From Sphingobacteriaceae bacterium (lineage in GTDB: Bacteria > Bacteroidota > Bacteroidia > UBA7662), in contig JAUXNJ010000031.1 of assembly GCA_030682795.1 (NCBI GenBank), positions 62,001-126,000 on the forward strand: a stretch of DNA of 64,000 nucleotides, given 5' to 3'. The notes beneath the pieces are model-generated. The model made no database searches. It worked only from the letters and a program-made list of their open reading frames with translations, and was not told where the DNA came from. The translations under genes and the position numbers were made by a program. Below are positions 1 to 64,000 of the stretch, one piece after another (positions within the stretch are counted from its first letter, which is position 1; each line of letters begins with the position of its first letter).

Positions 1-392
1 CGGTTCATGAGCTTCAGATCCTCCTCCCGAAAACTTTGGATGCCGATGCTCAGGCGATTTACAGGCGATTCATGCAATACATTGAGGGTGTAGAGGTCTA
101 AGTCATCGGGATTCGCCTCCAAAGTAATTTCCGCCTGCGGATGTACACTGAAATTTTTATGGATGGCGGTAAAAAGGGCATCAAGCTCCTTTTCGGTTAA
201 CAAAGATGGTGTGCCACCCCCAAAATACACACTGCTGAGCTGCTCGCCAGCCAAATAACCTTGCTGCAGCTCCAGCTCCTGCACCAAGGCCGCCAAAACC
301 GCCTCACGCTGCTGTAAAAGCGTGCTGAAGTGGAAGTCACAATAGTGACAAGCCTGTTTGCAGAAAGGAATGTGAAGGTAGAGTCCCGCCAT
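1..392 (-). CDS. hemW: HemW-like radical SAM protein, N-terminal part (cut by window edge)
   Basis: The minus strand is open from an ATG at 392 to the window edge, giving the first ~130 residues. The protein begins MAGLYLHIPFCKQACHYC, which carries the CxxxCxxC cluster that binds the radical-SAM [4Fe-4S] centre. It continues with YFGGGTPSLL and EANPDDL, then RLSIGIQSF, the usual order of motifs in the HemN/HemW family. HemW is a heme chaperone often misannotated as oxygen-independent coproporphyrinogen oxidase. True HemN has a longer N-terminal extension before the CxxxCxxC motif; here the motif starts at residue 10, which favours HemW. The C-terminal half lies outside the window. Confidence 0.9.
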   Translation of the reverse strand, partial: MAGLYLHIPFCKQACHYCDFHFSTLLQQREAVLAALVQELELQQGYLAGEQLSSVYFGGGTPSLLTEKELDALFTAIHKNFSVHPQAEITLEANPDDLDLYTLNVLHESPVNRLSIGIQSFREEDLKLMN

Positions 393-410
393 AAAGACGC
401 AATTTACGAC

Positions 411-1508
411 TCAGCGTACATTCTTGCGACGGTTGCGTTGATAATCGTGGAAAACAAACTCTCCTAAGCCCTTCAAGCTGCTGTAAAAGGCCTTGCCCTG
501 ATTGGCCTCGGTAAACTGCTGCACAAAATTCTGCAAATACGGATCTTGGGCAATCATGAAAGTGGTGATGGGGATTTTGAGTTTGCGGGCTTGCTGGGCC
601 AGACTGAGGCAGCGATTCACAATCTTCACATCCAATCCAAAGCTATTTTTATAGTACTCATCCCCTTCCTTCAGGCAGCTCGGCTTGCCGTCGGTAATCA
701 TGAATATTTGTTTGTTGGGATTTTTTCGTCTCCGCAGCATGTCCATGGCCAGCTCCAAACCCGCAACGGTATTGGTATGAAAGGGTCCCACTTGCAAATA
801 AGGCAAATCTTTCACTTCAATAGGAAAGGCATCGTCGCCAAAGGCCAAAATATCGAGGGTGTCTTTGGGATATTTGCGCATGATCAACTCACTCAAAGCC
901 ATGGCCACCTTTTTAGCCGGGGTGATGCGGTCTTCGCCGTATAAAATCATGGAATGCGAAATATCGATCATGAGCACGGTACTGGCTTGGGCGTCGTGTT
1001 GGGTTTCTACCACTTCGAGGTCGTCCATGGTGAGACTAAACTCCTCGATACCGTGGTTCATGTACGCATTCTTAATCGAATCGGTAAAGTCGATTTGCTC
1101 CATGCCATCGCCAAAACGATAGGCCCTGCGATCGGCGGTGCTTTCTAAGCTGTTTCCGGTAAAGGTGGTGTGGTGACTCCCGCGACCAGCACGCTTTAAC
1201 TTGCCAAAAATCTCTTCCAAACTACGACTGCGCAGGCTTTGCTCGGTTTTAGCCGTTAACTGTTGCACGCCTTGCGGATCGTCTTTGATATAGCCCTTGC
1301 GCTTTAGATCCTCTATAAAGTCACCCATGCCGTATTTGTCGTCGGTGAGTTTGTACTGCTTGTCCAATTCATTCATCCAAGCAAGTGTTTCAGGTACATC
1401 GCCTGAGGTATATTGAATGAGCTCTAAGAAAATGTCCAGCAATTTCTCAAAAGGTGTTTTGTCGCTGCCTTCCTGGGGAACATAATCGCTAAATCGGAAA
1501 CCTTTCAT
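411..1508 (-). CDS. VWA-domain protein, probable partner of a MoxR-like AAA ATPase
   Basis: A soluble 365-residue protein with no signal peptide. Residues 1-175 are a charged helical region. A von Willebrand factor A domain begins near residue 177, with a complete MIDAS metal-site signature DISHS at 182-186 and later FGDDA and ITDGKPS segments. Proteins of this layout in Bacteroidota usually work with a magnesium-chelatase/MoxR-type AAA ATPase. The matching ATPase in this window is at 10729-12201, about 9 kb away, so the pair is not adjacent. The substrate is unknown; the family is generally linked to metal insertion or to assembly and maturation of complexes. The gene lies 18 bases downstream of the hemW start on the same strand. 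Confidence 0.75.
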   Translation of the reverse strand: MKGFRFSDYVPQEGSDKTPFEKLLDIFLELIQYTSGDVPETLAWMNELDKQYKLTDDKYGMGDFIEDLKRKGYIKDDPQGVQQLTAKTEQSLRSRSLEEIFGKLKRAGRGSHHTTFTGNSLESTADRRAYRFGDGMEQIDFTDSIKNAYMNHGIEEFSLTMDDLEVVETQHDAQASTVLMIDISHSMILYGEDRITPAKKVAMALSELIMRKYPKDTLDILAFGDDAFPIEVKDLPYLQVGPFHTNTVAGLELAMDMLRRRKNPNKQIFMITDGKPSCLKEGDEYYKNSFGLDVKIVNRCLSLAQQARKLKIPITTFMIAQDPYLQNFVQQFTEANQGKAFYSSLKGLGEFVFHDYQRNRRKNVR

Positions 1509-1554
1509 GCAGGTAGAAACAACAAATGGAAGCTAAAAGTTACGGGTTAAAAAC

Positions 1555-1582
1555 AAAAAAGCCCGGACGAACCGGGCTTTTG
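1555..1582 (-). terminator. Rho-independent terminator after gldN
   Basis: A perfect 6-bp stem GCCCGG/CCGGGC at 1561-1566 and 1572-1577 with a five-base loop is flanked by A-runs on the plus strand. Read on the minus strand the stem is followed by TTTTTTGTTTTT. It lies 18 bases past the gldN stop and closes the gldKLMN transcript before the VWA gene. Confidence 0.85.
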
Positions 1583-1595
1583 TAATAAGTTGGAA

Positions 1596-2417
1596 TTAAT
1601 ATTCCCAAAGAGCTTGCTCGAAATCTACAATCTGATATTTGATACGATCGGCTTCCACCAAAATATCGCGACCAGCGGCGTAGTCTTCAATACGCAAATC
1701 CTTTACGTTAGATTCTTTGTAGATGTAGCTGCTGAACATGCGGCGGATAAAAATATCGTCAAACGACATTTTCTGACCATCGTTTCTCCAGTTGAACACC
1801 TCAGAATTCGCCAAAATGTTGCGGATGGCTGGGTAATACACCCAGAACATGGCCGTTTGACCAACAATTTGTCCTTCCGACTTCAAATTAATCACAGGAG
1901 CAACCGCAATAATGCGTACTACCATGGTAGAAATCTGCTTGTCGAATACCCATTCTTCTTTGATACGAATAGCTACCGCGTCGTTTGGATTGAATTCTGT
2001 TTTTTCAATTTTTTGCTCAGGGAGCAAAGTAATTGGGTTGGTTACCAAGAGGGTATCGGTGCTTTCCAAAGTGGCCAAAACTTCATCCGAAGTGATGGCA
2101 TTTTCAGGAAACAACTCTTCAGTTTTGAACAGATAACCTTCCAATTCACCACTTTTCAAAGCTGCAATCAGCACATTGATGAACATGCTTTTGGGATAGG
2201 TGAATACCAGATTTGGCTTTTGGTTCAAATCTAGCACACGCAAAATGTTCCAGCTGTACATTACGTCAGCTTCACGAATCGGCGCCAAAGGAATTGGCGG
2301 ACGTTTCTTAAACTTTTCACGCTTATAAGCTCCATCCACAATTTCCATGGGCTGTGTTTGTGCGTTCACCTCACCGGCGAGCAGCAATACACAAAAGGCG
2401 ATTAACAGCTTTTTCAT
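1596..2417 (-). CDS. gldN: GldN, type IX secretion system ring component
   Basis: A 273-residue protein with a cleavable signal peptide (MKKLLIAFCVLLLAGEVNAQ) followed by a periplasmic domain. It contains DVMYSWNILRVLDLNQKPN and a later DAVAIRIKEEWVFDKQ segment, typical of GldN/PorN. GldN associates with the GldK lipoprotein to form the large periplasmic, outer-membrane-linked ring of the T9SS. It is the last gene of gldK-gldL-gldM-gldN, six bases after gldM, and is followed by a strong terminator. The assignment rests on sequence features together with the invariant gene order. Confidence 0.92.
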   Translation of the reverse strand: MKKLLIAFCVLLLAGEVNAQTQPMEIVDGAYKREKFKKRPPIPLAPIREADVMYSWNILRVLDLNQKPNLVFTYPKSMFINVLIAALKSGELEGYLFKTEELFPENAITSDEVLATLESTDTLLVTNPITLLPEQKIEKTEFNPNDAVAIRIKEEWVFDKQISTMVVRIIAVAPVINLKSEGQIVGQTAMFWVYYPAIRNILANSEVFNWRNDGQKMSFDDIFIRRMFSSYIYKESNVKDLRIEDYAAGRDILVEADRIKYQIVDFEQALWEY

Positions 2418-2423
2418 TGGATA

Positions 2424-4010
2424 TTAATTTAAACCGTAAGTGACGGGATTCAGTTTACGGGTAACTTTATCTGGACCAATCGCCTTAACATCATCAAAGA
2501 TAAAACGATCTCCTGGTTTTGCATTACGAATGATTGCAGCAGCTTGTGGGCTGTATATTGCTCCTGTTACAGTAACCACTTGGGGGTCTTGACGTGGTGC
2601 AATATAAATCATTCGGAAACTCTGTATTTCAAAGCGCAAGTCAAAAACAAAGTCTTTTAACAAGGCAATCATACCACCCTGAGCTTTAAACTGGGCTGTT
2701 CCAATTTGACCACCATCTAAACCACCTACAGTAGCAATAGGATCTGGCACATATTTCACACGGAACTTCGACGAACCCAACACACCCGTTGGCTTGCCAT
2801 CAGGCCCTTTACCACGAACGTCAACTGTGAGTTCACCAGGCTGGTTTACTTTGACAATATAACTTCCATTCGAGCCAGTGATACTACCAGCTGTCATAGA
2901 GGGCAACAAATTAGCAGGTGTGATACCAGGAGCAGAAATCGACACAGGATTGTCTACACCTATGTAAAACACATTCATTTTATCGGGAGAAATAACGGCT
3001 GCCGGCTTGGCAACTGTATATTCACTCGAAAATGGATATTTAGTTTCCTCTCCTGTTCCAGGGTTCTTCACAACAATGAATCCACCCCACTTTTTAATGC
3101 CTTCATTTGAGGCCCTAACTTTGTAGCGACCCAAGCCCCCTTCAACAGGCACCGTACCACCACCTTCGAGGCGGATGTCCAAGGCCTGACGGCTGTCGTA
3201 GGCAACCAACAATACGTCGGCTTCGTACTCCTGACCAGTCAATACATAGTTCGACTTGGCAATAACTTTCGCTTCGAGGTTATCGAATTTGAAAGATGCC
3301 GCATCAATTGCTCCTAATAAATAGGCAACCACTTCGGTCTCTGTATTGCGAATATCGCTTTCAAACTTACTAAAAAGTGTAATCACACCCGACAATGGCA
3401 TGTCGCCAAAGTTCGATTGTAACCAGTTCTTTTTCACATTAGAACCTGTGCTAGGAGCCGGATCCTTGGCCTCTTCAACATATATTTTCACCTTTGAACG
3501 GTCATTCGCAGGTAATACATTCAAAACAGCTTGGCGATACGCATTAATTTTATTCATTAACTCTACGCCTCTTTCGCTTCTGCCTTCAGGATTTACCAAC
3601 ACTTGTGAACTGATGTCGATGTTACCGTCTTGAATTACGGTTCTAACACCTTGCTCAACTTTGTAGTCACCTTCGTCCTCTTCTCCGTTCTTATTACCGC
3701 CTAAATCAATCATTTCAGATTTGATTGCACGGATATAAGTTAACATAGCTTCTGATTCGCGTTTCACGATCATGGCCTTGTCGTAGCTCTCTTTGGTTTT
3801 ACCCGGCTCATCTTTCATCTTGGCATCAAATGCAGCATACAAAGCCACATTTTTCTGCTCGATGGATACGTTGGTATCTTCTAAGCTCTGGTTGATCATG
3901 GCAAAGGCTTTCAAAATCTCAGCCGATACATTCAGTGCTAACATGGCTGTTAGTACCAAATACATCATATTGATCATTTTCTGCCTGGGCCCTAGATTTC
4001 CTCCTGCCAT
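2424..4010 (-). CDS. gldM: GldM, type IX secretion motor and periplasmic shaft protein
   Basis: A 528-residue protein with a short cytoplasmic N terminus (MAGGNLGPRQKMINMMYLV), one transmembrane helix near residues 15-37 and a long periplasmic region expected to form the four-domain GldM dimer. Arg9, reported as functionally important in the GldL-GldM motor, is present. GldM couples proton flow through the GldL ring to the trans-periplasmic part of the secretion machine. The gene lies 27 bases after gldL and 6 bases before gldN, so translation is probably coupled. Nothing in the reading frame suggests truncation. Confidence 0.95.
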   Translation of the reverse strand: MAGGNLGPRQKMINMMYLVLTAMLALNVSAEILKAFAMINQSLEDTNVSIEQKNVALYAAFDAKMKDEPGKTKESYDKAMIVKRESEAMLTYIRAIKSEMIDLGGNKNGEEDEGDYKVEQGVRTVIQDGNIDISSQVLVNPEGRSERGVELMNKINAYRQAVLNVLPANDRSKVKIYVEEAKDPAPSTGSNVKKNWLQSNFGDMPLSGVITLFSKFESDIRNTETEVVAYLLGAIDAASFKFDNLEAKVIAKSNYVLTGQEYEADVLLVAYDSRQALDIRLEGGGTVPVEGGLGRYKVRASNEGIKKWGGFIVVKNPGTGEETKYPFSSEYTVAKPAAVISPDKMNVFYIGVDNPVSISAPGITPANLLPSMTAGSITGSNGSYIVKVNQPGELTVDVRGKGPDGKPTGVLGSSKFRVKYVPDPIATVGGLDGGQIGTAQFKAQGGMIALLKDFVFDLRFEIQSFRMIYIAPRQDPQVVTVTGAIYSPQAAAIIRNAKPGDRFIFDDVKAIGPDKVTRKLNPVTYGLN

Positions 4011-4037
4011 TATATCTGCTCTCCGATTTTAAAAAGA

Positions 4038-4814
4038 TTATACACGGGGAGCCGTCATGGCATTCAACATATTGCCATAAACAGCGTTGAGTGAACTGAG
4101 GTTTTTAGCGAGTTTCGCAATCTCGTCCTGATACTTCTGGGCATCAGCCTGAGCCGATTCCATAGAATTTAAAGCACCAGAGATGTTGCCGTAAAATTTG
4201 TTGAGCACTTGCAAATGGTTGTTGGTTTCTTTCAACTCCATTTCGTACATCGCATTTACGCTGGTAAGGTTACCCACCAAAGCCTGCAACTGAGCTGCAT
4301 AACCTTTAGCTTCTTCGTTTACTGCAGCTACCTCACCGATTACGGCAGAAGCCTCTGTTGCAGTGCGTGCAAAACCACTTACAGAAGTAGCCGCTTCGCG
4401 TACGCTCTTAGAATACTCATCGGTAGCAACCGTAGCATCAGAGATGTCGGCCATTTTACCCACGTTATTGCTCAAAGACTTGAAGCTATCGCCCAAGTTT
4501 TCGAGTACTTCTTTTCCAATGTTGGCTTCTTCGAGCATCGCGCCCAAATCACCTGAACTTGCTTTTTGTGCACGGGCTTCACCACCTGACAACTCAGGGT
4601 AAACCAGCGACCAATCCAACTCTTCATGTGGCTTTTCAAAGGCCGAAATAAAGAAGATGAGGGCTTCTGTACCCAAACCTAAGGTGAGGGCGAAATCGGC
4701 TCCTGGTAAGTGACGAATCTTAAACAGGGCACCGATGATTACGATTGCTGCGCCCCAACCATATGCATAGTTGAGTAACGACTTTCCTTTTTTGGATTGC
4801 AAAAAGCTTGACAT
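4038..4814 (-). CDS. gldL: GldL, inner-membrane proton-channel component of the T9SS motor
   Basis: A 258-residue protein with two N-terminal transmembrane helices (about residues 14-31 and 39-57) and a cytoplasmic region rich in predicted coiled coil. The intramembrane glutamate of the second helix is present (GLGTEALIFFISAFEK, Glu50), matching the proton-path glutamate described for GldL. Five GldL subunits surround two GldM helices in the known motor structures. The segment from about residue 95 to 250 is Ala/Ser/Asn-rich and helical, as in other GldL/PorL proteins. The gene sits 42 bases after gldK. Confidence 0.94.
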   Translation of the reverse strand: MSSFLQSKKGKSLLNYAYGWGAAIVIIGALFKIRHLPGADFALTLGLGTEALIFFISAFEKPHEELDWSLVYPELSGGEARAQKASSGDLGAMLEEANIGKEVLENLGDSFKSLSNNVGKMADISDATVATDEYSKSVREAATSVSGFARTATEASAVIGEVAAVNEEAKGYAAQLQALVGNLTSVNAMYEMELKETNNHLQVLNKFYGNISGALNSMESAQADAQKYQDEIAKLAKNLSSLNAVYGNMLNAMTAPRV

Positions 4815-4856
4815 GCTTAACGAATTGGTTTAAAAGTGAAAATTGGTTTTAGGTAA

Positions 4857-6113
4857 TTAAAAATCTCTGAGGTCTCTACCGAGGAAGTCCATTACACAAC
4901 GGAAACCTACGTATGACTTAGTTGAATCTTGATATTCAAATGTGCGTGTACCCGTTTGAATGAGGTAGCCCACATCTTTCCAGCTTCCACCACGAATTAC
5001 TTTGCGACGCATTACAATGTCATCCTCGTCCTTGGCTTCATACTTATAATCAGGATTTAAGTCATGTACAGTGCTGAAAGCTGATTCATCATAAGCTGTA
5101 CTGGTCCACTCCGACACATTACCCGCCATGTTGTAAATGCCATAGTCGTTCGGATTGTAACTGTAAGTTTTTACGGTGTAAAAACCACCGTCATCGGTAT
5201 AATTACCGCGACCAGGCTTGAAATTAGCAATCAAACACCCTTTGTCGTTTTTGATATATGGACCACCCCAAGGATATGGCGAGCTGCTGTGCCCTCCACG
5301 TGCGGCATATTCCCATTCAAACTCCGTAGGCAATCTAAAATCCCCTTGTTTTGATAAGCCTTTTGAGATGCGGTAAGAATTAAATAACTGGGTTCTCCAG
5401 TGACAAAAAGCCGTGGCTTGCTCCCAACTTACACCAACTGCAGGGTAATCATCGTAAGCGGGGTGCGAGAAATAATTTTGTGCCTGTGGCTCATTGTAAG
5501 AAAAAGTAAAGTCCCTCGCCCAAACAAGCGTATCAGGATATACATTCACCACTTCTGTGCGTATGAACTCTCCTCTCGGACGATTTGGATCGCGGTTATC
5601 GGCAGCTGCACGCAGGTCGAAATACTTGTAAACAAAATTGAGCTTACGAACATCCACTTCGAAGCGACCAAAAATCTGCTCGTTTTCGGGAAAATAGAGT
5701 TCCTGTAATTCGTCCAACACTGCTGGATCTGACCAGTTGAGATTTACTTTCCAGTCGATATACTCTTTTCCGTAATCATCTTCAATTACATTCCCCAGTA
5801 TGGTATGGGCCAAAGAATCACGCACCCAAAACACAAATTGGCGGTACTCATTATTGGAGATTTCAGCATCATCCATATAAAATGCCTTGATGGAGACCGT
5901 TTTGGCTTGCTGGTTTGCGTTAAAAAATACGTCTTGGTCACCTTGACCAATGGTGAACGTACCCTGATTCACGAACACTGTACCATAAGGTTCTTGCTGC
6001 GACCATTTTGGACGATCTGGAACGCCTACTAATTCGCCATTAAAACCACCTCCGCAGCTTGCCAAAGCAGCTGTCATTGCAGTAAGAGCGACTATAAATG
6101 AAATCCTTTTCAT
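4857..6113 (-). CDS. gldK: GldK, T9SS outer-membrane ring lipoprotein
   Basis: A 418-residue lipoprotein: the signal peptide ends in LASC with the lipidated cysteine at position 20. The mature part carries the formylglycine-generating-enzyme/SUMF1-like fold seen in all GldK/PorK proteins, including FTIGQGDQD, GVSWEQATAFCHWRT, RLPTEFEWEYAARGG and FRCVMDF. In GldK the fold is structural rather than enzymatic. With GldN it forms the ring on the inner face of the outer membrane. It is the first gene of the gldKLMN operon and is preceded by 159 bases of intergenic DNA that may hold the operon promoter. Confidence 0.94.
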   Translation of the reverse strand: MKRISFIVALTAMTAALASCGGGFNGELVGVPDRPKWSQQEPYGTVFVNQGTFTIGQGDQDVFFNANQQAKTVSIKAFYMDDAEISNNEYRQFVFWVRDSLAHTILGNVIEDDYGKEYIDWKVNLNWSDPAVLDELQELYFPENEQIFGRFEVDVRKLNFVYKYFDLRAAADNRDPNRPRGEFIRTEVVNVYPDTLVWARDFTFSYNEPQAQNYFSHPAYDDYPAVGVSWEQATAFCHWRTQLFNSYRISKGLSKQGDFRLPTEFEWEYAARGGHSSSPYPWGGPYIKNDKGCLIANFKPGRGNYTDDGGFYTVKTYSYNPNDYGIYNMAGNVSEWTSTAYDESAFSTVHDLNPDYKYEAKDEDDIVMRRKVIRGGSWKDVGYLIQTGTRTFEYQDSTKSYVGFRCVMDFLGRDLRDF

Positions 6114-6186
6114 GTGGGCCTTTTTTATTAAAAGCGCTTAAAATTATAAAATCCGATTGATTACAATAACTTTCTTTTCGAAATTT

Positions 6187-6203
6187 ATTGGTTTAACACC
6201 AAT
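6187..6203. promoter_or_regulatory. Inverted repeat in the porP-gldK intergenic region
   Basis: ATTGGT and ACCAAT form a perfect 6-bp inverted repeat around TTAAC, 74 bases upstream of the gldK start. The region 6114-6272 is AT-rich. A second palindrome, AAAAGG-AA-CCTTTT, lies at 6239-6252 just past the porP stop and may act as a weak transcript end. No TAnnTTTG box was found on the minus strand here. A regulator-binding role is possible but unproven. Confidence 0.3.
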
Positions 6204-6272
6204 AGGGGATGGTAAAGATATATCTAATTGTGAATATTAAAAGGAACCTTTTAAAAAAATATTGTGTGAGCC

Positions 6273-7202
6273 TTATAAAAAGCGTGGAGAACGAATGATG
6301 ACTTGCGGCTTTTCTGGGAAGGTAATATTAAAGTCGTACCCAATAAATATCTCATGCGAACCATTATTCAATCGTGCTAATCCACCGAGGTTATAATCGT
6401 ACGAATAACCAATACGTACTTTCTTACCAACATTGGCACCCACCATAAATATGGCAGCATCACCGGTTGAATAACCACCTCCGAACCAGAACTTCTCATT
6501 AAAGGTAGCCAATACATTAAAATCTGCCTGAAAAGCGGAAGCGTTTGTCTTCAACAAAGTAGAGGGCGTAATTTTAAACGACTCCCCTACTGGTATATGG
6601 TAACCCCCTGACAAGAAAAAATTTCTTTCTACGGTAAGAGCTGAGCCTGTTGTGTTGTATTCTACTTTCGGATTGTTGAGTCGGTTGCTCGACAAATTGA
6701 GATACATGTTTTCATCTGTATAATGCAAACCAAAACCAAAGTCAAAAGCCAAAGCACTCGCACGGGTATTAATTAAGAGCGGATCATTTGGATCACGTGC
6801 AACAATTTTGGTTCCGTCAAAAATGGACTGGAAGCCCCCACCATACAAGCCGATGCCCAAATTACCATTAGCCAGAGCTGTTTGATAAGCATAAGACAAG
6901 CGGAAAGTAGTTGTTGTATTAAAAAACTCTTGATCTGATGTAAACATCAATCCCAAACCTCCCCGGAGGGCCTTGATAGGCATGTGTACGCTAAAATTGG
7001 TGGTACGGGGACTAGCGTCGTTTTCGATATTCACCCACTGGTAACGTGAAATAAGAAATGTACTGATGGCGCCTCTCGAACCTGCTACCCCTGGATTGTA
7101 GAAGAAATCATTAAACATATAATGATTCCATTTGGGCTCTTGTTGTGCAAGAACCAGGTTAGCTGACAGCGTAAGTAACAAGGCAAGTAAAAGCTTTCTC
7201 AT
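6273..7202 (-). CDS. PorP/SprF-family type IX secretion outer-membrane protein
   Basis: A 309-residue protein with a signal peptide (MRKLLLALLLTLSANLVLAQ) followed by a predicted beta-barrel. The N-terminal WNHYMFNDFFYNPGVAGSRG motif is the hallmark of the PorP/SprF family, and the C terminus alternates aromatic and small residues as in barrel strands. Family members are needed for T9SS function or for surface attachment of particular cargo such as SprB. Its position directly before gldK on the same strand is the arrangement found in many Bacteroidota, and supports a core secretion role. Which member of the family it is (PorP or SprF) cannot be decided from sequence alone. Confidence 0.88.
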   Translation of the reverse strand: MRKLLLALLLTLSANLVLAQQEPKWNHYMFNDFFYNPGVAGSRGAISTFLISRYQWVNIENDASPRTTNFSVHMPIKALRGGLGLMFTSDQEFFNTTTTFRLSYAYQTALANGNLGIGLYGGGFQSIFDGTKIVARDPNDPLLINTRASALAFDFGFGLHYTDENMYLNLSSNRLNNPKVEYNTTGSALTVERNFFLSGGYHIPVGESFKITPSTLLKTNASAFQADFNVLATFNEKFWFGGGYSTGDAAIFMVGANVGKKVRIGYSYDYNLGGLARLNNGSHEIFIGYDFNITFPEKPQVIIRSPRFL

Positions 7203-7270
7203 CCAATATTCCCGTTTCTATAGTCTTTTGAAGCAACTAAATAACGGAAAGTTCACATGATAAGCAAGCT

Positions 7271-8038
7271 TTACTTGTTTACTTTTTTTATGTAGGCCTC
7301 AATGGCCATTGTCATAGAAGGCGATTCGGGCGTTGGGGCAGGGATGTCTAAGCGCAAATCATGCTCCAAAATAGCAGCGTGGGTTTGACTCCCGAAACCC
7401 GCTATACGTGTATTATCTTGTGAAAAATCAGGAAAATTCTCGAACAGGGACTTAATGCCGCTTGGACTAAAAAAGGCAAGCATATCATATTTAATATCGG
7501 CTAAATCACTCAAATCGCTTGAAACGGTTTTAAACATGACGCCTTGCTTTATTTCTATTCCGATTTTAGAGGCCTCCGCCACAAAACCACCTTTCATCAC
7601 ATCCGAACATGGCATGAGAAATTTTTCAGCCTTGTGCTTCACCATATACGGCAAAAGGTCTTCCATTTTACCATCACCGAAAAACACCTTACGCTTACGC
7701 ATCTGTATGTACTTTTGTACATACACCCCAATATTCTCAGAAATACAGAAATACTTGGTATCAATGGGCATTTCGATCCTCATTTCCTCACACATTCTGA
7801 AAAAATGATCAATTGCATTGCGACTGTTGAACAAAATAGCTGTATATTCTGCAATGTTGATTTTATCCTTTCGGAAATCACGCGCAGCTACACCCTCTAC
7901 CTTGATGAAAGGTCGGAAGTCGATTTTGATGTTGTATTTCTTGGCCAGCTCAAAATAGGGCGACTTATCGCTCTCGGGACGAGGCTGCGATACCAAGATG
8001 CTTTTTACTTTCAAATTAGGGCTCTCTGTGTTAGACAT
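7271..8038 (-). CDS. hemD: Uroporphyrinogen-III synthase (HemD) family protein
   Basis: The chosen start, MSNTESPNLKVKSILVSQPR at 8038, yields 255 residues; an upstream GTG or TTG would add only six. The protein has two alternating alpha/beta lobes typical of HemD, with SQPRPESDKSPYF at the N terminus, AILFNSRNAIDHFFR in the first lobe and LAFFSPSGIKSLFENF in the second. HemD cyclises hydroxymethylbilane to uroporphyrinogen III. In many Bacteroidota this gene sits beside a DUF4271 gene exactly as here, with an 8-base overlap. HemD proteins diverge strongly, so the enzymatic role is inferred from fold motifs and neighbourhood. Confidence 0.8.
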   Translation of the reverse strand: MSNTESPNLKVKSILVSQPRPESDKSPYFELAKKYNIKIDFRPFIKVEGVAARDFRKDKINIAEYTAILFNSRNAIDHFFRMCEEMRIEMPIDTKYFCISENIGVYVQKYIQMRKRKVFFGDGKMEDLLPYMVKHKAEKFLMPCSDVMKGGFVAEASKIGIEIKQGVMFKTVSSDLSDLADIKYDMLAFFSPSGIKSLFENFPDFSQDNTRIAGFGSQTHAAILEHDLRLDIPAPTPESPSMTMAIEAYIKKVNK

Positions 8039-8942
8039 GCAGCAGAAATTTGGCAATTACAGCTGTAGGGATTATTTCAACGGCGCAAAAATACAAAATA
8101 AAGTGGAAGGCGTGCGCTACCAATACATTTGTTACTTGGCGAATAGCATTCACATAGCGCCAAACCAAACTCAATCCCAACAAAACCAATGCACTATACA
8201 AAGAAAATTGAGCTACATGAGCCGGCGCATAATAAATAAGAGCAAGAAATAAAAGCAAAACGGGACCTAAAAGGCGATGAATCAAGAAGACTTGACTCAA
8301 ATAATAGCTCACCAGCTCACGCATTCCAAAGAGAATACCCAGTACTTTATAAAAGGCATATTTGAACAAATAGACTAAAGTTACCGCCAATAAAATTCCG
8401 GGGAGCAGCAAAGCTGTGGGCCAAGCGGCCAACTGCGCCTGTTTTTCGGTAATAAGCTGCAATAACAGCATGGCCAGTAACAAATTAAACACAAATAAGT
8501 AAATAAGCGAGCCTGCGGTGCGATTGGCCACCTGTTCGCGTGCAAACTGTAGCGCAAGCCGGTGATTGAAAAGGGCCGCCAACATACTTTTAAAATATTG
8601 TTGGTTTTTATAAATGAGTGCGGCAAGCACTAACCAAGCAGCTATTAATAGGATGAAAAAAGCATTGGCAATGGTTGGTCTTTCGATAGGTTGAAAAAAA
8701 ATACGTCCATCAATCCTCCGCTTAAAATTGGACCATTCTTTTGTAGTTAAATTAGTGGGATTGTACACCCCCATTATGCTCCCGCTAAATTGCTTCTCCC
8801 AAATTTCAGGAGATAGCATAGCGAGTGGATATAAATCAGAGTCCTTGTATATAATGGTTGTAGCCGCGCTGTCGACCTCCTGAGCCGACAAAGGCTGCAG
8901 GCCTGCTAGCAAAAGCAACATACATAGGAACAGTTTGAGCAT
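8031..8942 (-). CDS. DUF4271 multi-spanning membrane protein
   Basis: A 303-residue protein with an N-terminal signal sequence (MLKLFLCMLLLLAGLQPLSAQ), a short periplasmic segment and about five to seven transmembrane helices from residue 90 to the end. It matches DUF4271, a family restricted to Bacteroidota whose function is unknown. It overlaps the hemD-like gene, so the two are very likely co-translated. A perfect TAnnTTTG box ends five bases before its ATG, which suggests its own promoter and a leaderless transcript. Confidence 0.8.
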   Translation of the reverse strand: MLKLFLCMLLLLAGLQPLSAQEVDSAATTIIYKDSDLYPLAMLSPEIWEKQFSGSIMGVYNPTNLTTKEWSNFKRRIDGRIFFQPIERPTIANAFFILLIAAWLVLAALIYKNQQYFKSMLAALFNHRLALQFAREQVANRTAGSLIYLFVFNLLLAMLLLQLITEKQAQLAAWPTALLLPGILLAVTLVYLFKYAFYKVLGILFGMRELVSYYLSQVFLIHRLLGPVLLLFLALIYYAPAHVAQFSLYSALVLLGLSLVWRYVNAIRQVTNVLVAHAFHFILYFCAVEIIPTAVIAKFLLHV

Positions 8943-8946
8943 TCCG

Positions 8947-8954
8947 CAAAGTTA
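8947..8954 (-). promoter_or_regulatory. -7 box TAACTTTG directly before the DUF4271 start
   Basis: Read on the minus strand the bases are TAACTTTG, a full match to the Bacteroidota TAnnTTTG element, followed by four bases (CGGA) and then the ATG at 8942. No convincing -33 TTG was found. With the spacing seen at the fluoride riboswitch, transcription would begin at the A of the ATG. Confidence 0.5.
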
Positions 8955-8965
8955 ACGCTAGGTTT

Positions 8966-10672
8966 TCATAGTAAATAGCGATATCCCAAATGAACCTTGG
9001 TATTTTGAAAACTGATGGGCGCACCGCGCTCAGACCCCAAGGCGTAGGCCACTGAAAAAATGCCTGCATTGGTTTGAAAAGTAATACCAGCCCCCAGTCC
9101 GTAAGGCGTATCCCTGTAGTTTTGGCCAATGGCCTCGTTGCGCAGCCAGCCGCCATTACCAAAGAGGTACAGCCAGGAGTTGGCATCCAGCAAAAAGCGC
9201 TGCTCTACATTAAAAATGAGGTAGCTGCTGGCTAAAACCGATTCTTCATCAAAGCCCTTGAGCGTTTTAAATCCGCCAAAACGAAACAACTCGTTATAAT
9301 ACAACTGTTCGCTGAGCAAGGCGCGGCCGTGCCATTGCAACACACTTTGCCAGCGCACCAGCCAAGGCACCACCAGCTGGCCCTCGGTGTGCAGCTGGAA
9401 TTGGTCGAAGGTTTGGTTGCCTGCAAAACTGCCGTCGCTGCCCTGTGCATTGGCAGTGCGGCGGCCTGCACCGGCGCCAAAAATGGCACTCCAGCCGCGG
9501 TAGGGATTAAATGCCCGATCGAGTCGCTGCACGCTGTACTCGAGTCCGTATATGTTGCCATCAACCCGGGCTTGGTTGAGACCGCTGGCTAAAGGGCCGC
9601 CAAGCAAGCGGTAGGAGCGCTGTTGGTAGAAGCCTTTGAGGTAATTGCCCGGACTAAAAGTGTACTCCAGGCCGGCATTCGACTGCACTTCGAGGAAGGA
9701 GCTGTCGCGGCGGAAGAGGCGGAAGTCGACATCTACCCCTACCGGACTGTTGAATAAAAAGGGCCAGCGCATGCGCGAACGGAGGTCTTGGGTGCCAGGC
9801 TGCAGGCTTCGCCAGTTAAAACTGATGAGTTCTCCCCTGCTGAAAGTGCTCCAGAGCAGCAAATTAATGTCACCTGTGAGCAGTAGTCGGCCATTGTCTG
9901 CCCCAGGAAAGAGGCCGAGCATGCCATCGAAACTATTTACCCGGCGCTGATCGGCATACACCACCAAGCTTGCTTTGTTGTTATAGAAAAAAAGTTGGGG
10001 GTCTTGAGTAAGATTGGCGTAGGGCAATGCATTGATATTGCGGCGCAAACGTTGGATATCGCGCTCATGATATGGCTGACCTTCACGGATTTGCAGGTAG
10101 CGAGCCAGCACTTTGGGGCGGAGCTTGAGGCTGCCGCCAATGCGCAGACTGTCGTAAAACACCTGCTTGCCTTTTTGGAAGCTGAGTTTGGCGCTGAGGC
10201 TGTCGCCTTGGATGCGGAGACTATCGTATTGCAGGCTTGCGAAGGGATAACCGTCGTTTTCGGCCAGGTTGAGCAACTGCTTACTCAAGGCATCGAGCCG
10301 GGGCATGTTGAGGTAGCCTTCAGCGGGGGGGCGGCGTTTGTAGCCCGCTATGGCCAGGTATTCGAGGGGGATGCTGCTGAGGTCGAGTTGCGCCCAGCGG
10401 AAGCGTGGACCGAGGTGCAGACAGGCGTCTACGCTTTGTGCTTGCCAGCGCAGGGTGTCGTAGCCGGCCGACAAAAAACCCCTTTGGCGGCTTTGCTGCA
10501 GCCAGTTTTGGAGGGCCCGAGCGGCACTGGCACTGTCGGTGAAACCTTGGGTGTGCCGCAGTTCGTGCTCGCCACAGTCGCGCAGTCGGAGTTCAAAATC
10601 TTGTGCTTTGCCCGTAAAAACGAGCAAAACGACCAAAAGTCCGCTTAAAATGGCACCGCGCTTGCAAAGCAT
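8966..10672 (-). CDS. BamA/TamA-family outer-membrane protein
   Basis: From the ATG at 10672 the protein is 568 residues with a signal peptide (MLCKRGAILSGLLVVLLVFTGKAQ). The middle region holds at least one POTRA-like repeat, including VLARYLQIREGQPYHERDIQ. The C-terminal half is a predicted 16-stranded barrel of the Omp85 superfamily with VERFNPYRGW-like and GFKTLKGFDEESV segments and an aromatic-ending terminus (VHLGYRYLL). Omp85 proteins insert or translocate proteins or lipids at the outer membrane. The size and POTRA content fit the BamA/TamA-like accessory group rather than the essential BamA, which has five POTRA domains and is longer. It lies 24 bases upstream of DUF4271. Confidence 0.82.
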   Translation of the reverse strand: MLCKRGAILSGLLVVLLVFTGKAQDFELRLRDCGEHELRHTQGFTDSASAARALQNWLQQSRQRGFLSAGYDTLRWQAQSVDACLHLGPRFRWAQLDLSSIPLEYLAIAGYKRRPPAEGYLNMPRLDALSKQLLNLAENDGYPFASLQYDSLRIQGDSLSAKLSFQKGKQVFYDSLRIGGSLKLRPKVLARYLQIREGQPYHERDIQRLRRNINALPYANLTQDPQLFFYNNKASLVVYADQRRVNSFDGMLGLFPGADNGRLLLTGDINLLLWSTFSRGELISFNWRSLQPGTQDLRSRMRWPFLFNSPVGVDVDFRLFRRDSSFLEVQSNAGLEYTFSPGNYLKGFYQQRSYRLLGGPLASGLNQARVDGNIYGLEYSVQRLDRAFNPYRGWSAIFGAGAGRRTANAQGSDGSFAGNQTFDQFQLHTEGQLVVPWLVRWQSVLQWHGRALLSEQLYYNELFRFGGFKTLKGFDEESVLASSYLIFNVEQRFLLDANSWLYLFGNGGWLRNEAIGQNYRDTPYGLGAGITFQTNAGIFSVAYALGSERGAPISFQNTKVHLGYRYLL

Positions 10673-10728
10673 ATGCAAATAAACGGGCTTTTGGTCATAG
10701 CATTTCAACTGCGTGGAGAAAAGCTGGC

Positions 10729-12201
10729 TTATTCCTCCTCATCGAAGCGGAACATGCTGCTGAGCAGGTCTTTAAAGGTGGTTTGGGTTTCGAGTTGCTG
10801 TTTGCTTAGCAGCGAATACTCTGAGAGCGCGTGCAATACAAATTCTTTGAGCAAGAGGCCATGTTCCTCTACCATGGCTGGTTGATAGCGGTTAATGAGG
10901 TCGTCGAGGCCTGGTACCAGCGCCAATTGCGAGGCATACTCACCAGTGGAGGCTTCATTGAGCATGTCGAGGGTATTGCCTTCGCCAAACCAATTGAGGA
11001 TGGCTTGGTAGGGTTGTTCGCCAGCCTTCTTTTTGAGCTTTTCGGGATCTGGAAAAAGATGCGGATAGAGGCTGCGGATGGCTTTTTTGATGAGGGAACG
11101 GGCCACGAGGGCGGGTCCCTCCTGCTCTCCTTCGTACACCAGCTCTACCTTGCCGGTGATGGCGGGCATGATGGCGAACAGGTCGCTGATGCGGGCGGTG
11201 GTGTGCTCCTCATTATTGAGAATAGCACGGCGCTCGGCGGCACTCACGAGCTGCTCGAAGGCGGCGATGGTGAGGCGGGCGGAAACGCCGCTTTTTTGGT
11301 CTACAAACTCGCTCGCACGGGCTTCTACGGCCACTTGTTCGATGAGGTCTTCGAGCAAGGGCGCTACCTGCACACGCTCGCGTTGGGCGGGCTTGAGTTG
11401 GGCTTCTTGCTGGGTAATTTTTTTACCGATGTCGATGCTGCGCGGGTAGTGGGTAAGGATTTGGCTTTCGATGCGGTCTTTGAGCGGGGTTACAATGCTG
11501 CCGCGGTTGGTGTAGTCTTCGGGATTGGCGGTGAACACAAATTGTAAATCAAGTGGCAAGCGGAGTTTGAAGCCGCGTATTTGGATGTCGCCTTCCTGCA
11601 AAATGTTGAACAGTGCCACCTGAATGCGGGCTTGCAAATCGGGCAGCTCGTTGATTACAAAAATGCCGCGGTGCGCGCGGGGAATGAGGCCGAAATGAAT
11701 CACGCGCTCATCGGCGTAGGATAAACGCAGGTTGGCGGCTTTGATGGGATCGGTATCACCAATGAGGTCGGCTACCGTTACATCGGGTGTGGCGAGCTTT
11801 TCGGTATAGCGCTCCGAGCGGTGGATCCAGCGGATGGGGGTGCGATCGCCTTGCTCCTCCACCCGATCGATACCGAAGCGGGTGATGGGACGAAGCGGAT
11901 CGTCGAACAGCTCGGCGCCGTCGATTACGGGGATGTATTCGTCGAGCAACTCAATCATTTGTCGCGCCAAGCGGGTTTTGGCCTGGCCCCGCAAGCCCAG
12001 CAACAGCACATTGTGCCTGGCCAAAATGGCCCTTTCAAGCTCTGGAATCACCGATTCTTCGTAGCCATGAATGCCTTCAAAGGGCGAAATCCCGGCTTTT
12101 AGCTTCACAATGAGGTTGTCGCGCAGTTCTTCTTTGATGGTTTTGGCCTTGTATCCTTGTCCACGGAGTTGTCCGAGGGTCTTTATCTTTTCAAAATTCA
12201 T
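10729..12201 (-). CDS. MoxR/magnesium-chelatase-like AAA+ ATPase
   Basis: Starting at MNFEKIKTLGQLRGQGYKAK (12201) gives 490 residues; the frame is open a further 22 codons upstream, but those codons look non-coding. The Walker A is GLRGQAKT at 69-76 and the Walker B is in IFVINELPDL. A later FVFTANPEDYTNRGSIVTPL is the sensor/arginine region of the magnesium-chelatase ChlI/BchI group. Such ATPases act with VWA-domain adaptors that load metals or remodel complexes, and the VWA protein at 411-1508 is the probable partner. It is transcribed away from the helicase gene at 12290 with an 88-base gap. Confidence 0.82.
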   Translation of the reverse strand: MNFEKIKTLGQLRGQGYKAKTIKEELRDNLIVKLKAGISPFEGIHGYEESVIPELERAILARHNVLLLGLRGQAKTRLARQMIELLDEYIPVIDGAELFDDPLRPITRFGIDRVEEQGDRTPIRWIHRSERYTEKLATPDVTVADLIGDTDPIKAANLRLSYADERVIHFGLIPRAHRGIFVINELPDLQARIQVALFNILQEGDIQIRGFKLRLPLDLQFVFTANPEDYTNRGSIVTPLKDRIESQILTHYPRSIDIGKKITQQEAQLKPAQRERVQVAPLLEDLIEQVAVEARASEFVDQKSGVSARLTIAAFEQLVSAAERRAILNNEEHTTARISDLFAIMPAITGKVELVYEGEQEGPALVARSLIKKAIRSLYPHLFPDPEKLKKKAGEQPYQAILNWFGEGNTLDMLNEASTGEYASQLALVPGLDDLINRYQPAMVEEHGLLLKEFVLHALSEYSLLSKQQLETQTTFKDLLSSMFRFDEEE

Positions 12202-12289
12202 TTGCTCAATTTCTGAATAAACAGCCAGCGCTACCAGCTTGTTCATAAATAATTTTATAAATCTCAACGCGGCCCGCTTATCTTGGTGG

Positions 12290-15200
12290 ATGGCATTTAC
12301 GGTTTATAGAGCGGCGGCGGGTTCGGGCAAGACTTTCACCTTGGTGAAGGAGTACTTACGTTTGGCGTTGGGTGCCCGGGAGCTCGATGGATTTAAGCAC
12401 ATTCTGGCCATCACCTTCACCAATAAAGCGGCTGGGGAGATGAAAAACCGGGTTTTGCAAGCTTTAGCCGAGTTTTCGGGTCGCACCGAAGGCAAGCGCT
12501 TCGACACCATGGCCGAGCTGCTGCAAGATGAATTGCATTTAAATCGGGAGGAACTGCGCGAGCGTTCCGAGCAGGTACTCACTGCCATGTTGCACCGCTA
12601 TCAACAAGTGAGCATCGGCACCATCGACAGCTTTGTGGCGCGTTTGGCGCGGCAGTTTGCGCGGGAGCTGTTGCTAGACCAACAATTCGAAATCATCCTC
12701 GACCAGGAGCAACTGCTCAATCAGTCGGTGAGCCGCCTGCTCGCCCGCCTCGGCGAAGATCCGCTCATTACCGAGCTGCTGGTAGGCTTTGCACAGGAGC
12801 AAACCGAGGACGATAAAAGCTGGGACATCAGCAAAAAACTGCTTGAATACGCCAAATTACTGCTGCGCGACCAGATGCGGGAGATTTTGCCCTTGCTTCG
12901 GGAGCTCGATCCGTTGGCTTTTCAGGAGGAGCGGGCAAGACTCAAAGCAGCGAAAGCGCACCTCCTGCAACCCATCCAGCAACAGGCGCAAACTATTATA
13001 GACCGATTAACGCAACTCGATGTAGTTGCCTCAAACATGGCAGGGGCTGAAACCAGTGGGGTTTTTGTGCAAATTAAACGTTTAGCCGAGGGAGATTTAA
13101 ATCTCAAAAAAGGCATCACAGGTGCCATCGAAAAAAATGTTTGGCATGGCGGGAAGGCCAGCAAGGAAACCAAAGCAATCTTACAGGCCGAAGCAGATTG
13201 GCTCAGTAGTCATTGCCAGGTTCTCTTGGATTTGCACCAACATACCCTTGAGCGCATTACCTTGATCGACGCCATCCTCGACAAACAATACGCCATGGCC
13301 ACCCTGGCTTTGCTGCAGCGCGAGTACGAAGCTTGGATGGAGGAAAACCAGGCCGCCCCGCTCAACAGTCTTTACTTCCGCATTGCCGACCTCCTCGCCG
13401 ACACCCATACGCCTTTTATATATGAGCGTTTGGGCAACCGCTACCGGCATTTTTTAATCGACGAATTCCAAGACACCAGTGTGCTGCAGTGGCAAAACAT
13501 GCTGCCCCTGGTAGAGAATGGCTTGAGTGCCGACTACGACAGTCTGCTTGTAGGCGACGCCAAACAAAGCATCTACCGTTGGCGCAGTGGCGAGGCGGCG
13601 CAATTTGTACAAATGCCGCTGCCATATGGCGGGGGAATGCCGTCGCCGGTGCTGGAGGATGCTTACAGGGCCGAGACATTGAAGTACAATTACCGCTCGT
13701 ACAAGGCCGTTATCGACTTCAACAACAGCTATTTTGAGTGGTTGAGCGCAGGAACGCCAGGTGCTTTGCAAGCCTTTTACGTAGAATTGGCGCAATTGGG
13801 TGGGAAGCCCGGTGGTTTGGTGCAGGTGGAGTTGTTGCCCGAAGTAGAAAAAGGCGCCGACAAAAACGAGCAGCGTTTGCAACGCATCTTAGCCTTGGTA
13901 GGAGAACTGGCTGCGGCCAAGGTGCCTTTTGGCGAACTGGCCGTGCTGGTACGCAGCAACAAATTGGGCAGCGCCATTGCAGTAGCCTTGCTAGAAGCTG
14001 GTTTTCCGGTGATCTCGAGCGATAGTCTTTTATTGAGCCAGCAACCCCACATTCGTTTGGTGATGGGTGTACTGCAGTGGTTGCTCGACGAGAGCGACCG
14101 GGTAAACGCTCAGGCCTGTTTGCAGCTGCTGCAGTCGCTGAGTGGCCAAAGCTTCTCGCCAGGTACCCGGCTAGAGGCCGCGGTAGAGCAGTTGTACGGT
14201 CCTATGCCCGCCGATGTTTGGCGGATGTTGCCCTTGAGTGAATTGGTAGAGCAGGTGCTGAGTTATTTCAGGCTGCTGGAGGAGAGTAATGCTTTTGTAT
14301 TGCGCTTGCTCGATTTGGTAGCTGAAAAAAGCGAGAAGTACCGGAGTTTGGCCGAGTTAATGGTCTGGTGGCACGACAAAGGTGTGGAGGCCTCCCTCAG
14401 CATGCCTGAAAAAGGCGATGCCATTCGGGTGATGACCTACCACAAATCGAAAGGCTTGGAGTTTGGGGTGGTGATTGTGGCGGATGCCGACACCAACAAC
14501 AATTCGCTAAACCAAAAAGAAAGCTGGATCAGCACCGAACTTTCGCCCATTGGAACAGCCTTGGTAAGCACAACCAAACTTGGTGGTGCTGGCGAACCCT
14601 TTAGTCGATTGCATGCCGAGGAGACCGAGATGACGCACATTGACTATGTAAATATGCTGTACGTAGCCTTCACCCGGGCGGTAGGTGCCTTGTACATTTT
14701 GGGAAGCGAAAAAGCAAGCCGCAGCAGCAACTACAGTTTCAGCAAAAATTGGGGTTTGTACCTCAGCAGCATTGGTCAGGAAGCCACAAACCTATATGCA
14801 GTAGGCAGTTTACCCACTTTTGAAAGGCCTCAGCAGCGCCAAAACCTGGTGCTGGAGCACCATCACTGGTCCAATTGGCGGGAGCGGATTGCTTTGCAGA
14901 ACCATTTTGAGGGGGGCAAAGACAGTGGTGCGGCTTTAAGTTTGGGCCGGATGACGCATGAATTGCTTTCAGCTTTGCCTCATAAAAACGCTTTGGAATC
15001 TGCGGTAACGGGCTTGGTGGCCTCGGGACAACTTTCTCATGGGGATGTAGACTTACTCTTGCCAGCGGTACGGGAGCTTTTGCAACGGCCCAGCATTGCG
15101 CGTTGGTTTGAGCCCGGCCTGGATGTGCGCAACGAAATCAGCATTTTAGATACCGATGGGCAGCAGTACCGGCCCGACCGCTTGGTGTTGCAGAACCAAA

Positions 15201-15343
15201 AAGCGCATGTACTCGAATTCAAAACCGGCGCTGAGCGGCCAGAGCACGCCCAGCAATTGCGCAACTATTTACAGCTGCTGCAACAGATGGGATTTGAAAC
15301 CAGCGGAGAATTGGTGTATATTGACCTCGAAACAACAAATTAA
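12290..15343 (+). CDS. addA: AddA/RecB-like UvrD-family helicase with C-terminal nuclease domain
   Basis: A 1017-residue protein starting MAFTVYRAAAGSGKTFTLVK. It contains the full superfamily 1A set: Walker A AAAGSGKT, ITFTNKAAGEMKNRVL, IGTIDSFVARLARQFAREL, FLIDEFQDTSVLQ, LVGDAKQSIYRWRSGEA, VMTYHKSKGLEF and MLYVAFTRAVGALYIL. The C terminus has RPDRLVL followed by HVLEFKTG, the D...EFK core of a PD-(D/E)XK nuclease. Enzymes of this type process double-strand breaks as AddAB or RecBCD. The expected AddB partner is not in the window. An imperfect -7 box (TATCTTGG, 12279-12286) lies just before the start. Confidence 0.85.
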   Translation: MAFTVYRAAAGSGKTFTLVKEYLRLALGARELDGFKHILAITFTNKAAGEMKNRVLQALAEFSGRTEGKRFDTMAELLQDELHLNREELRERSEQVLTAMLHRYQQVSIGTIDSFVARLARQFARELLLDQQFEIILDQEQLLNQSVSRLLARLGEDPLITELLVGFAQEQTEDDKSWDISKKLLEYAKLLLRDQMREILPLLRELDPLAFQEERARLKAAKAHLLQPIQQQAQTIIDRLTQLDVVASNMAGAETSGVFVQIKRLAEGDLNLKKGITGAIEKNVWHGGKASKETKAILQAEADWLSSHCQVLLDLHQHTLERITLIDAILDKQYAMATLALLQREYEAWMEENQAAPLNSLYFRIADLLADTHTPFIYERLGNRYRHFLIDEFQDTSVLQWQNMLPLVENGLSADYDSLLVGDAKQSIYRWRSGEAAQFVQMPLPYGGGMPSPVLEDAYRAETLKYNYRSYKAVIDFNNSYFEWLSAGTPGALQAFYVELAQLGGKPGGLVQVELLPEVEKGADKNEQRLQRILALVGELAAAKVPFGELAVLVRSNKLGSAIAVALLEAGFPVISSDSLLLSQQPHIRLVMGVLQWLLDESDRVNAQACLQLLQSLSGQSFSPGTRLEAAVEQLYGPMPADVWRMLPLSELVEQVLSYFRLLEESNAFVLRLLDLVAEKSEKYRSLAELMVWWHDKGVEASLSMPEKGDAIRVMTYHKSKGLEFGVVIVADADTNNNSLNQKESWISTELSPIGTALVSTTKLGGAGEPFSRLHAEETEMTHIDYVNMLYVAFTRAVGALYILGSEKASRSSNYSFSKNWGLYLSSIGQEATNLYAVGSLPTFERPQQRQNLVLEHHHWSNWRERIALQNHFEGGKDSGAALSLGRMTHELLSALPHKNALESAVTGLVASGQLSHGDVDLLLPAVRELLQRPSIARWFEPGLDVRNEISILDTDGQQYRPDRLVLQNQKAHVLEFKTGAERPEHAQQLRNYLQLLQQMGFETSGELVYIDLETTN

Positions 15344-15345
15344 CC

Positions 15346-15516
15346 ATGTCGAAAATCAAACATCCCAACAGCATGCTGGGCTTGGGGGTAGCCTTAGGTG
15401 CAGGTATAGGTGTAGCCATGGACAACCTTGCCGTTGGTGTGGCCGTTGGCTTGTCAGTTGGACTCGCGTTCCGCCAACGATTGGTGCGTGAAGCAAACCG
15501 TCAAAATCAAAAATAA
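15346..15516 (+). CDS. Small glycine-rich membrane protein, 56 residues
   Basis: An open frame from ATG at 15346 to TAA ending at 15516, two bases after the helicase stop. The product has a central hydrophobic stretch (about residues 10-42) with Gly every few positions, GVALGAGIGVAMDNLAVGVA, and a basic C terminus ending NRQNQK. The periodic glycines resemble glycine-zipper membrane segments. It may be co-transcribed with addA and with the NTF2-fold gene that starts nine bases downstream. No known family was recognised. The frame is plausible because coding density is otherwise unbroken here and the spacing suits an operon. Confidence 0.55.
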   Translation: MSKIKHPNSMLGLGVALGAGIGVAMDNLAVGVAVGLSVGLAFRQRLVREANRQNQK

Positions 15517-15524
15517 AATTCCTT

Positions 15525-16007
15525 ATGCTCCCTCCTAGCCCTAAAACCGTCGCCACAAGCTTCTACACCAGTTTTGCGCAAGCCGATGCAGCGGGCATGG
15601 CCGCTTGTTACCATCCTGAGGTGCGGTTTAGTGACCCTGTATTTGGCAACTTAACCCATACTCAAGTTTGTGTCATGTGGCAAATGCTATTGGAGCGCTC
15701 ACAAGGCAATCTTCAAATCGAATTTAAAGTGCTTTCGAGCAATGAAAGCGGTGCAAGCGTGGAATGGATAGCACGGTATCCTTTTGGCAAGCAAAAACGA
15801 CCGGTGGTAAATGTGATACATGCCGATTTAAAAATGCGGGATGGCTTGATTGTGCTGCATGAAGATCATTTTGACTTTTGGCACTGGAGCAAGCAGGCCT
15901 TGGGCCTAAGTGGTTGTTTATTAGGATGGACACCTTTCCTCAAAAATAAAGTAAGGCAGCAAAGCCTCACGCTTTTAGCCCATTATTTAGCAGTCAAAAA
16001 CCGTTGA
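15525..16007 (+). CDS. NTF2-fold (SnoaL-like) protein
   Basis: A 160-residue cytoplasmic protein. The opening ATSFYTSFAQADAAGMAACYHPEVRFSDPVFG is typical of the nuclear transport factor 2/SnoaL cone fold: a long helix, then the YHPEVRFSDP strand entry. VEWIARYPFGKQKRPVVNVI and the LIVLHEDHFDFWHWSKQALG end are the later sheet and closing segment. These small domains are usually hydrolases, isomerases or ligand-binding proteins; nothing here fixes a substrate. It lies nine bases after the small glycine-rich gene. Confidence 0.7.
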   Translation: MLPPSPKTVATSFYTSFAQADAAGMAACYHPEVRFSDPVFGNLTHTQVCVMWQMLLERSQGNLQIEFKVLSSNESGASVEWIARYPFGKQKRPVVNVIHADLKMRDGLIVLHEDHFDFWHWSKQALGLSGCLLGWTPFLKNKVRQQSLTLLAHYLAVKNR

Positions 16008-16020
16008 TTTTCTTTTTTAA

Positions 16021-16028
16021 TATTTTTG
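16021..16028 (+). promoter_or_regulatory. -7 box TATTTTTG upstream of DUF2141 gene
   Basis: A full match to TAnnTTTG. Assuming a four-base gap, transcription would start near 16033 and give a leader of about 37 bases before the ATG at 16070. No TTG was found at the 18-base spacing, so this is only a candidate. Confidence 0.35.
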
Positions 16029-16069
16029 AAGGCGACAAACTAAAGTTAAAACCCTATCGTTAATTGCTC

Positions 16070-16489
16070 ATGTTTATCACTTGGTTATTTATCGCCCTAT
16101 TTGGGAATGTCTTCCCTGCTGAAGTCCATCATGAACTGGTGATTCGCGTTACAAATATTCAAAACACCACTGGTTTGCCCCTATTAATTGGTGTTTATAA
16201 AAGTACAGACGGATTTCCAGGCTTTCATAAGAGTAGTTACCATAAGAAAGTGATTGCTAGATCTTCCGAAATAACCGTCACTTTTAAGTTGCCTCCTGGG
16301 GAATACGCAGTTGGACTCATGCATGATATAAACGAAAACGGCCAAATTGACAAGAACTGGGTGGGCTATCCTACAGAACCTTTTGGATTTTCAAGAAATT
16401 TCAAACCAAAACTAGGCCCTCCTAGTTTTAACGATTGCAAAATCGACCTCAATAAAGGTAATCAACGCATTGAGATAAAACTGCTTTAA
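16070..16489 (+). CDS. DUF2141 secreted protein
   Basis: From the ATG at 16070 the product is 139 residues with a short hydrophobic N terminus (MFITWLFIALFGNVFPAE) acting as a signal peptide. The mature domain has VRVTN-type strand starts, LLIGVYKSTDGFP, then YAVGLMHDINENGQID and a final GPPSFNDCKI segment, the pattern of DUF2141. This is a small extracytoplasmic beta-sandwich family of unknown function. The gene converges with the SulP transporter, only four bases separating the two stops. Confidence 0.75.
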   Translation: MFITWLFIALFGNVFPAEVHHELVIRVTNIQNTTGLPLLIGVYKSTDGFPGFHKSSYHKKVIARSSEITVTFKLPPGEYAVGLMHDINENGQIDKNWVGYPTEPFGFSRNFKPKLGPPSFNDCKIDLNKGNQRIEIKLL

Positions 16490-16493
16490 GCGG

Positions 16494-18023
16494 TTAAAAA
16501 CGATCGATGGCCACTTTATAGGTGGGATCTTCCATTACATTCACTTCAATAATATCGCCGGCATTTTGGAGCAATAGGCGGCAATCGGGACTGAGGTGCT
16601 TGAGGTGCAAACGCTTGCCGGCCTTGTGGTAGCGCTCGGTGAGTTTGTTGAGCGCTTCAATGGCCGACATATCCACTACCCTGCTGTCGGCAAAATCGAT
16701 GATTACCTCATTCGGATCGTTGAGTACGTCAAACTTATCGTTGAAGGCCGATACTGAGCCAAAGAAAAGCGGGCCGTACATTTCATAATGCTTCACCCCA
16801 TTATCGTCCACAAATTTGCGTGCCCGAATGCGCTTGGCATTGTCCCAGGCAAACACCAAAGCGGCAATAATTACCCCAACCAGCACGGCCAAGGCCAAAT
16901 TATGCAGGAAGATGGTAACCAAGGTAACGAGCACCATCACCAGCACGTCGGATTTGGGCATGCGCTTGAAGGTTTTGAGGCTGGCCCATTCAAAGGTACC
17001 GATGGCTACCATGATCATGAGGCCCGTAAGCGCTGCCATGGGCACTTTTTCGATCAAGCTCGAGCCAAACATGATAAAAACGAGCAGCATCACCGCCGCA
17101 ACAATGCCCGACAAACGGGCGCGGGCTCCAGCGCTGATGTTGATCAAACTTTGGCCGATCATGGCGCAGCCTCCCATGCCTGAGAACAATCCCGACAAAA
17201 TATTCGCTGCCCCTTGTGCTACCGCTTCTTTGTTGCTGCGGCCGCGGGTTTCGGTAATTTCGTCGATGATGTTGAGGGTGAGCAGACTTTCGATGAGACC
17301 TACTCCTGCCACGATGGCGGCGTAGGGCAAAATGATTTGCAGGGTTTCCCAAGAAATAGGGACCACAGGCAGGTGAAAAGGTGGAAAACCACCGCTGATA
17401 GAGGCAATGTCGCCTACCGTTTTGGTGTCGATGTTGAGGAAAGTTACGAGTCCGAATACCACCAAAATAGCCGTCAACGACGCAGGAACGGCTTTGGTGA
17501 GCTTGGGCAAGCCCCATATGATGCCCATGGTTACAAATACCAGTGCCACCAAAATGTAGAGTGGATTGCCGGTTAACCAGGCGCCATCGATGTTTTTAAA
17601 CTGATCGAGCTGGGAGAGGAAAATGATGATGGCCAAGCCATTTACGAAGCCAAAAATTACCGGATGGGGCACCAGGCGCATCAATTTACCCAAACGCAAA
17701 AAGCCAGCTGCCATTTGAATGATGCCGGCCAAGATAACTGCGGCAAATACATATTCTACCCCATAATCTTTCGCCAAACTTACAATTACGACTGCAATGG
17801 CACCCGTGGCACCAGAAATCATGCCTGGTCTTCCCCCAAAAACCGAGGCCACCAAACCCATTACAAAGGCTGCATACAAGCCAGTTAAGGGCGATAATCC
17901 CGCGATCAAGGCAAATGCCACCGCCTCGGGCACCAAAGCCAAAGCCACTGTAAGGCCAGAAAGGATTTCGTTTTTATAATTAACCTTTTGACTCAGATCA
18001 AATAAGTTGAGGTATTTTTTCAT
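16494..18023 (-). CDS. SulP-family anion transporter with STAS domain
   Basis: A 509-residue membrane protein with about 12-14 hydrophobic segments from residue 20 to 395 and a cytoplasmic STAS domain over the last ~110 residues. The N-terminal signature is present (LSGLTVALALVPEAVAFALI and GLYAAFVMGLVASVFGG), as are GLIESLLTLNIIDEIT and the STAS motif VIIDFADSRVVDMSAIEAL. SulP proteins carry sulfate, bicarbonate or other anions, often with Na+ or H+. Bacteroidota members of this length are frequently bicarbonate/sulfate types; the ion cannot be told from sequence. Confidence 0.88.
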   Translation of the reverse strand: MKKYLNLFDLSQKVNYKNEILSGLTVALALVPEAVAFALIAGLSPLTGLYAAFVMGLVASVFGGRPGMISGATGAIAVVIVSLAKDYGVEYVFAAVILAGIIQMAAGFLRLGKLMRLVPHPVIFGFVNGLAIIIFLSQLDQFKNIDGAWLTGNPLYILVALVFVTMGIIWGLPKLTKAVPASLTAILVVFGLVTFLNIDTKTVGDIASISGGFPPFHLPVVPISWETLQIILPYAAIVAGVGLIESLLTLNIIDEITETRGRSNKEAVAQGAANILSGLFSGMGGCAMIGQSLINISAGARARLSGIVAAVMLLVFIMFGSSLIEKVPMAALTGLMIMVAIGTFEWASLKTFKRMPKSDVLVMVLVTLVTIFLHNLALAVLVGVIIAALVFAWDNAKRIRARKFVDDNGVKHYEMYGPLFFGSVSAFNDKFDVLNDPNEVIIDFADSRVVDMSAIEALNKLTERYHKAGKRLHLKHLSPDCRLLLQNAGDIIEVNVMEDPTYKVAIDRF

Positions 18024-18389
18024 AATTAAATCGGAATTTCAGCCTGAGAGGCTGATTTTAAGAATTTACAAACACAAGTCTTGCTAAAAACCTCACAAAA
18101 ATACCAAAAATAAGCCGGTAAATAAAGCCTAACGCAGTTATGGTGACTAGCAGGCTCATCTGTCAAAGCGCGCCATGAGCATCGGAAAGAGTAGCAATTT
18201 TGCAAAAACACTCTAAAACTGCATACATATATTGCTAGACTGCCACCATAGCAATCAAATACAAACCCTGCAATTACATACCACTTCAGGCTCTAGTCTT
18301 TAGTAACACTTAACGTACGATTAATGTCTGGCGCTAGTTTACCCTCGGGTAGCCAATAGCATTAGCCTTGTAGTGGTTACTTAGGCTAT
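18024..18389. other. Intergenic DNA between SulP and the fluoride operon
   Basis: About 365 bases with no convincing open frame on either strand. It is upstream of both flanking genes and should carry the SulP promoter, but no TAnnTTTG box was found on the minus strand. No tRNA-like fold or repeat was noticed. Confidence 0.4.
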
Positions 18390-18418
18390 TTGAAGCCGCT
18401 GACTTTTTGGTATATTTG
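18390..18418 (+). promoter_or_regulatory. Promoter of the fluoride-responsive transcript (TTG-N18-TATATTTG)
   Basis: TTG at 18390-18392 and TATATTTG at 18411-18418 are separated by 18 bases, very close to the Bacteroidota housekeeping promoter. Four bases later, at 18423, the riboswitch aptamer begins with GGGC, so the transcription start is well constrained. Confidence 0.75.
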
Positions 18419-18422
18419 CACC

Positions 18423-18480
18423 GGGCATGATGTCGCCCCGGAACCGCAAGCTTTCACGAGCAGGCTGATGACGTCTACTT
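18423..18480 (+). promoter_or_regulatory. Fluoride riboswitch (crcB motif) aptamer
   Basis: The RNA contains the conserved fluoride-aptamer layout: GGGC (18423-18426) pairing with GCCC (18435-18438), enclosing AUGAUGUC. An AACCGC segment and central hairpin follow, then GGCUGAUGACGUCUAC. The bases GAUGUC (18429-18434) and GACGUC (18470-18475) are fully complementary with one G-U pair, which forms the pseudoknot-type pairing of the aptamer. This agrees base for base in its core with the known crcB consensus. It lies 28 bases upstream of a CLC-F type exporter, the classic regulated gene. Confidence 0.9.
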
Positions 18481-18500
18481 AGCTAATCGATAAGTTAGAC
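18473..18500 (+). promoter_or_regulatory. Putative expression-platform hairpin of the fluoride riboswitch
   Basis: GTCTACTTA (18473-18481) can pair with TAAGTTAGAC (18491-18500) over nine base pairs with one bulged U, closing a nine-base loop eight bases before the start codon. Its 5' arm includes the last bases of the aptamer pairing (18470-18475), so this hairpin and the fluoride-bound aptamer exclude each other. No U-run follows, so control of translation rather than termination is likely. This is inferred from pairing only. Confidence 0.5.
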
Positions 18501-18508
18501 CTCTATTT

Positions 18509-19747
18509 ATGCGCCTATTTTTGCTGCTTCGGCAGTTCAATACCATTTTCACAAATCACTCTTTCTGGCGTCAGCTGCTGCTTTGGCTACTATTTGTACT
18601 GCTCATTGGCTTATTAGCAGGAAGCGCTTCCGCCTTGTTTTTAAAAAGTTTGGAGGCGGCAACCTCGGCTCGAAACAACCACCGCTGGCTTATTTATTTA
18701 TTGCCCCTTGGTGGATGGTTGATTGCTTGGTTCTATGGCCGATACGGCCGAAAAGTAGATCAAGGGAACGATTTACTCATCCTTACCTACCAGCAACCTG
18801 CTCATAAAATCCCTTTCCGGATGGCCCCCATGGTGCTTTTAAGTACTTTACTAACCCATTTACTAGGTGGCTCGGCCGGTAGAGAAGGCACGGCTGTACA
18901 AATGGGCGGTGCCCTAGCCGATTCATTGCGACATTGGTTAAAAATGCCGCGCATTACCCAACGTGTAGTGCTGTTATGCGGCATTGCGGCTGGCTTTGCC
19001 TCGGTTTTTGGGACGCCTTGGGCGGGAGCTGTTTTTGCAGTGGAAGTGGTGCAACAACGAACCTGGCCACGCTGGGCCATATTACCCATTATTGCTTCGG
19101 CCTGGTTAGCGCACTTCATTTGTATGGCTTGGAATGTTGATCATGCACACTATGCTTTAGGCAGCCTACCCGCCTTTAATGCTGTTAACCTGGGTTGGCT
19201 GGCGTTGGCCAGTCTTGGCTTCGGTGCTGCTGCCTGGCTTTTTGTGCAGGGTGGCGAGTGGCAAAGCCGTCAATATACCAAGTGGGTGCCCAGCGATATC
19301 CTCAAGGCCACCTTAGGAGGTGCTGTATTAGCTGGATTTTACTTTTTTACGCAAAACGACCGGTACCTGGGACTGGGTCTTCCCGTAATTCAGGAGGCCT
19401 TTACTGCCCAGATTTTGCCTTACGATTTCCCGCTTAAAATCGCATTTACCACCTTTACCCTGGCCGTGGGCTTCAAAGGAGGCGAGGTTACCCCTTTGTT
19501 TTTTATTGGAGCCACCTTAGGTGCAACCCTATCCAGCGTTCTGCCCTTACCTTCTTCTTTTTTGGCTGCCATGGGCTTTGTGGCTGTGTTTGCAGGCGCT
19601 ACCAAATGCCCCTGGACGTGTTTTTTTATGGGGATGGAGCTATTTGGTTGGACCGCCGCCCCATTTTTACTCTTCAGCTGTGGCATTGCAGCTTTGGTTT
19701 CTGGCAAAGCGGGCATTTACACAACCTTTACAGAGAAGGATGCTTAA
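18509..19747 (+). CDS. CLC-F type fluoride/proton antiporter
   Basis: A 412-residue CLC-family membrane protein with about ten or more hydrophobic helices. The usual chloride-binding GSGIP stretch is replaced by QGNDLL (GND at 86-88). The gating-glutamate motif reads GREGT (124-128, Glu126) rather than GREGP. Both changes are typical of the fluoride-exporting CLC-F branch. The late GFKGGEVTPLFFIGATLGA corresponds to the conserved GGxFxPxLxxGA region. It exports F- in exchange for H+. The fluoride riboswitch in its leader makes the assignment strong; older databases call such proteins voltage-gated chloride channel/EriC. Confidence 0.92.
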   Translation: MRLFLLLRQFNTIFTNHSFWRQLLLWLLFVLLIGLLAGSASALFLKSLEAATSARNNHRWLIYLLPLGGWLIAWFYGRYGRKVDQGNDLLILTYQQPAHKIPFRMAPMVLLSTLLTHLLGGSAGREGTAVQMGGALADSLRHWLKMPRITQRVVLLCGIAAGFASVFGTPWAGAVFAVEVVQQRTWPRWAILPIIASAWLAHFICMAWNVDHAHYALGSLPAFNAVNLGWLALASLGFGAAAWLFVQGGEWQSRQYTKWVPSDILKATLGGAVLAGFYFFTQNDRYLGLGLPVIQEAFTAQILPYDFPLKIAFTTFTLAVGFKGGEVTPLFFIGATLGATLSSVLPLPSSFLAAMGFVAVFAGATKCPWTCFFMGMELFGWTAAPFLLFSCGIAALVSGKAGIYTTFTEKDA

Positions 19748-19942
19748 GCTGAACAGGATCGATATGCATCTGAATGCCTACCAAACAAAATACAACCCAT
19801 TTTAGCATTGAGGTCAATTTCTGCTTCACATTTTGAAAAAGACAGATCCATATTTAGCAAAAAATTCAGCGGTATCTTTGCTAGGCGCCTCATTTTTAAA
19901 CCAGAAAGTTCAACTTGCATATATTTCGATCAATCATACTCC

Positions 19943-20341
19943 ATGAAACCACTACTACTTTTTATTGGCCTGTTATTTTGGACAAGCTTGTCATTAGCAC
20001 AAGACAGTCCTGAGCAACTCGCCCAAGCCCAGCTTGATGCCTACAATGCTCGCAACATTGAAGCGTTTTTAGCGCCTTATGCCGAGGACGTGGCAGTATA
20101 TACCTTCCCGCAAACCTTGCAGTACCGCGGTAAAATAACCATGCGATCAACTTACACGCGAAGATTCAACGAATCACCTGATTTACATTGCACACTCGTC
20201 AGTCGTATGGTTCAGGGAGATATTGTAATTGATCAGGAATCAGTTATTTTCAGAACAGCTGAACCACCTTCAAAAGCCATTGCCATATATAAAATAAAGG
20301 ATGGCAAGATAGCGGAGGTATATTTTATCAGCGGAAAATAA
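19943..20341 (+). CDS. Secreted NTF2-fold (SnoaL-like) protein
   Basis: From the ATG at 19943 the product is 132 residues with a signal peptide (MKPLLLFIGLLFWTSLSLAQ). The mature part shows AQAQLDAYNARNIEAFLAPYAEDVAVYTFPQ, the helix-strand entry of SnoaL/steroid-isomerase-like cone folds, and ends AIYKIKDGKIAEVYFISGK. Proteins of this type are often periplasmic and of unknown substrate. The frame is open 45 codons further upstream, but that segment lacks a signal sequence and starts from TTG, so the ATG is preferred. It follows the fluoride exporter by 195 bases and is probably separate from it. Confidence 0.72.
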   Translation: MKPLLLFIGLLFWTSLSLAQDSPEQLAQAQLDAYNARNIEAFLAPYAEDVAVYTFPQTLQYRGKITMRSTYTRRFNESPDLHCTLVSRMVQGDIVIDQESVIFRTAEPPSKAIAIYKIKDGKIAEVYFISGK

Positions 20342-20413
20342 ATGTAGGTTCTGTTCTAGAATTTTTCAGTTTACTTCAAAAATTGTTATTTTGTACCCTC
20401 AAAACCATTCGAG

Positions 20414-21844
20414 ATGTACAAAATAGCCTCTTTGCTTTGTTGCTTGGCGAGCCTTACACAGGCACAAACAGCCACCTTTACAGGTCAAATTAAAAATGCA
20501 GCGGCCGACTCCATCTTTTTGAGTCACTACGACATGCTGCTAAATGAAGAAATATTTGAAGGAGCCCCGGTGGACCCATCCGGCAAGTTTAAGCTCATTT
20601 TTTCTCCAAAAGCAAATACCAGATATCAATTTGAGCATGGAGGCGAAGTTACAGATGTGTGGATTGAAGCAGGCGACAGCTTGCACCTTATGCTTGACTT
20701 TAAACAGTTTGACGAGAGTTTAACCTACTCAGGCACATCGGCGCCTTTTAACAACTATTTGGCCGCCTATTATCTCAAGTTCCTAGATCACGAAGACACG
20801 GAGTTGAATCTGCGAATGGCCTTCCAATTCAAAATTCAAAAACTCGATCCCTGGCCGTTCATGGCTTGGGTGGATAGTGTTACACAAGCACAACTCACTT
20901 TTTTGGCGAGTTGGCAAGAAAGCTTACCCGCCCGTTTATATACGCTCGAAAGCGGAAAAATAACCTTTAATGCTTATTACCAGAAAATAATGTACAAGCC
21001 CCTTAGAGGCTTTTTTGCCCAACAGTCCAAAAAAAATAAAGAACCTAATTACCCAGTGAACCTGGAAGATTTTCTATTGGAGGCACCCTTAAATCGAGAT
21101 GAATTGGTATCAATCGATAATTATTTGATGACCTGTCATTGGAAAATCCTAAGAATTGTGTCAGATGTTTATCCCGCTGAAGCAGCTAAACCCTCAAGGG
21201 ATTTTGGTCTCAAATATTTGCAGGTGGTTGATAGCTTGAGTTCTCGTACCGTGGCGCATCATCTTGGGAAGTATTGGTTAACTACAGGATTGGAGCGTTC
21301 GGGGGTTGAAGACTACGAAGCAGCGCTTCAAAAATACCTGAACTCTGACGCTCCGGAGTCCTTGAAAAACGAACTCAACCAAACATATTCGAAAGCCTTG
21401 AGCTTTAAAGTAGGGGCACCGGCGTTCGACTTTGAATTGGTTGATTTGAATGGGAAAAAGGTACGTCTCTCTTCCTTAAAAGGCAAATATGTGTACCTTG
21501 ATTTTTGGGCTTCTTGGTGCGGCCCTTGTTTAGCTGAATTGCAATATATGCGTAAAAACAACTTAAAAGCACCAGATAGCAACTTTGTTTTTGTTTACAT
21601 TTCCCTGGATGAGGCGGAGGAAACCTGGCGTAAATCAGCTGCCAAACATCTACCAACAGCCACTCATTTGTGGGGAAAAGGCATGAATACAGAAGTGGCT
21701 AAGGCCTATGGCATTAATGGCTTACCGAGCTACTTTTTGATTGCTCCGGATGGCGGTTTTATCAGCAGCGATCCCCCCCGCCCTAGCAGTGGCAAGCTTA
21801 ACCACTATTTGCTTGGTGAGAAAAGAAAGTTTGAATCGAAATAA
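20414..21844 (+). CDS. TlpA-like thioredoxin-domain protein with DUF4369-like N terminus
   Basis: A 476-residue exported protein (signal peptide MYKIASLLCCLASLTQAQ). Residues ~20-110 resemble DUF4369, a beta-sandwich common in Bacteroidota disulfide reductases (TATFTGQIKNAAADSIFL). A helical middle domain covers ~115-335. The C-terminal thioredoxin fold begins near 338 and carries the redox motif WCGPC at 368-372 within DFWASWCGPCLAEL, and the cis-proline loop GLPSYFLI. These proteins reduce or rearrange disulfides in the periplasm. It ends at a strong bidirectional terminator shared with the opposing T9SS cargo gene. Confidence 0.85.
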   Translation: MYKIASLLCCLASLTQAQTATFTGQIKNAAADSIFLSHYDMLLNEEIFEGAPVDPSGKFKLIFSPKANTRYQFEHGGEVTDVWIEAGDSLHLMLDFKQFDESLTYSGTSAPFNNYLAAYYLKFLDHEDTELNLRMAFQFKIQKLDPWPFMAWVDSVTQAQLTFLASWQESLPARLYTLESGKITFNAYYQKIMYKPLRGFFAQQSKKNKEPNYPVNLEDFLLEAPLNRDELVSIDNYLMTCHWKILRIVSDVYPAEAAKPSRDFGLKYLQVVDSLSSRTVAHHLGKYWLTTGLERSGVEDYEAALQKYLNSDAPESLKNELNQTYSKALSFKVGAPAFDFELVDLNGKKVRLSSLKGKYVYLDFWASWCGPCLAELQYMRKNNLKAPDSNFVFVYISLDEAEETWRKSAAKHLPTATHLWGKGMNTEVAKAYGINGLPSYFLIAPDGGFISSDPPRPSSGKLNHYLLGEKRKFESK

Positions 21845-21913
21845 GACCTGAATGAGCTCACTCCAGCTTGAGGCTACACTAACCAAAGCTAAGTATTCCA
21901 TTCCAAAATAAAA

Positions 21914-21947
21914 ATCCCCGCAGCTCGAAAACTGCGGGGATTTTTTT
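21914..21947. terminator. Bidirectional rho-independent terminator
   Basis: A perfect 10-bp stem ATCCCCGCAG/CTGCGGGGAT (21914-21923, 21932-21941) closes an eight-base loop, with A-runs before and T-runs after on both strands. It ends the tlpA-like transcript on the plus strand and the 1218-residue cargo gene on the minus strand. Confidence 0.9.
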
Positions 21948-21961
21948 ATGCCTTGTGAAAC

Positions 21962-24900
21962 TTAGTGCTTCACTACCAAGCGGCGCACTGCGCTAAACTC
22001 GGTATTGCTGAGGCGTATAAAATATACTCCTTCAGGTAATTTAGCCAATTCAATTTCAGCAATTCCCTCACTTGTCATTGGCAAAGTTTCAATTGAAACC
22101 CGCTTACCAATCATATTCACTACCTCCAGCTGAAGTGTACTTGCGCTTGGCAAAGTATAGCTCAGGTAGGCGCGACTATTGGCTGGATTTGGATACAATT
22201 TCATTGCCTCCAGCGGATTTGAATTCTCAACCGAAGAAATAATGCCTCGCGTGAGCGTTAAGTTGAAAGGTGATGCCAATCTAGTATTTGTACTTCCCGT
22301 ACGACTCGCCCGAACAGTCCATTTGATAGATGCTGGAACTCCTTGAGGAATGCCATTGGCATCAAGAAGTGCGGCAATGGCCGTGAAGTTCAACGTAAGG
22401 GTAGTATCGGCACCTGCATTATTAGAAGGAATGGTGGCCAAAGGGTTCGAAAAATCACCTGTTGGCAAATCTACCAACCACTGGTAGGTGAAATTGGCTG
22501 CACCACCCGACCATCTGGCCGCATTCCAACGAATATCGATGCTCGTTGTACCAGGTCCTTCGACAGTTAAAGCAGCATTATTTGCAGGGAAAAGCAAGGC
22601 GAAACTGCGAATGCTATCACCACCTGCTGCCCCAGTCACAATATCGGCGATGTAACGCGGAATCAATTGATAGCCCGTTGTATGGGGCGCAGAGTTATCA
22701 AACTGACTGCCTAAACCCACCATATCAAAGCTTCCAACTGGCACAGGGGTACCAAAAACATCAACACCTGAAGGAATACGCAAATCAAAGCTATCAACAC
22801 CATTGGTTACACGAACGGTACGACCAGTACCGGTGGTTCCAGCAATAGGCCATTGAGCTGGGTCAATAACGGTAACATTATTAATACGAATCAAACGCGA
22901 TTCAGTATTTTCTCCCATGGCCGTTACTACCAAAGCCGGCGGCAATGCATTGCCTGAATTGATTACGAATACCGAATCAACATTAATTTGAGCCAAACCA
23001 TTAAAATGCCCAACCGTACCTACCACGCGAATTGAATCGCCTTCGGTTACATTGTAACCCAAATTACCAGAAGCGCGGAAAATGCCGATTCCTGTATTTG
23101 AAGACCGATCGTAAATAGTAAATTCTAAACCAGCGGTACGTTTGTTAAATCCTAATACCAAACCAGTGGTACGAACGCGCACCCCATTCGAATCGGCGAT
23201 GCCATTCGTATTATTACCACGAATTTGCGCAATGGTTGCATTCACAAATGAAGGTGGAACTGGATTTTGAATTCTAACCCTTGAGCTATTTAAGGCCCCT
23301 ATTTGGATACCAGCTGTTGCTGATATGATGGTAAAGGTTAAAGTATCAGTACGGCCTACTGGTATATTCGGGAAAAGCAAAAGGGCATAACCTGTGAGTG
23401 CACCATTGGCTGGTACATTCAACGTAATGGTGTCGTTTACAGCAGCTGGATTGGTTTGATAAGTACCTCCATAAGATGCGCCAGGACTTGATGTTATGCG
23501 CACTCTCACCTGAGCTGCTGTTGCCACTGGGTTCAAAATATTCATGGTCATGGCAAATGAACCCGTTTGGTTATTTACCAATGTGTCTGTCCTTCCAAAA
23601 TTAATGGTTGGGGTGGTAATGGTCACTGGTATGATATCGGCAGTCCGACGTGGGAACAGCTGGTAACCTGAGGTAAACGGACTGGAATTATCGAATTGTC
23701 CACCTAAACCTATGGCATCAAACGGACCAGTTGGTGCGGTTGTACCAGGAATATTGGTTTGTGCGATGATTCGCATGGTGAAAGTCGATGTTCCGTTACT
23801 TACGGTAATATTGCTCGACTGTCCGGCCGCTGGCCAAGTTCCACCCGTAATGTTCAAGTTATTAATACGGATGAGTTGGCTTTCGGTTGCCTCCGTTACA
23901 TTCGTAACCACAATAGGTTGGCGTAAGGTACGGTTGGTTGCCACACGCTCAATGGTATCGGGATTGATTTGTGCCAGACCGTTAAACTGCTCTAAAACGC
24001 CCGTGATAATTACAGAATCTCCTTCCGCCAAATTGGCTAAACCAAAGTTAGTACCTGCCTTGCGAAAGGCCAATCCACCCGTACTATCGATTACAACAAA
24101 TTGAACACCAATGGGGGTAGTAGAACTGCTGTATTGGTTTACACCATAAACAACACCTGTTACCTTAATGAGTTGGTTCAAAGAGTCGAGCACTCCCAAT
24201 GAGTCAACGCCTTTATAATTTGAAATGGGGCGGATACTCAAGATAGGTTGTGCAGCGGCGCAAGTGCCAAAAATTACTGCAGGTAAAATGGCATTTCCGC
24301 CAGGTACTACATATTGACGATTGAAGCCACCAAAGCCATTTGGCACACCACATGCTGCTGGAACCGTTTCTTCATTGGCAAAAGAAGGACCGTTCAAGAA
24401 TTTATAGGTAACCGTAGTGCCTTCTTGAATTTGATAAGACCTGGCATAAATGTTATTGCCCTGTGGCACCATGGAGTCGGCTGTAGCACTAAATCCATTA
24501 AAGCTCCCTGCAATGTGCACCCGTCCGGTTACGGTTTGTCCGGTCATGTCTACTCTAAAAGTAACGGTTCTCATTGGCATACAATTGGTGCAAGCCCCAA
24601 AGCATACCAATGGCAAAGCGGGATTACCACCTGCTACAACATAAAAGCGATCGCCACCTACTGCGCAAGCAGCAGGTACGCTTTCATCCTGACCCCAAGC
24701 ATTTCCATTGATGAACTTATAACGTAGCGTATCACCAATATTAAAAGTGTCCGAATAGGTCCATACATTGGTATCGGCTAAACTTCGAACCATGGGAGTA
24801 GCACTCGGGCTCCAACCTTGGAAATTACCAGCAATACGCACACCATTGGCACCAACGGTTTGGTACTGCATATTAACCCGGAAGGTAACGATGCTGGTGG

Positions 24901-25618
24901 TTTGTGTAGCGCCGGTGGTTACCGCCATGCTAAAATCATCTACAGCATATAACCCGTCGCTTCCAGCGTCGTCGGTATCTCTCCAACGAATCCAAAGAGT
25001 TGCTCCAGTAGCCCAACTCAAACCCGTGGCAGCACCACTAATGGCTTGACGATTAGCCGGTAGATTACCGTCTACAGCTGCTGCCGCTGTAGTTGTGGTT
25101 AAAATCTCATTTAGATTTAAGGAAACAACTGAATCCCAAGTAGCATTAGCGTCATTTAAACTGGTAGCATTGAAACTGTATTGAAAACGTACCACTTCAT
25201 TTACCGTTGCACTGCTACCCGAACGCCACTGCTCCATAAAAGCATTGATATTGAAACCAGTAATTACGCCACCTGTATTATTAACAAAAGAAGCGCCTAT
25301 TGCTGGAATGGTTGAGGCAGAAGCCAGGGTGCCTAAAGCGCGCTCAGCACTAGCAACCGTTCCTACATTGTAAGGAGCACCGCTGTTCGCACCTCCATCG
25401 GTAACCACCAAAACAACCGCTGTTGTTCCTGTGCCGGCAACCCGTGCCCCCTCCCAGCCGGTGGGATAGGTGGTGCCCGTAGCTCCCATTACATCAAAAT
25501 TTTGGCTGTAAGTGAGGCCTGTAGCTGTAAAGCTGTGAGCTTGGCCATTCACCATGCCCATACTACCAATGAGCATTACTGCCGTAAGCATCATGAATTG
25601 CGTAAATCTTTGTCGCAT
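21962..25618 (-). CDS. T9SS cargo with two carbohydrate-binding-like modules and duplicated OB-type domains
   Basis: 1218 residues. Signal peptide at 1-25 (ends GMVNGQA). Residues ~28-235 are a beta-rich N-terminal domain with FSMAVTTGATQT at its end. Two related ~105-residue modules follow (about 241-343 and 350-453), each with VRIAGNFQGWS or VHIAGSFNGFS and a YKF(I/L)NG core; these resemble starch/glycogen-binding E-set domains. Two OB-fold-like modules (about 460-665 and 795-1010) repeat VTGVV...GDSVIITG...FNGLAQIN and GFDMVGLG-type segments. The last ~80 residues are a T9SS type A sorting domain (KLYPNPANSRAYLSYTLP ... VYFIRLSNTEF). The product is expected on or outside the cell surface. 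No catalytic site was recognised. Confidence 0.82.
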   Translation of the reverse strand: MRQRFTQFMMLTAVMLIGSMGMVNGQAHSFTATGLTYSQNFDVMGATGTTYPTGWEGARVAGTGTTAVVLVVTDGGANSGAPYNVGTVASAERALGTLASASTIPAIGASFVNNTGGVITGFNINAFMEQWRSGSSATVNEVVRFQYSFNATSLNDANATWDSVVSLNLNEILTTTTAAAAVDGNLPANRQAISGAATGLSWATGATLWIRWRDTDDAGSDGLYAVDDFSMAVTTGATQTTSIVTFRVNMQYQTVGANGVRIAGNFQGWSPSATPMVRSLADTNVWTYSDTFNIGDTLRYKFINGNAWGQDESVPAACAVGGDRFYVVAGGNPALPLVCFGACTNCMPMRTVTFRVDMTGQTVTGRVHIAGSFNGFSATADSMVPQGNNIYARSYQIQEGTTVTYKFLNGPSFANEETVPAACGVPNGFGGFNRQYVVPGGNAILPAVIFGTCAAAQPILSIRPISNYKGVDSLGVLDSLNQLIKVTGVVYGVNQYSSSTTPIGVQFVVIDSTGGLAFRKAGTNFGLANLAEGDSVIITGVLEQFNGLAQINPDTIERVATNRTLRQPIVVTNVTEATESQLIRINNLNITGGTWPAAGQSSNITVSNGTSTFTMRIIAQTNIPGTTAPTGPFDAIGLGGQFDNSSPFTSGYQLFPRRTADIIPVTITTPTINFGRTDTLVNNQTGSFAMTMNILNPVATAAQVRVRITSSPGASYGGTYQTNPAAVNDTITLNVPANGALTGYALLLFPNIPVGRTDTLTFTIISATAGIQIGALNSSRVRIQNPVPPSFVNATIAQIRGNNTNGIADSNGVRVRTTGLVLGFNKRTAGLEFTIYDRSSNTGIGIFRASGNLGYNVTEGDSIRVVGTVGHFNGLAQINVDSVFVINSGNALPPALVVTAMGENTESRLIRINNVTVIDPAQWPIAGTTGTGRTVRVTNGVDSFDLRIPSGVDVFGTPVPVGSFDMVGLGSQFDNSAPHTTGYQLIPRYIADIVTGAAGGDSIRSFALLFPANNAALTVEGPGTTSIDIRWNAARWSGGAANFTYQWLVDLPTGDFSNPLATIPSNNAGADTTLTLNFTAIAALLDANGIPQGVPASIKWTVRASRTGSTNTRLASPFNLTLTRGIISSVENSNPLEAMKLYPNPANSRAYLSYTLPSASTLQLEVVNMIGKRVSIETLPMTSEGIAEIELAKLPEGVYFIRLSNTEFSAVRRLVVKH

Positions 25619-25644
25619 AATATTTTAATAAATTGATTTGATTG

Positions 25645-25673
25645 CAAATTTAGGCGTTTAAAACGCTTTGCAA
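25645..25673 (-). promoter_or_regulatory. Promoter of the 1218-residue cargo gene with palindrome in the spacer
   Basis: On the minus strand TTG (25671-25673) precedes TAAATTTG (25645-25652) by 18 bases, the same spacing as the fluoride promoter. The predicted start near 25640 leaves a leader of about 22 bases. The spacer holds a perfect palindrome GCGTTT-A-AAACGC (25654-25666), well placed for a repressor to cover the promoter. Confidence 0.6.
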
Positions 25674-26002
25674 GTTACGGCAATATTAAGACACAAACAA
25701 ATCAACAAGCTGCCAGAGAGCGGACGAAGCCCAGTAGACCATAAGCCGCTTTTCGCTTTAGAAATGTGCTCCATACAACCTGTAAAAGCAAATTAGCACA
25801 AGCAATTGCGGCCTCGGTCTAAAAAACCAAGACGAACTTTTGTTGTACCAAGCGCAAAGTGCAAGTATGAATTGGCTGTTTTTGAAGCTGCCAGCCATGG
25901 GTTTTTTATCCACATTTTTTACAAGCGCAGGGCACAAGCTCTTTGAAATGTAAAGTCCTTGTTAAGCCACACCCAAAACGCTCAAAATTCCACAGCTTTG
26001 CT
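25674..26002. other. Intergenic DNA upstream of divergent genes
   Basis: About 330 bases between the cargo promoter and the lipoprotein promoter. No open frame with coding character, tRNA or repeat was found. It separates two divergent transcription units. Confidence 0.4.
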
Positions 26003-26010
26003 TAGTTTTG
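26003..26010 (+). promoter_or_regulatory. -7 box TAGTTTTG before the lipoprotein gene
   Basis: A full TAnnTTTG match ending eight bases before the ATG at 26018. With a four-base gap the leader would be about three bases. No -33 TTG at the standard spacing was seen. Confidence 0.4.
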
Positions 26011-26017
26011 TTGCCAT

Positions 26018-27559
26018 ATGCGCAACCGTTTATTATTTCTGTGCCTGTGGCCACTGCTCGCTGTTCTACAGCAATCGTGCGATACCCGCATTAAGGGTGA
26101 GTTACTCCCAAATCAGCCGCCAAAAACCTTCACTGTGGTGGATACTATTATTCGAAACGGAAACGACCGATTTACCAGCACGGTGCTGCTTAATTGGTGG
26201 GGAACCGACCCAGACGGATTTGTAGTGGGGTATGAATTTACTTTTGACCCAAATCCCGGGCCTGCTACCGTTTGGATTGCTACCAACAAAACCGACAGCA
26301 CCTTTTTGTTAACGGTACCTTCAGGTCAAGACACTTTTGATTTTCGTTTCACAGTTCGCGCCATCGATAATGAAGGATTAAAAGACCCTAACCCTGCCTC
26401 AGTACGTTATCCTGTTAAAAACTCTCCTCCTGATGTGGACTTTGTATACGCCCCGGCTGGAGGCAATCCGCTTGCAGGAGGCTTTCCCTTGGTATCCTAT
26501 CCTGTTTTGCGTTATGAATGGCTGGGGACCGACCCCGATGGCCTACAGACACTAGAAAGCTATGAATTGGTTTTCAATGATACCCTCAATGGCCCTGGTA
26601 TTTTCACCTTATCAGCCACCTTCAATGAGGTGATTTTGAAGGCTGAAAACCTTAATGGTGTTGGAAGTGCTTGCTTGGTTTACCCCGGCCAAAACGAAAA
26701 CCCCTTGGCTACACGCATGCAAGGACTGGTTTTTGAAGATTCGAACTATGTGTACATTCGTGCAGTAGATCAATCTGGCGCTCGCAGTGCGTGGCAACAG
26801 AGTAGACCAACTTATGTGAAAAGACCGACGAGTAGCTTTTTGTTGATCAATGCTTACAGCAGCGACCCCAATCCCGACCTCAACGCGGCAAATATTCAAG
26901 CACTTTACCAAACGGAGTTTAGCAATATTGGCATTACCAATTATGACCAAATACGTATTTTTCAGCGGCAAGGCAATCAGTTTATCAATCTAAGTCCGAA
27001 TAACCGCACTCAGTCTTTGGTCTTTGACCTTTTTGATCAAATATTATGGGTAGGGCCTGATTTCGATATTTCCATTGTATTTGCCCAAAATACCCTAGGC
27101 AGGTTTTTAAATGGCGGCGGTAAAGTGATGCTGAGTTTGGCTTCCTCGCTTGGCTCAGCTGTGGTGAGCAATTTTTATGAGTTTTCACCAATCGATAGTT
27201 TACAAGCAGCTCCTCCTGGTTTTGAATTTTTGCTGGGAGACACCTCTAGTTTAAGTCCGGTTGCTGCAAACTACCCCACCCTGAGGTACCGTGGCTTTAC
27301 TTCATCGGTACGGCCGATTAAATTTGTTGGAGGCGTGCAGCCTTTATACCGCGCCAACATTTTGCTCAGAGGAGGCAGCAATCCTTTTCCGCCTTTCCCC
27401 TTATTCAACGGAAACAATGTTATTATGGGGATGCGCACCAATACGAGCAACAACAGCAAGTTTATCATCACCACCCTGGAATTACATCGGTTAAACAACA
27501 ACAATAATTTAGGAGTTTTACTTGATCGCATCTTAAAAACCGAATTCGGGGTACAATGA
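26018..27559 (+). CDS. Large putative lipoprotein with two Ig/fibronectin-like domains
   Basis: 513 residues. The signal peptide ends LQQSC, with the lipidated cysteine at 21. Two related beta-sandwich segments each contain a W-G-T-D-P-D-G motif: LLNWWGTDPDGFVVGYEF near residues 66-83 and VLRYEWLGTDPDGLQTLESY near 165-185, the shape of fibronectin/Ig-like repeats. The second half (~270-510) is a mixed alpha/beta region with FLLINAYSSDPNPDLNAANI and GRFLNGGGKVMLSLASSLGS, which looks like a glutamine-amidotransferase-type (GATase1-like) flavodoxin fold without an obvious catalytic cysteine. The function is unknown. Its stop codon overlaps the purN start. Confidence 0.7.
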   Translation: MRNRLLFLCLWPLLAVLQQSCDTRIKGELLPNQPPKTFTVVDTIIRNGNDRFTSTVLLNWWGTDPDGFVVGYEFTFDPNPGPATVWIATNKTDSTFLLTVPSGQDTFDFRFTVRAIDNEGLKDPNPASVRYPVKNSPPDVDFVYAPAGGNPLAGGFPLVSYPVLRYEWLGTDPDGLQTLESYELVFNDTLNGPGIFTLSATFNEVILKAENLNGVGSACLVYPGQNENPLATRMQGLVFEDSNYVYIRAVDQSGARSAWQQSRPTYVKRPTSSFLLINAYSSDPNPDLNAANIQALYQTEFSNIGITNYDQIRIFQRQGNQFINLSPNNRTQSLVFDLFDQILWVGPDFDISIVFAQNTLGRFLNGGGKVMLSLASSLGSAVVSNFYEFSPIDSLQAAPPGFEFLLGDTSSLSPVAANYPTLRYRGFTSSVRPIKFVGGVQPLYRANILLRGGSNPFPPFPLFNGNNVIMGMRTNTSNNSKFIITTLELHRLNNNNNLGVLLDRILKTEFGVQ

Positions 27560-28125
27560 TTAAAATAGCACTTTTCGCCAGTGGATCGGGCAGTAATGTA
27601 GAGAACATCTACCACTATTTTAAAGGGCATCCACAAGTGAAGGTAGCCATGGTGGTGTGCAACAAGCCTGATGCTTATGTAACAACCCGCGCTCGGAATC
27701 TACGCATTCCATTGACCTTAGTAAGTAAGCGTTCATTGGAGGATACAGGAAGTCTGCTTTACATTCTGCAACAAGAAGGCATTGATTTTATAGCCTTAGC
27801 TGGCTTTTTATGGTTGGTGCCAACCGAAATCACGGCGGCTTATGCTGGCAAAATCGTCAACATCCACCCTGCCCTATTGCCCAAACATGGAGGCAAGGGC
27901 ATGTATGGAGCACGCGTACATGCGGCTGTTTTAGCAGCAAAAGAAAAGGAAAGCGGCATTACGATTCACCATGTGAATGAAGCCTACGACGAAGGGGCTG
28001 TCATTGCCCAATTTAGTTGTCCGGTTTACCCCATTGATACGGCCGACAGTTTGGGACAAAGGGTACATGCGCTCGAGTACGAGCATTATCCCAGGGTTAT
28101 TGAATCTTTGTGCACCGCTCTTTAG
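27556..28125 (+). CDS. purN: Phosphoribosylglycinamide formyltransferase (PurN)
   Basis: 189 residues, the usual length for GART. The N-terminal FASGSGSNVENI loop binds the nucleotide. The catalytic set is visible: VNIHPALLPKHGGKGMYG with Asn and His, and NEAYDEGAVIAQ with the Asp. It transfers a formyl group from 10-formyl-THF to GAR in purine synthesis. The start codon overlaps the stop of the preceding lipoprotein gene (ATGA), so translation is probably coupled to that gene although no functional link is known. Confidence 0.95.
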   Translation: MIKIALFASGSGSNVENIYHYFKGHPQVKVAMVVCNKPDAYVTTRARNLRIPLTLVSKRSLEDTGSLLYILQQEGIDFIALAGFLWLVPTEITAAYAGKIVNIHPALLPKHGGKGMYGARVHAAVLAAKEKESGITIHHVNEAYDEGAVIAQFSCPVYPIDTADSLGQRVHALEYEHYPRVIESLCTAL

Positions 28126-28139
28126 TGGTAACAACAACC

Positions 28140-28574
28140 CTATTTTACCAGCGTAAGCTTGCGGGGTTTGGTTCTACCTCCGTACATCACATGTAAAATC
28201 AAGAGTTCATCGCTACGTAATTCAAGATTTGCGGCATAGCTAAATCCCTTTTCCACATCCAACCAATCGCCTTGCACCCAACGTGTGCCAGCGGCTTGCA
28301 TGCCTTGAAGCACGACCATGTTTTTTAACGGCTTGAGATAGCGCTCATCCCCTTTAGGGCAAGTATTACAAACGGCAGACCTGCTTAACACAGAACCCAC
28401 TGGTATGGCCACAATGCGTGCTCGAAGACCAGATGCTATTAAATCGAATTGCAAATGCGCGACCACCGACTCGCTCGTACTGCCGTGCATGGCCCAAGTA
28501 CCTTTAGGCACTTTTGCTTGAGCAAAGGTTAAAACCGGCAGGAGCAGCAGCGCCCAAAGAATCATTTTTTTCAT
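28140..28574 (-). CDS. DUF2147-like secreted protein
   Basis: 144 residues with a signal peptide (MKKMILWALLLLPVLTFAQ). The mature part keeps the pattern of DUF2147: GTWAMHGSTSESVVAHLQF at the start, a CxxC pair (CNTC) followed by LKPLKNMVVLQGMQAAGTRW, then GDWLDVEKGFSYAANLELRSDELLIL. Other members are small periplasmic beta-barrel-like proteins of unknown role. It overlaps the exonuclease gene by four bases (ATGA), so the two form an operon. Confidence 0.65.
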   Translation of the reverse strand: MKKMILWALLLLPVLTFAQAKVPKGTWAMHGSTSESVVAHLQFDLIASGLRARIVAIPVGSVLSRSAVCNTCPKGDERYLKPLKNMVVLQGMQAAGTRWVQGDWLDVEKGFSYAANLELRSDELLILHVMYGGRTKPRKLTLVK

Positions 28575-29146
28575 TTTTTAGCTTTGGAGGTGCGGGCAAT
28601 TTCTGACAGCTGAACCTCATTGGTACCATCGGTTAAAAATTCAGCAAAACCCATTAGGAAGGGATACAAAAGATTAAATAAGGCTGCAGTAGCGCGTGCA
28701 TCGCCAATGGCCCGGTGCCTTTGATCGACTGTAATGCCCAGCGAGGTGCATAACTTGCCCAAGGAGTACGAAGGATGGCCAGGCAGAAATTTGCGGCTAT
28801 TTTTGAGGGTGCAAATCTTTTCCATCTCTAAAACGTGACCCAGCTCTTTGAGCTCGTGGCGCAGGAAAGAATAATCAAAATTAACATCGTGTGCAACAAA
28901 TACACAATCGCGGAGCTGAGCCATTACCTCTACCGCCACCGTTTCAAAAAGCGGAGCTTCGGCCACCATTTCTTCCGAAATACCAGTAAGCTCAACCACA
29001 AATGGCGGAATAGCTACATCGGGACGAAGTAAAGTATGCCACTCCGACACTACTTCTTTACCATTGTGTCGAATGATAGCCAAGTCGATAATGCGGTTGC
29101 CAGGGAATTTACTTCCAGTGGTTTCTATATCTACAATTGCAAACAA
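28571..29146 (-). CDS. DEDDh-family 3'-5' exonuclease (DnaQ/PolC-like)
   Basis: 191 residues. The first acidic motif is DIETTG at residues 6-11, the second is VFVAHDVNFDYSFLR, and the third is HRAIGDARATAAL, giving the Asp-Glu-Asp-His-Asp set of DEDDh exonucleases. The protein is similar in size to the proofreading subunit DnaQ and to stand-alone exonucleases. No ATG is available: an in-frame TGA at 29162-29164 lies upstream and the first Met is too far downstream to keep the DIETTG motif. The start must therefore be TTG at 29146. It is followed by DUF2147 in an overlapping pair. Confidence 0.85.
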   Translation of the reverse strand: MFAIVDIETTGSKFPGNRIIDLAIIRHNGKEVVSEWHTLLRPDVAIPPFVVELTGISEEMVAEAPLFETVAVEVMAQLRDCVFVAHDVNFDYSFLRHELKELGHVLEMEKICTLKNSRKFLPGHPSYSLGKLCTSLGITVDQRHRAIGDARATAALFNLLYPFLMGFAEFLTDGTNEVQLSEIARTSKAKK

Positions 29147-29244
29147 AGGGTTGCTTTTGGCTCAAAAATAAGCGTAATGCGCCAATTTTAAGACTTTGGC
29201 AAGAAACTTAATTTAGGCTTCATACAAAAACAGCTTCCAATTCG

Positions 29245-29252
29245 TACATTGG
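29245..29252 (+). promoter_or_regulatory. Imperfect -7 box TACATTGG before pstS
   Basis: One mismatch to TAnnTTTG, followed by four bases (GAAC) and the pstS ATG at 29257. The spacing equals that of the leaderless candidates at DUF4271, pyrE and the DtxR gene. No Pho-box-like direct repeat was found. Confidence 0.3.
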
Positions 29253-29256
29253 GAAC

Positions 29257-30213
29257 ATGAATGGGAAGCTGCATTTTACGCATTGGTGGTGGCTGCTGGT
29301 CTTGCTAGCGGGACTATCGGGATGTGGCGACCAATCGTATTTGCGCATTGATGGTTCAAGCACGGTTTTCCCCATTACAGAAGCGGTTACTGAATTGTAC
29401 TACAAGCAAGCTGCCCCTTTGCGGGTGGTTATTGGCGTGTCGGGCACCAGTGGTGGCATGCAGAAATTGCTGCGTGGTGAAATTGACATCTGTAATGCCT
29501 CCAGGGCCATCAGTCTAAACGAGGCAGCGGCTTTTACTGCCAAAAACATTGAGCTTCTTGAGGTACCCATTGCCTACGACGGCATTGTAATTGCCGTAAA
29601 CAAAGAAAACAACTGGGCACACGACATAACCGTAACAGAATTACAACAACTGTGGCGTACGGAAAGTCAGGGCAAGAAAATACGCTGGCGCGATTTACGT
29701 GCGGCTTGGCCAGCGCAAGAAATAATTTTATTTGGTCCTGGCGCGAAAAGTGGCACCTACGATTTTTTCACCTCATCTATTTTAGGTAAGGCGGGTGCGG
29801 GAAGAGGCGACTATGCTGCCAGTGAAAGCGATAACATTTTGATAAACGGCATCAAAAGCAATAAAGGGGCCTTGGGCTATTTTGGCTACACCTATTTTAA
29901 AGAAAACACCGATCAATTCAAGGTTTTGGCGGTGATTAATGATTTACAGCCGGGTGCTCAGGCTGTTTATCCTTCACCCGACAACATCAAAATGCAGGCC
30001 TACCAACCCCTAACGCGCAAACAGTTTTTATACATCCGAAGAGCTGCTTTGAGCAAGCCAGAAGTAGCTGATTTTGTGCTTTTTTACCTTCAACAATTGC
30101 CCGCCTTGCAAAGCACCTTGCAATTTGTGCCACTCCCTGAGGCCGAAAGTCTGCAAACCCAAACCCAGCTACTGCATTTAATTAAGTCCAATGAAGCAAG
30201 AAAAGCTGATTGA
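29257..30213 (+). CDS. pstS: PstS, phosphate ABC transporter substrate-binding lipoprotein
   Basis: 318 residues. The signal peptide ends LSGC with the lipid-attachment cysteine at 23. Phosphate-contact motifs are DGSSTVFPITEAV, SGTSGGMQKLLRGEIDICNASRAI and GPGAKSGTYDFFTSSI. PstS captures phosphate in the periplasm and delivers it to PstCA. It is the first gene of pstSCAB and its end overlaps pstC by 23 bases. Confidence 0.93.
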   Translation: MNGKLHFTHWWWLLVLLAGLSGCGDQSYLRIDGSSTVFPITEAVTELYYKQAAPLRVVIGVSGTSGGMQKLLRGEIDICNASRAISLNEAAAFTAKNIELLEVPIAYDGIVIAVNKENNWAHDITVTELQQLWRTESQGKKIRWRDLRAAWPAQEIILFGPGAKSGTYDFFTSSILGKAGAGRGDYAASESDNILINGIKSNKGALGYFGYTYFKENTDQFKVLAVINDLQPGAQAVYPSPDNIKMQAYQPLTRKQFLYIRRAALSKPEVADFVLFYLQQLPALQSTLQFVPLPEAESLQTQTQLLHLIKSNEARKAD

Positions 30214-31075
30214 GAGTTTGTTAAAACTAAGTGGTTGGCTCAGCTTAGGAATCACCATGAGTGTGTTGGGGGTATTGATCTACCAGTCCACCGCATTTTT
30301 TAGCGCAGTACCCCTCTGGGAATTCCTTACTGGCACTTCATGGATACCATTTGCGGAAAAAAAAGCCTATGGCATTTGGCCTCTGCTTAGTGGCACCTTG
30401 CTTACTGCAGGCATTGCGCTGTTGGTGGCCATGCCTCTTGGTATACTCATTGCAATTTACCTCAGCGAATACGCAACCAATAGCTGGCGCAGGATTGCCA
30501 GACCGGCGCTGGATTTACTCGCCGCCATTCCAACTGTGGTATACGGTTTTTTAGCCTTGGTGTTTTTAACCCCCTTGTTGCAGTGGGTTTTTCCCGGCAT
30601 TGAGCCCTACAATGCGCTCTCGCCTGGATTGGTAATGGCTTTTATGATTTTACCCATCATTACCAGCATCAGCGAAGATGCCATGCGCGCTGTTCCCAAA
30701 ACAGATAAAGAAGCAGCCCTGGCCCTGGGTGCCACGCGCTGGCAAGTAGTACGAAAGGTAGTGGTTCCAGCTGCTTTCAACGGCATCACCGCTGCTGTGA
30801 TTTTGGCTTTTTCAAGGGCCTTGGGAGAAACAATGATTGTAAGCATTGCAGCAGGCCAGCAGGCTCATTTCACCTTCAATCCTGTGGTAGCCATTCAAAC
30901 GGCAAGTAGCTATATTATCCAAATGAGTTTGGGAGATGTGGCCCAATCTTCGATCGAATACAGTACCATTTTTGCTATAGGCCTGAGCTTGTTTTTGCTC
31001 ACTTATGCACTCAACAACCTGAGCTTTTGGTTCAGAAATCGTTATCGGAAAAACACGACTTTACAAGCTGCATGA
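30191..31075 (+). CDS. pstC: PstC, phosphate ABC transporter permease
   Basis: 294 residues with about six hydrophobic helices. The EAA loop is recognisable in EAALALGATRWQVVRKVVVPAA, and VVYGFLALVFLTPLL and RALGETMIVSIAAG are typical of PstC. It forms the channel with PstA. The start overlaps pstS and the stop overlaps pstA by four bases (ATGA), so the transcript is tightly coupled. Confidence 0.93.
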   Translation: MKQEKLIESLLKLSGWLSLGITMSVLGVLIYQSTAFFSAVPLWEFLTGTSWIPFAEKKAYGIWPLLSGTLLTAGIALLVAMPLGILIAIYLSEYATNSWRRIARPALDLLAAIPTVVYGFLALVFLTPLLQWVFPGIEPYNALSPGLVMAFMILPIITSISEDAMRAVPKTDKEAALALGATRWQVVRKVVVPAAFNGITAAVILAFSRALGETMIVSIAAGQQAHFTFNPVVAIQTASSYIIQMSLGDVAQSSIEYSTIFAIGLSLFLLTYALNNLSFWFRNRYRKNTTLQAA

Positions 31076-31965
31076 CGCCTTTCACCAATATATTCACCCT
31101 GATTGAAGCCTTTGAAAGCTGGATTGATAAGCAGCGAAAAGGCAGCTTTGCAGTCTATGGACTGATTTTCACCCTGCTCGTGCTCAGCATGGTATTGGCC
31201 TTGTTTTTATATGTGAGTTTAGCCGGCTATCCCCGCTTAGATCGTGATTTTTTCACGGGGTATGCCTCCAGAATACCTGAACAAGCGGGTATTTTGCCAG
31301 CCTTTTTAGGCACATTGTGGGTGCTATTTATGGTTGCCATCGTTAGCTTTCCATTGGGAGTGGCGGCAGGCATACACCTCGAAAAATACGTCACTAATGA
31401 CCGTTTTTCTCGCTTTTTAGAGGTCAATATCATGAATTTAGCTGGTATTCCAAGTGTTGTTTACGGCTTGTTAGGTCTGCAATTTTTTGTACGAAGTATG
31501 GGACTTGGCGAGAGCATTTTGGCAGCCTCCCTTACTTTGAGCCTAATGGTATTGCCCCTGGTTATTATTTCCACTAGGGAGGCCCTCCGCATGGTGCCGC
31601 ACACACACCTGGAAGCCGCCTATGCTTTGGGCGCCACAAAATGGCAAACCATATGGCTACAAGCACTGCCGCAAGCCTTACCCGGCATCGTTTCAGGCAC
31701 CTTATTAGCGGTAAGCAGGGCCATCGGTGAAGCCGCTCCTTTACTGGTTATCGGCGCTTTGGCTTTTGTACCCTTTGCGCCCGTATCGGTTTTAGACTAT
31801 TTCACAGTGCTACCAGTGCAGGTATTTTTCTGGCTAAGTAAGCCGCAAAATAGTTTTTTAGTAAATGCCTCAGCCGCTATTTTAGTCCTTTTGAGCATCA
31901 CCCTTCTTCTTAATCTGCTAGCCGTAGGAATACGCGAGCGCTGGCACAAACGCATTCAAAGCTGA
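31072..31965 (+). CDS. pstA: PstA, phosphate ABC transporter permease
   Basis: 297 residues from the ATG at 31072, which overlaps the pstC stop. Six helices follow a short cytoplasmic N terminus. The EAA loop [20 protein letters not shown] and [19 protein letters not shown] mark it as PstA. The frame could start 15 codons earlier, but that would lie inside pstC and is unlikely. Its stop shares a base with the pstB start. Confidence 0.93.
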
Positions 31966-32711
31966 TGGTTAAAATAGAAAGTCGCCACTTAAACTTCTGG
32001 TATGGTAACAACCAGGTGCTTGATAACATCTCCCTGCAAATCGAAAGAAACACCGTTACCGCCCTTATTGGTCCTTCTGGATGCGGAAAATCTACTTTCT
32101 TGCGCCTCTTTAATCGCATGAATGAACTGATCCCAGAAAGTAAACACCGCGGCGAAGTACTCATGGATGGGAAAGACATTTACCAAGCCAATGTAGATGT
32201 GTTTGAGCTGCGTAAAAAAGTTGGAATGGTTTTCCAAAAACCCAATCCCTTCCCCAAAAGCATTTATGAAAACGTGGCATTTGGACTTAAAATCAAGGGC
32301 ATCAACCACCAGGTTTTTATCAAAGAGAAGGTTGAACGAAGCTTACAGCAGGTGAGTTTATGGGAAGAGGTAAAAGACAAGCTCAGCAAACCTGCCTTGG
32401 CTTTGTCGGTTGGTCAACAACAACGCCTGTGTATTGCCAGGGCACTGGCTGTTGAACCGAGCATTTTGCTCATGGATGAACCTACCTCCTCACTCGACCC
32501 ATTAAGCACAGCTAAGTTGGAGGAGCTCATCAGGGAGCTGAAAGCTGAAATGACCATTTTGCTTGTTACCCACAACATGCAACAGGCCAAACGCACCAGC
32601 GATAAGACTGCCTTTATGTACAAGGGAAACATCATCGAATACGGTAAAACGGCGAGCTTTTTCAGCAATCCGAGCAACCAAAGCACACAATCCTACCTGA
32701 GCGGGCAGTAA
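31965..32711 (+). CDS. pstB: PstB, phosphate ABC transporter ATPase
   Basis: 248 residues, the family length. Walker A is GPSGCGKS at 36-43, the Q-loop is [20 protein letters not shown] and Walker B is [13 protein letters not shown]. The ABC signature reads LSVGQ rather than LSGGQ, a mild variant. It powers phosphate uptake through PstCA. PhoU, commonly next in line, is absent here; the next gene is convergent. Confidence 0.93.
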
Positions 32712-32734
32712 GCTATGATTCGGCCCAACTAGCT

Positions 32735-35700
32735 TCAGCGTTGCAATAAAATGCGCCCACTGCTATGCTCCTGGGCTTGCCACAAACGGTACTGGTAAAG
32801 TCCATTGGCCCATTGGCTGCAATCCACCCGTTGCCTTTCACCTGCCTCTAACTGCAACTGCTCCTGGTGCACGCATCTCCCGTGGGCATCGTACACGCTG
32901 AGCCAAGCATTGGAGCTTGCTTTTGTTGATTCGAGCCAAAAATAATCCTGCGCCGGATTAGGGTATAACTTAAAGCCCCCCAAAGCTGTTTCGGAAACAG
33001 ACGTCGGGAATCGCGCTTGACAAAGCGTATCGTTGCTATTTAACACATCGAGACTCAAATTTTCAGGGTAGGCGCAAAATACAATCGCACCGGCTTCGAC
33101 CCAGGTCCAAGACTGCGAGAAGGTATAGTGGATGGTATCTCCAGCGGGTATGAGCCGTTCAACAGGACTCACGCTCAACTCCACTCCATTGACCCGATAG
33201 GCCATGGTATAATTGCTGATGTTAAGCGAGCCAAAATTACGGATGGCTACCTTTACTGGATAGAATACACCGGGCTGAACATCTGTCAGTACAGGCTGAA
33301 GTAAGGCAACCACACCCAAATCAATCGTACCAGATGGTATAAACAGTGCGGTATCGTTATACACACAGCCATTATTGTAAAGCTGAAGCACCACCAAGTC
33401 GGGAGTAGCAGCCATTTGCCGTTGGTGTTGATTGGCGTTGCCTAAAAGTTGTCCAGCAGCATTTCGCCAACGTATGCTATCGGCAGGATTGCGCACCAAA
33501 AGTCTGGCACTCGGCAGTGCAATTTGATTACTAAAACCAAAAGGAGCCGCACCTTTTCGGCCAGCAAAAACACGGATGTTATTGTCTTCCATGGTCGTTG
33601 CTTGCGATAAATGCTCCACACGAAAATCATGCTCATGCAGGCCTTGAACAAAAAGCAGGGCCGTTTGTCCAGCGTTTAGCTGCATAGGGGTTTCAAACAT
33701 TAATGGGCTAAATCCTCCGGGTGTATTGCCTCTGGTGCTACCTAAGAGCCGCATGCGCTGCTGGTTTACACTTCCTGTGCCAGGTTCTTCTCCCAACAAA
33801 TAAGCGTCAATACCTGTAAAACGGGTTATTTGAAGCTCTATACCACTCAATTCAAGCTTTCGTTTAGCTTCAATCTTAAACCAAACACCCCGGGCAGAAT
33901 CTATACCAGCCAAACCAACACTAAAAGCGGAAGTAGTGGCTAGACCCGCATCAAAGCTATGCTGACTTCTCTGTGGAGCACTCACATCGGCGAGCGCTGT
34001 TTGAAGAAACCCATCCATGTAGCTTTGTATTGGGCTGCTCAACAGGGTGTCGGACTGGGTGAGGATGCGCCACTGCACCAAAGCACCTGCAGCTTGCGCC
34101 GGGATGCTTGCGGTATAAGTGCCATTGGCTTGTACAACCATGGGCACAGCCACTTCTGCACCACCATTGACAGCAAAACGCAGATGTATGGTTTGCAGAC
34201 TGCCTGCTCGCGCAACCCGGGTGCTTACCAAATGCGGTTGCGGACTGCAATGTGTAGCTGGCATCAAGCTCGTTTGGTAGGCGAATGCCCCTGGCGATTC
34301 TTTGATTTCAAAAGCATCTACCGCCAGTCCCTCCAAGGCGGAAATGAAACTACTGGTATCAAAATCGTTAAAAAAACGGAATCTAAACTTAACAGAGGCC
34401 TGCCCCGCTAAAAAACTCAAGTCATGCCGACACTGTCGCCAGCCTTCACTGTTTCCAGACCAAAAAGCGCCGGGCCTGTTTAGTCCTGGAGGTACGGGTC
34501 GGTTGTACCAATTTTCGCCTGTAAATAAACTGCCCAAGGGTTGCCAACTGCTGCCGCCATTCGTACTGTATTGTAACTGTGCTGCCATGCGATCCCCCAT
34601 CAAATATTGAATGGCAAAAGCCAATTGTGGCTTTATCAGATTGGAAAAATCGAAGCAAGGGCTTTCCAAAGCACTGCGTTCTGCGGTATTCGGTAAGCCC
34701 GTTGGGGATGTTACCCAGGCGGATGTGCCAGAAAAGGCACTGTTGAGTGCAAAAGCGGCAGGTTGGCTGCGTTGCCAACTGCTGTTTTGACCCGTATGAC
34801 TCCATGCGCCCGTATTTTCAAACCCCTCGAAATAGGGGTAATTGCTTACGCTACCATTTCGTTGGAGCCGCAGACTAATGGTATCATTCACAAATTCAAC
34901 ATCACCAATGTTGGCTGCAAAAAACTTAACCAGCGTTTCTGAACTGCTGTTAAAAGGCAATTGTAAATGTACCGTATCACTGTCGAATGGCTGAAATACC
35001 CGGCTAACTTGGCGGAAAACAGGGGGCGCTTGACCAATCTGAATACCTACACGTGGCGTCAATATGGTTGTTCCATCATTGCGCACAAAAAAAACTGCGC
35101 TCAAATTGCCGCTAAGACTGCAGGGGTCGAGCTGAACCTGGACACTATCAAGCACCAGTTCATCACCTAGCACCGGGGCAAATTGGAGGTTATCGATGGC
35201 CCAATCAGAACGCGGGCCATTGCCACGCACTCCAATAAACCGTAGCGCATCAGCACCATTTTGCACAAAGCTCCGCCTGGTTACCCAAGCAGCATCTGCA
35301 CTGTTTTGTTGCTGGCCAACCAATGGAGCACCCAAAGGCAACCACTGACCAGCCACCCGCTGTTCTAATTGCAATGAACCCAAATCAGCACCATAGCCGT
35401 GTAATCGGTAACTAAATTGCGGCGATGGTAGGCTATTTAAATCGATGCATTCGATCAAAAAGAACGCGGTATCACCAGGTTGACCAAGACTGGCATCAAA
35501 GTACAAATAATGCCCTGTTGAAAGCCCGCTTGCGTCTGTGGCGGGACCTGTAAATGCGGTGGGGGTTGGACCTCGCTGCACCCGCCAAGCCACATTTCCT
35601 GTGCTCCTGTTGCTCCATCCTAATTGCGTTTGCTGGGCACCTGGTAACAACTGCTCAAAAGTCTCAGCAAATGGAAATTGATTGAGTTGTCGTTGCCTTA

Positions 35701-37480
35701 AAGCAAGCCGCAGGGTATCATTTTCTGGTCGCATGTCCAAAACAGAGTCCACGCGAATTTCTAACTGGTAATTTGCTGCTGTACCAAAAGTCAAACTATC
35801 ATTAAACTGAAGTAGCATGGTTTGGCCTGGACCTAAGCCAAGCGTAAAACGTTGACTCATTACTTGTTGTGAATTCAAGTATGCTCCCAAACGCAAAGTG
35901 CTTAAACTGTCGATACCCAAATTACGCACAACAACGCGAAGCGGCTCTTTGGCATTAAAACTGCATACAGTAGCCAATGGATGCAGTACATTTAACAATT
36001 GAACATCGGTTTGAACTTGATCGAACTCAAAAACACCTGGATCAGGCTGTTGATTACGAAAAAAGCCCGTAATATCAGTCAAAACCCAGGGCACTAAAAA
36101 GCCGATATTATTTAAGGAAGGATGGGACGGCAGGCTATTTTTTGCATTTACAAAACTTGGATCAGCCTGCACACTATTTATATCCCAATTGGTGTTGTTT
36201 CTCCAATTAGCTAAAGTAGTAAAAGTAGCTGCAGGCTGCTGTAACTCGAAATAGCTTTGAGCTGTGAGGGGAAGTCCGTAGGCATTATAATCAAGCAAAG
36301 TACCTACTGTAGGGGCCGTTTGGGCCATCACCGCACGAAAATTGGCGGGGAGTGCCGGCGTACCGACCGTATCAAACGCAAACAAATTATTAAAAACCCC
36401 GAGGGTATCTACTCCGCTGGTAAAGCCATTGATAAACAGCAAGGCCTGTTGTGGTAATTGACGGCCACCAATTACACGCAAGCGAATGCTGTTGTGCGCT
36501 AAAATCAATAATTCAGGCGTTGAACTATCTCCTTCCAGCCAAAAAATGCGATTTTGCAGTTGTGCACTGCTGTTCAAAGTATCTGTATATCCAAAGACTT
36601 CGTTGTTATACACCCTATTTTCAAGCGCCAGGTTTGCTATAGCTCCTTGAATGTGGAGTGCGCTTGGACTGATAGCTCCCAAAAAACGATTGTTAAATAG
36701 CTGAAGCCCCTCCACTTGGCTTATTTTAACCGCTGCAAAAGAAGTAGTGCTACCTTGAGCATTCCAGAACGCATTGGCAAACACCTGGAGCTGCTGTTGC
36801 GCTTGTAATTGAAGTGCGGTGCCTTTGAAGTTTTCCCAGCGATTGGCATGAATCGTGCTGCCTTTGGCGTTGCCTATTGGCGCAAAAACCACGGCGGTAC
36901 TGAATCCCTGAAATTGATTGGAATCGAGCTGCAGGCTATCGGATTGTCCCACCCAAAGTGCCTGATTGAGCAAGCGTCGGTCTGCTGAACTGTCTTTAAA
37001 TCGGTTTTTTGACAAACGATGGCCGCTACCGCCAGTAATACGCAGCAGTGGGCCTGGGTTCAGCATGCTCAAAGTCCTTTCCCATTCTAAATTTTCCAGC
37101 CACCAACTGCCACCACTGATCACAAAACTTTCGGTTTGAAGGGCGTTAATGGGTCGGGTAAACCTTACGGGGGAAGCAGCTGTAATACGTACTAAGTGCC
37201 TTTGTCCTGGAAGCGTTGGAAGCACATAACGTCCTTCATAAAGCCCTGGTGCCAACTGCAAAGTAACCGGGCCTTGAACACCCGCACATTGCAAAGCAGT
37301 GATGGCTGCTTCTAAGCTGGGATAATTTGCTCCAGCAGTACCAACGGTATAACTACCTGCCGCAATTGGTTGGCATTGGGCCTGTGCGCTAACAGCCAGC
37401 AGCAGTTGCCAGGCCGTTATCATTCCCCAGGAGGCTAAAAATCGTCCAGCACAAGCAAGCATCGTACGCAAATCGTTCAT
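32735..37480 (-). CDS. Giant T9SS cargo: beta-helix plus MAM-like/CARDB-like domains
   Basis: 1581 residues from the ATG at 37480; the frame also opens seven codons earlier at a GTG. The signal peptide spans ~1-40 and ends AVSAQAQ. A beta-helix region covers roughly 50-470 (YTVGTAGANYPSLEAAITAL, NALQTESFVISGGSWW). Repeated beta-sandwich modules follow, alternating CARDB-like segments with MAM/concanavalin-like ones such as FPFAETFEQLLPG and FPYFEGFENTGAW, and SPCFDFSN strings. The C-terminal ~85 residues are a T9SS type A sorting domain (FKLYPNPAQDYFWLEST ... GLYQYRLW). It is a paralogue of the 37894-43608 product. It is predicted to be exported by T9SS and likely to act as an adhesin or matrix protein. 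Confidence 0.85.
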   Translation of the reverse strand: MNDLRTMLACAGRFLASWGMITAWQLLLAVSAQAQCQPIAAGSYTVGTAGANYPSLEAAITALQCAGVQGPVTLQLAPGLYEGRYVLPTLPGQRHLVRITAASPVRFTRPINALQTESFVISGGSWWLENLEWERTLSMLNPGPLLRITGGSGHRLSKNRFKDSSADRRLLNQALWVGQSDSLQLDSNQFQGFSTAVVFAPIGNAKGSTIHANRWENFKGTALQLQAQQQLQVFANAFWNAQGSTTSFAAVKISQVEGLQLFNNRFLGAISPSALHIQGAIANLALENRVYNNEVFGYTDTLNSSAQLQNRIFWLEGDSSTPELLILAHNSIRLRVIGGRQLPQQALLFINGFTSGVDTLGVFNNLFAFDTVGTPALPANFRAVMAQTAPTVGTLLDYNAYGLPLTAQSYFELQQPAATFTTLANWRNNTNWDINSVQADPSFVNAKNSLPSHPSLNNIGFLVPWVLTDITGFFRNQQPDPGVFEFDQVQTDVQLLNVLHPLATVCSFNAKEPLRVVVRNLGIDSLSTLRLGAYLNSQQVMSQRFTLGLGPGQTMLLQFNDSLTFGTAANYQLEIRVDSVLDMRPENDTLRLALRQRQLNQFPFAETFEQLLPGAQQTQLGWSNRSTGNVAWRVQRGPTPTAFTGPATDASGLSTGHYLYFDASLGQPGDTAFFLIECIDLNSLPSPQFSYRLHGYGADLGSLQLEQRVAGQWLPLGAPLVGQQQNSADAAWVTRRSFVQNGADALRFIGVRGNGPRSDWAIDNLQFAPVLGDELVLDSVQVQLDPCSLSGNLSAVFFVRNDGTTILTPRVGIQIGQAPPVFRQVSRVFQPFDSDTVHLQLPFNSSSETLVKFFAANIGDVEFVNDTISLRLQRNGSVSNYPYFEGFENTGAWSHTGQNSSWQRSQPAAFALNSAFSGTSAWVTSPTGLPNTAERSALESPCFDFSNLIKPQLAFAIQYLMGDRMAAQLQYSTNGGSSWQPLGSLFTGENWYNRPVPPGLNRPGAFWSGNSEGWRQCRHDLSFLAGQASVKFRFRFFNDFDTSSFISALEGLAVDAFEIKESPGAFAYQTSLMPATHCSPQPHLVSTRVARAGSLQTIHLRFAVNGGAEVAVPMVVQANGTYTASIPAQAAGALVQWRILTQSDTLLSSPIQSYMDGFLQTALADVSAPQRSQHSFDAGLATTSAFSVGLAGIDSARGVWFKIEAKRKLELSGIELQITRFTGIDAYLLGEEPGTGSVNQQRMRLLGSTRGNTPGGFSPLMFETPMQLNAGQTALLFVQGLHEHDFRVEHLSQATTMEDNNIRVFAGRKGAAPFGFSNQIALPSARLLVRNPADSIRWRNAAGQLLGNANQHQRQMAATPDLVVLQLYNNGCVYNDTALFIPSGTIDLGVVALLQPVLTDVQPGVFYPVKVAIRNFGSLNISNYTMAYRVNGVELSVSPVERLIPAGDTIHYTFSQSWTWVEAGAIVFCAYPENLSLDVLNSNDTLCQARFPTSVSETALGGFKLYPNPAQDYFWLESTKASSNAWLSVYDAHGRCVHQEQLQLEAGERQRVDCSQWANGLYQYRLWQAQEHSSGRILLQR

Positions 37481-37521
37481 TTTACTAAAATTAAGAGGCA
37501 CAAGCAGCAGCTTAAACCTTT

Positions 37522-37529
37522 CAAATTTA
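37522..37529 (-). promoter_or_regulatory. -7 box TAAATTTG upstream of the 1581-residue cargo gene
   Basis: A full TAnnTTTG match read on the minus strand, about 42 bases before the ATG at 37480. No TTG at 18-base spacing. It lies just after the terminator at 37553-37580, as expected for a new transcription unit. Confidence 0.35.
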
Positions 37530-37552
37530 CCAAATTCAAGGCAGCTAGAAAT

Positions 37553-37580
37553 GAAAAAACCACCCGAAGGTGGCTCTTTT
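37553..37580. terminator. Terminator downstream of the sorting-domain remnant
   Basis: CCACC/GGTGG stem at 37560-37564 and 37569-37573 with a CGAA loop (UUCG on the minus strand), preceded by A-run and followed by a T-run on both strands. It ends any minus-strand transcript coming through the remnant. Confidence 0.7.
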
Positions 37581-37628
37581 TAAATTTTAATGCGCGCTTA
37601 ACGTGTAACTACCGATTTTTTACTCAAA

Positions 37629-37846
37629 TTATAATCCGTTCTGTTGCATGCTCAAATAATACATACCAGCTCGTAAATCCCTGATGTCCAACAACCAATC
37701 AGCTTCTTCAGGCGAGACTTGTTTTGCTGCATGCGTCGTCCGAAGGCATCGCGTGACTGGAAGATTGCAGCGCCCTCCCACTGCATCGACCAACGTACCA
37801 AGGTATGGTACCGAGCTGGATTAGGATATCGTTGCGGTTTTGCCAA
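37629..37846 (-). pseudogene. Frameshifted remnant of a T9SS type A sorting domain
   Basis: On the minus strand one frame reads RYPNPARYHTLVRWSMQWEG then AIFQSRDAFGRRM, the start and middle of a sorting domain. A single-base shift near 37725 moves to a second frame reading SPEEADWLLDIRDLRAGMYY then LSMQQNGL and a stop at 37629. The two halves together match the YPNP ... DALGR ... LRAGMYYL pattern of type A domains. Nothing coding precedes it: the terminator of the 1944-residue frame lies immediately upstream. It is either the decayed end of a lost cargo gene or, less likely, an intact domain broken by a sequencing error. Confidence 0.7.
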
Positions 37847-37874
37847 AAAAAACCGGCTTCTTTCGAAGCCGGTT
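37843..37874 (-). terminator. Terminator of the 37894-43608 cargo gene
   Basis: AACCGGCTTC (37851-37860) pairs with GAAGCCGGTT (37865-37874) across a TTTC loop: a perfect 10-bp stem. On the minus strand it is followed by a run of eight Ts. It lies 19 bases after the stop codon. Confidence 0.9.
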
Positions 37875-37893
37875 CAAATCAAACAATCTGTTA

Positions 37894-40800
37894 CTATTTG
37901 CCAACGATAAATTTACCATGTTCCATCTGGCCGGCAACCACCAAACGATAAGTGTACATGCCCGCAGCATAGGTTTGGGTACTCAATTGCCAAACATGAG
38001 CGGTACTTAAATCTATTAACTCCTGATGAAGGGTCTTTCCAAGTTGATCTAATATCAATAGATTGGCTTGGCCTTGTTGCGCTTTAAATTCAAAATTCAC
38101 AAAGTCCTTAGCTGGGTTCGGATAAATCCTTGATACTAATTGTAAATCATTCACCGATAAAGCCATAAAGGTTACACAACTGGTATCATTATTTAAATTC
38201 ACGTCACCAGTGGCGCCTTTTACATAGGCACAAAGGGTAACATCGCCTCCAGCTATCGGAGTCCAGTTTTGACTGAAAATGTGATGGATGGTGTCACCGG
38301 GCTGAATTGTCCCAGAAATCGGATTTGCATTAATTTCTACCCCATCAATTGCGTAGGCCACATCAAAACCGGTAATTGGATCCGTCCCAAAGTTTTCAAT
38401 CACCACTTCCACAAAAGTAAGGTCGTTTAACTCCGGATTGGTTGGGCTGATGATACTAGCTACTCCAACATCTACTACATTGTTGGCAGTTACAAACACC
38501 GTAACTGAATCGCTTTTGCTGCACGTTGAGTCAGAAATAGTAACCACATAAGTAGTTGTTGCCAAGGGCGCTACATTTAACGTGTCGGTTGTGGCCAAAA
38601 CCGCAGTTCCGCCAAGCTCTGTCCAAACCACATCTGCATTAGAACGATACCCTACAGAACCGTTAAAGCTCCTCGTGGCGATGGTTGGCGTTGGCGCAGT
38701 GCCACCAAAACCGGCTCCAACCCCGGTGTAGATTACGATATTGCCATCTGTAAAGGTATCTACCATGGCCGCTGAATGGGTAGTATACACCGTACTTCCA
38801 CTGGTAACGGCATAGAAAAAGCCATAGGTTTGTCCCGCTGGAATAAGCAAATTACCTGGGATAGCCACCGCGCTCAAAGCTGCGCCACCAGCTGTGCCGG
38901 TATTGCCAACAAGCGCCGCTGCACCATTCACAATTTGGACCCACGGAGCTGTAGAAACATTCGGTGCAGCAGTGATGGGCGTAGGCTGGTACCATACCGA
39001 TACGCTGGCTGTGTTTCCAATCGTACCATAAATGGGCACATAAAGGGAATCCATCACCACGGCATTTATAGCACGAAGGTTAAAGCTTACGCCACTTGAT
39101 CCGTTACCACCGGTTCGCATGGCATCAACAATATTACTTCCAGCTATGCCGTTACCGGTAGCACGTAAACTGGCCGTATCGCCCGCCACAATGGTGGTAT
39201 CTGCGCCGGCATCAATTTGCAAATAATCATCTACATAGCTAAATACCAAAGAGGTATCTACCAATCCGGCAGAATCAACCACTGTAACAAAATAGGATAC
39301 AGATGTAGCTGGCATGCCGGCAGGAATAGTGGCAGTCCACAAAGAATCTGTTGTATTGAACACCATGGCTACATCTACAAAAGTTGAAGAGGCAGCGGTA
39401 TCGTAATGCAACCGTACATTAGTAAGTGGACTGAAAGCACGAACCGCTGTTTGAATGGTGCGAGGCAATACGGTGCAGGAGTCGGCAGCTTCAGTCACGA
39501 AGGTAATAACAGGATCCATCGGCACACGCACCCTGAAATTATCAATGCCGGTGCCCTCATAATTCACGGAACCATCTGATTGAAAAGTAACCCTGAACAG
39601 TACACTTCCTTGATTATCTAAATCCGCCAAAGAATGTGCGGCCGTTAGCCAACCTTGTGCTGTTAAACGGTTGGTCCAAACTGGTTGTCCAGACATAGGG
39701 CCATTGCTATTTTGATTATTATACCAATTGCTAATTCCGCCATTCAGACTGCCCAAGAGCGTCCAATTGGCACCGCCATCGATACTGTAATAGAGTTGCG
39801 AACCGTCCCAATTGTTTTCACTATCGCGCATGATATCGAGCTCCAAAATGGCGCCCTCAATGTTCGAAAAATCAAAACAAGGCGACTGAATGTAGCTGTT
39901 TTCATTCGGATTATAGGTGCCAGTTAAATTGGTTACCCAAGCATGCGTGCCGCTCGCTGCGGTATCGATATTCGTATTATTTGGCACACCCAAGGCCCAA
40001 CTGTTGTTAACGCCTCCTGTTGTCCAGCCTATTCCTCCTGTTTCAAAATCCTCGGCATAAGGCAGTGTGCTTATAAGCGGTATGCTCGAGATATTTATAC
40101 TAATGCTATCGTTATTCGAGTCGCCATCTCCCACCAAGCTGGCGTATACCTGCAAAGTGTAAAAGCCTGGCGTACTCAAATCCAAAGGTGTTACGAAACT
40201 AAACACCGCAGTATCTCCCGGCAGTACTTGCTGAACCAAAGTATCGGTAACCACTGCGCCGGCATTAAGTACGTAGGCCATAGGCACAGTACTGAGGGTG
40301 TCTTGGCCACTGTTCACGATTTGTACACTCACAATTTCATTTGCCGTGAAACCACAACCTGAAACGGCAGGACTTAAAACAGCATTTACAGCTACATCTA
40401 AGGAAGGGCTCTCCAAAATACGAATGTCGTCCAAGGCCACATCGCCGTTAAAACTGCCACCACGAACAACCACAAAACGAATGGCTTCTGCAGCAGCTGG
40501 AATGAGTGCCCTGCGCATTACAAATGGATCAGCACTTGTCGATTGCTGCGGGCCGGTTAGCACGTCGATTTGTTGCCAAACACCTGCCACATCGGCCTGC
40601 ACCATTAGTCCCGTAATATCGCTACCAAACATGTGGTAATGGTATTCCAATACTGGCAAATTCAAGCTCGACATATCTAAACAAGGCGACAGCAAAAAAG
40701 CCGTATCGCCCGCTACTCCGAAAGAAGCCTCTGTAAAAATATATTTACCAGCAGGTGTTCCCAGGGTATTGTCGGTGGCCGGTCCGGTTGCCGTGCTACT

Positions 40801-43608
40801 GGTAGGACCATTGGTGATTTCAAAAACAAAAGCGCCTGTGGCTGAAGTTGACCAACCATCGGGGAAACTGGCAGGCACACCATTGCTCATTTGTTCAAAA
40901 TTTTGTACCAACGGAAAAACAGAAACCAATGGATTCAGGATGGTTTGACTGATTGTATCGTTAAGGGGATTTCCGTCGCCAACCAAAGCTACTATGGCCT
41001 GGATATCGTATGCTCCACCTACGGCCATGTTTACTGTTTGACTGAAAGTATAAGTGCTAAATGCACCTGGTGCGATGGAAGTATTGATGGTATCGTTTAC
41101 CAGCAAACTTCCATTAAAGTACAGGGAAGCCTGAAAGGTAGATACGGTATCTTGACCATTATTTACAAACTCAACGCTTACCAATTCAGCATTTGTTAAT
41201 CCACAATTTTGCATTGGCGATAGTAATTGGGCAATGCCCATATCCAAAGCTGAAGGTTCAAATTCATACGCCCCAATATCTGGTGTGATTGCATTTCGGG
41301 GCATTCCAGCTACATCTGTAAATACATAAGGAATTGGCAGTCCTAAATTATTCATACTCGCAGCACTGGGTACTGGAGTTGTTAGAGCCGCCATGGTAGG
41401 ATCTACACTCACCGAGTTTGAATCCTGTTGCGGATAATTCAATCTCCATGCCGCCAAATCAGTAAAACTTCCAGCTGGGGAGTTTACTTTAAATAGGTCA
41501 TTGCTTCCATTGACGATAAAATAATTATTATGATCGAACACCATGGAGTCTGCCACACCGGGAATTGACAAAGTAAGCACCCTGAAATTAGCAGGCACAT
41601 TACTAGCAATAGCAGTCAAATTATTATTCTTGACCAAGGTTTTACCAAAAGCTGGAACAGTTGCCGAGCCGCCAGTAGCATAAAACAAGGCGTTTAAAGT
41701 AGAGGTGGAAGTACTGTTCACTTCAACATGCACCGTATTGTTTACAATTTCGACGTAATCAACCGGATTTGGCGGTGTGGCCGTAGCACTAAAACTGGCA
41801 AACAAATAAATAGGATTGTATATAGCAGTTGCAGCCAATTGAGGTGCACGAACGCCTGCAATCACATTGTTGTAGAGAAGTGAAGGCTGACTTTCAGAAG
41901 AATTGTAATTTCCCAAATAAATACCATAGCGGCTTAAATTACCTTTGATTTGGTTGTTCGAAATGGTTAAAAACTCATTACCTGTGGTGTATATACCCCC
42001 CGCAACTGTGGAGGTCCCTACAAAGTCATTAATCAGATTACCATCGATAACCAACTGCGACTGATCAGATGCAAAAATGGCGCGATAGCCAAAATTATTG
42101 AAGGTATTGGCTAAAACGTTATTACCTAAACCCGTACCCGTAAGATTGATCCCGAGATTAATCCCCTCAAATAAGTTCCCAATTACCGAAACGCCACTGC
42201 TCGCAGAGATGCCAATACCTCGGGCCGTAGTAAGGGTGCTTCCCGAAGAATCAATAAACCTACATGCTGAAACGGTAGCATTATTTGACCCATTTTGATA
42301 ATGAATCAAATGTCCGGCACTCGGGTTTGCTGTACGGATAAACGTTAAGCCATTAAAGCTCACACCTGCCGTACCACTGATGTTTATAATTTCTTGTTGA
42401 TTACTTGAAGCGTCATGATAAATCAATACATCCGTTGCCATGCCATTAATAGAGGCAAAGGAAATACTATTCACCCCAGCCCCAGCAATGTTGCTGATAT
42501 TGGCGGCAGCTTGATAGGTACCCGGCTGTATTAAAAAAGAAACTGGACCAGCAATACCGCCACACTGCATGGCCGCGATAGCCGCTTCCACATCTAAAAA
42601 ATTTGCAGCCGTGGCACCGATGCTGTAAGTGCCGCCGGGTAAGGCAGGACAAATAGCTTCTTGCAAAGTATCATTGGCTGGATTGTTATCCGCACCTTGA
42701 CCGTTGATATTGCTCACCCAAACTTTCACCACAAAATTGCTATTAGGCGTTGTAAAGGGCGTTGCAAAGGTGAAAGGCGCGCTGTTGGCCGATAAAATAT
42801 TACCCGAAAAACTCTCGGTTACTGGCGGTTGTGAATCGATTTGATAGGTTACTGCCGCTGTGAAAATGGGGTCGGCGGCAAAATTACCAAGTGTAATGGC
42901 TACTTGGCCGGGAGTACCTGCGCCTATAGGAGCTGAAGGTGAAGTAATGGCCTGTACAGCAAGGTCCAAACCACTTGGCACTACATAGCTAATCCTAATA
43001 TTGGGACGGCGGTTACTATAGGAGGCAGAAAAGGTAGTGCCTGCCGTATTGGTGCTCGAACTAATGCCACCCGCTAAGCCTGTAGCTAGCTCAAAGTGAA
43101 AATTGATAACACCTGTGGCCGTTCCATTTCTCTCATGCTCGGCCAAGATTTTTAAGTTACCACCAGTATATATAAAAGGAGTGGCAAAGGGGTGATCAAT
43201 CCAGCCTCCTCCTGCGGGTAAGTCATAGGTATTGCTTTGATACACGGCCGTTGCATTCATAACTTCCGTATTGTAGTTGTTTCCGGCAACAGGAATATCC
43301 ACTTGGGTCGTATTTGCCATATGGATATTAAAGGTGTGACCACCGCCGGTTAAACCACCAGTTCCAGCCTGTGCCTGCCACTGAACTCCAGTAATCAAAG
43401 CGCCGCTTGGAAGGTTGCTTAGTTCTGCTGCCGTATATAAATAGGCATAATGGGAGTGATTAAAGGATGATGCTGCCGAGGATCGGTACAGGGGACCATA
43501 AAAATAAGATTGCACCGAAGAATCAACCCCGATCTGGACAAAGGCTTGTCCGTTTGTACTCAAATAAGCCGTAAAACTCATTAAAAGCAGGAATAGTAGT
43601 TTTTTCAT
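37894..43608 (-). CDS. Giant T9SS cargo: parallel beta-helix with repeated CARDB/MAM-like modules
   Basis: 1904 residues from ATG at 43608 (MKKLLFLLLMSFTAYLSTNG, a clear signal peptide); the open frame extends another 40 codons upstream over AT-rich non-coding DNA. An N-terminal sandwich domain (~20-210) is followed by CARDB-like repeats and a right-handed beta-helix (GTYQAAANISNIAG, then many N-x-I/V-x-N turns). Further modules follow, including FPLVQNFEQMSNG and LPYAEDFETGGIGW with SPCLDM/SPCFDFSN strings. The last ~80 residues are a type A sorting domain (RIYPNPAKDFVNFEFKAQ ... AGMYTYRLVVAG). It is a paralogue of the neighbouring 1581-residue product. It is predicted to be secreted or surface-bound, with no enzymatic motif recognised. 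Confidence 0.85.
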   Translation of the reverse strand: MKKLLFLLLMSFTAYLSTNGQAFVQIGVDSSVQSYFYGPLYRSSAASSFNHSHYAYLYTAAELSNLPSGALITGVQWQAQAGTGGLTGGGHTFNIHMANTTQVDIPVAGNNYNTEVMNATAVYQSNTYDLPAGGGWIDHPFATPFIYTGGNLKILAEHERNGTATGVINFHFELATGLAGGISSSTNTAGTTFSASYSNRRPNIRISYVVPSGLDLAVQAITSPSAPIGAGTPGQVAITLGNFAADPIFTAAVTYQIDSQPPVTESFSGNILSANSAPFTFATPFTTPNSNFVVKVWVSNINGQGADNNPANDTLQEAICPALPGGTYSIGATAANFLDVEAAIAAMQCGGIAGPVSFLIQPGTYQAAANISNIAGAGVNSISFASINGMATDVLIYHDASSNQQEIINISGTAGVSFNGLTFIRTANPSAGHLIHYQNGSNNATVSACRFIDSSGSTLTTARGIGISASSGVSVIGNLFEGINLGINLTGTGLGNNVLANTFNNFGYRAIFASDQSQLVIDGNLINDFVGTSTVAGGIYTTGNEFLTISNNQIKGNLSRYGIYLGNYNSSESQPSLLYNNVIAGVRAPQLAATAIYNPIYLFASFSATATPPNPVDYVEIVNNTVHVEVNSTSTSTLNALFYATGGSATVPAFGKTLVKNNNLTAIASNVPANFRVLTLSIPGVADSMVFDHNNYFIVNGSNDLFKVNSPAGSFTDLAAWRLNYPQQDSNSVSVDPTMAALTTPVPSAASMNNLGLPIPYVFTDVAGMPRNAITPDIGAYEFEPSALDMGIAQLLSPMQNCGLTNAELVSVEFVNNGQDTVSTFQASLYFNGSLLVNDTINTSIAPGAFSTYTFSQTVNMAVGGAYDIQAIVALVGDGNPLNDTISQTILNPLVSVFPLVQNFEQMSNGVPASFPDGWSTSATGAFVFEITNGPTSSTATGPATDNTLGTPAGKYIFTEASFGVAGDTAFLLSPCLDMSSLNLPVLEYHYHMFGSDITGLMVQADVAGVWQQIDVLTGPQQSTSADPFVMRRALIPAAAEAIRFVVVRGGSFNGDVALDDIRILESPSLDVAVNAVLSPAVSGCGFTANEIVSVQIVNSGQDTLSTVPMAYVLNAGAVVTDTLVQQVLPGDTAVFSFVTPLDLSTPGFYTLQVYASLVGDGDSNNDSISINISSIPLISTLPYAEDFETGGIGWTTGGVNNSWALGVPNNTNIDTAASGTHAWVTNLTGTYNPNENSYIQSPCFDFSNIEGAILELDIMRDSENNWDGSQLYYSIDGGANWTLLGSLNGGISNWYNNQNSNGPMSGQPVWTNRLTAQGWLTAAHSLADLDNQGSVLFRVTFQSDGSVNYEGTGIDNFRVRVPMDPVITFVTEAADSCTVLPRTIQTAVRAFSPLTNVRLHYDTAASSTFVDVAMVFNTTDSLWTATIPAGMPATSVSYFVTVVDSAGLVDTSLVFSYVDDYLQIDAGADTTIVAGDTASLRATGNGIAGSNIVDAMRTGGNGSSGVSFNLRAINAVVMDSLYVPIYGTIGNTASVSVWYQPTPITAAPNVSTAPWVQIVNGAAALVGNTGTAGGAALSAVAIPGNLLIPAGQTYGFFYAVTSGSTVYTTHSAAMVDTFTDGNIVIYTGVGAGFGGTAPTPTIATRSFNGSVGYRSNADVVWTELGGTAVLATTDTLNVAPLATTTYVVTISDSTCSKSDSVTVFVTANNVVDVGVASIISPTNPELNDLTFVEVVIENFGTDPITGFDVAYAIDGVEINANPISGTIQPGDTIHHIFSQNWTPIAGGDVTLCAYVKGATGDVNLNNDTSCVTFMALSVNDLQLVSRIYPNPAKDFVNFEFKAQQGQANLLILDQLGKTLHQELIDLSTAHVWQLSTQTYAAGMYTYRLVVAGQMEHGKFIVGK

Positions 43609-43956
43609 ATCAAGTATTAATTTTAGAATATATAAAGAACGATATTTAAAAATTAAATACTTTTTAATAGAGATTAAAATATCATTAAAATCATATAATA
43701 TTAGAAGACATTTAATTCGTATTAACAATTAAATTTTCATCATATTTAATTTCATCAATTACTATCAGTGATTAACAATTCATACTTGTTAAAAAATCAA
43801 AAAATATAGCCTCAATCATCAAAACAAGCAGTAAAACCCTGTTTGATTCGAAACCGCAAGTGGCACCTTGCTTTGAACCCGAAAACGAAATGCTGATTGC
43901 CCGGCCTCACTCGGGCGCTAGAGTTGCGTTACAAAAATAGGGGAACGGAGGATGGC
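43609..43956. other. Intergenic DNA, AT-rich leader plus crtZ 3' region
   Basis: About 350 bases without a supported gene. The first ~200 bases, just upstream of the giant cargo start, are strikingly AT-rich compared with flanking DNA and presumably hold its promoter, although no TAnnTTTG box was found. A short hairpin GCCCG/CGGGC lies near 43899-43917, past crtZ, without a T-run. Confidence 0.4.
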
Positions 43957-44406
43957 TCAACGCGCCTTTTTCACTGCGCTGAAGTATCGCCAGTTAAAAA
44001 AAAGCAAGCCGAAGCTTTCACTTGGCTGTTTGTTTACATGCTTGTGGTGCATGCGATGTGCATGGCGAAGGGCCTTAATGTATGGGATTTCTGGTGTTTT
44101 AGCTGCAAAAGTGCGGCGATGTACCAGTACATCGTGCAAATAAAAATAAACACCACCATAAACCGATATTCCAAGGCCAATCCAAAACCGATAGTCAAAG
44201 TCGCCGATACTACCCGCCAGCAATAAGGCAATGCCAATACCAGCAAAAAGCACTGCAAAAAGATCGTTCAGCTCAAATTTACCTTTGGGACGGTGATGAC
44301 TCTCATGAATAAACCATAAAGGACCGTGCATAAGGTATTTATGAATAAGTGTGGCAAAAACTTCAATACCCACAAAACCTACTAAAAACCAAAATACAAT
44401 CATCAT
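43957..44406 (-). CDS. crtZ: Beta-carotene hydroxylase (CrtZ type)
   Basis: 149 residues with four hydrophobic helices. Histidine motifs of the di-iron fatty-acid-hydroxylase superfamily are all present: HKYLMH, HESHH, HDVLVHRR and HAHRMHH. The length and spacing fit bacterial CrtZ, which adds hydroxyl groups to the rings of beta-carotene to give zeaxanthin. The gene starts within the stop of the B12-binding regulator gene (ATGA overlap), so expression of the two is coupled. Other carotenoid genes are not in the window. Confidence 0.88.
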   Translation of the reverse strand: MMIVFWFLVGFVGIEVFATLIHKYLMHGPLWFIHESHHRPKGKFELNDLFAVLFAGIGIALLLAGSIGDFDYRFWIGLGISVYGGVYFYLHDVLVHRRTFAAKTPEIPYIKALRHAHRMHHKHVNKQPSESFGLLFFNWRYFSAVKKAR

Positions 44407-45290
44407 GTCAGTTCGCTAGCCACGGAGAGCAACTCTCTAAAATCTTTTAATAAACGAATGTTTTGAGGAATCACCAGAGCACTATCGGATAACAACAAAC
44501 TTCCGGACGCCAGAACGGTGGTATTTGGGAAGTCGGCATACATATCGTTGAGATATTTTTGCGCTGGTACATTTACCATCGGTGAAGTTAGAATCGTTAA
44601 CATCACATCCGGCTTATAAACCTTGTGCACCACTTTTAAATCAATGTAAGGCACATTTGCTCCAATATAAATTACATGATGGCCACGGGCTCTAATAACA
44701 TAATTGGCAAATAACAAGCCCAGCTCATGAAACTCCCCTTCTGGTAAAAAAAGCATGTATTTTTTACTCCAGCCATCAGATCGCACCTTCTGCCCATCTA
44801 TGGCTACGATGAGCTTCTGACGAATGATGTTCGTGATAAAATGTTCATGGGCGGGATTAATGCTCCCAGTTTGCCACATGATGCCAATGTTTTTGAAGAA
44901 CGGAAAAATCACTTGCATCATGGTTTTTTCAATGCCCATTTGCAAAAATGCCGTACTTAACAAACGTTCGAAACCCCGCTCGTCTAACTCCAACATGCTC
45001 AATGTGAGCGCCTGCATTTGGTTTTCAAAATCTGATTTCTCCCCGCTCACTACCAATACCTGCTCTCGCAATTCTTGTTCCGACAAAGAAGCAATTTCCG
45101 AAATTTTATATCCGTTTCGATTTAAAAGTGCCACGTTCAGCAGCTTTCTTAGATCTTTTTCGTCGTAATAACGAATATTGGTTTCCGTTCGTTTTGGAGC
45201 AATCATCGCATATCGTTGCTCCCAAATGCGCAAAGTATGCGCCTTTACACCAGTGAGCGCTTCGATTTCTTTGATGGAAAAGTAATTCAC
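44403..45290 (-). CDS. CarH/LitR-like MerR regulator with B12-binding domain
   Basis: 295 residues. Residues 1-70 are a MerR helix-turn-helix (FSIKEIEALTGVKAHTLRIW). Residues ~85-165 form the helical B12-cap domain and ~178-290 the Rossmann-like B12-binding domain. The cobalamin lower-ligand motif GEFHELG (His188) is kept, as are the cap Trp139 and Glu149/His150 of the WxxGxI...EH signature. The residue next to the Trp is Gln140, where the well-studied Thermus CarH has His132. Such proteins repress carotenoid genes in the dark and release DNA in light. Overlap with crtZ supports that role. Confidence 0.85.
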   Translation of the reverse strand: MNYFSIKEIEALTGVKAHTLRIWEQRYAMIAPKRTETNIRYYDEKDLRKLLNVALLNRNGYKISEIASLSEQELREQVLVVSGEKSDFENQMQALTLSMLELDERGFERLLSTAFLQMGIEKTMMQVIFPFFKNIGIMWQTGSINPAHEHFITNIIRQKLIVAIDGQKVRSDGWSKKYMLFLPEGEFHELGLLFANYVIRARGHHVIYIGANVPYIDLKVVHKVYKPDVMLTILTSPMVNVPAQKYLNDMYADFPNTTVLASGSLLLSDSALVIPQNIRLLKDFRELLSVASELT

Positions 45291-45384
45291 GTTAAAAGAT
45301 TGATTTAGGATACTACCAGCAACATGGCTGGGCTCTCGAGCAACTTATGAGTAACACCACTATCTGTAAATTTGTTTTGCCTCT

Positions 45385-45402
45385 GCCTTTCAAATTAAAG
45401 GC
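45385..45402. repeat. Inverted repeat upstream of the CarH-like gene
   Basis: GCCTTT and AAAGGC form a perfect 6-bp inverted repeat with a six-base centre, about 95 bases upstream of the regulator start. It could be an operator for a dimeric or tetrameric MerR protein. No T-run follows on either strand. No TAnnTTTG box was found nearby. Confidence 0.3.
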
Positions 45403-45480
45403 AAAAGCTTTAGATAAGCAAGAATAGCCGCTTTCCAGCCACTCCATATGACCTCTGCTTAAATATGAACATCCATCCCG

Positions 45481-45900
45481 CTAAACCACCACCATGGTAG
45501 CCGTAGCTTTGGCAATCAAAGTGCTCTTCCCAGTTTGAAGCACATAGATCTCACTTTCACAGTAATGCAAGCGACTTCCTGCCTTTACTACCCGTCCAAT
45601 GGCCCGCAAACGCTCCCCCTGGCCGGGATAATAATACATGATCTGTAAATTCGAAGTCACCACGTTGTTGTCAAGAGGACTCTTGGTATAGGCCGCAAAT
45701 CCTGCCACAATATCGGCCACCGTGGCTGTAACCCCACCATGTACATACCCCATTTGTTGCTTGGTAAAAGCAACAAGATCCATTTCTCCTTCCACATACC
45801 CCTCCTCAATCACAGTGATCTCAAAACCAATGTGATGCATAAAAAACTGGCCCTTCAATTTTTCTATAATGCGTGCCCTTTGAGCGTTTAATTGTTCCAT
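45481..45900 (-). CDS. PaaI-type hotdog thioesterase
   Basis: 139 residues from the ATG at 45900 (MEQLNAQRARIIEKLKG). The hotdog fold signature is GYVHGGVTATVADIVAGFAA, with DLVAFTKQQMGYVHGG before it and NLQIMYYYPGQGERLRAIGRV in the second strand set. Enzymes of this group hydrolyse acyl- or aryl-CoA thioesters; the substrate is not evident. It stands alone on the minus strand next to the divergent 46014 gene. Confidence 0.82.
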   Translation of the reverse strand: MEQLNAQRARIIEKLKGQFFMHHIGFEITVIEEGYVEGEMDLVAFTKQQMGYVHGGVTATVADIVAGFAAYTKSPLDNNVVTSNLQIMYYYPGQGERLRAIGRVVKAGSRLHYCESEIYVLQTGKSTLIAKATATMVVV

Positions 45901-46013
45901 TCTGCAAAACAAACCAAAAAGGTTTACAAAAAGGAAACATAAAAGCAGGGGGAACCGCTGTGTGAATTACATAAAAAGTACTAATATTGCAGGCAGCAGA
46001 ACGTTACAGCTAC

Positions 46014-46550
46014 ATGAAAACACTCAACATCCTCAAAATCGCACTTTTTCTGGTAATCATGGTACTCGCCTATTTCTTGGTTGAAACCATTGCCGAGCCC
46101 ATCCGATTTGAAAAAGAAAAAGCTGTGCGCTACGCACAGGTAATTGAGCGCCTCAAGATGATCAGAACAGCAGAAGTGGCCCATCGTGATGTGAAAGGCG
46201 CGTTTACAGCTGATTGGAATGAATTACTCGACTTTGTAAAAAATGGAGAAATGCGGGTTATTAAGGTAATTGGTAATCCCGACGATTCCCTCGACATCAT
46301 TGCAGGTATAACCTACGACACTTTAATGGTGAGTGTTGCAGACTCTTTCTTCAGAAATTATCCGATTGATTCTTTGCCGTATATCCCCTTCACCAAGGGC
46401 AAGCAGTTTAGTCTGCAAGCCGGACAAATCACCAAAGGAAATATCAAAGTCAATGTATTCCTCGCTGAAGACACTGCCCCTTTTGATCCGCGCAAAGTAC
46501 TCCGCGTAGGTTCTATGGAAGACGCTAATTTGTCAGGTAACTGGGAATAA
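46014..46550 (+). CDS. Conserved single-pass membrane protein of unknown function
   Basis: 178 residues from the ATG at 46014 (MKTLNILKIALFLVIMVLAY), an N-terminal hydrophobic helix with a long periplasmic part and no lipobox. The frame is open nine codons upstream. The mature region starts with charged helix RFEKEKAVRYAQVIERLKMIR, then EVAHRDVKGAFTADWNELLDF. In Bacteroidota a protein of this kind commonly precedes the DUF3822 gene, which here begins two bases after its stop. Function unknown. Confidence 0.65.
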   Translation: MKTLNILKIALFLVIMVLAYFLVETIAEPIRFEKEKAVRYAQVIERLKMIRTAEVAHRDVKGAFTADWNELLDFVKNGEMRVIKVIGNPDDSLDIIAGITYDTLMVSVADSFFRNYPIDSLPYIPFTKGKQFSLQAGQITKGNIKVNVFLAEDTAPFDPRKVLRVGSMEDANLSGNWE

Positions 46551-46551
46551 T

Positions 46552-47391
46552 TTGAAACATATCGACATACATACTGCTGCAGGCAAGAATAATCCACAGC
46601 AAGCAGATACACTGGCCATCGTTTTAACCAACGGTGGCTATTCTTTTTGCACCTCCAATGCCAAACCGCCTTTTCAAATCAGCAGATTGATAAGTCACCC
46701 TACCCCTGCACATTGGGAGCACTTGAGTCCTGTTGAACAATTTGATTGGCTTAAAATGCAACACAGCGAACTGCAAGGTAAGTTTCGCCGCATCACCATT
46801 GCCTATGACAGTCCTCGTTGCACCCTTGTTCCTGCGGCCATATACAGGGATGGCACGGGTACCGACTATTTCGAGCTCGTATATGGTGGTGTTCAAAACG
46901 AGCAATTGCATCGCGACAGCTTGAATGCCTTAGAACTGGAGGTGATCAGTGCCTTCCCTATTGGTTGGCTTGGTGCAACAGCCGTTCAGTTTCATGAGCC
47001 CAGAGTCACTACTGTAGCTGCGAGCATGTGTCAGCGCCTTGCACGCCACAATAGCGCCAGCAAATCAAATCGGCTTTACCTGCATCTCCAAGCTAATAGT
47101 CTAAGCTGCTGGCAATACAGCGGCACTGGCTTACTGGCCCACAACCGCTTTTTCATTGCAACAACTGAAGACATTTTGTATTATGCCCATTTGCTTGTAA
47201 AGCAAGATGCGCACGAACTCTATTATTTTGGCGACAGCGACCTTTGTCAAAAAGCACTGCCGCAGCTCCTCAGCTATTTTAACCAAGTAGAAGTATTGCC
47301 CAGCGAAAATCTCATTGCTTTCGATGCCCAGCTCACGACCCTTGATCCGGCCGATTTGCAGCTTTTGTATGCTTGCCTATGCGCATCATAA
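46552..47391 (+). CDS. DUF3822 family protein
   Basis: 279 residues, beginning at TTG (46552) directly after the preceding stop; no suitable ATG exists near the N terminus. The fold looks like a duplicated actin/ASKHA-type domain: SKSNRLYLHLQANSLSCWQY and LLAHNRFFIATTEDILYYAHLL followed by YYFGDSDLCQKALPQLLSYF. DUF3822 is found next to rsmD in most Bacteroidota, as here, and its stop lies inside the rsmD start. Its function is not known. Confidence 0.8.
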   Translation: MKHIDIHTAAGKNNPQQADTLAIVLTNGGYSFCTSNAKPPFQISRLISHPTPAHWEHLSPVEQFDWLKMQHSELQGKFRRITIAYDSPRCTLVPAAIYRDGTGTDYFELVYGGVQNEQLHRDSLNALELEVISAFPIGWLGATAVQFHEPRVTTVAASMCQRLARHNSASKSNRLYLHLQANSLSCWQYSGTGLLAHNRFFIATTEDILYYAHLLVKQDAHELYYFGDSDLCQKALPQLLSYFNQVEVLPSENLIAFDAQLTTLDPADLQLLYACLCAS

Positions 47392-47918
47392 GCGGAAAGC
47401 ATAAAGGAAGGCAATTACAGGCCCCTACCAAATTACCAGTGCGGCCCACCACCGATCGTGCCAAGGAGGCGCTTTTCAACTGGCTGCAGCACCGTTATGA
47501 TTTAGGAGAAGTAAGGGCGCTGGATTTATTTACTGGCACCGGCAACATAAGCTATGAATTAGGTTCACGCGGTTGCAAGCAAATTACGGCGGTAGACCAG
47601 CACCCTGGCTGTTGTCGTTATGTAAAGGCCACAGCTGAGCTCCTGCAGCTTCCCATTGAAGTGGTACAAGCCGATGTATTTAGCTACTTCAAGCGTGCCG
47701 TGGCTGCCGACCTGGTATTTGCCGACCCGCCTTACGACCATCCCGAGCTCAAAACCCTGCCCGATTTGATTCTCCACCAACAACTTGTGCTTCCCGACGG
47801 CGTGCTGATCCTCGAACATCCTGCCCACATCCAATTTGAACAGCATCAGCAATTGCTTGAAATAAGAACGTACGGTCAATCAGTTTTTAGTATTTTTGAA
47901 CCGATACCCCGCCCATGA
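47379..47918 (+). CDS. rsmD: RsmD, 16S rRNA (guanine966-N2)-methyltransferase
   Basis: 179 residues from the ATG at 47379 (MRIISGKHKGRQLQAPTKLP). The SAM motif is ALDLFTGTGNISYELGSRG and the catalytic motif is FADPPYDHPEL, a DPPY form of the usual N/DPPY. RVRPTTDRAKEALFNWLQ at the N terminus is diagnostic. The enzyme methylates G966 of 16S rRNA. It overlaps DUF3822 upstream and coaD downstream (ATGA). Confidence 0.93.
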   Translation: MRIISGKHKGRQLQAPTKLPVRPTTDRAKEALFNWLQHRYDLGEVRALDLFTGTGNISYELGSRGCKQITAVDQHPGCCRYVKATAELLQLPIEVVQADVFSYFKRAVAADLVFADPPYDHPELKTLPDLILHQQLVLPDGVLILEHPAHIQFEQHQQLLEIRTYGQSVFSIFEPIPRP

Positions 47919-48394
47919 AACGCATTGCACTCTTCCCCGGCTCCTTCGACCCCATTACCAATGGGCATGTCGACATCATCCGCAGGGCCCTGCCTATTTT
48001 CGATGAAGTTGTGGTGGGTATCGGCCAAAACAGCGCTAAAACCTATCTGTTCGACCTCGAGCAGCGTAAAAAATGGTTAGAAGAAGTGTTTCAAAACGAT
48101 CCACAAATAAGCGTACAGGTTTACGAAACCCTCACGGTAGATTTTTGCTTGAAAATAGGAGCCAATTACATCATTAGAGGCTTGCGATCGGCGCCTGACT
48201 TCGAATACGAAAAAAATATCGCGCAGTTTAACAAAGCTTTACACGGAGTAGACACCCTTTTCTTCATCACCGAACCCAGTCTCTCCCCCATCAGCAGCAC
48301 CATCATCCGCGACATCATTCGCAACAATGGTGATCCAAGCCCCTTCCTTCCGAAAGAAATTAAAATAGGCGGAAACGGGATAAAAAAACGTTAA
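47915..48394 (+). CDS. coaD: Phosphopantetheine adenylyltransferase (CoaD)
   Basis: 159 residues. The nucleotidyltransferase motif FPGSFDPITNGH is at the N terminus and SPISSTIIRDIIRNNGD is near the end; GANYIIRGLRSAPDFEYE is the substrate loop. CoaD joins 4'-phosphopantetheine to ATP, the fourth step of CoA synthesis. The start overlaps the rsmD stop. The gene converges with the NUDIX gene eight bases away. Confidence 0.95.
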   Translation: MKRIALFPGSFDPITNGHVDIIRRALPIFDEVVVGIGQNSAKTYLFDLEQRKKWLEEVFQNDPQISVQVYETLTVDFCLKIGANYIIRGLRSAPDFEYEKNIAQFNKALHGVDTLFFITEPSLSPISSTIIRDIIRNNGDPSPFLPKEIKIGGNGIKKR

Positions 48395-48402
48395 GGCCTC
48401 CC

Positions 48403-49020
48403 TTACGACTGTGGTTCCACCTGATTTTGAAGCAAATCGGCAATCGACAAATACGTATTGCTGTATACTGTTTGGGGCCAGTCGACCGGTGACAACCAAC
48501 ACACCTCGGTAATACCTTCCTCCTGTTGCGGCACCAAAGCCCCTTCAAAGGCTGTTGTCATTTCATACCAATACGTTCGTTTGATGACCATTTCCTGCTT
48601 AAAGCGATAGGTGTGATAGGTGTGGCCAATGAACCGTCCCAATTGCAGTTCCCCTACACCGCACTCCTCTTCCACCTCCCGCATGGCAGCCAGGTCGGGA
48701 GCTTCCCCTACTTCAATTTTGCCTTTGGGTAAATCCCATTTGTTGTGTCTAAAAATAAACAGCGCTTTTTTATCTTTCCACACCACCCCTCCAGCAGCAT
48801 CAATCATGGGCAATTTAGCTACTAATTCTGCAAAGACTTGTTCGGGTCGGTAGCTGTAAACCAGCACTTCCTGCAATTGAGCATCACTTTCGAGCCGTGT
48901 TAACCAAACCAGCAACTCCGCTGCACTTTTATGATGTAGCACAATGCGCCCTTTTTTAGGTGCTGATTTTTGCGGTTTCGTGAACCGCAGCGGCTTTTCG
49001 TTGATGAAGATTTGGTACAT
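48403..49020 (-). CDS. NUDIX hydrolase
   Basis: 205 residues. The Nudix box is complete: GKIEVGEAPDLAAMREVEEE followed by CGV, in the GX5EX7REUXEEXGU form. The N-terminal ~70 residues are an extra domain of unknown role (MYQIFINEKPLRFTKPQKSA). Nudix enzymes hydrolyse nucleoside diphosphates linked to another moiety; the specific substrate is unclear. The ATG at 49020 is seven bases from the divergent pyrE start. Confidence 0.88.
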   Translation of the reverse strand: MYQIFINEKPLRFTKPQKSAPKKGRIVLHHKSAAELLVWLTRLESDAQLQEVLVYSYRPEQVFAELVAKLPMIDAAGGVVWKDKKALFIFRHNKWDLPKGKIEVGEAPDLAAMREVEEECGVGELQLGRFIGHTYHTYRFKQEMVIKRTYWYEMTTAFEGALVPQQEEGITEVCWLSPVDWPQTVYSNTYLSIADLLQNQVEPQS

Positions 49021-49023
49021 TTG
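49016..49023 (+). promoter_or_regulatory. -7 box TACATTTG directly before pyrE, overlapping the NUDIX start codon
   Basis: A full TAnnTTTG match. Its bases CAT (49018-49020) are the reverse complement of the divergent NUDIX start codon. Four bases (TGGT) separate it from the pyrE GTG at 49028, so transcription would start at that G. A -33 TTT, not TTG, lies 18 bases upstream. Confidence 0.5.
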
Positions 49024-49027
49024 TGGT

Positions 49028-49669
49028 GTGAAGAAGACGGACGAGACCTCGCTGCAAGTTGCAAAACTTTTGCTGGAAATTAAAGCTGTAAAATTATCTC
49101 CCGACCAACCCTTTCGTTGGGCCTCGGGCTGGAATTCGCCAATTTATTGCGACAACCGCATAACGCTGAGTTATCCCAAAGCACGCACCTACATTCGCCA
49201 ACAATTAGCTAACCTCATTAGCAGTCGTTTGGGGCAGGTCGACATTATTGCTGGGGTAGCCACAGCCGGCATCCCACAAGGTGCTTTAGTGGCAGAAGCC
49301 CTTGGTCTTCCCTTTATTTACGTGCGTTCAAGCGCAAAAGAACACGGCATGGGCAACCAAATCGAAGGATTAGTAGTGCCAAATGCCCGGGTGGTTTTGA
49401 TTGAAGACCTTATCTCAACTGGCGGAAGCAGCCTCAAGGCCGCACAAGCGGTGCGTGATGCAGGTATGCAAGTAACGGCCATTGTGAGCGTGTTTACCTA
49501 TGGCTTCCCGCAAGCCGATGAGAATTTTAAAGTTGCTAAGGTCGAAGGACATAGCCTGACCGACTACGCCACGCTCTTACAAGTAGCCCAAGAAAACCAT
49601 TACATCGAAAGCAGTGCACTTGATAAATTAAATGCCTGGCGCGAGTCGCCTGAGCAATGGCAAGCTTAA
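49028..49669 (+). CDS. pyrE: Orotate phosphoribosyltransferase (PyrE)
   Basis: 213 residues if started at the GTG 49028 (VKKTDETSLQVAKLLLEIKA), which matches the usual N terminus; an ATG at 49004 would overlap the divergent NUDIX gene. The PRPP-binding motif is VVLIEDLISTGGSSL, and FRWASGWNSPIYCDNR is the N-terminal orotate region. It makes OMP from orotate and PRPP in pyrimidine synthesis. An exact -7 box lies four bases before the GTG, suggesting a leaderless message. Confidence 0.93.
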   Translation: MKKTDETSLQVAKLLLEIKAVKLSPDQPFRWASGWNSPIYCDNRITLSYPKARTYIRQQLANLISSRLGQVDIIAGVATAGIPQGALVAEALGLPFIYVRSSAKEHGMGNQIEGLVVPNARVVLIEDLISTGGSSLKAAQAVRDAGMQVTAIVSVFTYGFPQADENFKVAKVEGHSLTDYATLLQVAQENHYIESSALDKLNAWRESPEQWQA

Positions 49670-49686
49670 AGCCTTATCTTGCTGCC

Positions 49687-50199
49687 ATGCACAGGTTTTG
49701 GTTTCTACTAGGGGGATGTATGCTCGGTATGATGCTGGCTTCAGCTCCACTCAATTCGCATCCCTACTACGTAAGTGTTACTGAACTGCATTTTTTTGAA
49801 AAACGAGCAGAGCTTTCGGTAAAAATATTCACCGACGATTTTGAAAAAGCACTGAACTCCTTGCCTGGAGGCAGTAAAGCAGACCTCATCCGCAGGCTAC
49901 CAGCCGGACGCATCGATAGTCTGGTGGCCTATTACATCCGTCAGCAGGTAAAAATACAACTCAACGAACAGCCGCTGGCTTTCACTTACTTGGGTTACGA
50001 AATTCAAGAAGACGCTACCTGGGCACATTTCGAGGCCACTTTTGAGGTTAAGCCCAAGCGCGTTCGAATCGAAAACACTTTGTTGTTCGACTATTTCCCC
50101 TATCAGCAAAACATCGTGCATTTGGCGCAGGGCGATTACAAGCGCTCACGTAGGTTGAGCAGCGGCAATGCCATCATGGAGTCGAATGAATTAAGATAG
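49687..50199 (+). CDS. DUF6702 secreted protein
   Basis: 170 residues from the ATG at 49687, with a signal peptide (MHRFWFLLGGCMLGMMLASA). An ATG ten codons earlier (49657) overlaps pyrE and is also possible. The mature segment HPYYVSVTELHFFEKRAELS opens the DUF6702 pattern, followed by VKIFTDDFEKALNSL and later LLFDYFPYQQNIVHL. The family is periplasmic and of unknown function. It is likely co-transcribed with pyrE. Confidence 0.75.
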   Translation: MHRFWFLLGGCMLGMMLASAPLNSHPYYVSVTELHFFEKRAELSVKIFTDDFEKALNSLPGGSKADLIRRLPAGRIDSLVAYYIRQQVKIQLNEQPLAFTYLGYEIQEDATWAHFEATFEVKPKRVRIENTLLFDYFPYQQNIVHLAQGDYKRSRRLSSGNAIMESNELR

Positions 50200-50201
50200 C
50201 A

Positions 50202-51623
50202 TTATTTGCCGCGACCTTCGATCAAGGTGAGTACGGTATAAATCATGATTTTAAAATCAACCAGCAGCGACATATTTTCGATGTATAAAATGTCGAATTT
50301 GAGTCGCTCTACCATCTGCTCAATGTTTTCTGCATAACCGTATTTCACCTGTCCCCAACTGGTAATGCCCGGCTTCACTTTTAATAAATGCTTGTAGTGC
50401 GGGGCTACTGCCATAATTTGATCGATGAAATACTGCCGCTCGGGCCGCGGACCCACAATCGACATCTCTCCTTTGAGCACGTTTAAAAACTGCGGTAGCT
50501 CGTCGAGCCGCCATTTGCGCATAATAGCACCCCAGCGGGTAATGCGGGGGTCGTTATCGCTCGACAAAGCCGGACCTGCTGCTTCCGCATCCACATACAT
50601 CGATCTAAATTTATAGATGTTAAAGGGCTTTCCTTTTTGACCTACCCGCTCTTGCTGGTAAATGATGGGGCCTTTAGAGCTCATCCGCACCCGAATGGCG
50701 CAATAGAGCATCACAGGAGCTAGCAGTATTAATGCGAGAGCTGCGAGACCGCGATCCAGTAGTTTTTTGATGGTTTTTTGCCAAGCTGGCATCATTTCGG
50801 GGTAAATTTCAATCAAAATCGCCCCAAAAATCTCTTCCATCTTTACATGCCCCAGCATGATGTCGTACATATCGGGAATGATTTTAATGATCACACCCTC
50901 GTCCTTCACCGTATTGAGCACCAAATTAAATTTGCGGTGCTCGTCCTCCTCCAAGGCAATGATTACCTCTTCGATGCGGTGTTCTCGAATGAGGACTGGC
51001 AGCTGCTCCAGGCTTCCCAATTCTGGCATGTACCGCAGCAGGTGTTTTCCATTGCCGGGTTTCAAACGTACAAAGCCAAGGAATTTATTACCAAGCGGTT
51101 TGCGCCGGCCATTGATTTCGCTCAACAGCTCCACGGCCCGCTGGTTATCTCCTATGATCAGGGTATTAAAACGAATGTCGCCTGCCTGAAACCGATTTGA
51201 AATGGAAGTAAGTTGCAGCAAACGCAGCACAAAGGTAAAACCAAAATGCAGCAAAAAAACAGTTGATAAACTCTTGTAATAATTGCGGTAGGTAAGTACC
51301 GTATCATCGATAATGACGGCAAAAAACAAAATCACCACCCCAATGGCAGTAGCTAAGAAGGTGCGTCCTAGTTCATTCAATCGCGACTTCCGATAAACAT
51401 CACTGTAGGTACCCATGAGGGCATACAAGGCTATCCAGCCAAATGGCAACAGCAGCAGCCCTTTGATCAGGTTATCATCGAGGTCAGCCATTCCTTGATT
51501 GCCAAAAAAGGCCTCCTCAATGTATAATTTTCGGTAATAAAAAAACAGAAACCAAGCTAAAACCGCCGCGAGCCAATCAAAGCCCACATACAGCATGGTA
51601 TCAAGTCTTTTACGCATTACCAT
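50202..51623 (-). CDS. Undecaprenyl-phosphate sugar-1-phosphate transferase (WcaJ/CpsE type)
   Basis: 473 residues with five hydrophobic segments, a soluble Rossmann-like segment (~140-250) and a C-terminal catalytic domain from ~285. The catalytic domain includes YQQERVGQKGKPFNIYKFRS, WRLDELPQFLNVLKGEMSIV, GPRPER and KPGITSWGQV, the full polyprenyl-glycosylphosphotransferase set. It places the first sugar (commonly glucose) on undecaprenyl phosphate to begin surface polysaccharide synthesis. It overlaps the upstream lipoprotein gene by seven bases. No glycosyltransferases are nearby in the window. Confidence 0.9.
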   Translation of the reverse strand: MVMRKRLDTMLYVGFDWLAAVLAWFLFFYYRKLYIEEAFFGNQGMADLDDNLIKGLLLLPFGWIALYALMGTYSDVYRKSRLNELGRTFLATAIGVVILFFAVIIDDTVLTYRNYYKSLSTVFLLHFGFTFVLRLLQLTSISNRFQAGDIRFNTLIIGDNQRAVELLSEINGRRKPLGNKFLGFVRLKPGNGKHLLRYMPELGSLEQLPVLIREHRIEEVIIALEEDEHRKFNLVLNTVKDEGVIIKIIPDMYDIMLGHVKMEEIFGAILIEIYPEMMPAWQKTIKKLLDRGLAALALILLAPVMLYCAIRVRMSSKGPIIYQQERVGQKGKPFNIYKFRSMYVDAEAAGPALSSDNDPRITRWGAIMRKWRLDELPQFLNVLKGEMSIVGPRPERQYFIDQIMAVAPHYKHLLKVKPGITSWGQVKYGYAENIEQMVERLKFDILYIENMSLLVDFKIMIYTVLTLIEGRGK

Positions 51624-52483
51624 ATCAACTTAAGGTTGTCGATAAATACCTCGCCCGGTTGGTTGCCCCCCAAGGCATGTCGAGCTTCAAAAATAATGCG
51701 ATACCGCACGCCACTGCGTCCCTGAATGTAAGGCGTAAAATTCATGTATTGCTTTCGCCATTCTCCATTACTGGGGGCTAAAGTGTAAATGGGTTGATCA
51801 ATAAACTGGCCATCCGGCTCTATAAATTGCAAGCCCACATCAAAAATCTGGTTGTTTTTATAGTTCAACTCTAAAAATACAGCCCGACCGCCACCACCAG
51901 GAATGGTAAACGACTGATTGGTTTCTCCACGAATAAAAGGCGCTCGCTGATCCACGCGCATGGCCATGGCACTCACCCCTTCAAAAACTTCGGCGGGATT
52001 GGTGGTTCGACTTACGGGGGTATCACTTACGGTGGCTGTACGAATCGAAAAGCCCTGTGACTCAAAATCCTCCATCCAGCCAAAATTAATCTGGCTGTTG
52101 TACACCACCCGCGGACGAATGGTATCGGTACGGCCGCGCACCAAGGTCAAAGTGGTATCATATTGTGCATAAAAGGGATAAATGGCGCGTGTGGCCGAAA
52201 TACCGTTCACTAAAATGCCAGCACTCAAGCGAAAAGTAATGGCCCCCTCATGCAAAATAGGGAAGCGGCAAGGTAAAGGATACACCCCTTGTACGTTGCC
52301 ATCAACAAAAACCCAAACATCACGAATATTGCTGCTATTGGTGCCCTGCTCGGCATAATTGGTACTGAGCTCAAAGCCCTCTATGTATACATAAGCAGGC
52401 ACACCACTGTCTTTTTGATACATATTGCAACCCGATAACAGCCACAAGCTGAGCAAAAACAGCGGTAAAAGCTTCTTCATCAT
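51617..52483 (-). CDS. Conserved lipoprotein of unknown function
   Basis: 288 residues. The signal peptide ends LLSGC with the lipidated cysteine at 19. The mature protein is beta-rich: VYIEGFELSTNYAEQGTNSS and VWVFVDGNVQGVYPLPCRFP followed by a C-terminal jelly-roll-like domain ending in VFIDNLKLIW. A companion of the sugar transferase downstream (7-base overlap) and the Gfo/Idh oxidoreductase upstream (stop directly before this start), so the three act as one operon, possibly in cell-surface polysaccharide. No family name is claimed. Confidence 0.7.
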   Translation of the reverse strand: MMKKLLPLFLLSLWLLSGCNMYQKDSGVPAYVYIEGFELSTNYAEQGTNSSNIRDVWVFVDGNVQGVYPLPCRFPILHEGAITFRLSAGILVNGISATRAIYPFYAQYDTTLTLVRGRTDTIRPRVVYNSQINFGWMEDFESQGFSIRTATVSDTPVSRTTNPAEVFEGVSAMAMRVDQRAPFIRGETNQSFTIPGGGGRAVFLELNYKNNQIFDVGLQFIEPDGQFIDQPIYTLAPSNGEWRKQYMNFTPYIQGRSGVRYRIIFEARHALGGNQPGEVFIDNLKLIW

Positions 52484-53467
52484 TTAGGCTTGGTTACGGT
52501 CGATTTTTTCGAGGATGAGATAAGCCGTTTCCAGCGCCTTAAAGCCATCCTCAATGGTAACTAACGGCGTTGTGCCTTGCTGAATTGCATGCGCAAAGCT
52601 GATTAATTCTTGCTGAATGGCGTTGCTTTCAGCTACCACAGGCTTTTCATACCCAATTACACGGGCGCCTCTGCCTGGACCCAAATCAATTTCCATGGCT
52701 TGCGGCATGTCGAGTTCGCCGGGTTCCCCCAAGCGCAGCACTTCGGCTTCTTTGTCTAGGAAATCGACCGATACATAGGCGTCGCGTTGGAAAAACCTCA
52801 TTTTACGCATGTTTTTCATGCTGATGCGCGAAGCCGTGAGGTTGGCCACGCAACCGTTATCGAATTCAATGCGGGCATTGGCGATGTCGGGCGTCGGCGA
52901 AACAATGCTCACGCCGCTGGCGCTGATTTGGCGGATGGGCGACTTCACGGTGCTCAGCACAATGTCGAGGTCGTGGATCATCAAATCGAGCACAATCGAC
53001 ACATCGGTACCGCGGGGATTGAACACGCTCAGGCGGTGGGCTTCGATGAACATGGGCTGCTTCACAAAAGGACGAGCGCTGACGAAGGCGGGATTGAAGC
53101 GTTCTACATGGCCTACTTGCACCTTCACACGGGCTTCGTTGGCAATTTTCATCAAGGCACGCGCTTCTTCGAGGGTGTTGGTGAGGGGTTTTTCAATAAA
53201 AACATGCCGCAGCTGGCGCAAAGCCAACACCGCACAATCGAAATGCGACAAAGTGGGCGTCACAATATCCACCACCTCTACAGCTGCTACCAGCTCTTCT
53301 AAATTTTCGAAGCGCTTCACCCCAAAAACGTCGATGGCCTTAGCGGCATTTTCGTCGCTTGGATCGTAAAAACCAATAAAATCAAATACCTCGGGCGACT
53401 GCAGTATGCACTTGATGTGGATTTTCCCCAAATGACCTGCCCCTAAAACACCTATCTTCAGCTTCAT
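52484..53467 (-). CDS. Gfo/Idh/MocA-family oxidoreductase
   Basis: 327 residues. The N-terminal Rossmann signature is KIGVLGAGHLGKIHIKCI and the family motif EKPLTN is present (HVFIEKPLTNTLEEA). SIVLDLMIHDLDIVLS is the catalytic Asp/His-containing region. These enzymes are NAD(P)-dependent dehydrogenases, often of sugars or sugar nucleotides. The neighbouring sugar transferase suggests a role in polysaccharide precursors, which is inference only. Confidence 0.85.
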   Translation of the reverse strand: MKLKIGVLGAGHLGKIHIKCILQSPEVFDFIGFYDPSDENAAKAIDVFGVKRFENLEELVAAVEVVDIVTPTLSHFDCAVLALRQLRHVFIEKPLTNTLEEARALMKIANEARVKVQVGHVERFNPAFVSARPFVKQPMFIEAHRLSVFNPRGTDVSIVLDLMIHDLDIVLSTVKSPIRQISASGVSIVSPTPDIANARIEFDNGCVANLTASRISMKNMRKMRFFQRDAYVSVDFLDKEAEVLRLGEPGELDMPQAMEIDLGPGRGARVIGYEKPVVAESNAIQQELISFAHAIQQGTTPLVTIEDGFKALETAYLILEKIDRNQA

Positions 53468-53557
53468 GCCTAAATTTTCAAAGGCGAAAATACGATATAG
53501 GCGGCAAGGGTTTCACGAAAAGGCTGTAAAAAATACCCACAGCTTCAAGATTCGGTG

Positions 53558-53565
53558 TATTTTTG
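53558..53565 (+). promoter_or_regulatory. -7 box TATTTTTG upstream of pcm
   Basis: A full TAnnTTTG match; assuming the four-base gap, transcription starts near 53570 and the leader is about 20 bases. No -33 TTG at the standard spacing was found. Confidence 0.35.
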
Positions 53566-53589
53566 GCCTTCCCTACCCATAAAAGCAAG

Positions 53590-54249
53590 ATGCAGTTTAC
53601 CGATTTTCAAGACAGCTTCAGACACAAAGGCTTACGCAAAAAACTAGTCGATTTCCTACGCAGCAAAGGCATCCATGACGAGGCTGTGTTGGAGGCCATT
53701 AACCAAGTGCCGCGACATGTTTTTTTAGACAATGCCTTTTTGGAGCTGGCTTACGAAGATCGAGCGATGCCCATTGGGGAGGGACAAACCATTTCGCAGC
53801 CCTATACCGTGGCTTTCCAAAGTCAGTTACTGGAGATAAAAAAGCGCGATAAGGTGCTCGAAATCGGCACGGGCTCGGGCTACCAGGCCTGTGTGCTTGA
53901 AAAACTGGGTGCTAAGGTGCACAGCATCGAGCGGCAGCGCAAGCTGTACGAAAAAACCCAGAAGCTACTGCAGGCCATGAAAAGCAAGGTGGCTACTTAT
54001 TATGGGGATGGCACCTTGGGATTGCCCGCTTTTGCGCCCTTCGATAAAATTATTGTGACCGCCGGCGCGCCCGTAGTACCGCAGTCGCTTTGCGAGCAGC
54101 TCAAACCCGGCGGCATTTTGGTAATTCCCGTGGGCGACGAGCAAAATCAGCGCATGTTGCGCATCACCAAACAAGCCGATGGCGAATTGGTGACCGAAAG
54201 TTTCGACAATTTTAAGTTTGTGCCGCTGCTGGGGAAAGAGGGCTGGTAG
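53590..54249 (+). CDS. pcm: Protein-L-isoaspartate O-methyltransferase
   Basis: 219 residues from the ATG at 53590 (MQFTDFQDSFRHKGLRKKLV). The enzyme pattern is clear: VPRHVFLDNAFLELAYEDRA, GEGQTISQPYTVAFQSQLL and the SAM motif VLEIGTGSGYQACVLEKLG. It methylates isoaspartyl residues so that damaged proteins can be repaired. The gene is divergent from the Gfo/Idh operon. Confidence 0.93.
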   Translation: MQFTDFQDSFRHKGLRKKLVDFLRSKGIHDEAVLEAINQVPRHVFLDNAFLELAYEDRAMPIGEGQTISQPYTVAFQSQLLEIKKRDKVLEIGTGSGYQACVLEKLGAKVHSIERQRKLYEKTQKLLQAMKSKVATYYGDGTLGLPAFAPFDKIIVTAGAPVVPQSLCEQLKPGGILVIPVGDEQNQRMLRITKQADGELVTESFDNFKFVPLLGKEGW

Positions 54250-54286
54250 TGCTTATTGAGCCTTTTGTGTGGCTCCGCAAAGCGCT

Positions 54287-55027
54287 CTAAAAAGCATGAT
54301 GCACGCTCAATTGCAGCTGGTGCTTTTGCCAAGCGTTGGTAGTTTGCTCCATCCAACCCAGTTGTACCCTTAGTTGTTGCGTTAATCCATAACCCAATCC
54401 TGTATAAAACCGATTTCGATCAAAGTAAGGCACTGCAGCTCCTCCTCCGAAATTCCGTTCCCCATTCATAAAAAGCTCGTTCGAAAAAGCCAGATAGAAG
54501 GTTGATTGCTCTATTTTGCTTTTATTTAAGGGGATGTTCATGAACAAATTATAACGGAAACGAGTGCGCATTTCAAAATCATCGATAAAGCGTTGCTCAT
54601 AGCGAAAACGGTGTGTGAGGTAAACCCTTCGTCCAACTTTTTGTGGCAACAATATTTCCTGATAAAGGCGGTGCTCGATGCTGCTCATCTTGCTTTTACC
54701 ATAGGCCTCATTACGTACGAAAGCATAGCCCTGGGTAAATAACGCATCCCCGTGAGCTGGTCGATAAGTAAGGCCACTGCGTAATAATAACTGCTCCAAA
54801 TCCCCGCCAAATTGCCACAAACGAAGTTGGTAGTCGCCTTGCAGCCCCCAACGCGACTGTCCAAATTTTGTATTGAAAAAATACATTTGCCAACTGCCAG
54901 GCTGGTCTGCATCAACTGTGCTTTGCGCGCTCAAATCCACCGTGGCGAGTAGCCAAATCAGCATTGCCAAGCCAGTCGAACGGAGGTAGCTTGCCCAGGT
55001 GATGCCTTGTGTGTTGGTAACACTCAT
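54287..55027 (-). CDS. DUF2490 outer-membrane-type protein
   Basis: 246 residues from the ATG at 55027, signal sequence MSVTNTQGITWASYLRSTGL then LAMLIWLLATVDLSAQ. The body is a beta-barrel-like series of strands: QLRLWQFGGDLEQLLLRSGLTY and LYQEILLPQKVGRRVYLTHR. DUF2490 is a Bacteroidota family of presumed outer-membrane proteins with unknown substrate. The gene is 40 bases downstream of the hotdog gene on the same strand and may be co-transcribed. Confidence 0.75.
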   Translation of the reverse strand: MSVTNTQGITWASYLRSTGLAMLIWLLATVDLSAQSTVDADQPGSWQMYFFNTKFGQSRWGLQGDYQLRLWQFGGDLEQLLLRSGLTYRPAHGDALFTQGYAFVRNEAYGKSKMSSIEHRLYQEILLPQKVGRRVYLTHRFRYEQRFIDDFEMRTRFRYNLFMNIPLNKSKIEQSTFYLAFSNELFMNGERNFGGGAAVPYFDRNRFYTGLGYGLTQQLRVQLGWMEQTTNAWQKHQLQLSVHHAF

Positions 55028-55067
55028 TGGTTTGGAAATGGATTTTGCAAAATGATGAATCAATTAA

Positions 55068-55466
55068 CTAGATCGTTTGCAAACTGGCAAAAAGTGTATC
55101 TATGCGTGTTTTTTTGAGGATTTTTTGTCCCTGCCTACCCGAAGCCAGCAACCGCTCCCCTACTTTGGCTTCCCAGCTGCAGATGAGGGCATTGCCCTGC
55201 AAACTTTCAACCGTAGCGGTAAAATGCACTTGGCTGCCTACGAGGGCCGGACTGTGGTGATCAACCGTCACAAAAGTGCCAATGCCTTCTTCATCCTCCT
55301 CTTTCATCTCCAGCACAAACAGCCTGCATACCCATTCGGCATCGCGGGCCAAAGCAAAAGTGGCATACACCGGGTGTACTTGTCCACTCGCAAAACTAGC
55401 TGTATCGGCCGGCTGCACCTGTACCACGTAAGCTCGCTGCTCGCCGATGGAGGGGAGGTTTTTCAT
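55068..55466 (-). CDS. Hotdog-fold protein of the fluoroacetyl-CoA-thioesterase (FlK) type
   Basis: 132 residues from the ATG at 55466 (MKNLPSIGEQRAYVVQVQPA). The fold reads VHPVYATFALARDAEWVCRL for the central helix and VDHHSPALVGSQVHFTATVE for the following strands. The VHPVYAT and HHSPALVGS segments resemble FlK, which hydrolyses fluoroacetyl-CoA, but the whole group is broad and most members have unknown substrates. It is not near the fluoride operon, so no link is implied. Confidence 0.6.
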   Translation of the reverse strand: MKNLPSIGEQRAYVVQVQPADTASFASGQVHPVYATFALARDAEWVCRLFVLEMKEEDEEGIGTFVTVDHHSPALVGSQVHFTATVESLQGNALICSWEAKVGERLLASGRQGQKILKKTRIDTLFASLQTI

Positions 55467-55652
55467 GGGGATAAAATTGCAGGAAAAATCACACAAAAGC
55501 TATATTTATCAGCCAACAGCCTATTGTCGGCCACAAAAATGCGCCAATAAGACCAATAGACCAAGCAATACCGAGGTGACTAGTCGAAAATCAGCATGCC
55601 AGCTCCACAGCCTGTAGCCCCTCGATCTTTTCTTTTTTTCTTCCAAGTCGAA

Positions 55653-56186
55653 TTACTTAACCCTATAATGTAATTGCACCAAGCCGCTTTCAAAACTTTT
55701 CGACGACAACAACTCCAGCAGCTGCTGCGGCCTACCTTCTTTAAAAAGCCTCGTACCAGCGCCTAAAAGCACCGGCACCACCGATAAAATGATTTCATCG
55801 ATGAGCTGGGCGGCCAACAGCTGGTGGACTACCTCTGCTCCACCATCGCAAAAAATGTGCTTTTGGCTGTTGTTAGACTTTAACCGCTGCACCAACTCCT
55901 TCAAATCGCCTTGGTAAAAAGTCAAACTGCCTTGATTCGGGCGTGGTTGGGAAGTAAGAATGTAGCCTTCTTTATCGGTATGCGGAAAATCATAGCCTTG
56001 GTTCACCACCCAATCGTAGGTACGGCGCCCAACAATTACGGTGTCTACGGTATCCACAAATGCCTCGTAGCCATAATCTTCGCCTTCCAGCTGCATGGGA
56101 TGGAGGAAGCTTAGGTCGTCGTTCGGCCCCGCAATGAAGCCGTCTAAGGAACTCGAGATGTACAGTATCAGTTTACGACTGTTCAT
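55653..56186 (-). CDS. Dihydrofolate-reductase-fold protein (RibD C-terminal family)
   Basis: 177 residues. YISSSLDGFIAGPNDDLSFL is the DHFR-like opening and TVIVGRRTYDWVVNQ, IFCDGGAEVVHQLLAA and VPVLLGAGTRLF are later family motifs. Members are NADPH-dependent reductases related to RibD, commonly called dihydrofolate reductase family protein. The physiological substrate is not known. Confidence 0.82.
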   Translation of the reverse strand: MNSRKLILYISSSLDGFIAGPNDDLSFLHPMQLEGEDYGYEAFVDTVDTVIVGRRTYDWVVNQGYDFPHTDKEGYILTSQPRPNQGSLTFYQGDLKELVQRLKSNNSQKHIFCDGGAEVVHQLLAAQLIDEIILSVVPVLLGAGTRLFKEGRPQQLLELLSSKSFESGLVQLHYRVK

Positions 56187-56223
56187 TTCCTTTGCATTTG
56201 AAATTGATTTTCAGTTCAGTCCT

Positions 56224-56898
56224 TTAATTTGCAGCTTGCCGCTTCACAAAAATAGATTGGGCAACTTCCCGACTGATTTGCAACTCGCGGCCGTCGCCAA
56301 AACGCACCCGCATCGACTGGTCAAATTCGAGTTTTTCGAGCACCGTGATGTGTTTGCCCAGGTTCAGCTCTACTTGGTCGAGGTACTGCAAAAAGGCCGT
56401 GCTGTGTTCAAAAACGGCCATTACTTCGGCTTGCTCGCCTACTTCTAACTTGGCCAGCAGCACTTGGTTGTTGGTAGGCAGCTCGCCGGCCTCGGTGGGA
56501 ATGGGATCGCCGTGCGGGTCGGCGGTAGGATTGCCCAGGTATTCGGCCAGGCGGTTGATGAAGCGCGGATCGCTCACATGCTCCAGCTCCTCGGCAATGT
56601 CGTGGATCTCGTCCCAGCCAAAATGCAGCTTCTGCACCAAAAACACCTCCCAGAGGCGGTGGCGGCGCACAATCGACAAAGCCGTGAGGCGCCCCTGCTC
56701 GGTGAGGGTAACGCCCTGGTACTTTTTGTAATGGATGAGCTGCTTCTCGCTCAGTTTGCGCAGCATATCGGTTACCGAGGCCGCGCGGGTGCTGAGCTCG
56801 TCGGCGATGGCATTGGTGCTGGCGCCTTTGAGCTCGCGACTGGTAATTTTGTAGATGGCCTTGAGGTAGTTTTCCTCGGTAATGGAGAGGCGGAGCAT
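56224..56898 (-). CDS. DtxR/MntR-family metal-dependent regulator
   Basis: 224 residues from the ATG at 56898 (MLRLSITEENYLKAIYKITS). An N-terminal winged helix covers 1-70 and a dimerisation/metal-binding domain ~70-135 with RRHRLWEVFLVQKLHFGWDE, DIAEELEHV and IPTEAG. A C-terminal FeoA/SH3-like domain covers ~145-215. Such regulators sense manganese or iron and repress uptake genes; the sequence cannot say which metal. The start is preceded at four bases by a perfect -7 box. Confidence 0.85.
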   Translation of the reverse strand: MLRLSITEENYLKAIYKITSRELKGASTNAIADELSTRAASVTDMLRKLSEKQLIHYKKYQGVTLTEQGRLTALSIVRRHRLWEVFLVQKLHFGWDEIHDIAEELEHVSDPRFINRLAEYLGNPTADPHGDPIPTEAGELPTNNQVLLAKLEVGEQAEVMAVFEHSTAFLQYLDQVELNLGKHITVLEKLEFDQSMRVRFGDGRELQISREVAQSIFVKRQAAN

Positions 56899-56902
56899 GC
56901 GA

Positions 56903-56910
56903 CAAAGGTA
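56903..56910 (-). promoter_or_regulatory. -7 box TACCTTTG directly before the DtxR/MntR start
   Basis: A full TAnnTTTG match on the minus strand followed by four bases and the ATG at 56898. As with DUF4271 and pyrE, a leaderless transcript is predicted. No clear -33 TTG. Confidence 0.5.
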
Positions 56911-57036
56911 AGCAATGGGGCATAAAGTTGGGAAGCCTGCCTTCAGCAACATCCTACCATCCCTTGAGCTACCTTCCTCCCGCTTTTTTTCTTTCTTTGT
57001 AGGCTAGATTTTCAAATCCATTTATCCATCAAGAGC

Positions 57037-58761
57037 ATGCGCCTAAGTATTATCCTCCTTGTCTTTGTCTTGAGTAATTTCACCAGTTTAGCCCAGCCCA
57101 CCCCTTACGAAAAGGGCAACGGCAACCAGAGCAGCAGTTATGCTGAAGCAATTGCCTGGTACCAGCAATTGGCCAAGGGCTCTGCAAGGGTGCGCATCGA
57201 TTCGGTGGGCCGCACCGACATAGGTAAGCCGCTTCACCAAGTGGTAATCAGCACGGGGACTTTCGACCCTGCCGCGGCCCGCAAAGCAGGCAAAGCCGTA
57301 GTGCTCATCAACAACGGCATCCACCCTGGCGAACCCGAGGGCGTTGATGCCAGCATGCGTTTGGCCCGCGACTTGGTCCGCGATCCGCACATGCAAAGGC
57401 TGCTGCAGCAGTTGGTGGTGGTGATTGTGCCCGTGTACAATGTGGGCGGAGCGTTGATGCGCAACAGCTTCACCCGCGCCAATCAAAACGGTCCCGAGCA
57501 ATACGGCTTCCGCGGCAACGCCCGCAACCTCGACCTCAACCGCGATTTTGTGAAGCTCGACAGCGAAAATTCGAGGGCACTGGTCCAGCTGTACCGCCGC
57601 TGGGATGCCGACCTCTACCTCGAAACGCATACCACCAACGGGGCCGATTATCAGCATGTGATGACGCTGATTGAGACTCAAAAGGACAAGCTCCGGCCAG
57701 AAATCAGCGCCTGGATGCACGGAAGCTTCACCCCCGCCCTGTATGCGGGCATGGAAAAGGCGGGCATGCCGATGTGTCCATATGTAAATACCCCCGGCGA
57801 GCTGCCCGAAAGCGGCCTCCAAGGCTTTCTCGAAACCCCGCGTTACGGCAGCGGCTACGTGGCCACCTTTCATACCCCCGGCTTTGTGCTCGAAACCCAT
57901 ATGCTCAAGTCTTTTAAACAGCGCTACGACGCCACTTATAACCTGCTGCGCATAGCACTGGAGCAAGCAGCCGCCCAGCACCAGGCCTTGCTAGCTGCCC
58001 GCGCTGCTGCCAAAAATGCTTGCGCGCAGTCTGAGCAAATGGCGCTCAACTGGAAAATGGAGCCCAGCAAAGTCGACTCCTTCTACTTCCGTGGCTACGC
58101 GGCCCGCTACAAAAAGAGCGAAGTGCATGGCCACGACCGGCTCTACTACGACCGTTCGGCGCCTTGGGAGGCCAACATTCCTTATCAAAACACCTTTGTG
58201 GGCATCGATTCAACCGTAAAACCTCGTTTTTACCTCATTCCCCAAGCTTGGAGGGAAGTCATAGAGCGCTTAGCAATCAACGGTGTAAAAATGCTGCCGT
58301 TGGAGCGCGACAGCATGTTTAACGTGGAGCGTTACCTCATCGAAGAATATAAAACCAGCAATCGAGTGTACGAAGGGCATTTTTACCACAACCATGTACG
58401 GTTGGTTCCCTTGCGCCAGCAGCGTCAGTACTATCGTGGCGATGTGCTGGTGCCGCTGGGCCGCGCTACCGACCGTTTTGTGATGGAAGTGCTCGAGCCG
58501 GTGGCGGTAGACAGCTATTTCCGCTGGAATTTTTTCGATAGCGTGCTCCAGCGCAAAGAATATTTTAGCAGCTATGTGTTCGAAGATACCGCGGCCGAGC
58601 TGCTGCGCAACGACCCCGAGCTGCGGGCGGCTTATGAAGACTGGAAAAGCACCCAAGCCGCCGACCGCTCGCCCTGGAACGATTTGTATTTTATTTACAG
58701 CCGTTCGCCCTTGGCCGAGCCCGATTTTATGATGTATCCGGTGGCGAGGATTTTGAATTAA
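57037..58761 (+). CDS. Secreted M14-family zinc carboxypeptidase
   Basis: 574 residues with a signal peptide (MRLSIILLVFVLSNFTSLAQ). The zinc motif HPGE is at 96-99 (His96, Glu99) in INNGIHPGEPEG and the later zinc histidine is in LETHTTNGADY. The substrate-binding GFRGNARNLDLNRDF arginine/asparagine loop is intact. The C-terminal ~250 residues are an extra beta-rich domain. M14 enzymes remove C-terminal residues or cut peptidoglycan peptides; with a signal peptide and no sorting domain this one is probably periplasmic. Confidence 0.88.
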   Translation: MRLSIILLVFVLSNFTSLAQPTPYEKGNGNQSSSYAEAIAWYQQLAKGSARVRIDSVGRTDIGKPLHQVVISTGTFDPAAARKAGKAVVLINNGIHPGEPEGVDASMRLARDLVRDPHMQRLLQQLVVVIVPVYNVGGALMRNSFTRANQNGPEQYGFRGNARNLDLNRDFVKLDSENSRALVQLYRRWDADLYLETHTTNGADYQHVMTLIETQKDKLRPEISAWMHGSFTPALYAGMEKAGMPMCPYVNTPGELPESGLQGFLETPRYGSGYVATFHTPGFVLETHMLKSFKQRYDATYNLLRIALEQAAAQHQALLAARAAAKNACAQSEQMALNWKMEPSKVDSFYFRGYAARYKKSEVHGHDRLYYDRSAPWEANIPYQNTFVGIDSTVKPRFYLIPQAWREVIERLAINGVKMLPLERDSMFNVERYLIEEYKTSNRVYEGHFYHNHVRLVPLRQQRQYYRGDVLVPLGRATDRFVMEVLEPVAVDSYFRWNFFDSVLQRKEYFSSYVFEDTAAELLRNDPELRAAYEDWKSTQAADRSPWNDLYFIYSRSPLAEPDFMMYPVARILN

Positions 58762-58839
58762 GGACTGCTAGCGAGTTGAACGAACGTGGCTACTTAAACG
58801 ACTTTATTCAGAAGCATTCCTTCAGCGTCGATTACTGAT

Positions 58840-59787
58840 TTAGCTGAGCGTTTTATCGCGCTCATAGGTGTCGATGTGCCGCGACTTTTTCTCCTCGTAG
58901 ATGTCGGCGATGGTGACCAGGATGCCGGTTTCTTCGACCTCGCCGAACTCGTCGTTGAGCGCTGTGCCGAAGGTTTTCATGCTCGACGACAGGTTCATAT
59001 AGGTGTTGATGAGCGGCGGAATGTTCTCGCCCTTTTCACGCACATAGCTGTTGAGCACTTTGTGGCCTTCTTTGTATGGCAAATCGGCCAGCATTTCAGC
59101 GAAAGGCGCTACATCTCCCACATAACCCAGTTGCAAGGCAGCATGCGGCCGCACCAAAGCCTCGGGATCGGGGAAATAGTGGTTCATAAAATAGAGGATG
59201 AAGTCGCGGGCGCTGCGCTCAAAATGCGGGTACATGGTGACCTTGCCGAAGAGGTATTTGATGTGCGGACGGGTAACGATGAGGGCGCCGAGGCCATCCC
59301 AGAGGTTGTCGAGTGAAAAAAGGCCCTTGCTGCTCCCCGCTTTGGGCTGGTAATCGGGCTGCACAAACGAGCGGCCAAGCTCGATGGTGAGCGGCAAATA
59401 ATCGCGCTTAAACTGCTCGCTAAACGTAAAAAGATGGGCGGTGGAGAGGTTTACGTGGCCGTGGTCGTCGGTATGGGCATGACTGCATTCGATGAGGCGG
59501 TAACCTGCCACGAGTTGTTGCTCGGCGGGGTCCCACACAATGAGCTGGTCGTAGCAATCTTCCGAGGTATCATTGCTGTCGATGTCGACCGGCGCACCCG
59601 TGCCGCCCCCTGCTGTGCGGAAAGTGAGCTCGCGCAGGCGGCCGATTTCGAGCATGAGGTTGGGACTGTTGTGGTGATTGACCAAATAAAGCAGGTTATT
59701 GCCTTTGTTGGTGCGGCGCAAAAAGCGTTCGGGTGTGAGCTCTTGCAGCAGCAGTTCGCGGGAGATGGGAGCAATGATGGGTTCCAT
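58840..59787 (-). CDS. GNAT-fold N-acyltransferase, aminolipid-synthesis type
   Basis: 315 residues from the ATG at 59787 (MEPIIAPISRELLLQELTPE). It carries the OlsB/GlsB-like pattern: RLRELTFRTAGGGTGAPVDI and YDQLIVWDPAEQQLVAGYRL, then LPLTIELGRSFVQPDYQP and LFGKVTMYPHF. These are N-acyltransferases that attach a 3-hydroxy fatty acid to an amino acid such as ornithine, glycine or lysine to start aminolipid synthesis. In Bacteroidota the glycine enzyme is GlsB; which amino acid is used here is unknown. A short tail of helix (TYERDKTLS) ends the protein. Confidence 0.75.
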   Translation of the reverse strand: MEPIIAPISRELLLQELTPERFLRRTNKGNNLLYLVNHHNSPNLMLEIGRLRELTFRTAGGGTGAPVDIDSNDTSEDCYDQLIVWDPAEQQLVAGYRLIECSHAHTDDHGHVNLSTAHLFTFSEQFKRDYLPLTIELGRSFVQPDYQPKAGSSKGLFSLDNLWDGLGALIVTRPHIKYLFGKVTMYPHFERSARDFILYFMNHYFPDPEALVRPHAALQLGYVGDVAPFAEMLADLPYKEGHKVLNSYVREKGENIPPLINTYMNLSSSMKTFGTALNDEFGEVEETGILVTIADIYEEKKSRHIDTYERDKTLS

Positions 59788-59843
59788 GAGCGCAAAATAA
59801 GTAGATGTGGGCGAATTAAGCACCGCTGTTAGAAAAAAGAACG

Positions 59844-59970
59844 CTGCTGAGACCGCTCGCTACGCTCGCTTTACAGACCGGTCGTTGCACTCCCTGACAG
59901 ACCGGTCGCTGCGCTCCCTAACAGACCGCTCCCTTCGGTCGCTGAGAGACAAAGCTGGCCCTGGCGTAGT
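59844..59970. repeat. Degenerate tandem repeat array (about 24-base units), copy 1
   Basis: About four units of the form acaGACCGnTCG...CTCCCT, each with an internal near-palindrome, followed by GAGAGACAAAGCTGGCCCT. The same sequence, diverged, recurs at 63703-63826. No coding frame fits across the array. Together the copies bracket the ECF block. Confidence 0.75.
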
Positions 59971-60025
59971 TGAATCTGCTCAAAATGATATTTTTTAGCA
60001 GTCGGATGTGGAGTGCGCTTGCTGC

Positions 60026-60145
60026 CAAATCATAAATCGCAAATCGAAATCGCAAATCACAAATCAAAATCGCTAATCGAAATCGGAAATCGCAAATCGA
60101 AATCGCAAATCGCAAATCCAAATCGCCCATCAGAAATCAGAAATC
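60026..60145. repeat. AAATCG(C) short tandem repeat
   Basis: Some 120 bases built almost only from AAATCG, AAATCGC and AAATCA units, with slipped spacing. It begins in intergenic DNA and reaches into the last codons and the stop (60130-60132) of the anti-sigma/barrel gene. Similar hexamer-like runs occur in other Bacteroidota genomes. No gene is seen within 59788-60129. Confidence 0.85.
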
Positions 60146-61485
60146 GACAGTCGCATCCCTATCCACACCTGATTGCGGAGGGCGGGCTGATCGGCGCGCA
60201 CCGTGCTGCGGTAGGTGGTTGCCCAACTGCAGTAATACCCGATTCTGCCGGGCTGGTACTGCATCGAAAAACTACCTGTCGCCAGCATGCCAAGCCGGGC
60301 TGGCGTAGTGTTTAAAGACACCAACTGCACCCCATCAAACCAAACCCCTTGATAGCGGGCGCGGTAATGCAGTCCCAACGAAGCCGCCGTGGCTAACTGA
60401 AAATCCCCCTTTTTAAAAAAAGCATATTCAAGGGTAACAGGCAACGAAAACTCTCGCTGCACACCGTTTTGGCGCAGGTTGATTTCGTTGTTGCCAAATA
60501 TCGAATCGGAAACAATGGGCTCATAGCCTTTTATCGTTTGAAGATAGCCAATAATAGACCCCGGCGCATAAACCGCTACCGGCAGCTCTCCTATGAATTG
60601 CGTTTGAAAGCGCTGGTTGATGAATTGCGGCTCGAGGCGCAAGCTAAACTGGTTAAAGGTGCGGAGCTGCAGCTGCAAGCTCAGTTGAGCACTGTTGAGG
60701 GCGCGGTGGTTGAGCTCATTGGCTGCCAACCCTGCTGGCGTAGTAAACTCGGCAGCGTGCCATGGCGACCAGGCCAACTGCACCCAAATGGGGAATTTAG
60801 AAGGCATTCGCTCCCTTTTAACTGGCGTACTGGCGTCAAAAAGCTCTGCTGCTGGCAGCAAGACAAGCGTTCCGGGCAAGGCCAAAGGCTTACGCATCAA
60901 AGCTCGCAACTTCAAAGGCTTCATTTTTTCAATGGGTTCGGCAAGTTCCGCTGCACCCTGCGCTTGCACGGTGGCAGGAGTATTTTCGACAGAGGCAAAA
61001 ACCGCTTTGGACGAAGGCTTGTCTGTTACAACTGCCAGGCTCGGATTAGCGGTAACCTGCCCGGCTTCCTTTGGGGTGGCAGCAGCAACGGCCTTTTGGG
61101 AAGCACTACCTCCCTCGGCAATGGCAGTTGTAGCTTTCTCGCGCTTGGCGGACTTCATTTCAGGACTGATAGCTGCAATTTCGCTTTTGCCCAGCGACTG
61201 CTCGGCAATGTTTAAGGCGGCACTTGCCTTTTCAGGAGTGCCCGAGGCAGTACCTGCATTGGTGCTACCGGCTGCTGGCGCCTTTTCAGATAAGGCCTCG
61301 GTTGTAGCTTTTGCCGCTTTTTTGTTGGCTTCGTTGCTTGGACCACTCAGCTGGAACACCAGCAAACCAGCGATGCAAGCCGTTGTAGGCAGCCAGAAGA
61401 ACCACCACAACAAACGGCGGCGCTTGCGACGGGCACGGGCTTTTTGGAAGGCTTCCCAATTCAATTTCGGATGTAAGTTGTTCAT
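60130..61485 (-). CDS. Inner-membrane-anchored protein with periplasmic linker and beta-barrel-like domain, putative anti-sigma factor
   Basis: 451 residues. A ~24-residue basic cytoplasmic N terminus (KARARRKRRR) precedes one transmembrane helix at about 25-47. An Ala/Lys/Glu/Ser-rich linker (~50-190) follows, likely extended. Residues ~225-451 have the strand pattern of small outer-membrane barrels (FSLRLEPQFINQRFQTQFIG, GLHYRARYQGVWFDG, NQVWIGMRLSISDF). It overlaps the sigma gene upstream by four bases. Bacteroidota often place anti-sigma factors fused to such barrel-like domains beside ECF sigma genes. The very short cytoplasmic end makes the anti-sigma role uncertain. Its last codons lie in the AAATCG repeat. 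Confidence 0.65.
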   Translation of the reverse strand: MNNLHPKLNWEAFQKARARRKRRRLLWWFFWLPTTACIAGLLVFQLSGPSNEANKKAAKATTEALSEKAPAAGSTNAGTASGTPEKASAALNIAEQSLGKSEIAAISPEMKSAKREKATTAIAEGGSASQKAVAAATPKEAGQVTANPSLAVVTDKPSSKAVFASVENTPATVQAQGAAELAEPIEKMKPLKLRALMRKPLALPGTLVLLPAAELFDASTPVKRERMPSKFPIWVQLAWSPWHAAEFTTPAGLAANELNHRALNSAQLSLQLQLRTFNQFSLRLEPQFINQRFQTQFIGELPVAVYAPGSIIGYLQTIKGYEPIVSDSIFGNNEINLRQNGVQREFSLPVTLEYAFFKKGDFQLATAASLGLHYRARYQGVWFDGVQLVSLNTTPARLGMLATGSFSMQYQPGRIGYYCSWATTYRSTVRADQPALRNQVWIGMRLSISDF

Positions 61486-62000
61486 TGAAAGAGGGTTTTA
61501 AGGTGTTTAACTAGCCGATGCACCCGCACCCGCGAATTGGCCAAGCTGATGTTTAAGTTGTCGGCTACTTCCTGGTGGGACATGCCGTATTCAAAATATA
61601 AGGTGTATAAGTCGTGTAAGTTGGGATGCAAGCGCGGGAGCACTTCTTCAGGACTAAACCTGCGTGCATCTGTTTGTTTCAGCGTTTGTTCGAAGAGGCC
61701 CAAGCTTTCCATCGAAACTGTATCCTTGGTTTTCTTTTTCATGCGCAGCGCCTCGTTGATGGTGATTTTAGAGAGCCACGATTTAAAATTGCCTTTAGTT
61801 GGATCGTAGTTTTTAAGCTTCTCGAAGGCAATGATCATGGCTTCTTGCGCCACATCTGCCGCATCATCATTTTCAAAACCATATTTCCGCGCCAGTTGAT
61901 AGGCATAACCCACATGTGCCTCATAAATCACACGCTCGCAAGCGGCTTCTCGGCGAAGCGCTCCTGGGAGTTGCACTAAAAATTGGTCTTGTGTGAGCAT
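61482..62000 (-). CDS. ECF sigma-70 family RNA polymerase sigma factor
   Basis: 172 residues from the ATG at 62000; two codons upstream a TTG is also possible. Region 2 is clear (YEAHVGYAYQLARKYGFEND, DVAQEAMIIAFEKL, GNFKSWLSKITINEALRMKK) and region 4 is DLYTLYFEYGMSHQEVADNL followed by NISLANSRVRVHRLVKHL. It recruits RNA polymerase to a dedicated promoter class. The downstream overlapping gene is the presumed anti-sigma partner and the upstream gene is a lipoprotein with a candidate promoter. Confidence 0.9.
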   Translation of the reverse strand: MLTQDQFLVQLPGALRREAACERVIYEAHVGYAYQLARKYGFENDDAADVAQEAMIIAFEKLKNYDPTKGNFKSWLSKITINEALRMKKKTKDTVSMESLGLFEQTLKQTDARRFSPEEVLPRLHPNLHDLYTLYFEYGMSHQEVADNLNISLANSRVRVHRLVKHLKTLFQ

Positions 62001-62056
62001 ATACAAAAGCGGGAGCCGACGTCAACCCCCGCATTTTATTCGTTTTTGGGGAAGGA

Positions 62057-62647
62057 TTAGCAGGGATTACGTTTCACACCAAATACGGTACTTACCGAGT
62101 CTACCACGCCGGTATAGGTGGGCACCAGGTTGCCTTGTGGGTCGACGGTAAATCCAGAAATCTCGCGCAGAGCTCCTGAGTAATCTCCAAAAATTGAATC
62201 CGTGGTTAATCGGGTAATATTTATTGACAACTGGGTAGGATCATACTGCCTAAACAAAGCGCCTGGCGCATCCAATAAACAAACCGCATCTTCAAAACGT
62301 GCAATGCTGTACGCTCCAATGCCGAAATTTTGAGAGTTAAACACCAACACCAAAGAAGTATCGCTGGGTGCGGTGCTGTAAGTGCGCGTGGCTGGATCAA
62401 AAAGCACCCCGTTGCCAGTAATGGCTGCCCAGAAGGTTTGCCCGCTTGTATCGGTGCAAGAAATGCCGTAGCCTTGCGAGGAGTAATTCACAGCGCTGCC
62501 ATTGAGTACGAGGCGCATGTTCATGCCTGAAACGTAGGTGGTATCGGGTGCGTTGGGCTTAAAAGTGCTAACCATTACTGGCTCGGGTTCACAGCTTGCG
62601 AGCAAGGCTATGGCCGCTAAGAGTACAATTGTTTGTTTTATTTTCAT
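62057..62647 (-). CDS. Lipoprotein paralogue 1, DUF6252-like
   Basis: 196 residues from the ATG at 62647 (MKIKQTIVLLAAIALLASCE, lipidated Cys19). The body is beta-rich: GMNMRLVLNGSAVNYSSQGY, GISCTDTSGQTFWAAITGNG, LLDAPGALFRQYDPTQLSIN and the last segment VSTVFGVKRNPC. It is homologous along its length to the gene at 62964-63554 and may belong to DUF6252; its role is unknown. It lies 56 bases upstream of the sigma gene on the same strand and is probably cotranscribed with it. Confidence 0.75.
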   Translation of the reverse strand: MKIKQTIVLLAAIALLASCEPEPVMVSTFKPNAPDTTYVSGMNMRLVLNGSAVNYSSQGYGISCTDTSGQTFWAAITGNGVLFDPATRTYSTAPSDTSLVLVFNSQNFGIGAYSIARFEDAVCLLDAPGALFRQYDPTQLSINITRLTTDSIFGDYSGALREISGFTVDPQGNLVPTYTGVVDSVSTVFGVKRNPC

Positions 62648-62663
62648 GATTTCTAATCTTTGA

Positions 62664-62700
62664 TCACCCTCAATAGGCCTATTTGTGCGCAAACGTTACA
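62664..62700 (-). promoter_or_regulatory. Conserved motif pair upstream of lipoprotein 1 (candidate ECF promoter)
   Basis: On the minus strand TGTAACGTTT (62691-62700) and CCTATTGAGGGTGA (62664-62677) have a fixed offset; the second ends 16 bases before the ATG. Both blocks, with the same offset and distance, occur upstream of lipoprotein 2, while the bases between differ. GTAAC-type -35 elements are common in ECF promoters. Confidence 0.5.
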
Positions 62701-62963
62701 GCTGTTGTAAAATATTTTTTGATTCGCCATTAAATCACTCGTAATGAACGCTTCATACATCAAAGGGTTTTGTATTTTTTGGAGGATGGACTGCTTTTAT
62801 TGGCATTTACCAGCCTGGGAAAGGGCTGGCGCTTTGTTTAGATGCATTAGGATATAAGTTGGTGTTGAATTTTGTGATACGTGCGGATGCAGTGCCTTGT
62901 TACAAAACGCCAAAAGCGAGCGCCGATAAAACCGACGCCCGCCCTTGGATTTGAAGTGGCTAC
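62701..62963. other. Intergenic DNA between the two lipoprotein genes
   Basis: Some 263 bases with no supported open frame. It holds the upstream region of lipoprotein 1 and the end of the transcript of lipoprotein 2. A short AT-rich tract lies at 62701-62780. Confidence 0.4.
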
Positions 62964-63554
62964 TTAGCAAGGATTTCTCTTCACACCAAAATTGGTGCTT
63001 ACCGAATCTACCACCCCTGAATAAACAGGCACCAAGTTACCAAGTGGGTCTACGTTGAGGCCAATTACTTCCGGAAGCGCTCCAGAATAATTGCCAAAAA
63101 TAGAGTCTACAGTAAGGCGGGTGATGTTTACAGTGAGTTGGGTAGGATCATACTGCTTAAACAAAGCACCAGGGCCATCCAAAAGACACAAAGCATCTTC
63201 AAATTTGGCAATGGTATACGTACCAATACCGAAGCTTTGCGAATTAAACACGAGTACCAAAGAGGTATCGTTCGCGGCCGTACTGTAGGCACGGGTAGCG
63301 GGATCAAAAATCACTCCGTTGCCCGTGATGGCTGCCCAAGTGGTGTTTCCAAAACTATCGGTACACGAAATACCAAGCCCTTGGGAAGTGTTGTTGTACA
63401 CACTGCCGTTTAGTACCATGCGCATGTTCATGCCAGAGACTGTAGCGGGTGCGTTTGGTGTTGGTTTCAAATTGTCTACCAATACATCATCTTTTTTGCA
63501 ACTCATTAGCGCGGCTGTGGTTGCGATCATCAGGAAAGCTGTTTTTAAGTTCAT
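62964..63554 (-). CDS. Lipoprotein paralogue 2, DUF6252-like
   Basis: 196 residues (MNLKTAFLMIATTAALMSCK, lipidated Cys19). It is a close copy of lipoprotein 1: GMNMRMVLNGSVYNNTSQGL, ITGNGVIFDPATRAYS, LDGPGALFKQYDPTQLTVN and the identical end GVKRNPC. Most differences are conservative. The N-terminal linker after the cysteine is the most diverged part. It has the same promoter-like motif pair upstream. The function is not known. Confidence 0.75.
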   Translation of the reverse strand: MNLKTAFLMIATTAALMSCKKDDVLVDNLKPTPNAPATVSGMNMRMVLNGSVYNNTSQGLGISCTDSFGNTTWAAITGNGVIFDPATRAYSTAANDTSLVLVFNSQSFGIGTYTIAKFEDALCLLDGPGALFKQYDPTQLTVNITRLTVDSIFGNYSGALPEVIGLNVDPLGNLVPVYSGVVDSVSTNFGVKRNPC

Positions 63555-63570
63555 TGTTTGAAATTTTAGT

Positions 63571-63607
63571 TCACCCTCAATAGGTAAATGCCCCCTGAAA
63601 CGTTACA
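63571..63607 (-). promoter_or_regulatory. Conserved motif pair upstream of lipoprotein 2 (candidate ECF promoter)
   Basis: TGTAACGTTT (63598-63607) and CCTATTGAGGGTGA (63571-63584) on the minus strand, with the same offset (27 bases between block starts) and the same 16-base distance to the ATG as upstream of lipoprotein 1. Confidence 0.5.
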
Positions 63608-63702
63608 AGCTTTATAAAATAATTTTCAGAAACAGTCCCCATTTGTTTTAAATCCGCTATTTACATGTTGACTAAAATATAAATATGACTTCAGCAACCG
63701 CG

Positions 63703-63826
63703 TAAGACCGCCCTTCGACAGGCTCAGGGATCGCTCGCTTTACAGACCGCTGCGCTGACTGACCGGTCGTTGCACTCCCAGACAGACCGCTCCCGTTGGT
63801 CGTTGAGAGACAAAGCATGCCCTAGC
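63703..63826. repeat. Degenerate tandem repeat array, copy 2
   Basis: A diverged copy of the 59844-59970 array: TCGCTCGCTTTACAGACCG, GACCGGTCGTTGCACTCCC and GAGAGACAAAGC are shared in the same order. It sits in the non-coding stretch 63608-63957, where no gene was found. Confidence 0.75.
63711..63729. repeat. Widespread CCTTCGACAGGCTCAGG-type palindromic repeat
   Basis: CCCTTCGACAGGCTCAGGG, with CCCT/AGGG ends. This motif is a known dispersed repeat in many bacterial genomes. Here it forms the first unit of repeat array copy 2. Confidence 0.6.
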
Positions 63827-63957
63827 ATTGAAGCTTAGGCAACAAGTCATGACAGCTAGGCACTAACACCGTTTGAACCCCCGCCTTGTGGGATTTCGCT
63901 TCGCTCAACTTTAAATTTTCAACTTTGAACCCAAGACAGTTGACGAAATGCGAGAGC

Positions 63958-64000
63958 TTAGAGCGCCAGCGCCATATCCTCGAAGAACCCCAACATCATT
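63958..64000 (-). CDS. Possible C-terminal end of a gene entering from the right
   Basis: The minus strand is open from the window edge to a TAA at 63958-63960, ending MMLGFFEDMALAL. Too short to identify or to be sure it is coding. Confidence 0.2.
   Translation of the reverse strand, partial: MMLGFFEDMALAL

Follow-up and report, generated by a model that had tools for sequence, protein, structure and literature searches.

The locus examined here raises the question of whether an ECF sigma factor, together with the membrane-anchored protein encoded directly downstream of it, drives its own operon and one further lipoprotein gene in a closed envelope-sensing loop. It lies in a stretch of 64,000 nucleotides, referred to as the window, from the genome of an environmental bacterium (Bacteroidota, Sphingobacteriaceae). 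The initial annotation, which proposed this loop, covered the interval 61482-63607 with the sigma gene, both lipoprotein genes and both promoters, and the partner gene extends the locus to 60130. Two other genomes of the genus were used for comparison, namely the MAG of Sphingobacteriaceae bacterium isolate BC.015 (G002, 85% complete) and G001 (listed as 96% complete). The genes are transcribed on the minus strand in the order lipoprotein 2, lipoprotein 1, ECF sigma factor and partner, and the following features were assigned:

63578-63607, minus strand: box pair of the lipoprotein 2 promoter, with the -35-like TGTAACGTT at 63599-63607, N15, and the -10-like CTATTG at 63578-63583.
62964-63554, minus strand: lipoprotein 2 gene, an ORF of 196 aa with a lipobox ending at Cys19; orthologue in BC.015 at L009:10931-11524.
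62910-62948, minus strand: terminator-like hairpin 3' of lipoprotein 2; its BC.015 counterpart has a long U run.
62671-62700, minus strand: box pair of the promoter for lipoprotein 1 and the sigma operon, with TGTAACGTT at 62692-62700, N15, and CTATTG at 62671-62676.
62057-62647, minus strand: lipoprotein 1 gene, an ORF of 196 aa starting at the ATG at 62647.
62009-62032, minus strand: hairpin in the gap that separates lipoprotein 1 from sigma; its U tract is weak, and the fold z-scores are -2.7 (window) and -4.0 (BC.015, same place).
61482-62000, minus strand: ECF sigma factor gene, 172 aa from the ATG at 62000, with regions 2 and 4.
60130-61485, minus strand: partner gene, encoding a Dma-like putative anti-sigma factor of 451 aa (Dma proteins are described below).

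The partner ATG overlaps the sigma stop codon by 4 bases (ATGA), and 56 bases separate the lipoprotein 1 stop codon from the sigma ATG, as originally described. A longer ORF for lipoprotein 1, beginning with a TTG at 62692, enters the promoter and is not favoured; the likely start is the ATG at 62647, which matches that of the paralogue. Between an acetyltransferase gene and the partner gene, two direct-repeat arrays are found (59848-59944 and 60027-60151) with units of ~24 nt of the GACCGSTCSCT type and of the AAATCG type; GACCG words of this kind are also present near 63700-63800.

Upstream of both lipoprotein genes we identified TGTAACGTT-N15-CTATTG, with identical spacing and an identical distance to the ATG. 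Read directly, the two blocks of the initial annotation, TGTAACGTTT and CCTATTGAGGGTGA, do precede both genes where it had placed them, its search pattern GTAACG-N18-TATTGAGG is exact at both, and 16 bases lie between block and ATG when counted from GGGTGA. Only the reported offset of 27 bases was wrong, as the block starts differ by 23 bases, leaving a gap of 13 bases between the blocks. When the promoter pair of the window is aligned on CTATTG, the boxes agree at 100% of positions, the spacer at 29% and the 90 bases farther upstream at 23%, which bears out the earlier remark that the blocks were spared while the intervening bases differ; the divergence of the spacer and the far upstream region is at the level of unrelated or random sequence. 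Conservation extends past the -10 box, where the window has GAGGGTGA and BC.015 has GGTGTRA, and the box pair has an A/T-rich tract upstream and a short leader downstream. The conserved Bacteroidota housekeeping box TAnnTTTG was found in none of the four upstream regions of the window and BC.015.

In BC.015, a second species of the genus, all four cassette genes are present in unchanged order and with the ATGA overlap kept. Identities between the window and BC.015 are 69% for the sigma factor, 33% for the partner and 52-61% for the lipoproteins relative to lipoprotein 1. Both lipoprotein genes of BC.015 are again preceded by TGTAACGTT-N15-CTATTG, at 54 bases from the ATG versus 53 in the window, and the 15 box positions are invariant across the four promoters. 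A shared word of the shape 9+N15+6 across the four upstream regions of the two species was obtained in 0 of 2,000 shuffles. The initial annotation had held that loss of the blocks in relatives keeping the genes would speak against its proposal; the one relative with the genes, BC.015, carries both blocks at both of them. The same promoter therefore stands before the sigma operon and before its proposed target and is conserved in the one relative that keeps the sigma factor, as expected of an autoregulated regulon. Since the cassette occurs in two species only, this conservation is counted over four promoters. The third genus member, G001, is without the lipoproteins and the partner, has no sigma match at E 1e-22 (a distant ECF match of 3.5e-11 only), and yielded the box motif neither when two mismatches were allowed nor in a profile search. 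As this assembly is listed as 96% complete, it is unlikely, though possible, that these features escaped detection because their sequence is lacking.

The exact box pattern occurs at two sites only in the 3.14-Mb window genome, both at the cassette. With a one-base tolerance in spacer length, the search gave these 2 sites and 2 in BC.015, with none elsewhere in either genome, and a sequence profile built from the four promoters recovered the same four and no others up to E = 10. As the whole-genome motif searches find two promoters per genome, the regulon would consist of two promoters; since BC.015 is 85% complete, its assembly could lack another target. This size agrees with the originally guessed set of the sigma factor's own operon plus the second lipoprotein gene, and we infer that the sigma factor uses both promoters. 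Two-mismatch matches in the window genome were not accepted as regulon members, being almost all intragenic and about as numerous as expected by chance. Within a 395-genome sample of the class, one further genome (G283) had an exact match, which was discarded as a regulon promoter because it is intragenic, the gene lying on the opposite strand. In BC.015, a two-mismatch box pair (L018, G002:C15:74693-74722) precedes another lipoprotein-like gene, at 60 bases from its ATG; the pair is A-rich and possibly due to chance.

The sigma factor has regions 2 and 4 only and, at 172 aa, falls within ~170-200 aa, as is the case for ECF factors (Pfam Sigma70_r2 7.7e-16, Sigma70_r4_2 1.1e-8; TIGR02937 above cut-off), while TIGR02985, the Bacteroides sigma subfamily, scored 46 against a cut-off of 126. 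Whether this factor reads the box pair is the point at which a first alternative has to be considered, namely that another sigma factor reads it, or that it is a repressor operator, with the adjacent ECF gene a mere passenger of the operon. A separated box pair at fixed spacing is the usual look of an ECF -35/-10 promoter, and the two boxes found here, with their A/T-rich tract upstream and short leader, resemble such a promoter more than an operator. Moreover, the motif is confined to the two cassette genes and is absent from G001, which is without close cassette homologues yet keeps another ECF gene. The passenger explanation draws some support from the other ECF-like genes of the window genome (12 first-look candidates; 2 matches at E 1e-10) and from the conserved stretch past the -10 box, which is longer than an ECF -10 needs, but on balance we consider it unlikely.

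The partner consists of a cytosolic end (residues 1-25), a TM helix (~26-48), a disordered tether (~49-215) rich in Ala, Lys, Glu, Ser and Pro, and an amphipathic beta domain (~231-451). Identity between the two species is 68% in the N-terminal 25 residues, a stretch that includes LHPKLNWEAF, 18% in the tether (49-215) and 38% in the last 220 residues. Alternating hydrophobicity, which is typical of membrane beta strands, was detected in 49 windows of the last 225 residues versus ~15 in shuffles, in both species, and did not exceed chance in the tether. An AlphaFold model of the partner, obtained with two sequences, shows a long helix (10-46), little structure up to ~270 and long strands in the last 180 residues; with a pLDDT near 32, it supports secondary structure only. 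Nothing significant was returned by a fold search with this very-low-confidence model as query, and Pfam and NCBIfam gave no match, neither to a Pfam barrel family nor to a recognised anti-sigma domain. The beta domain probably sits in the outer membrane. The generic label of a membrane-anchored partner, used at first, is better replaced by that of a Dma-like protein reaching toward the outer membrane.

The partner probably acts as an anti-sigma factor. The alternative is an ordinary envelope protein merely co-expressed with the sigma factor, which would then be controlled otherwise, for example at the level of transcription alone. This would agree with a cytosolic part of only ~25 residues that matches no known anti-sigma domain, but it is improbable considering that the same cytosolic stretch is the most conserved part of the protein (68% vs 18-38% elsewhere), that its gene overlaps the sigma gene by 4 bp, and that many related Bacteroidota ECF genes precede one for a single-pass protein whose cytosolic end contains Trp. 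The latter arrangement is common among the ECF relatives in 60 genomes, where the C-terminal domains vary. Next after the nearest sigma factor outside the genus (L029, G021:C43) comes a single-pass protein of 463 aa whose tether is probably coiled and whose C-terminus is beta-rich, a candidate for another Dma-like partner; a profile comparison between this protein and the cassette partner gave no detectable kinship.

The two lipoproteins of the window are 69% identical, and no Pfam or NCBIfam family reaches its cut-off for either. A hit of lipoprotein 2 to Riean_0653 (3.5e-5, 24.8 bits vs a cut-off of 57) was dismissed, as it is absent in the other three members, and the AlphaFold model is of very low confidence (pLDDT 32-34 for the lipoprotein and partner models), so that it can be read at the level of secondary structure at most. 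The genes are mosaic in both species (62057-62647 and 62964-63554 in the window, L009 9939-10526 and 10931-11524 in BC.015): across codons 40-162, 56 informative sites are of the paralogue type and 8 of the orthologue type, versus 9 and 16 at the gene ends. This pattern of sites is consistent with an ancestral duplication, after which gene conversion acted on the central part in each lineage. Just 3' of CTATTG, the paralogues within a species are more alike than the orthologues, and local gene conversion could account for part of the within-species likeness of the promoters; it does not explain the promoters themselves, because the spacers diverged and the boxes did not. A reading of the boxes as remnants of duplication or of gene conversion between the lipoprotein genes, with no regulatory meaning, is compatible with the mosaic coding ancestry but very unlikely. 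Conversion should have made the spacers alike as well, yet their identity is 29% in the window. The second species, moreover, keeps the boxes with the spacer and far upstream region diverged, a cross-species conservation that largely refutes this explanation.

A hairpin with a weak U tract separates lipoprotein 1 from the sigma gene in both species (-20.2 kcal/mol for the stretch in the window and -21.0 in BC.015; z -2.7 and -4.0), and a terminator-like hairpin closes lipoprotein 2 in each of them (z -4.3 and -4.1). The intergenic hairpin probably acts as a partial terminator, or else stabilises the 3' end, and would thereby keep the sigma factor below lipoprotein 1. Termination would be partial, giving much lipoprotein and little sigma factor from one promoter.

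Taken together, we regard the locus as a likely autoregulated envelope-response cassette with a private regulon of two promoters, in which a Das/Dma-like sigma/anti-sigma pair would drive its own operon and the duplicated lipoprotein gene. This reading is based on the conservation of the boxes between paralogues and species, their restriction to two genes, their co-occurrence with the cassette, the conserved gene order, the gene overlap, the hairpins and the layout of the partner. The short conserved cytosolic end of the partner would hold the ECF sigma factor at the inner membrane, and the single helix and the disordered tether of ~170 residues would join this end to the beta domain, probably in the outer membrane. 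An envelope signal may then free the sigma factor, which would read TGTAACGTT as -35 and CTATTG as -10 and give rise to two transcripts, one with lipoprotein 1, the hairpin, sigma and partner, and the other with lipoprotein 2. Many transcripts from the operon would end at the hairpin after lipoprotein 1 and a minority would replenish the sigma factor and its partner, so that each promoter would mainly yield lipoprotein. A more far-reaching version, which we offer tentatively and hold to be doubtful in full, is that of a minimal, genus-restricted Dma-like circuit whose whole regulon is the two twin-lipoprotein promoters and whose entire anti-sigma domain is the ~25-residue peptide, and in which the lipoproteins may act on the outer-membrane beta domain of the partner, closing a surface feedback loop.

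Such a two-promoter regulon would provide a clean, small system for how a protein spanning two membranes signals to a sigma factor. To our knowledge, few promoter sequences are known for Bacteroidota ECF factors, and the cassette supplies a specific predicted -35/-10 pair for one of them.

Classical autoregulated ECF sigma/anti-sigma pairs act on envelope targets. The cassette shares with them the predicted -35/-10 pair, the probable presence of the sigma gene in its own regulon and a co-transcribed, overlapping partner; it differs in that this partner is without a recognisable anti-sigma domain and ends in a beta-rich domain. With the Bacteroidota ECF genes that precede a single-pass partner, as encountered among 60 relatives, it has in common the gene order and the Trp-containing cytosolic end, and several of those partners are beta-rich at the C-terminus. 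However, these sigma factors are only distantly related (best E 6e-23 vs 1e-110), and none of those listed showed TGTAAC with CTATTG after it in the upstream region.

The closest likeness in layout is to the Dma proteins, which have an N-terminal anti-sigma part, a helix, a long disordered tether and a C-terminal beta-barrel, with the ECF gene adjacent (PMC13088901). These anti-sigma factors were studied in gut Bacteroides, where losing one alters many genes, directly and indirectly; in Bacteroides thetaiotaomicron, they control the neighbouring ECF factor, which belongs to the ECF21 family (PMC13088901). Loss of Dma2 in this species places genes in and beside the dma2 operon among the most raised, and loss of Dma1 raises nigD1 (PMC13088901). 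Here as well, an ECF gene lies beside a protein with a cytosolic N-terminus, one helix, a disordered tether and a C-terminal beta domain. Dma2 loss raising its own operon is paralleled by a cassette that would drive its own operon, and NigD1, a small Bacteroidota-only protein among the Dma1 targets, is counted as a further likeness. Unlike in the Dma systems, the cytosolic part of the partner comprises only ~25 residues, the regulon would comprise only two promoters, and the operon is headed by a lipoprotein gene whose duplicate has its own copy of the promoter. The cassette is therefore a well-supported, unusually compact example of an already known type of envelope-sensing circuit, and not a new type of system.
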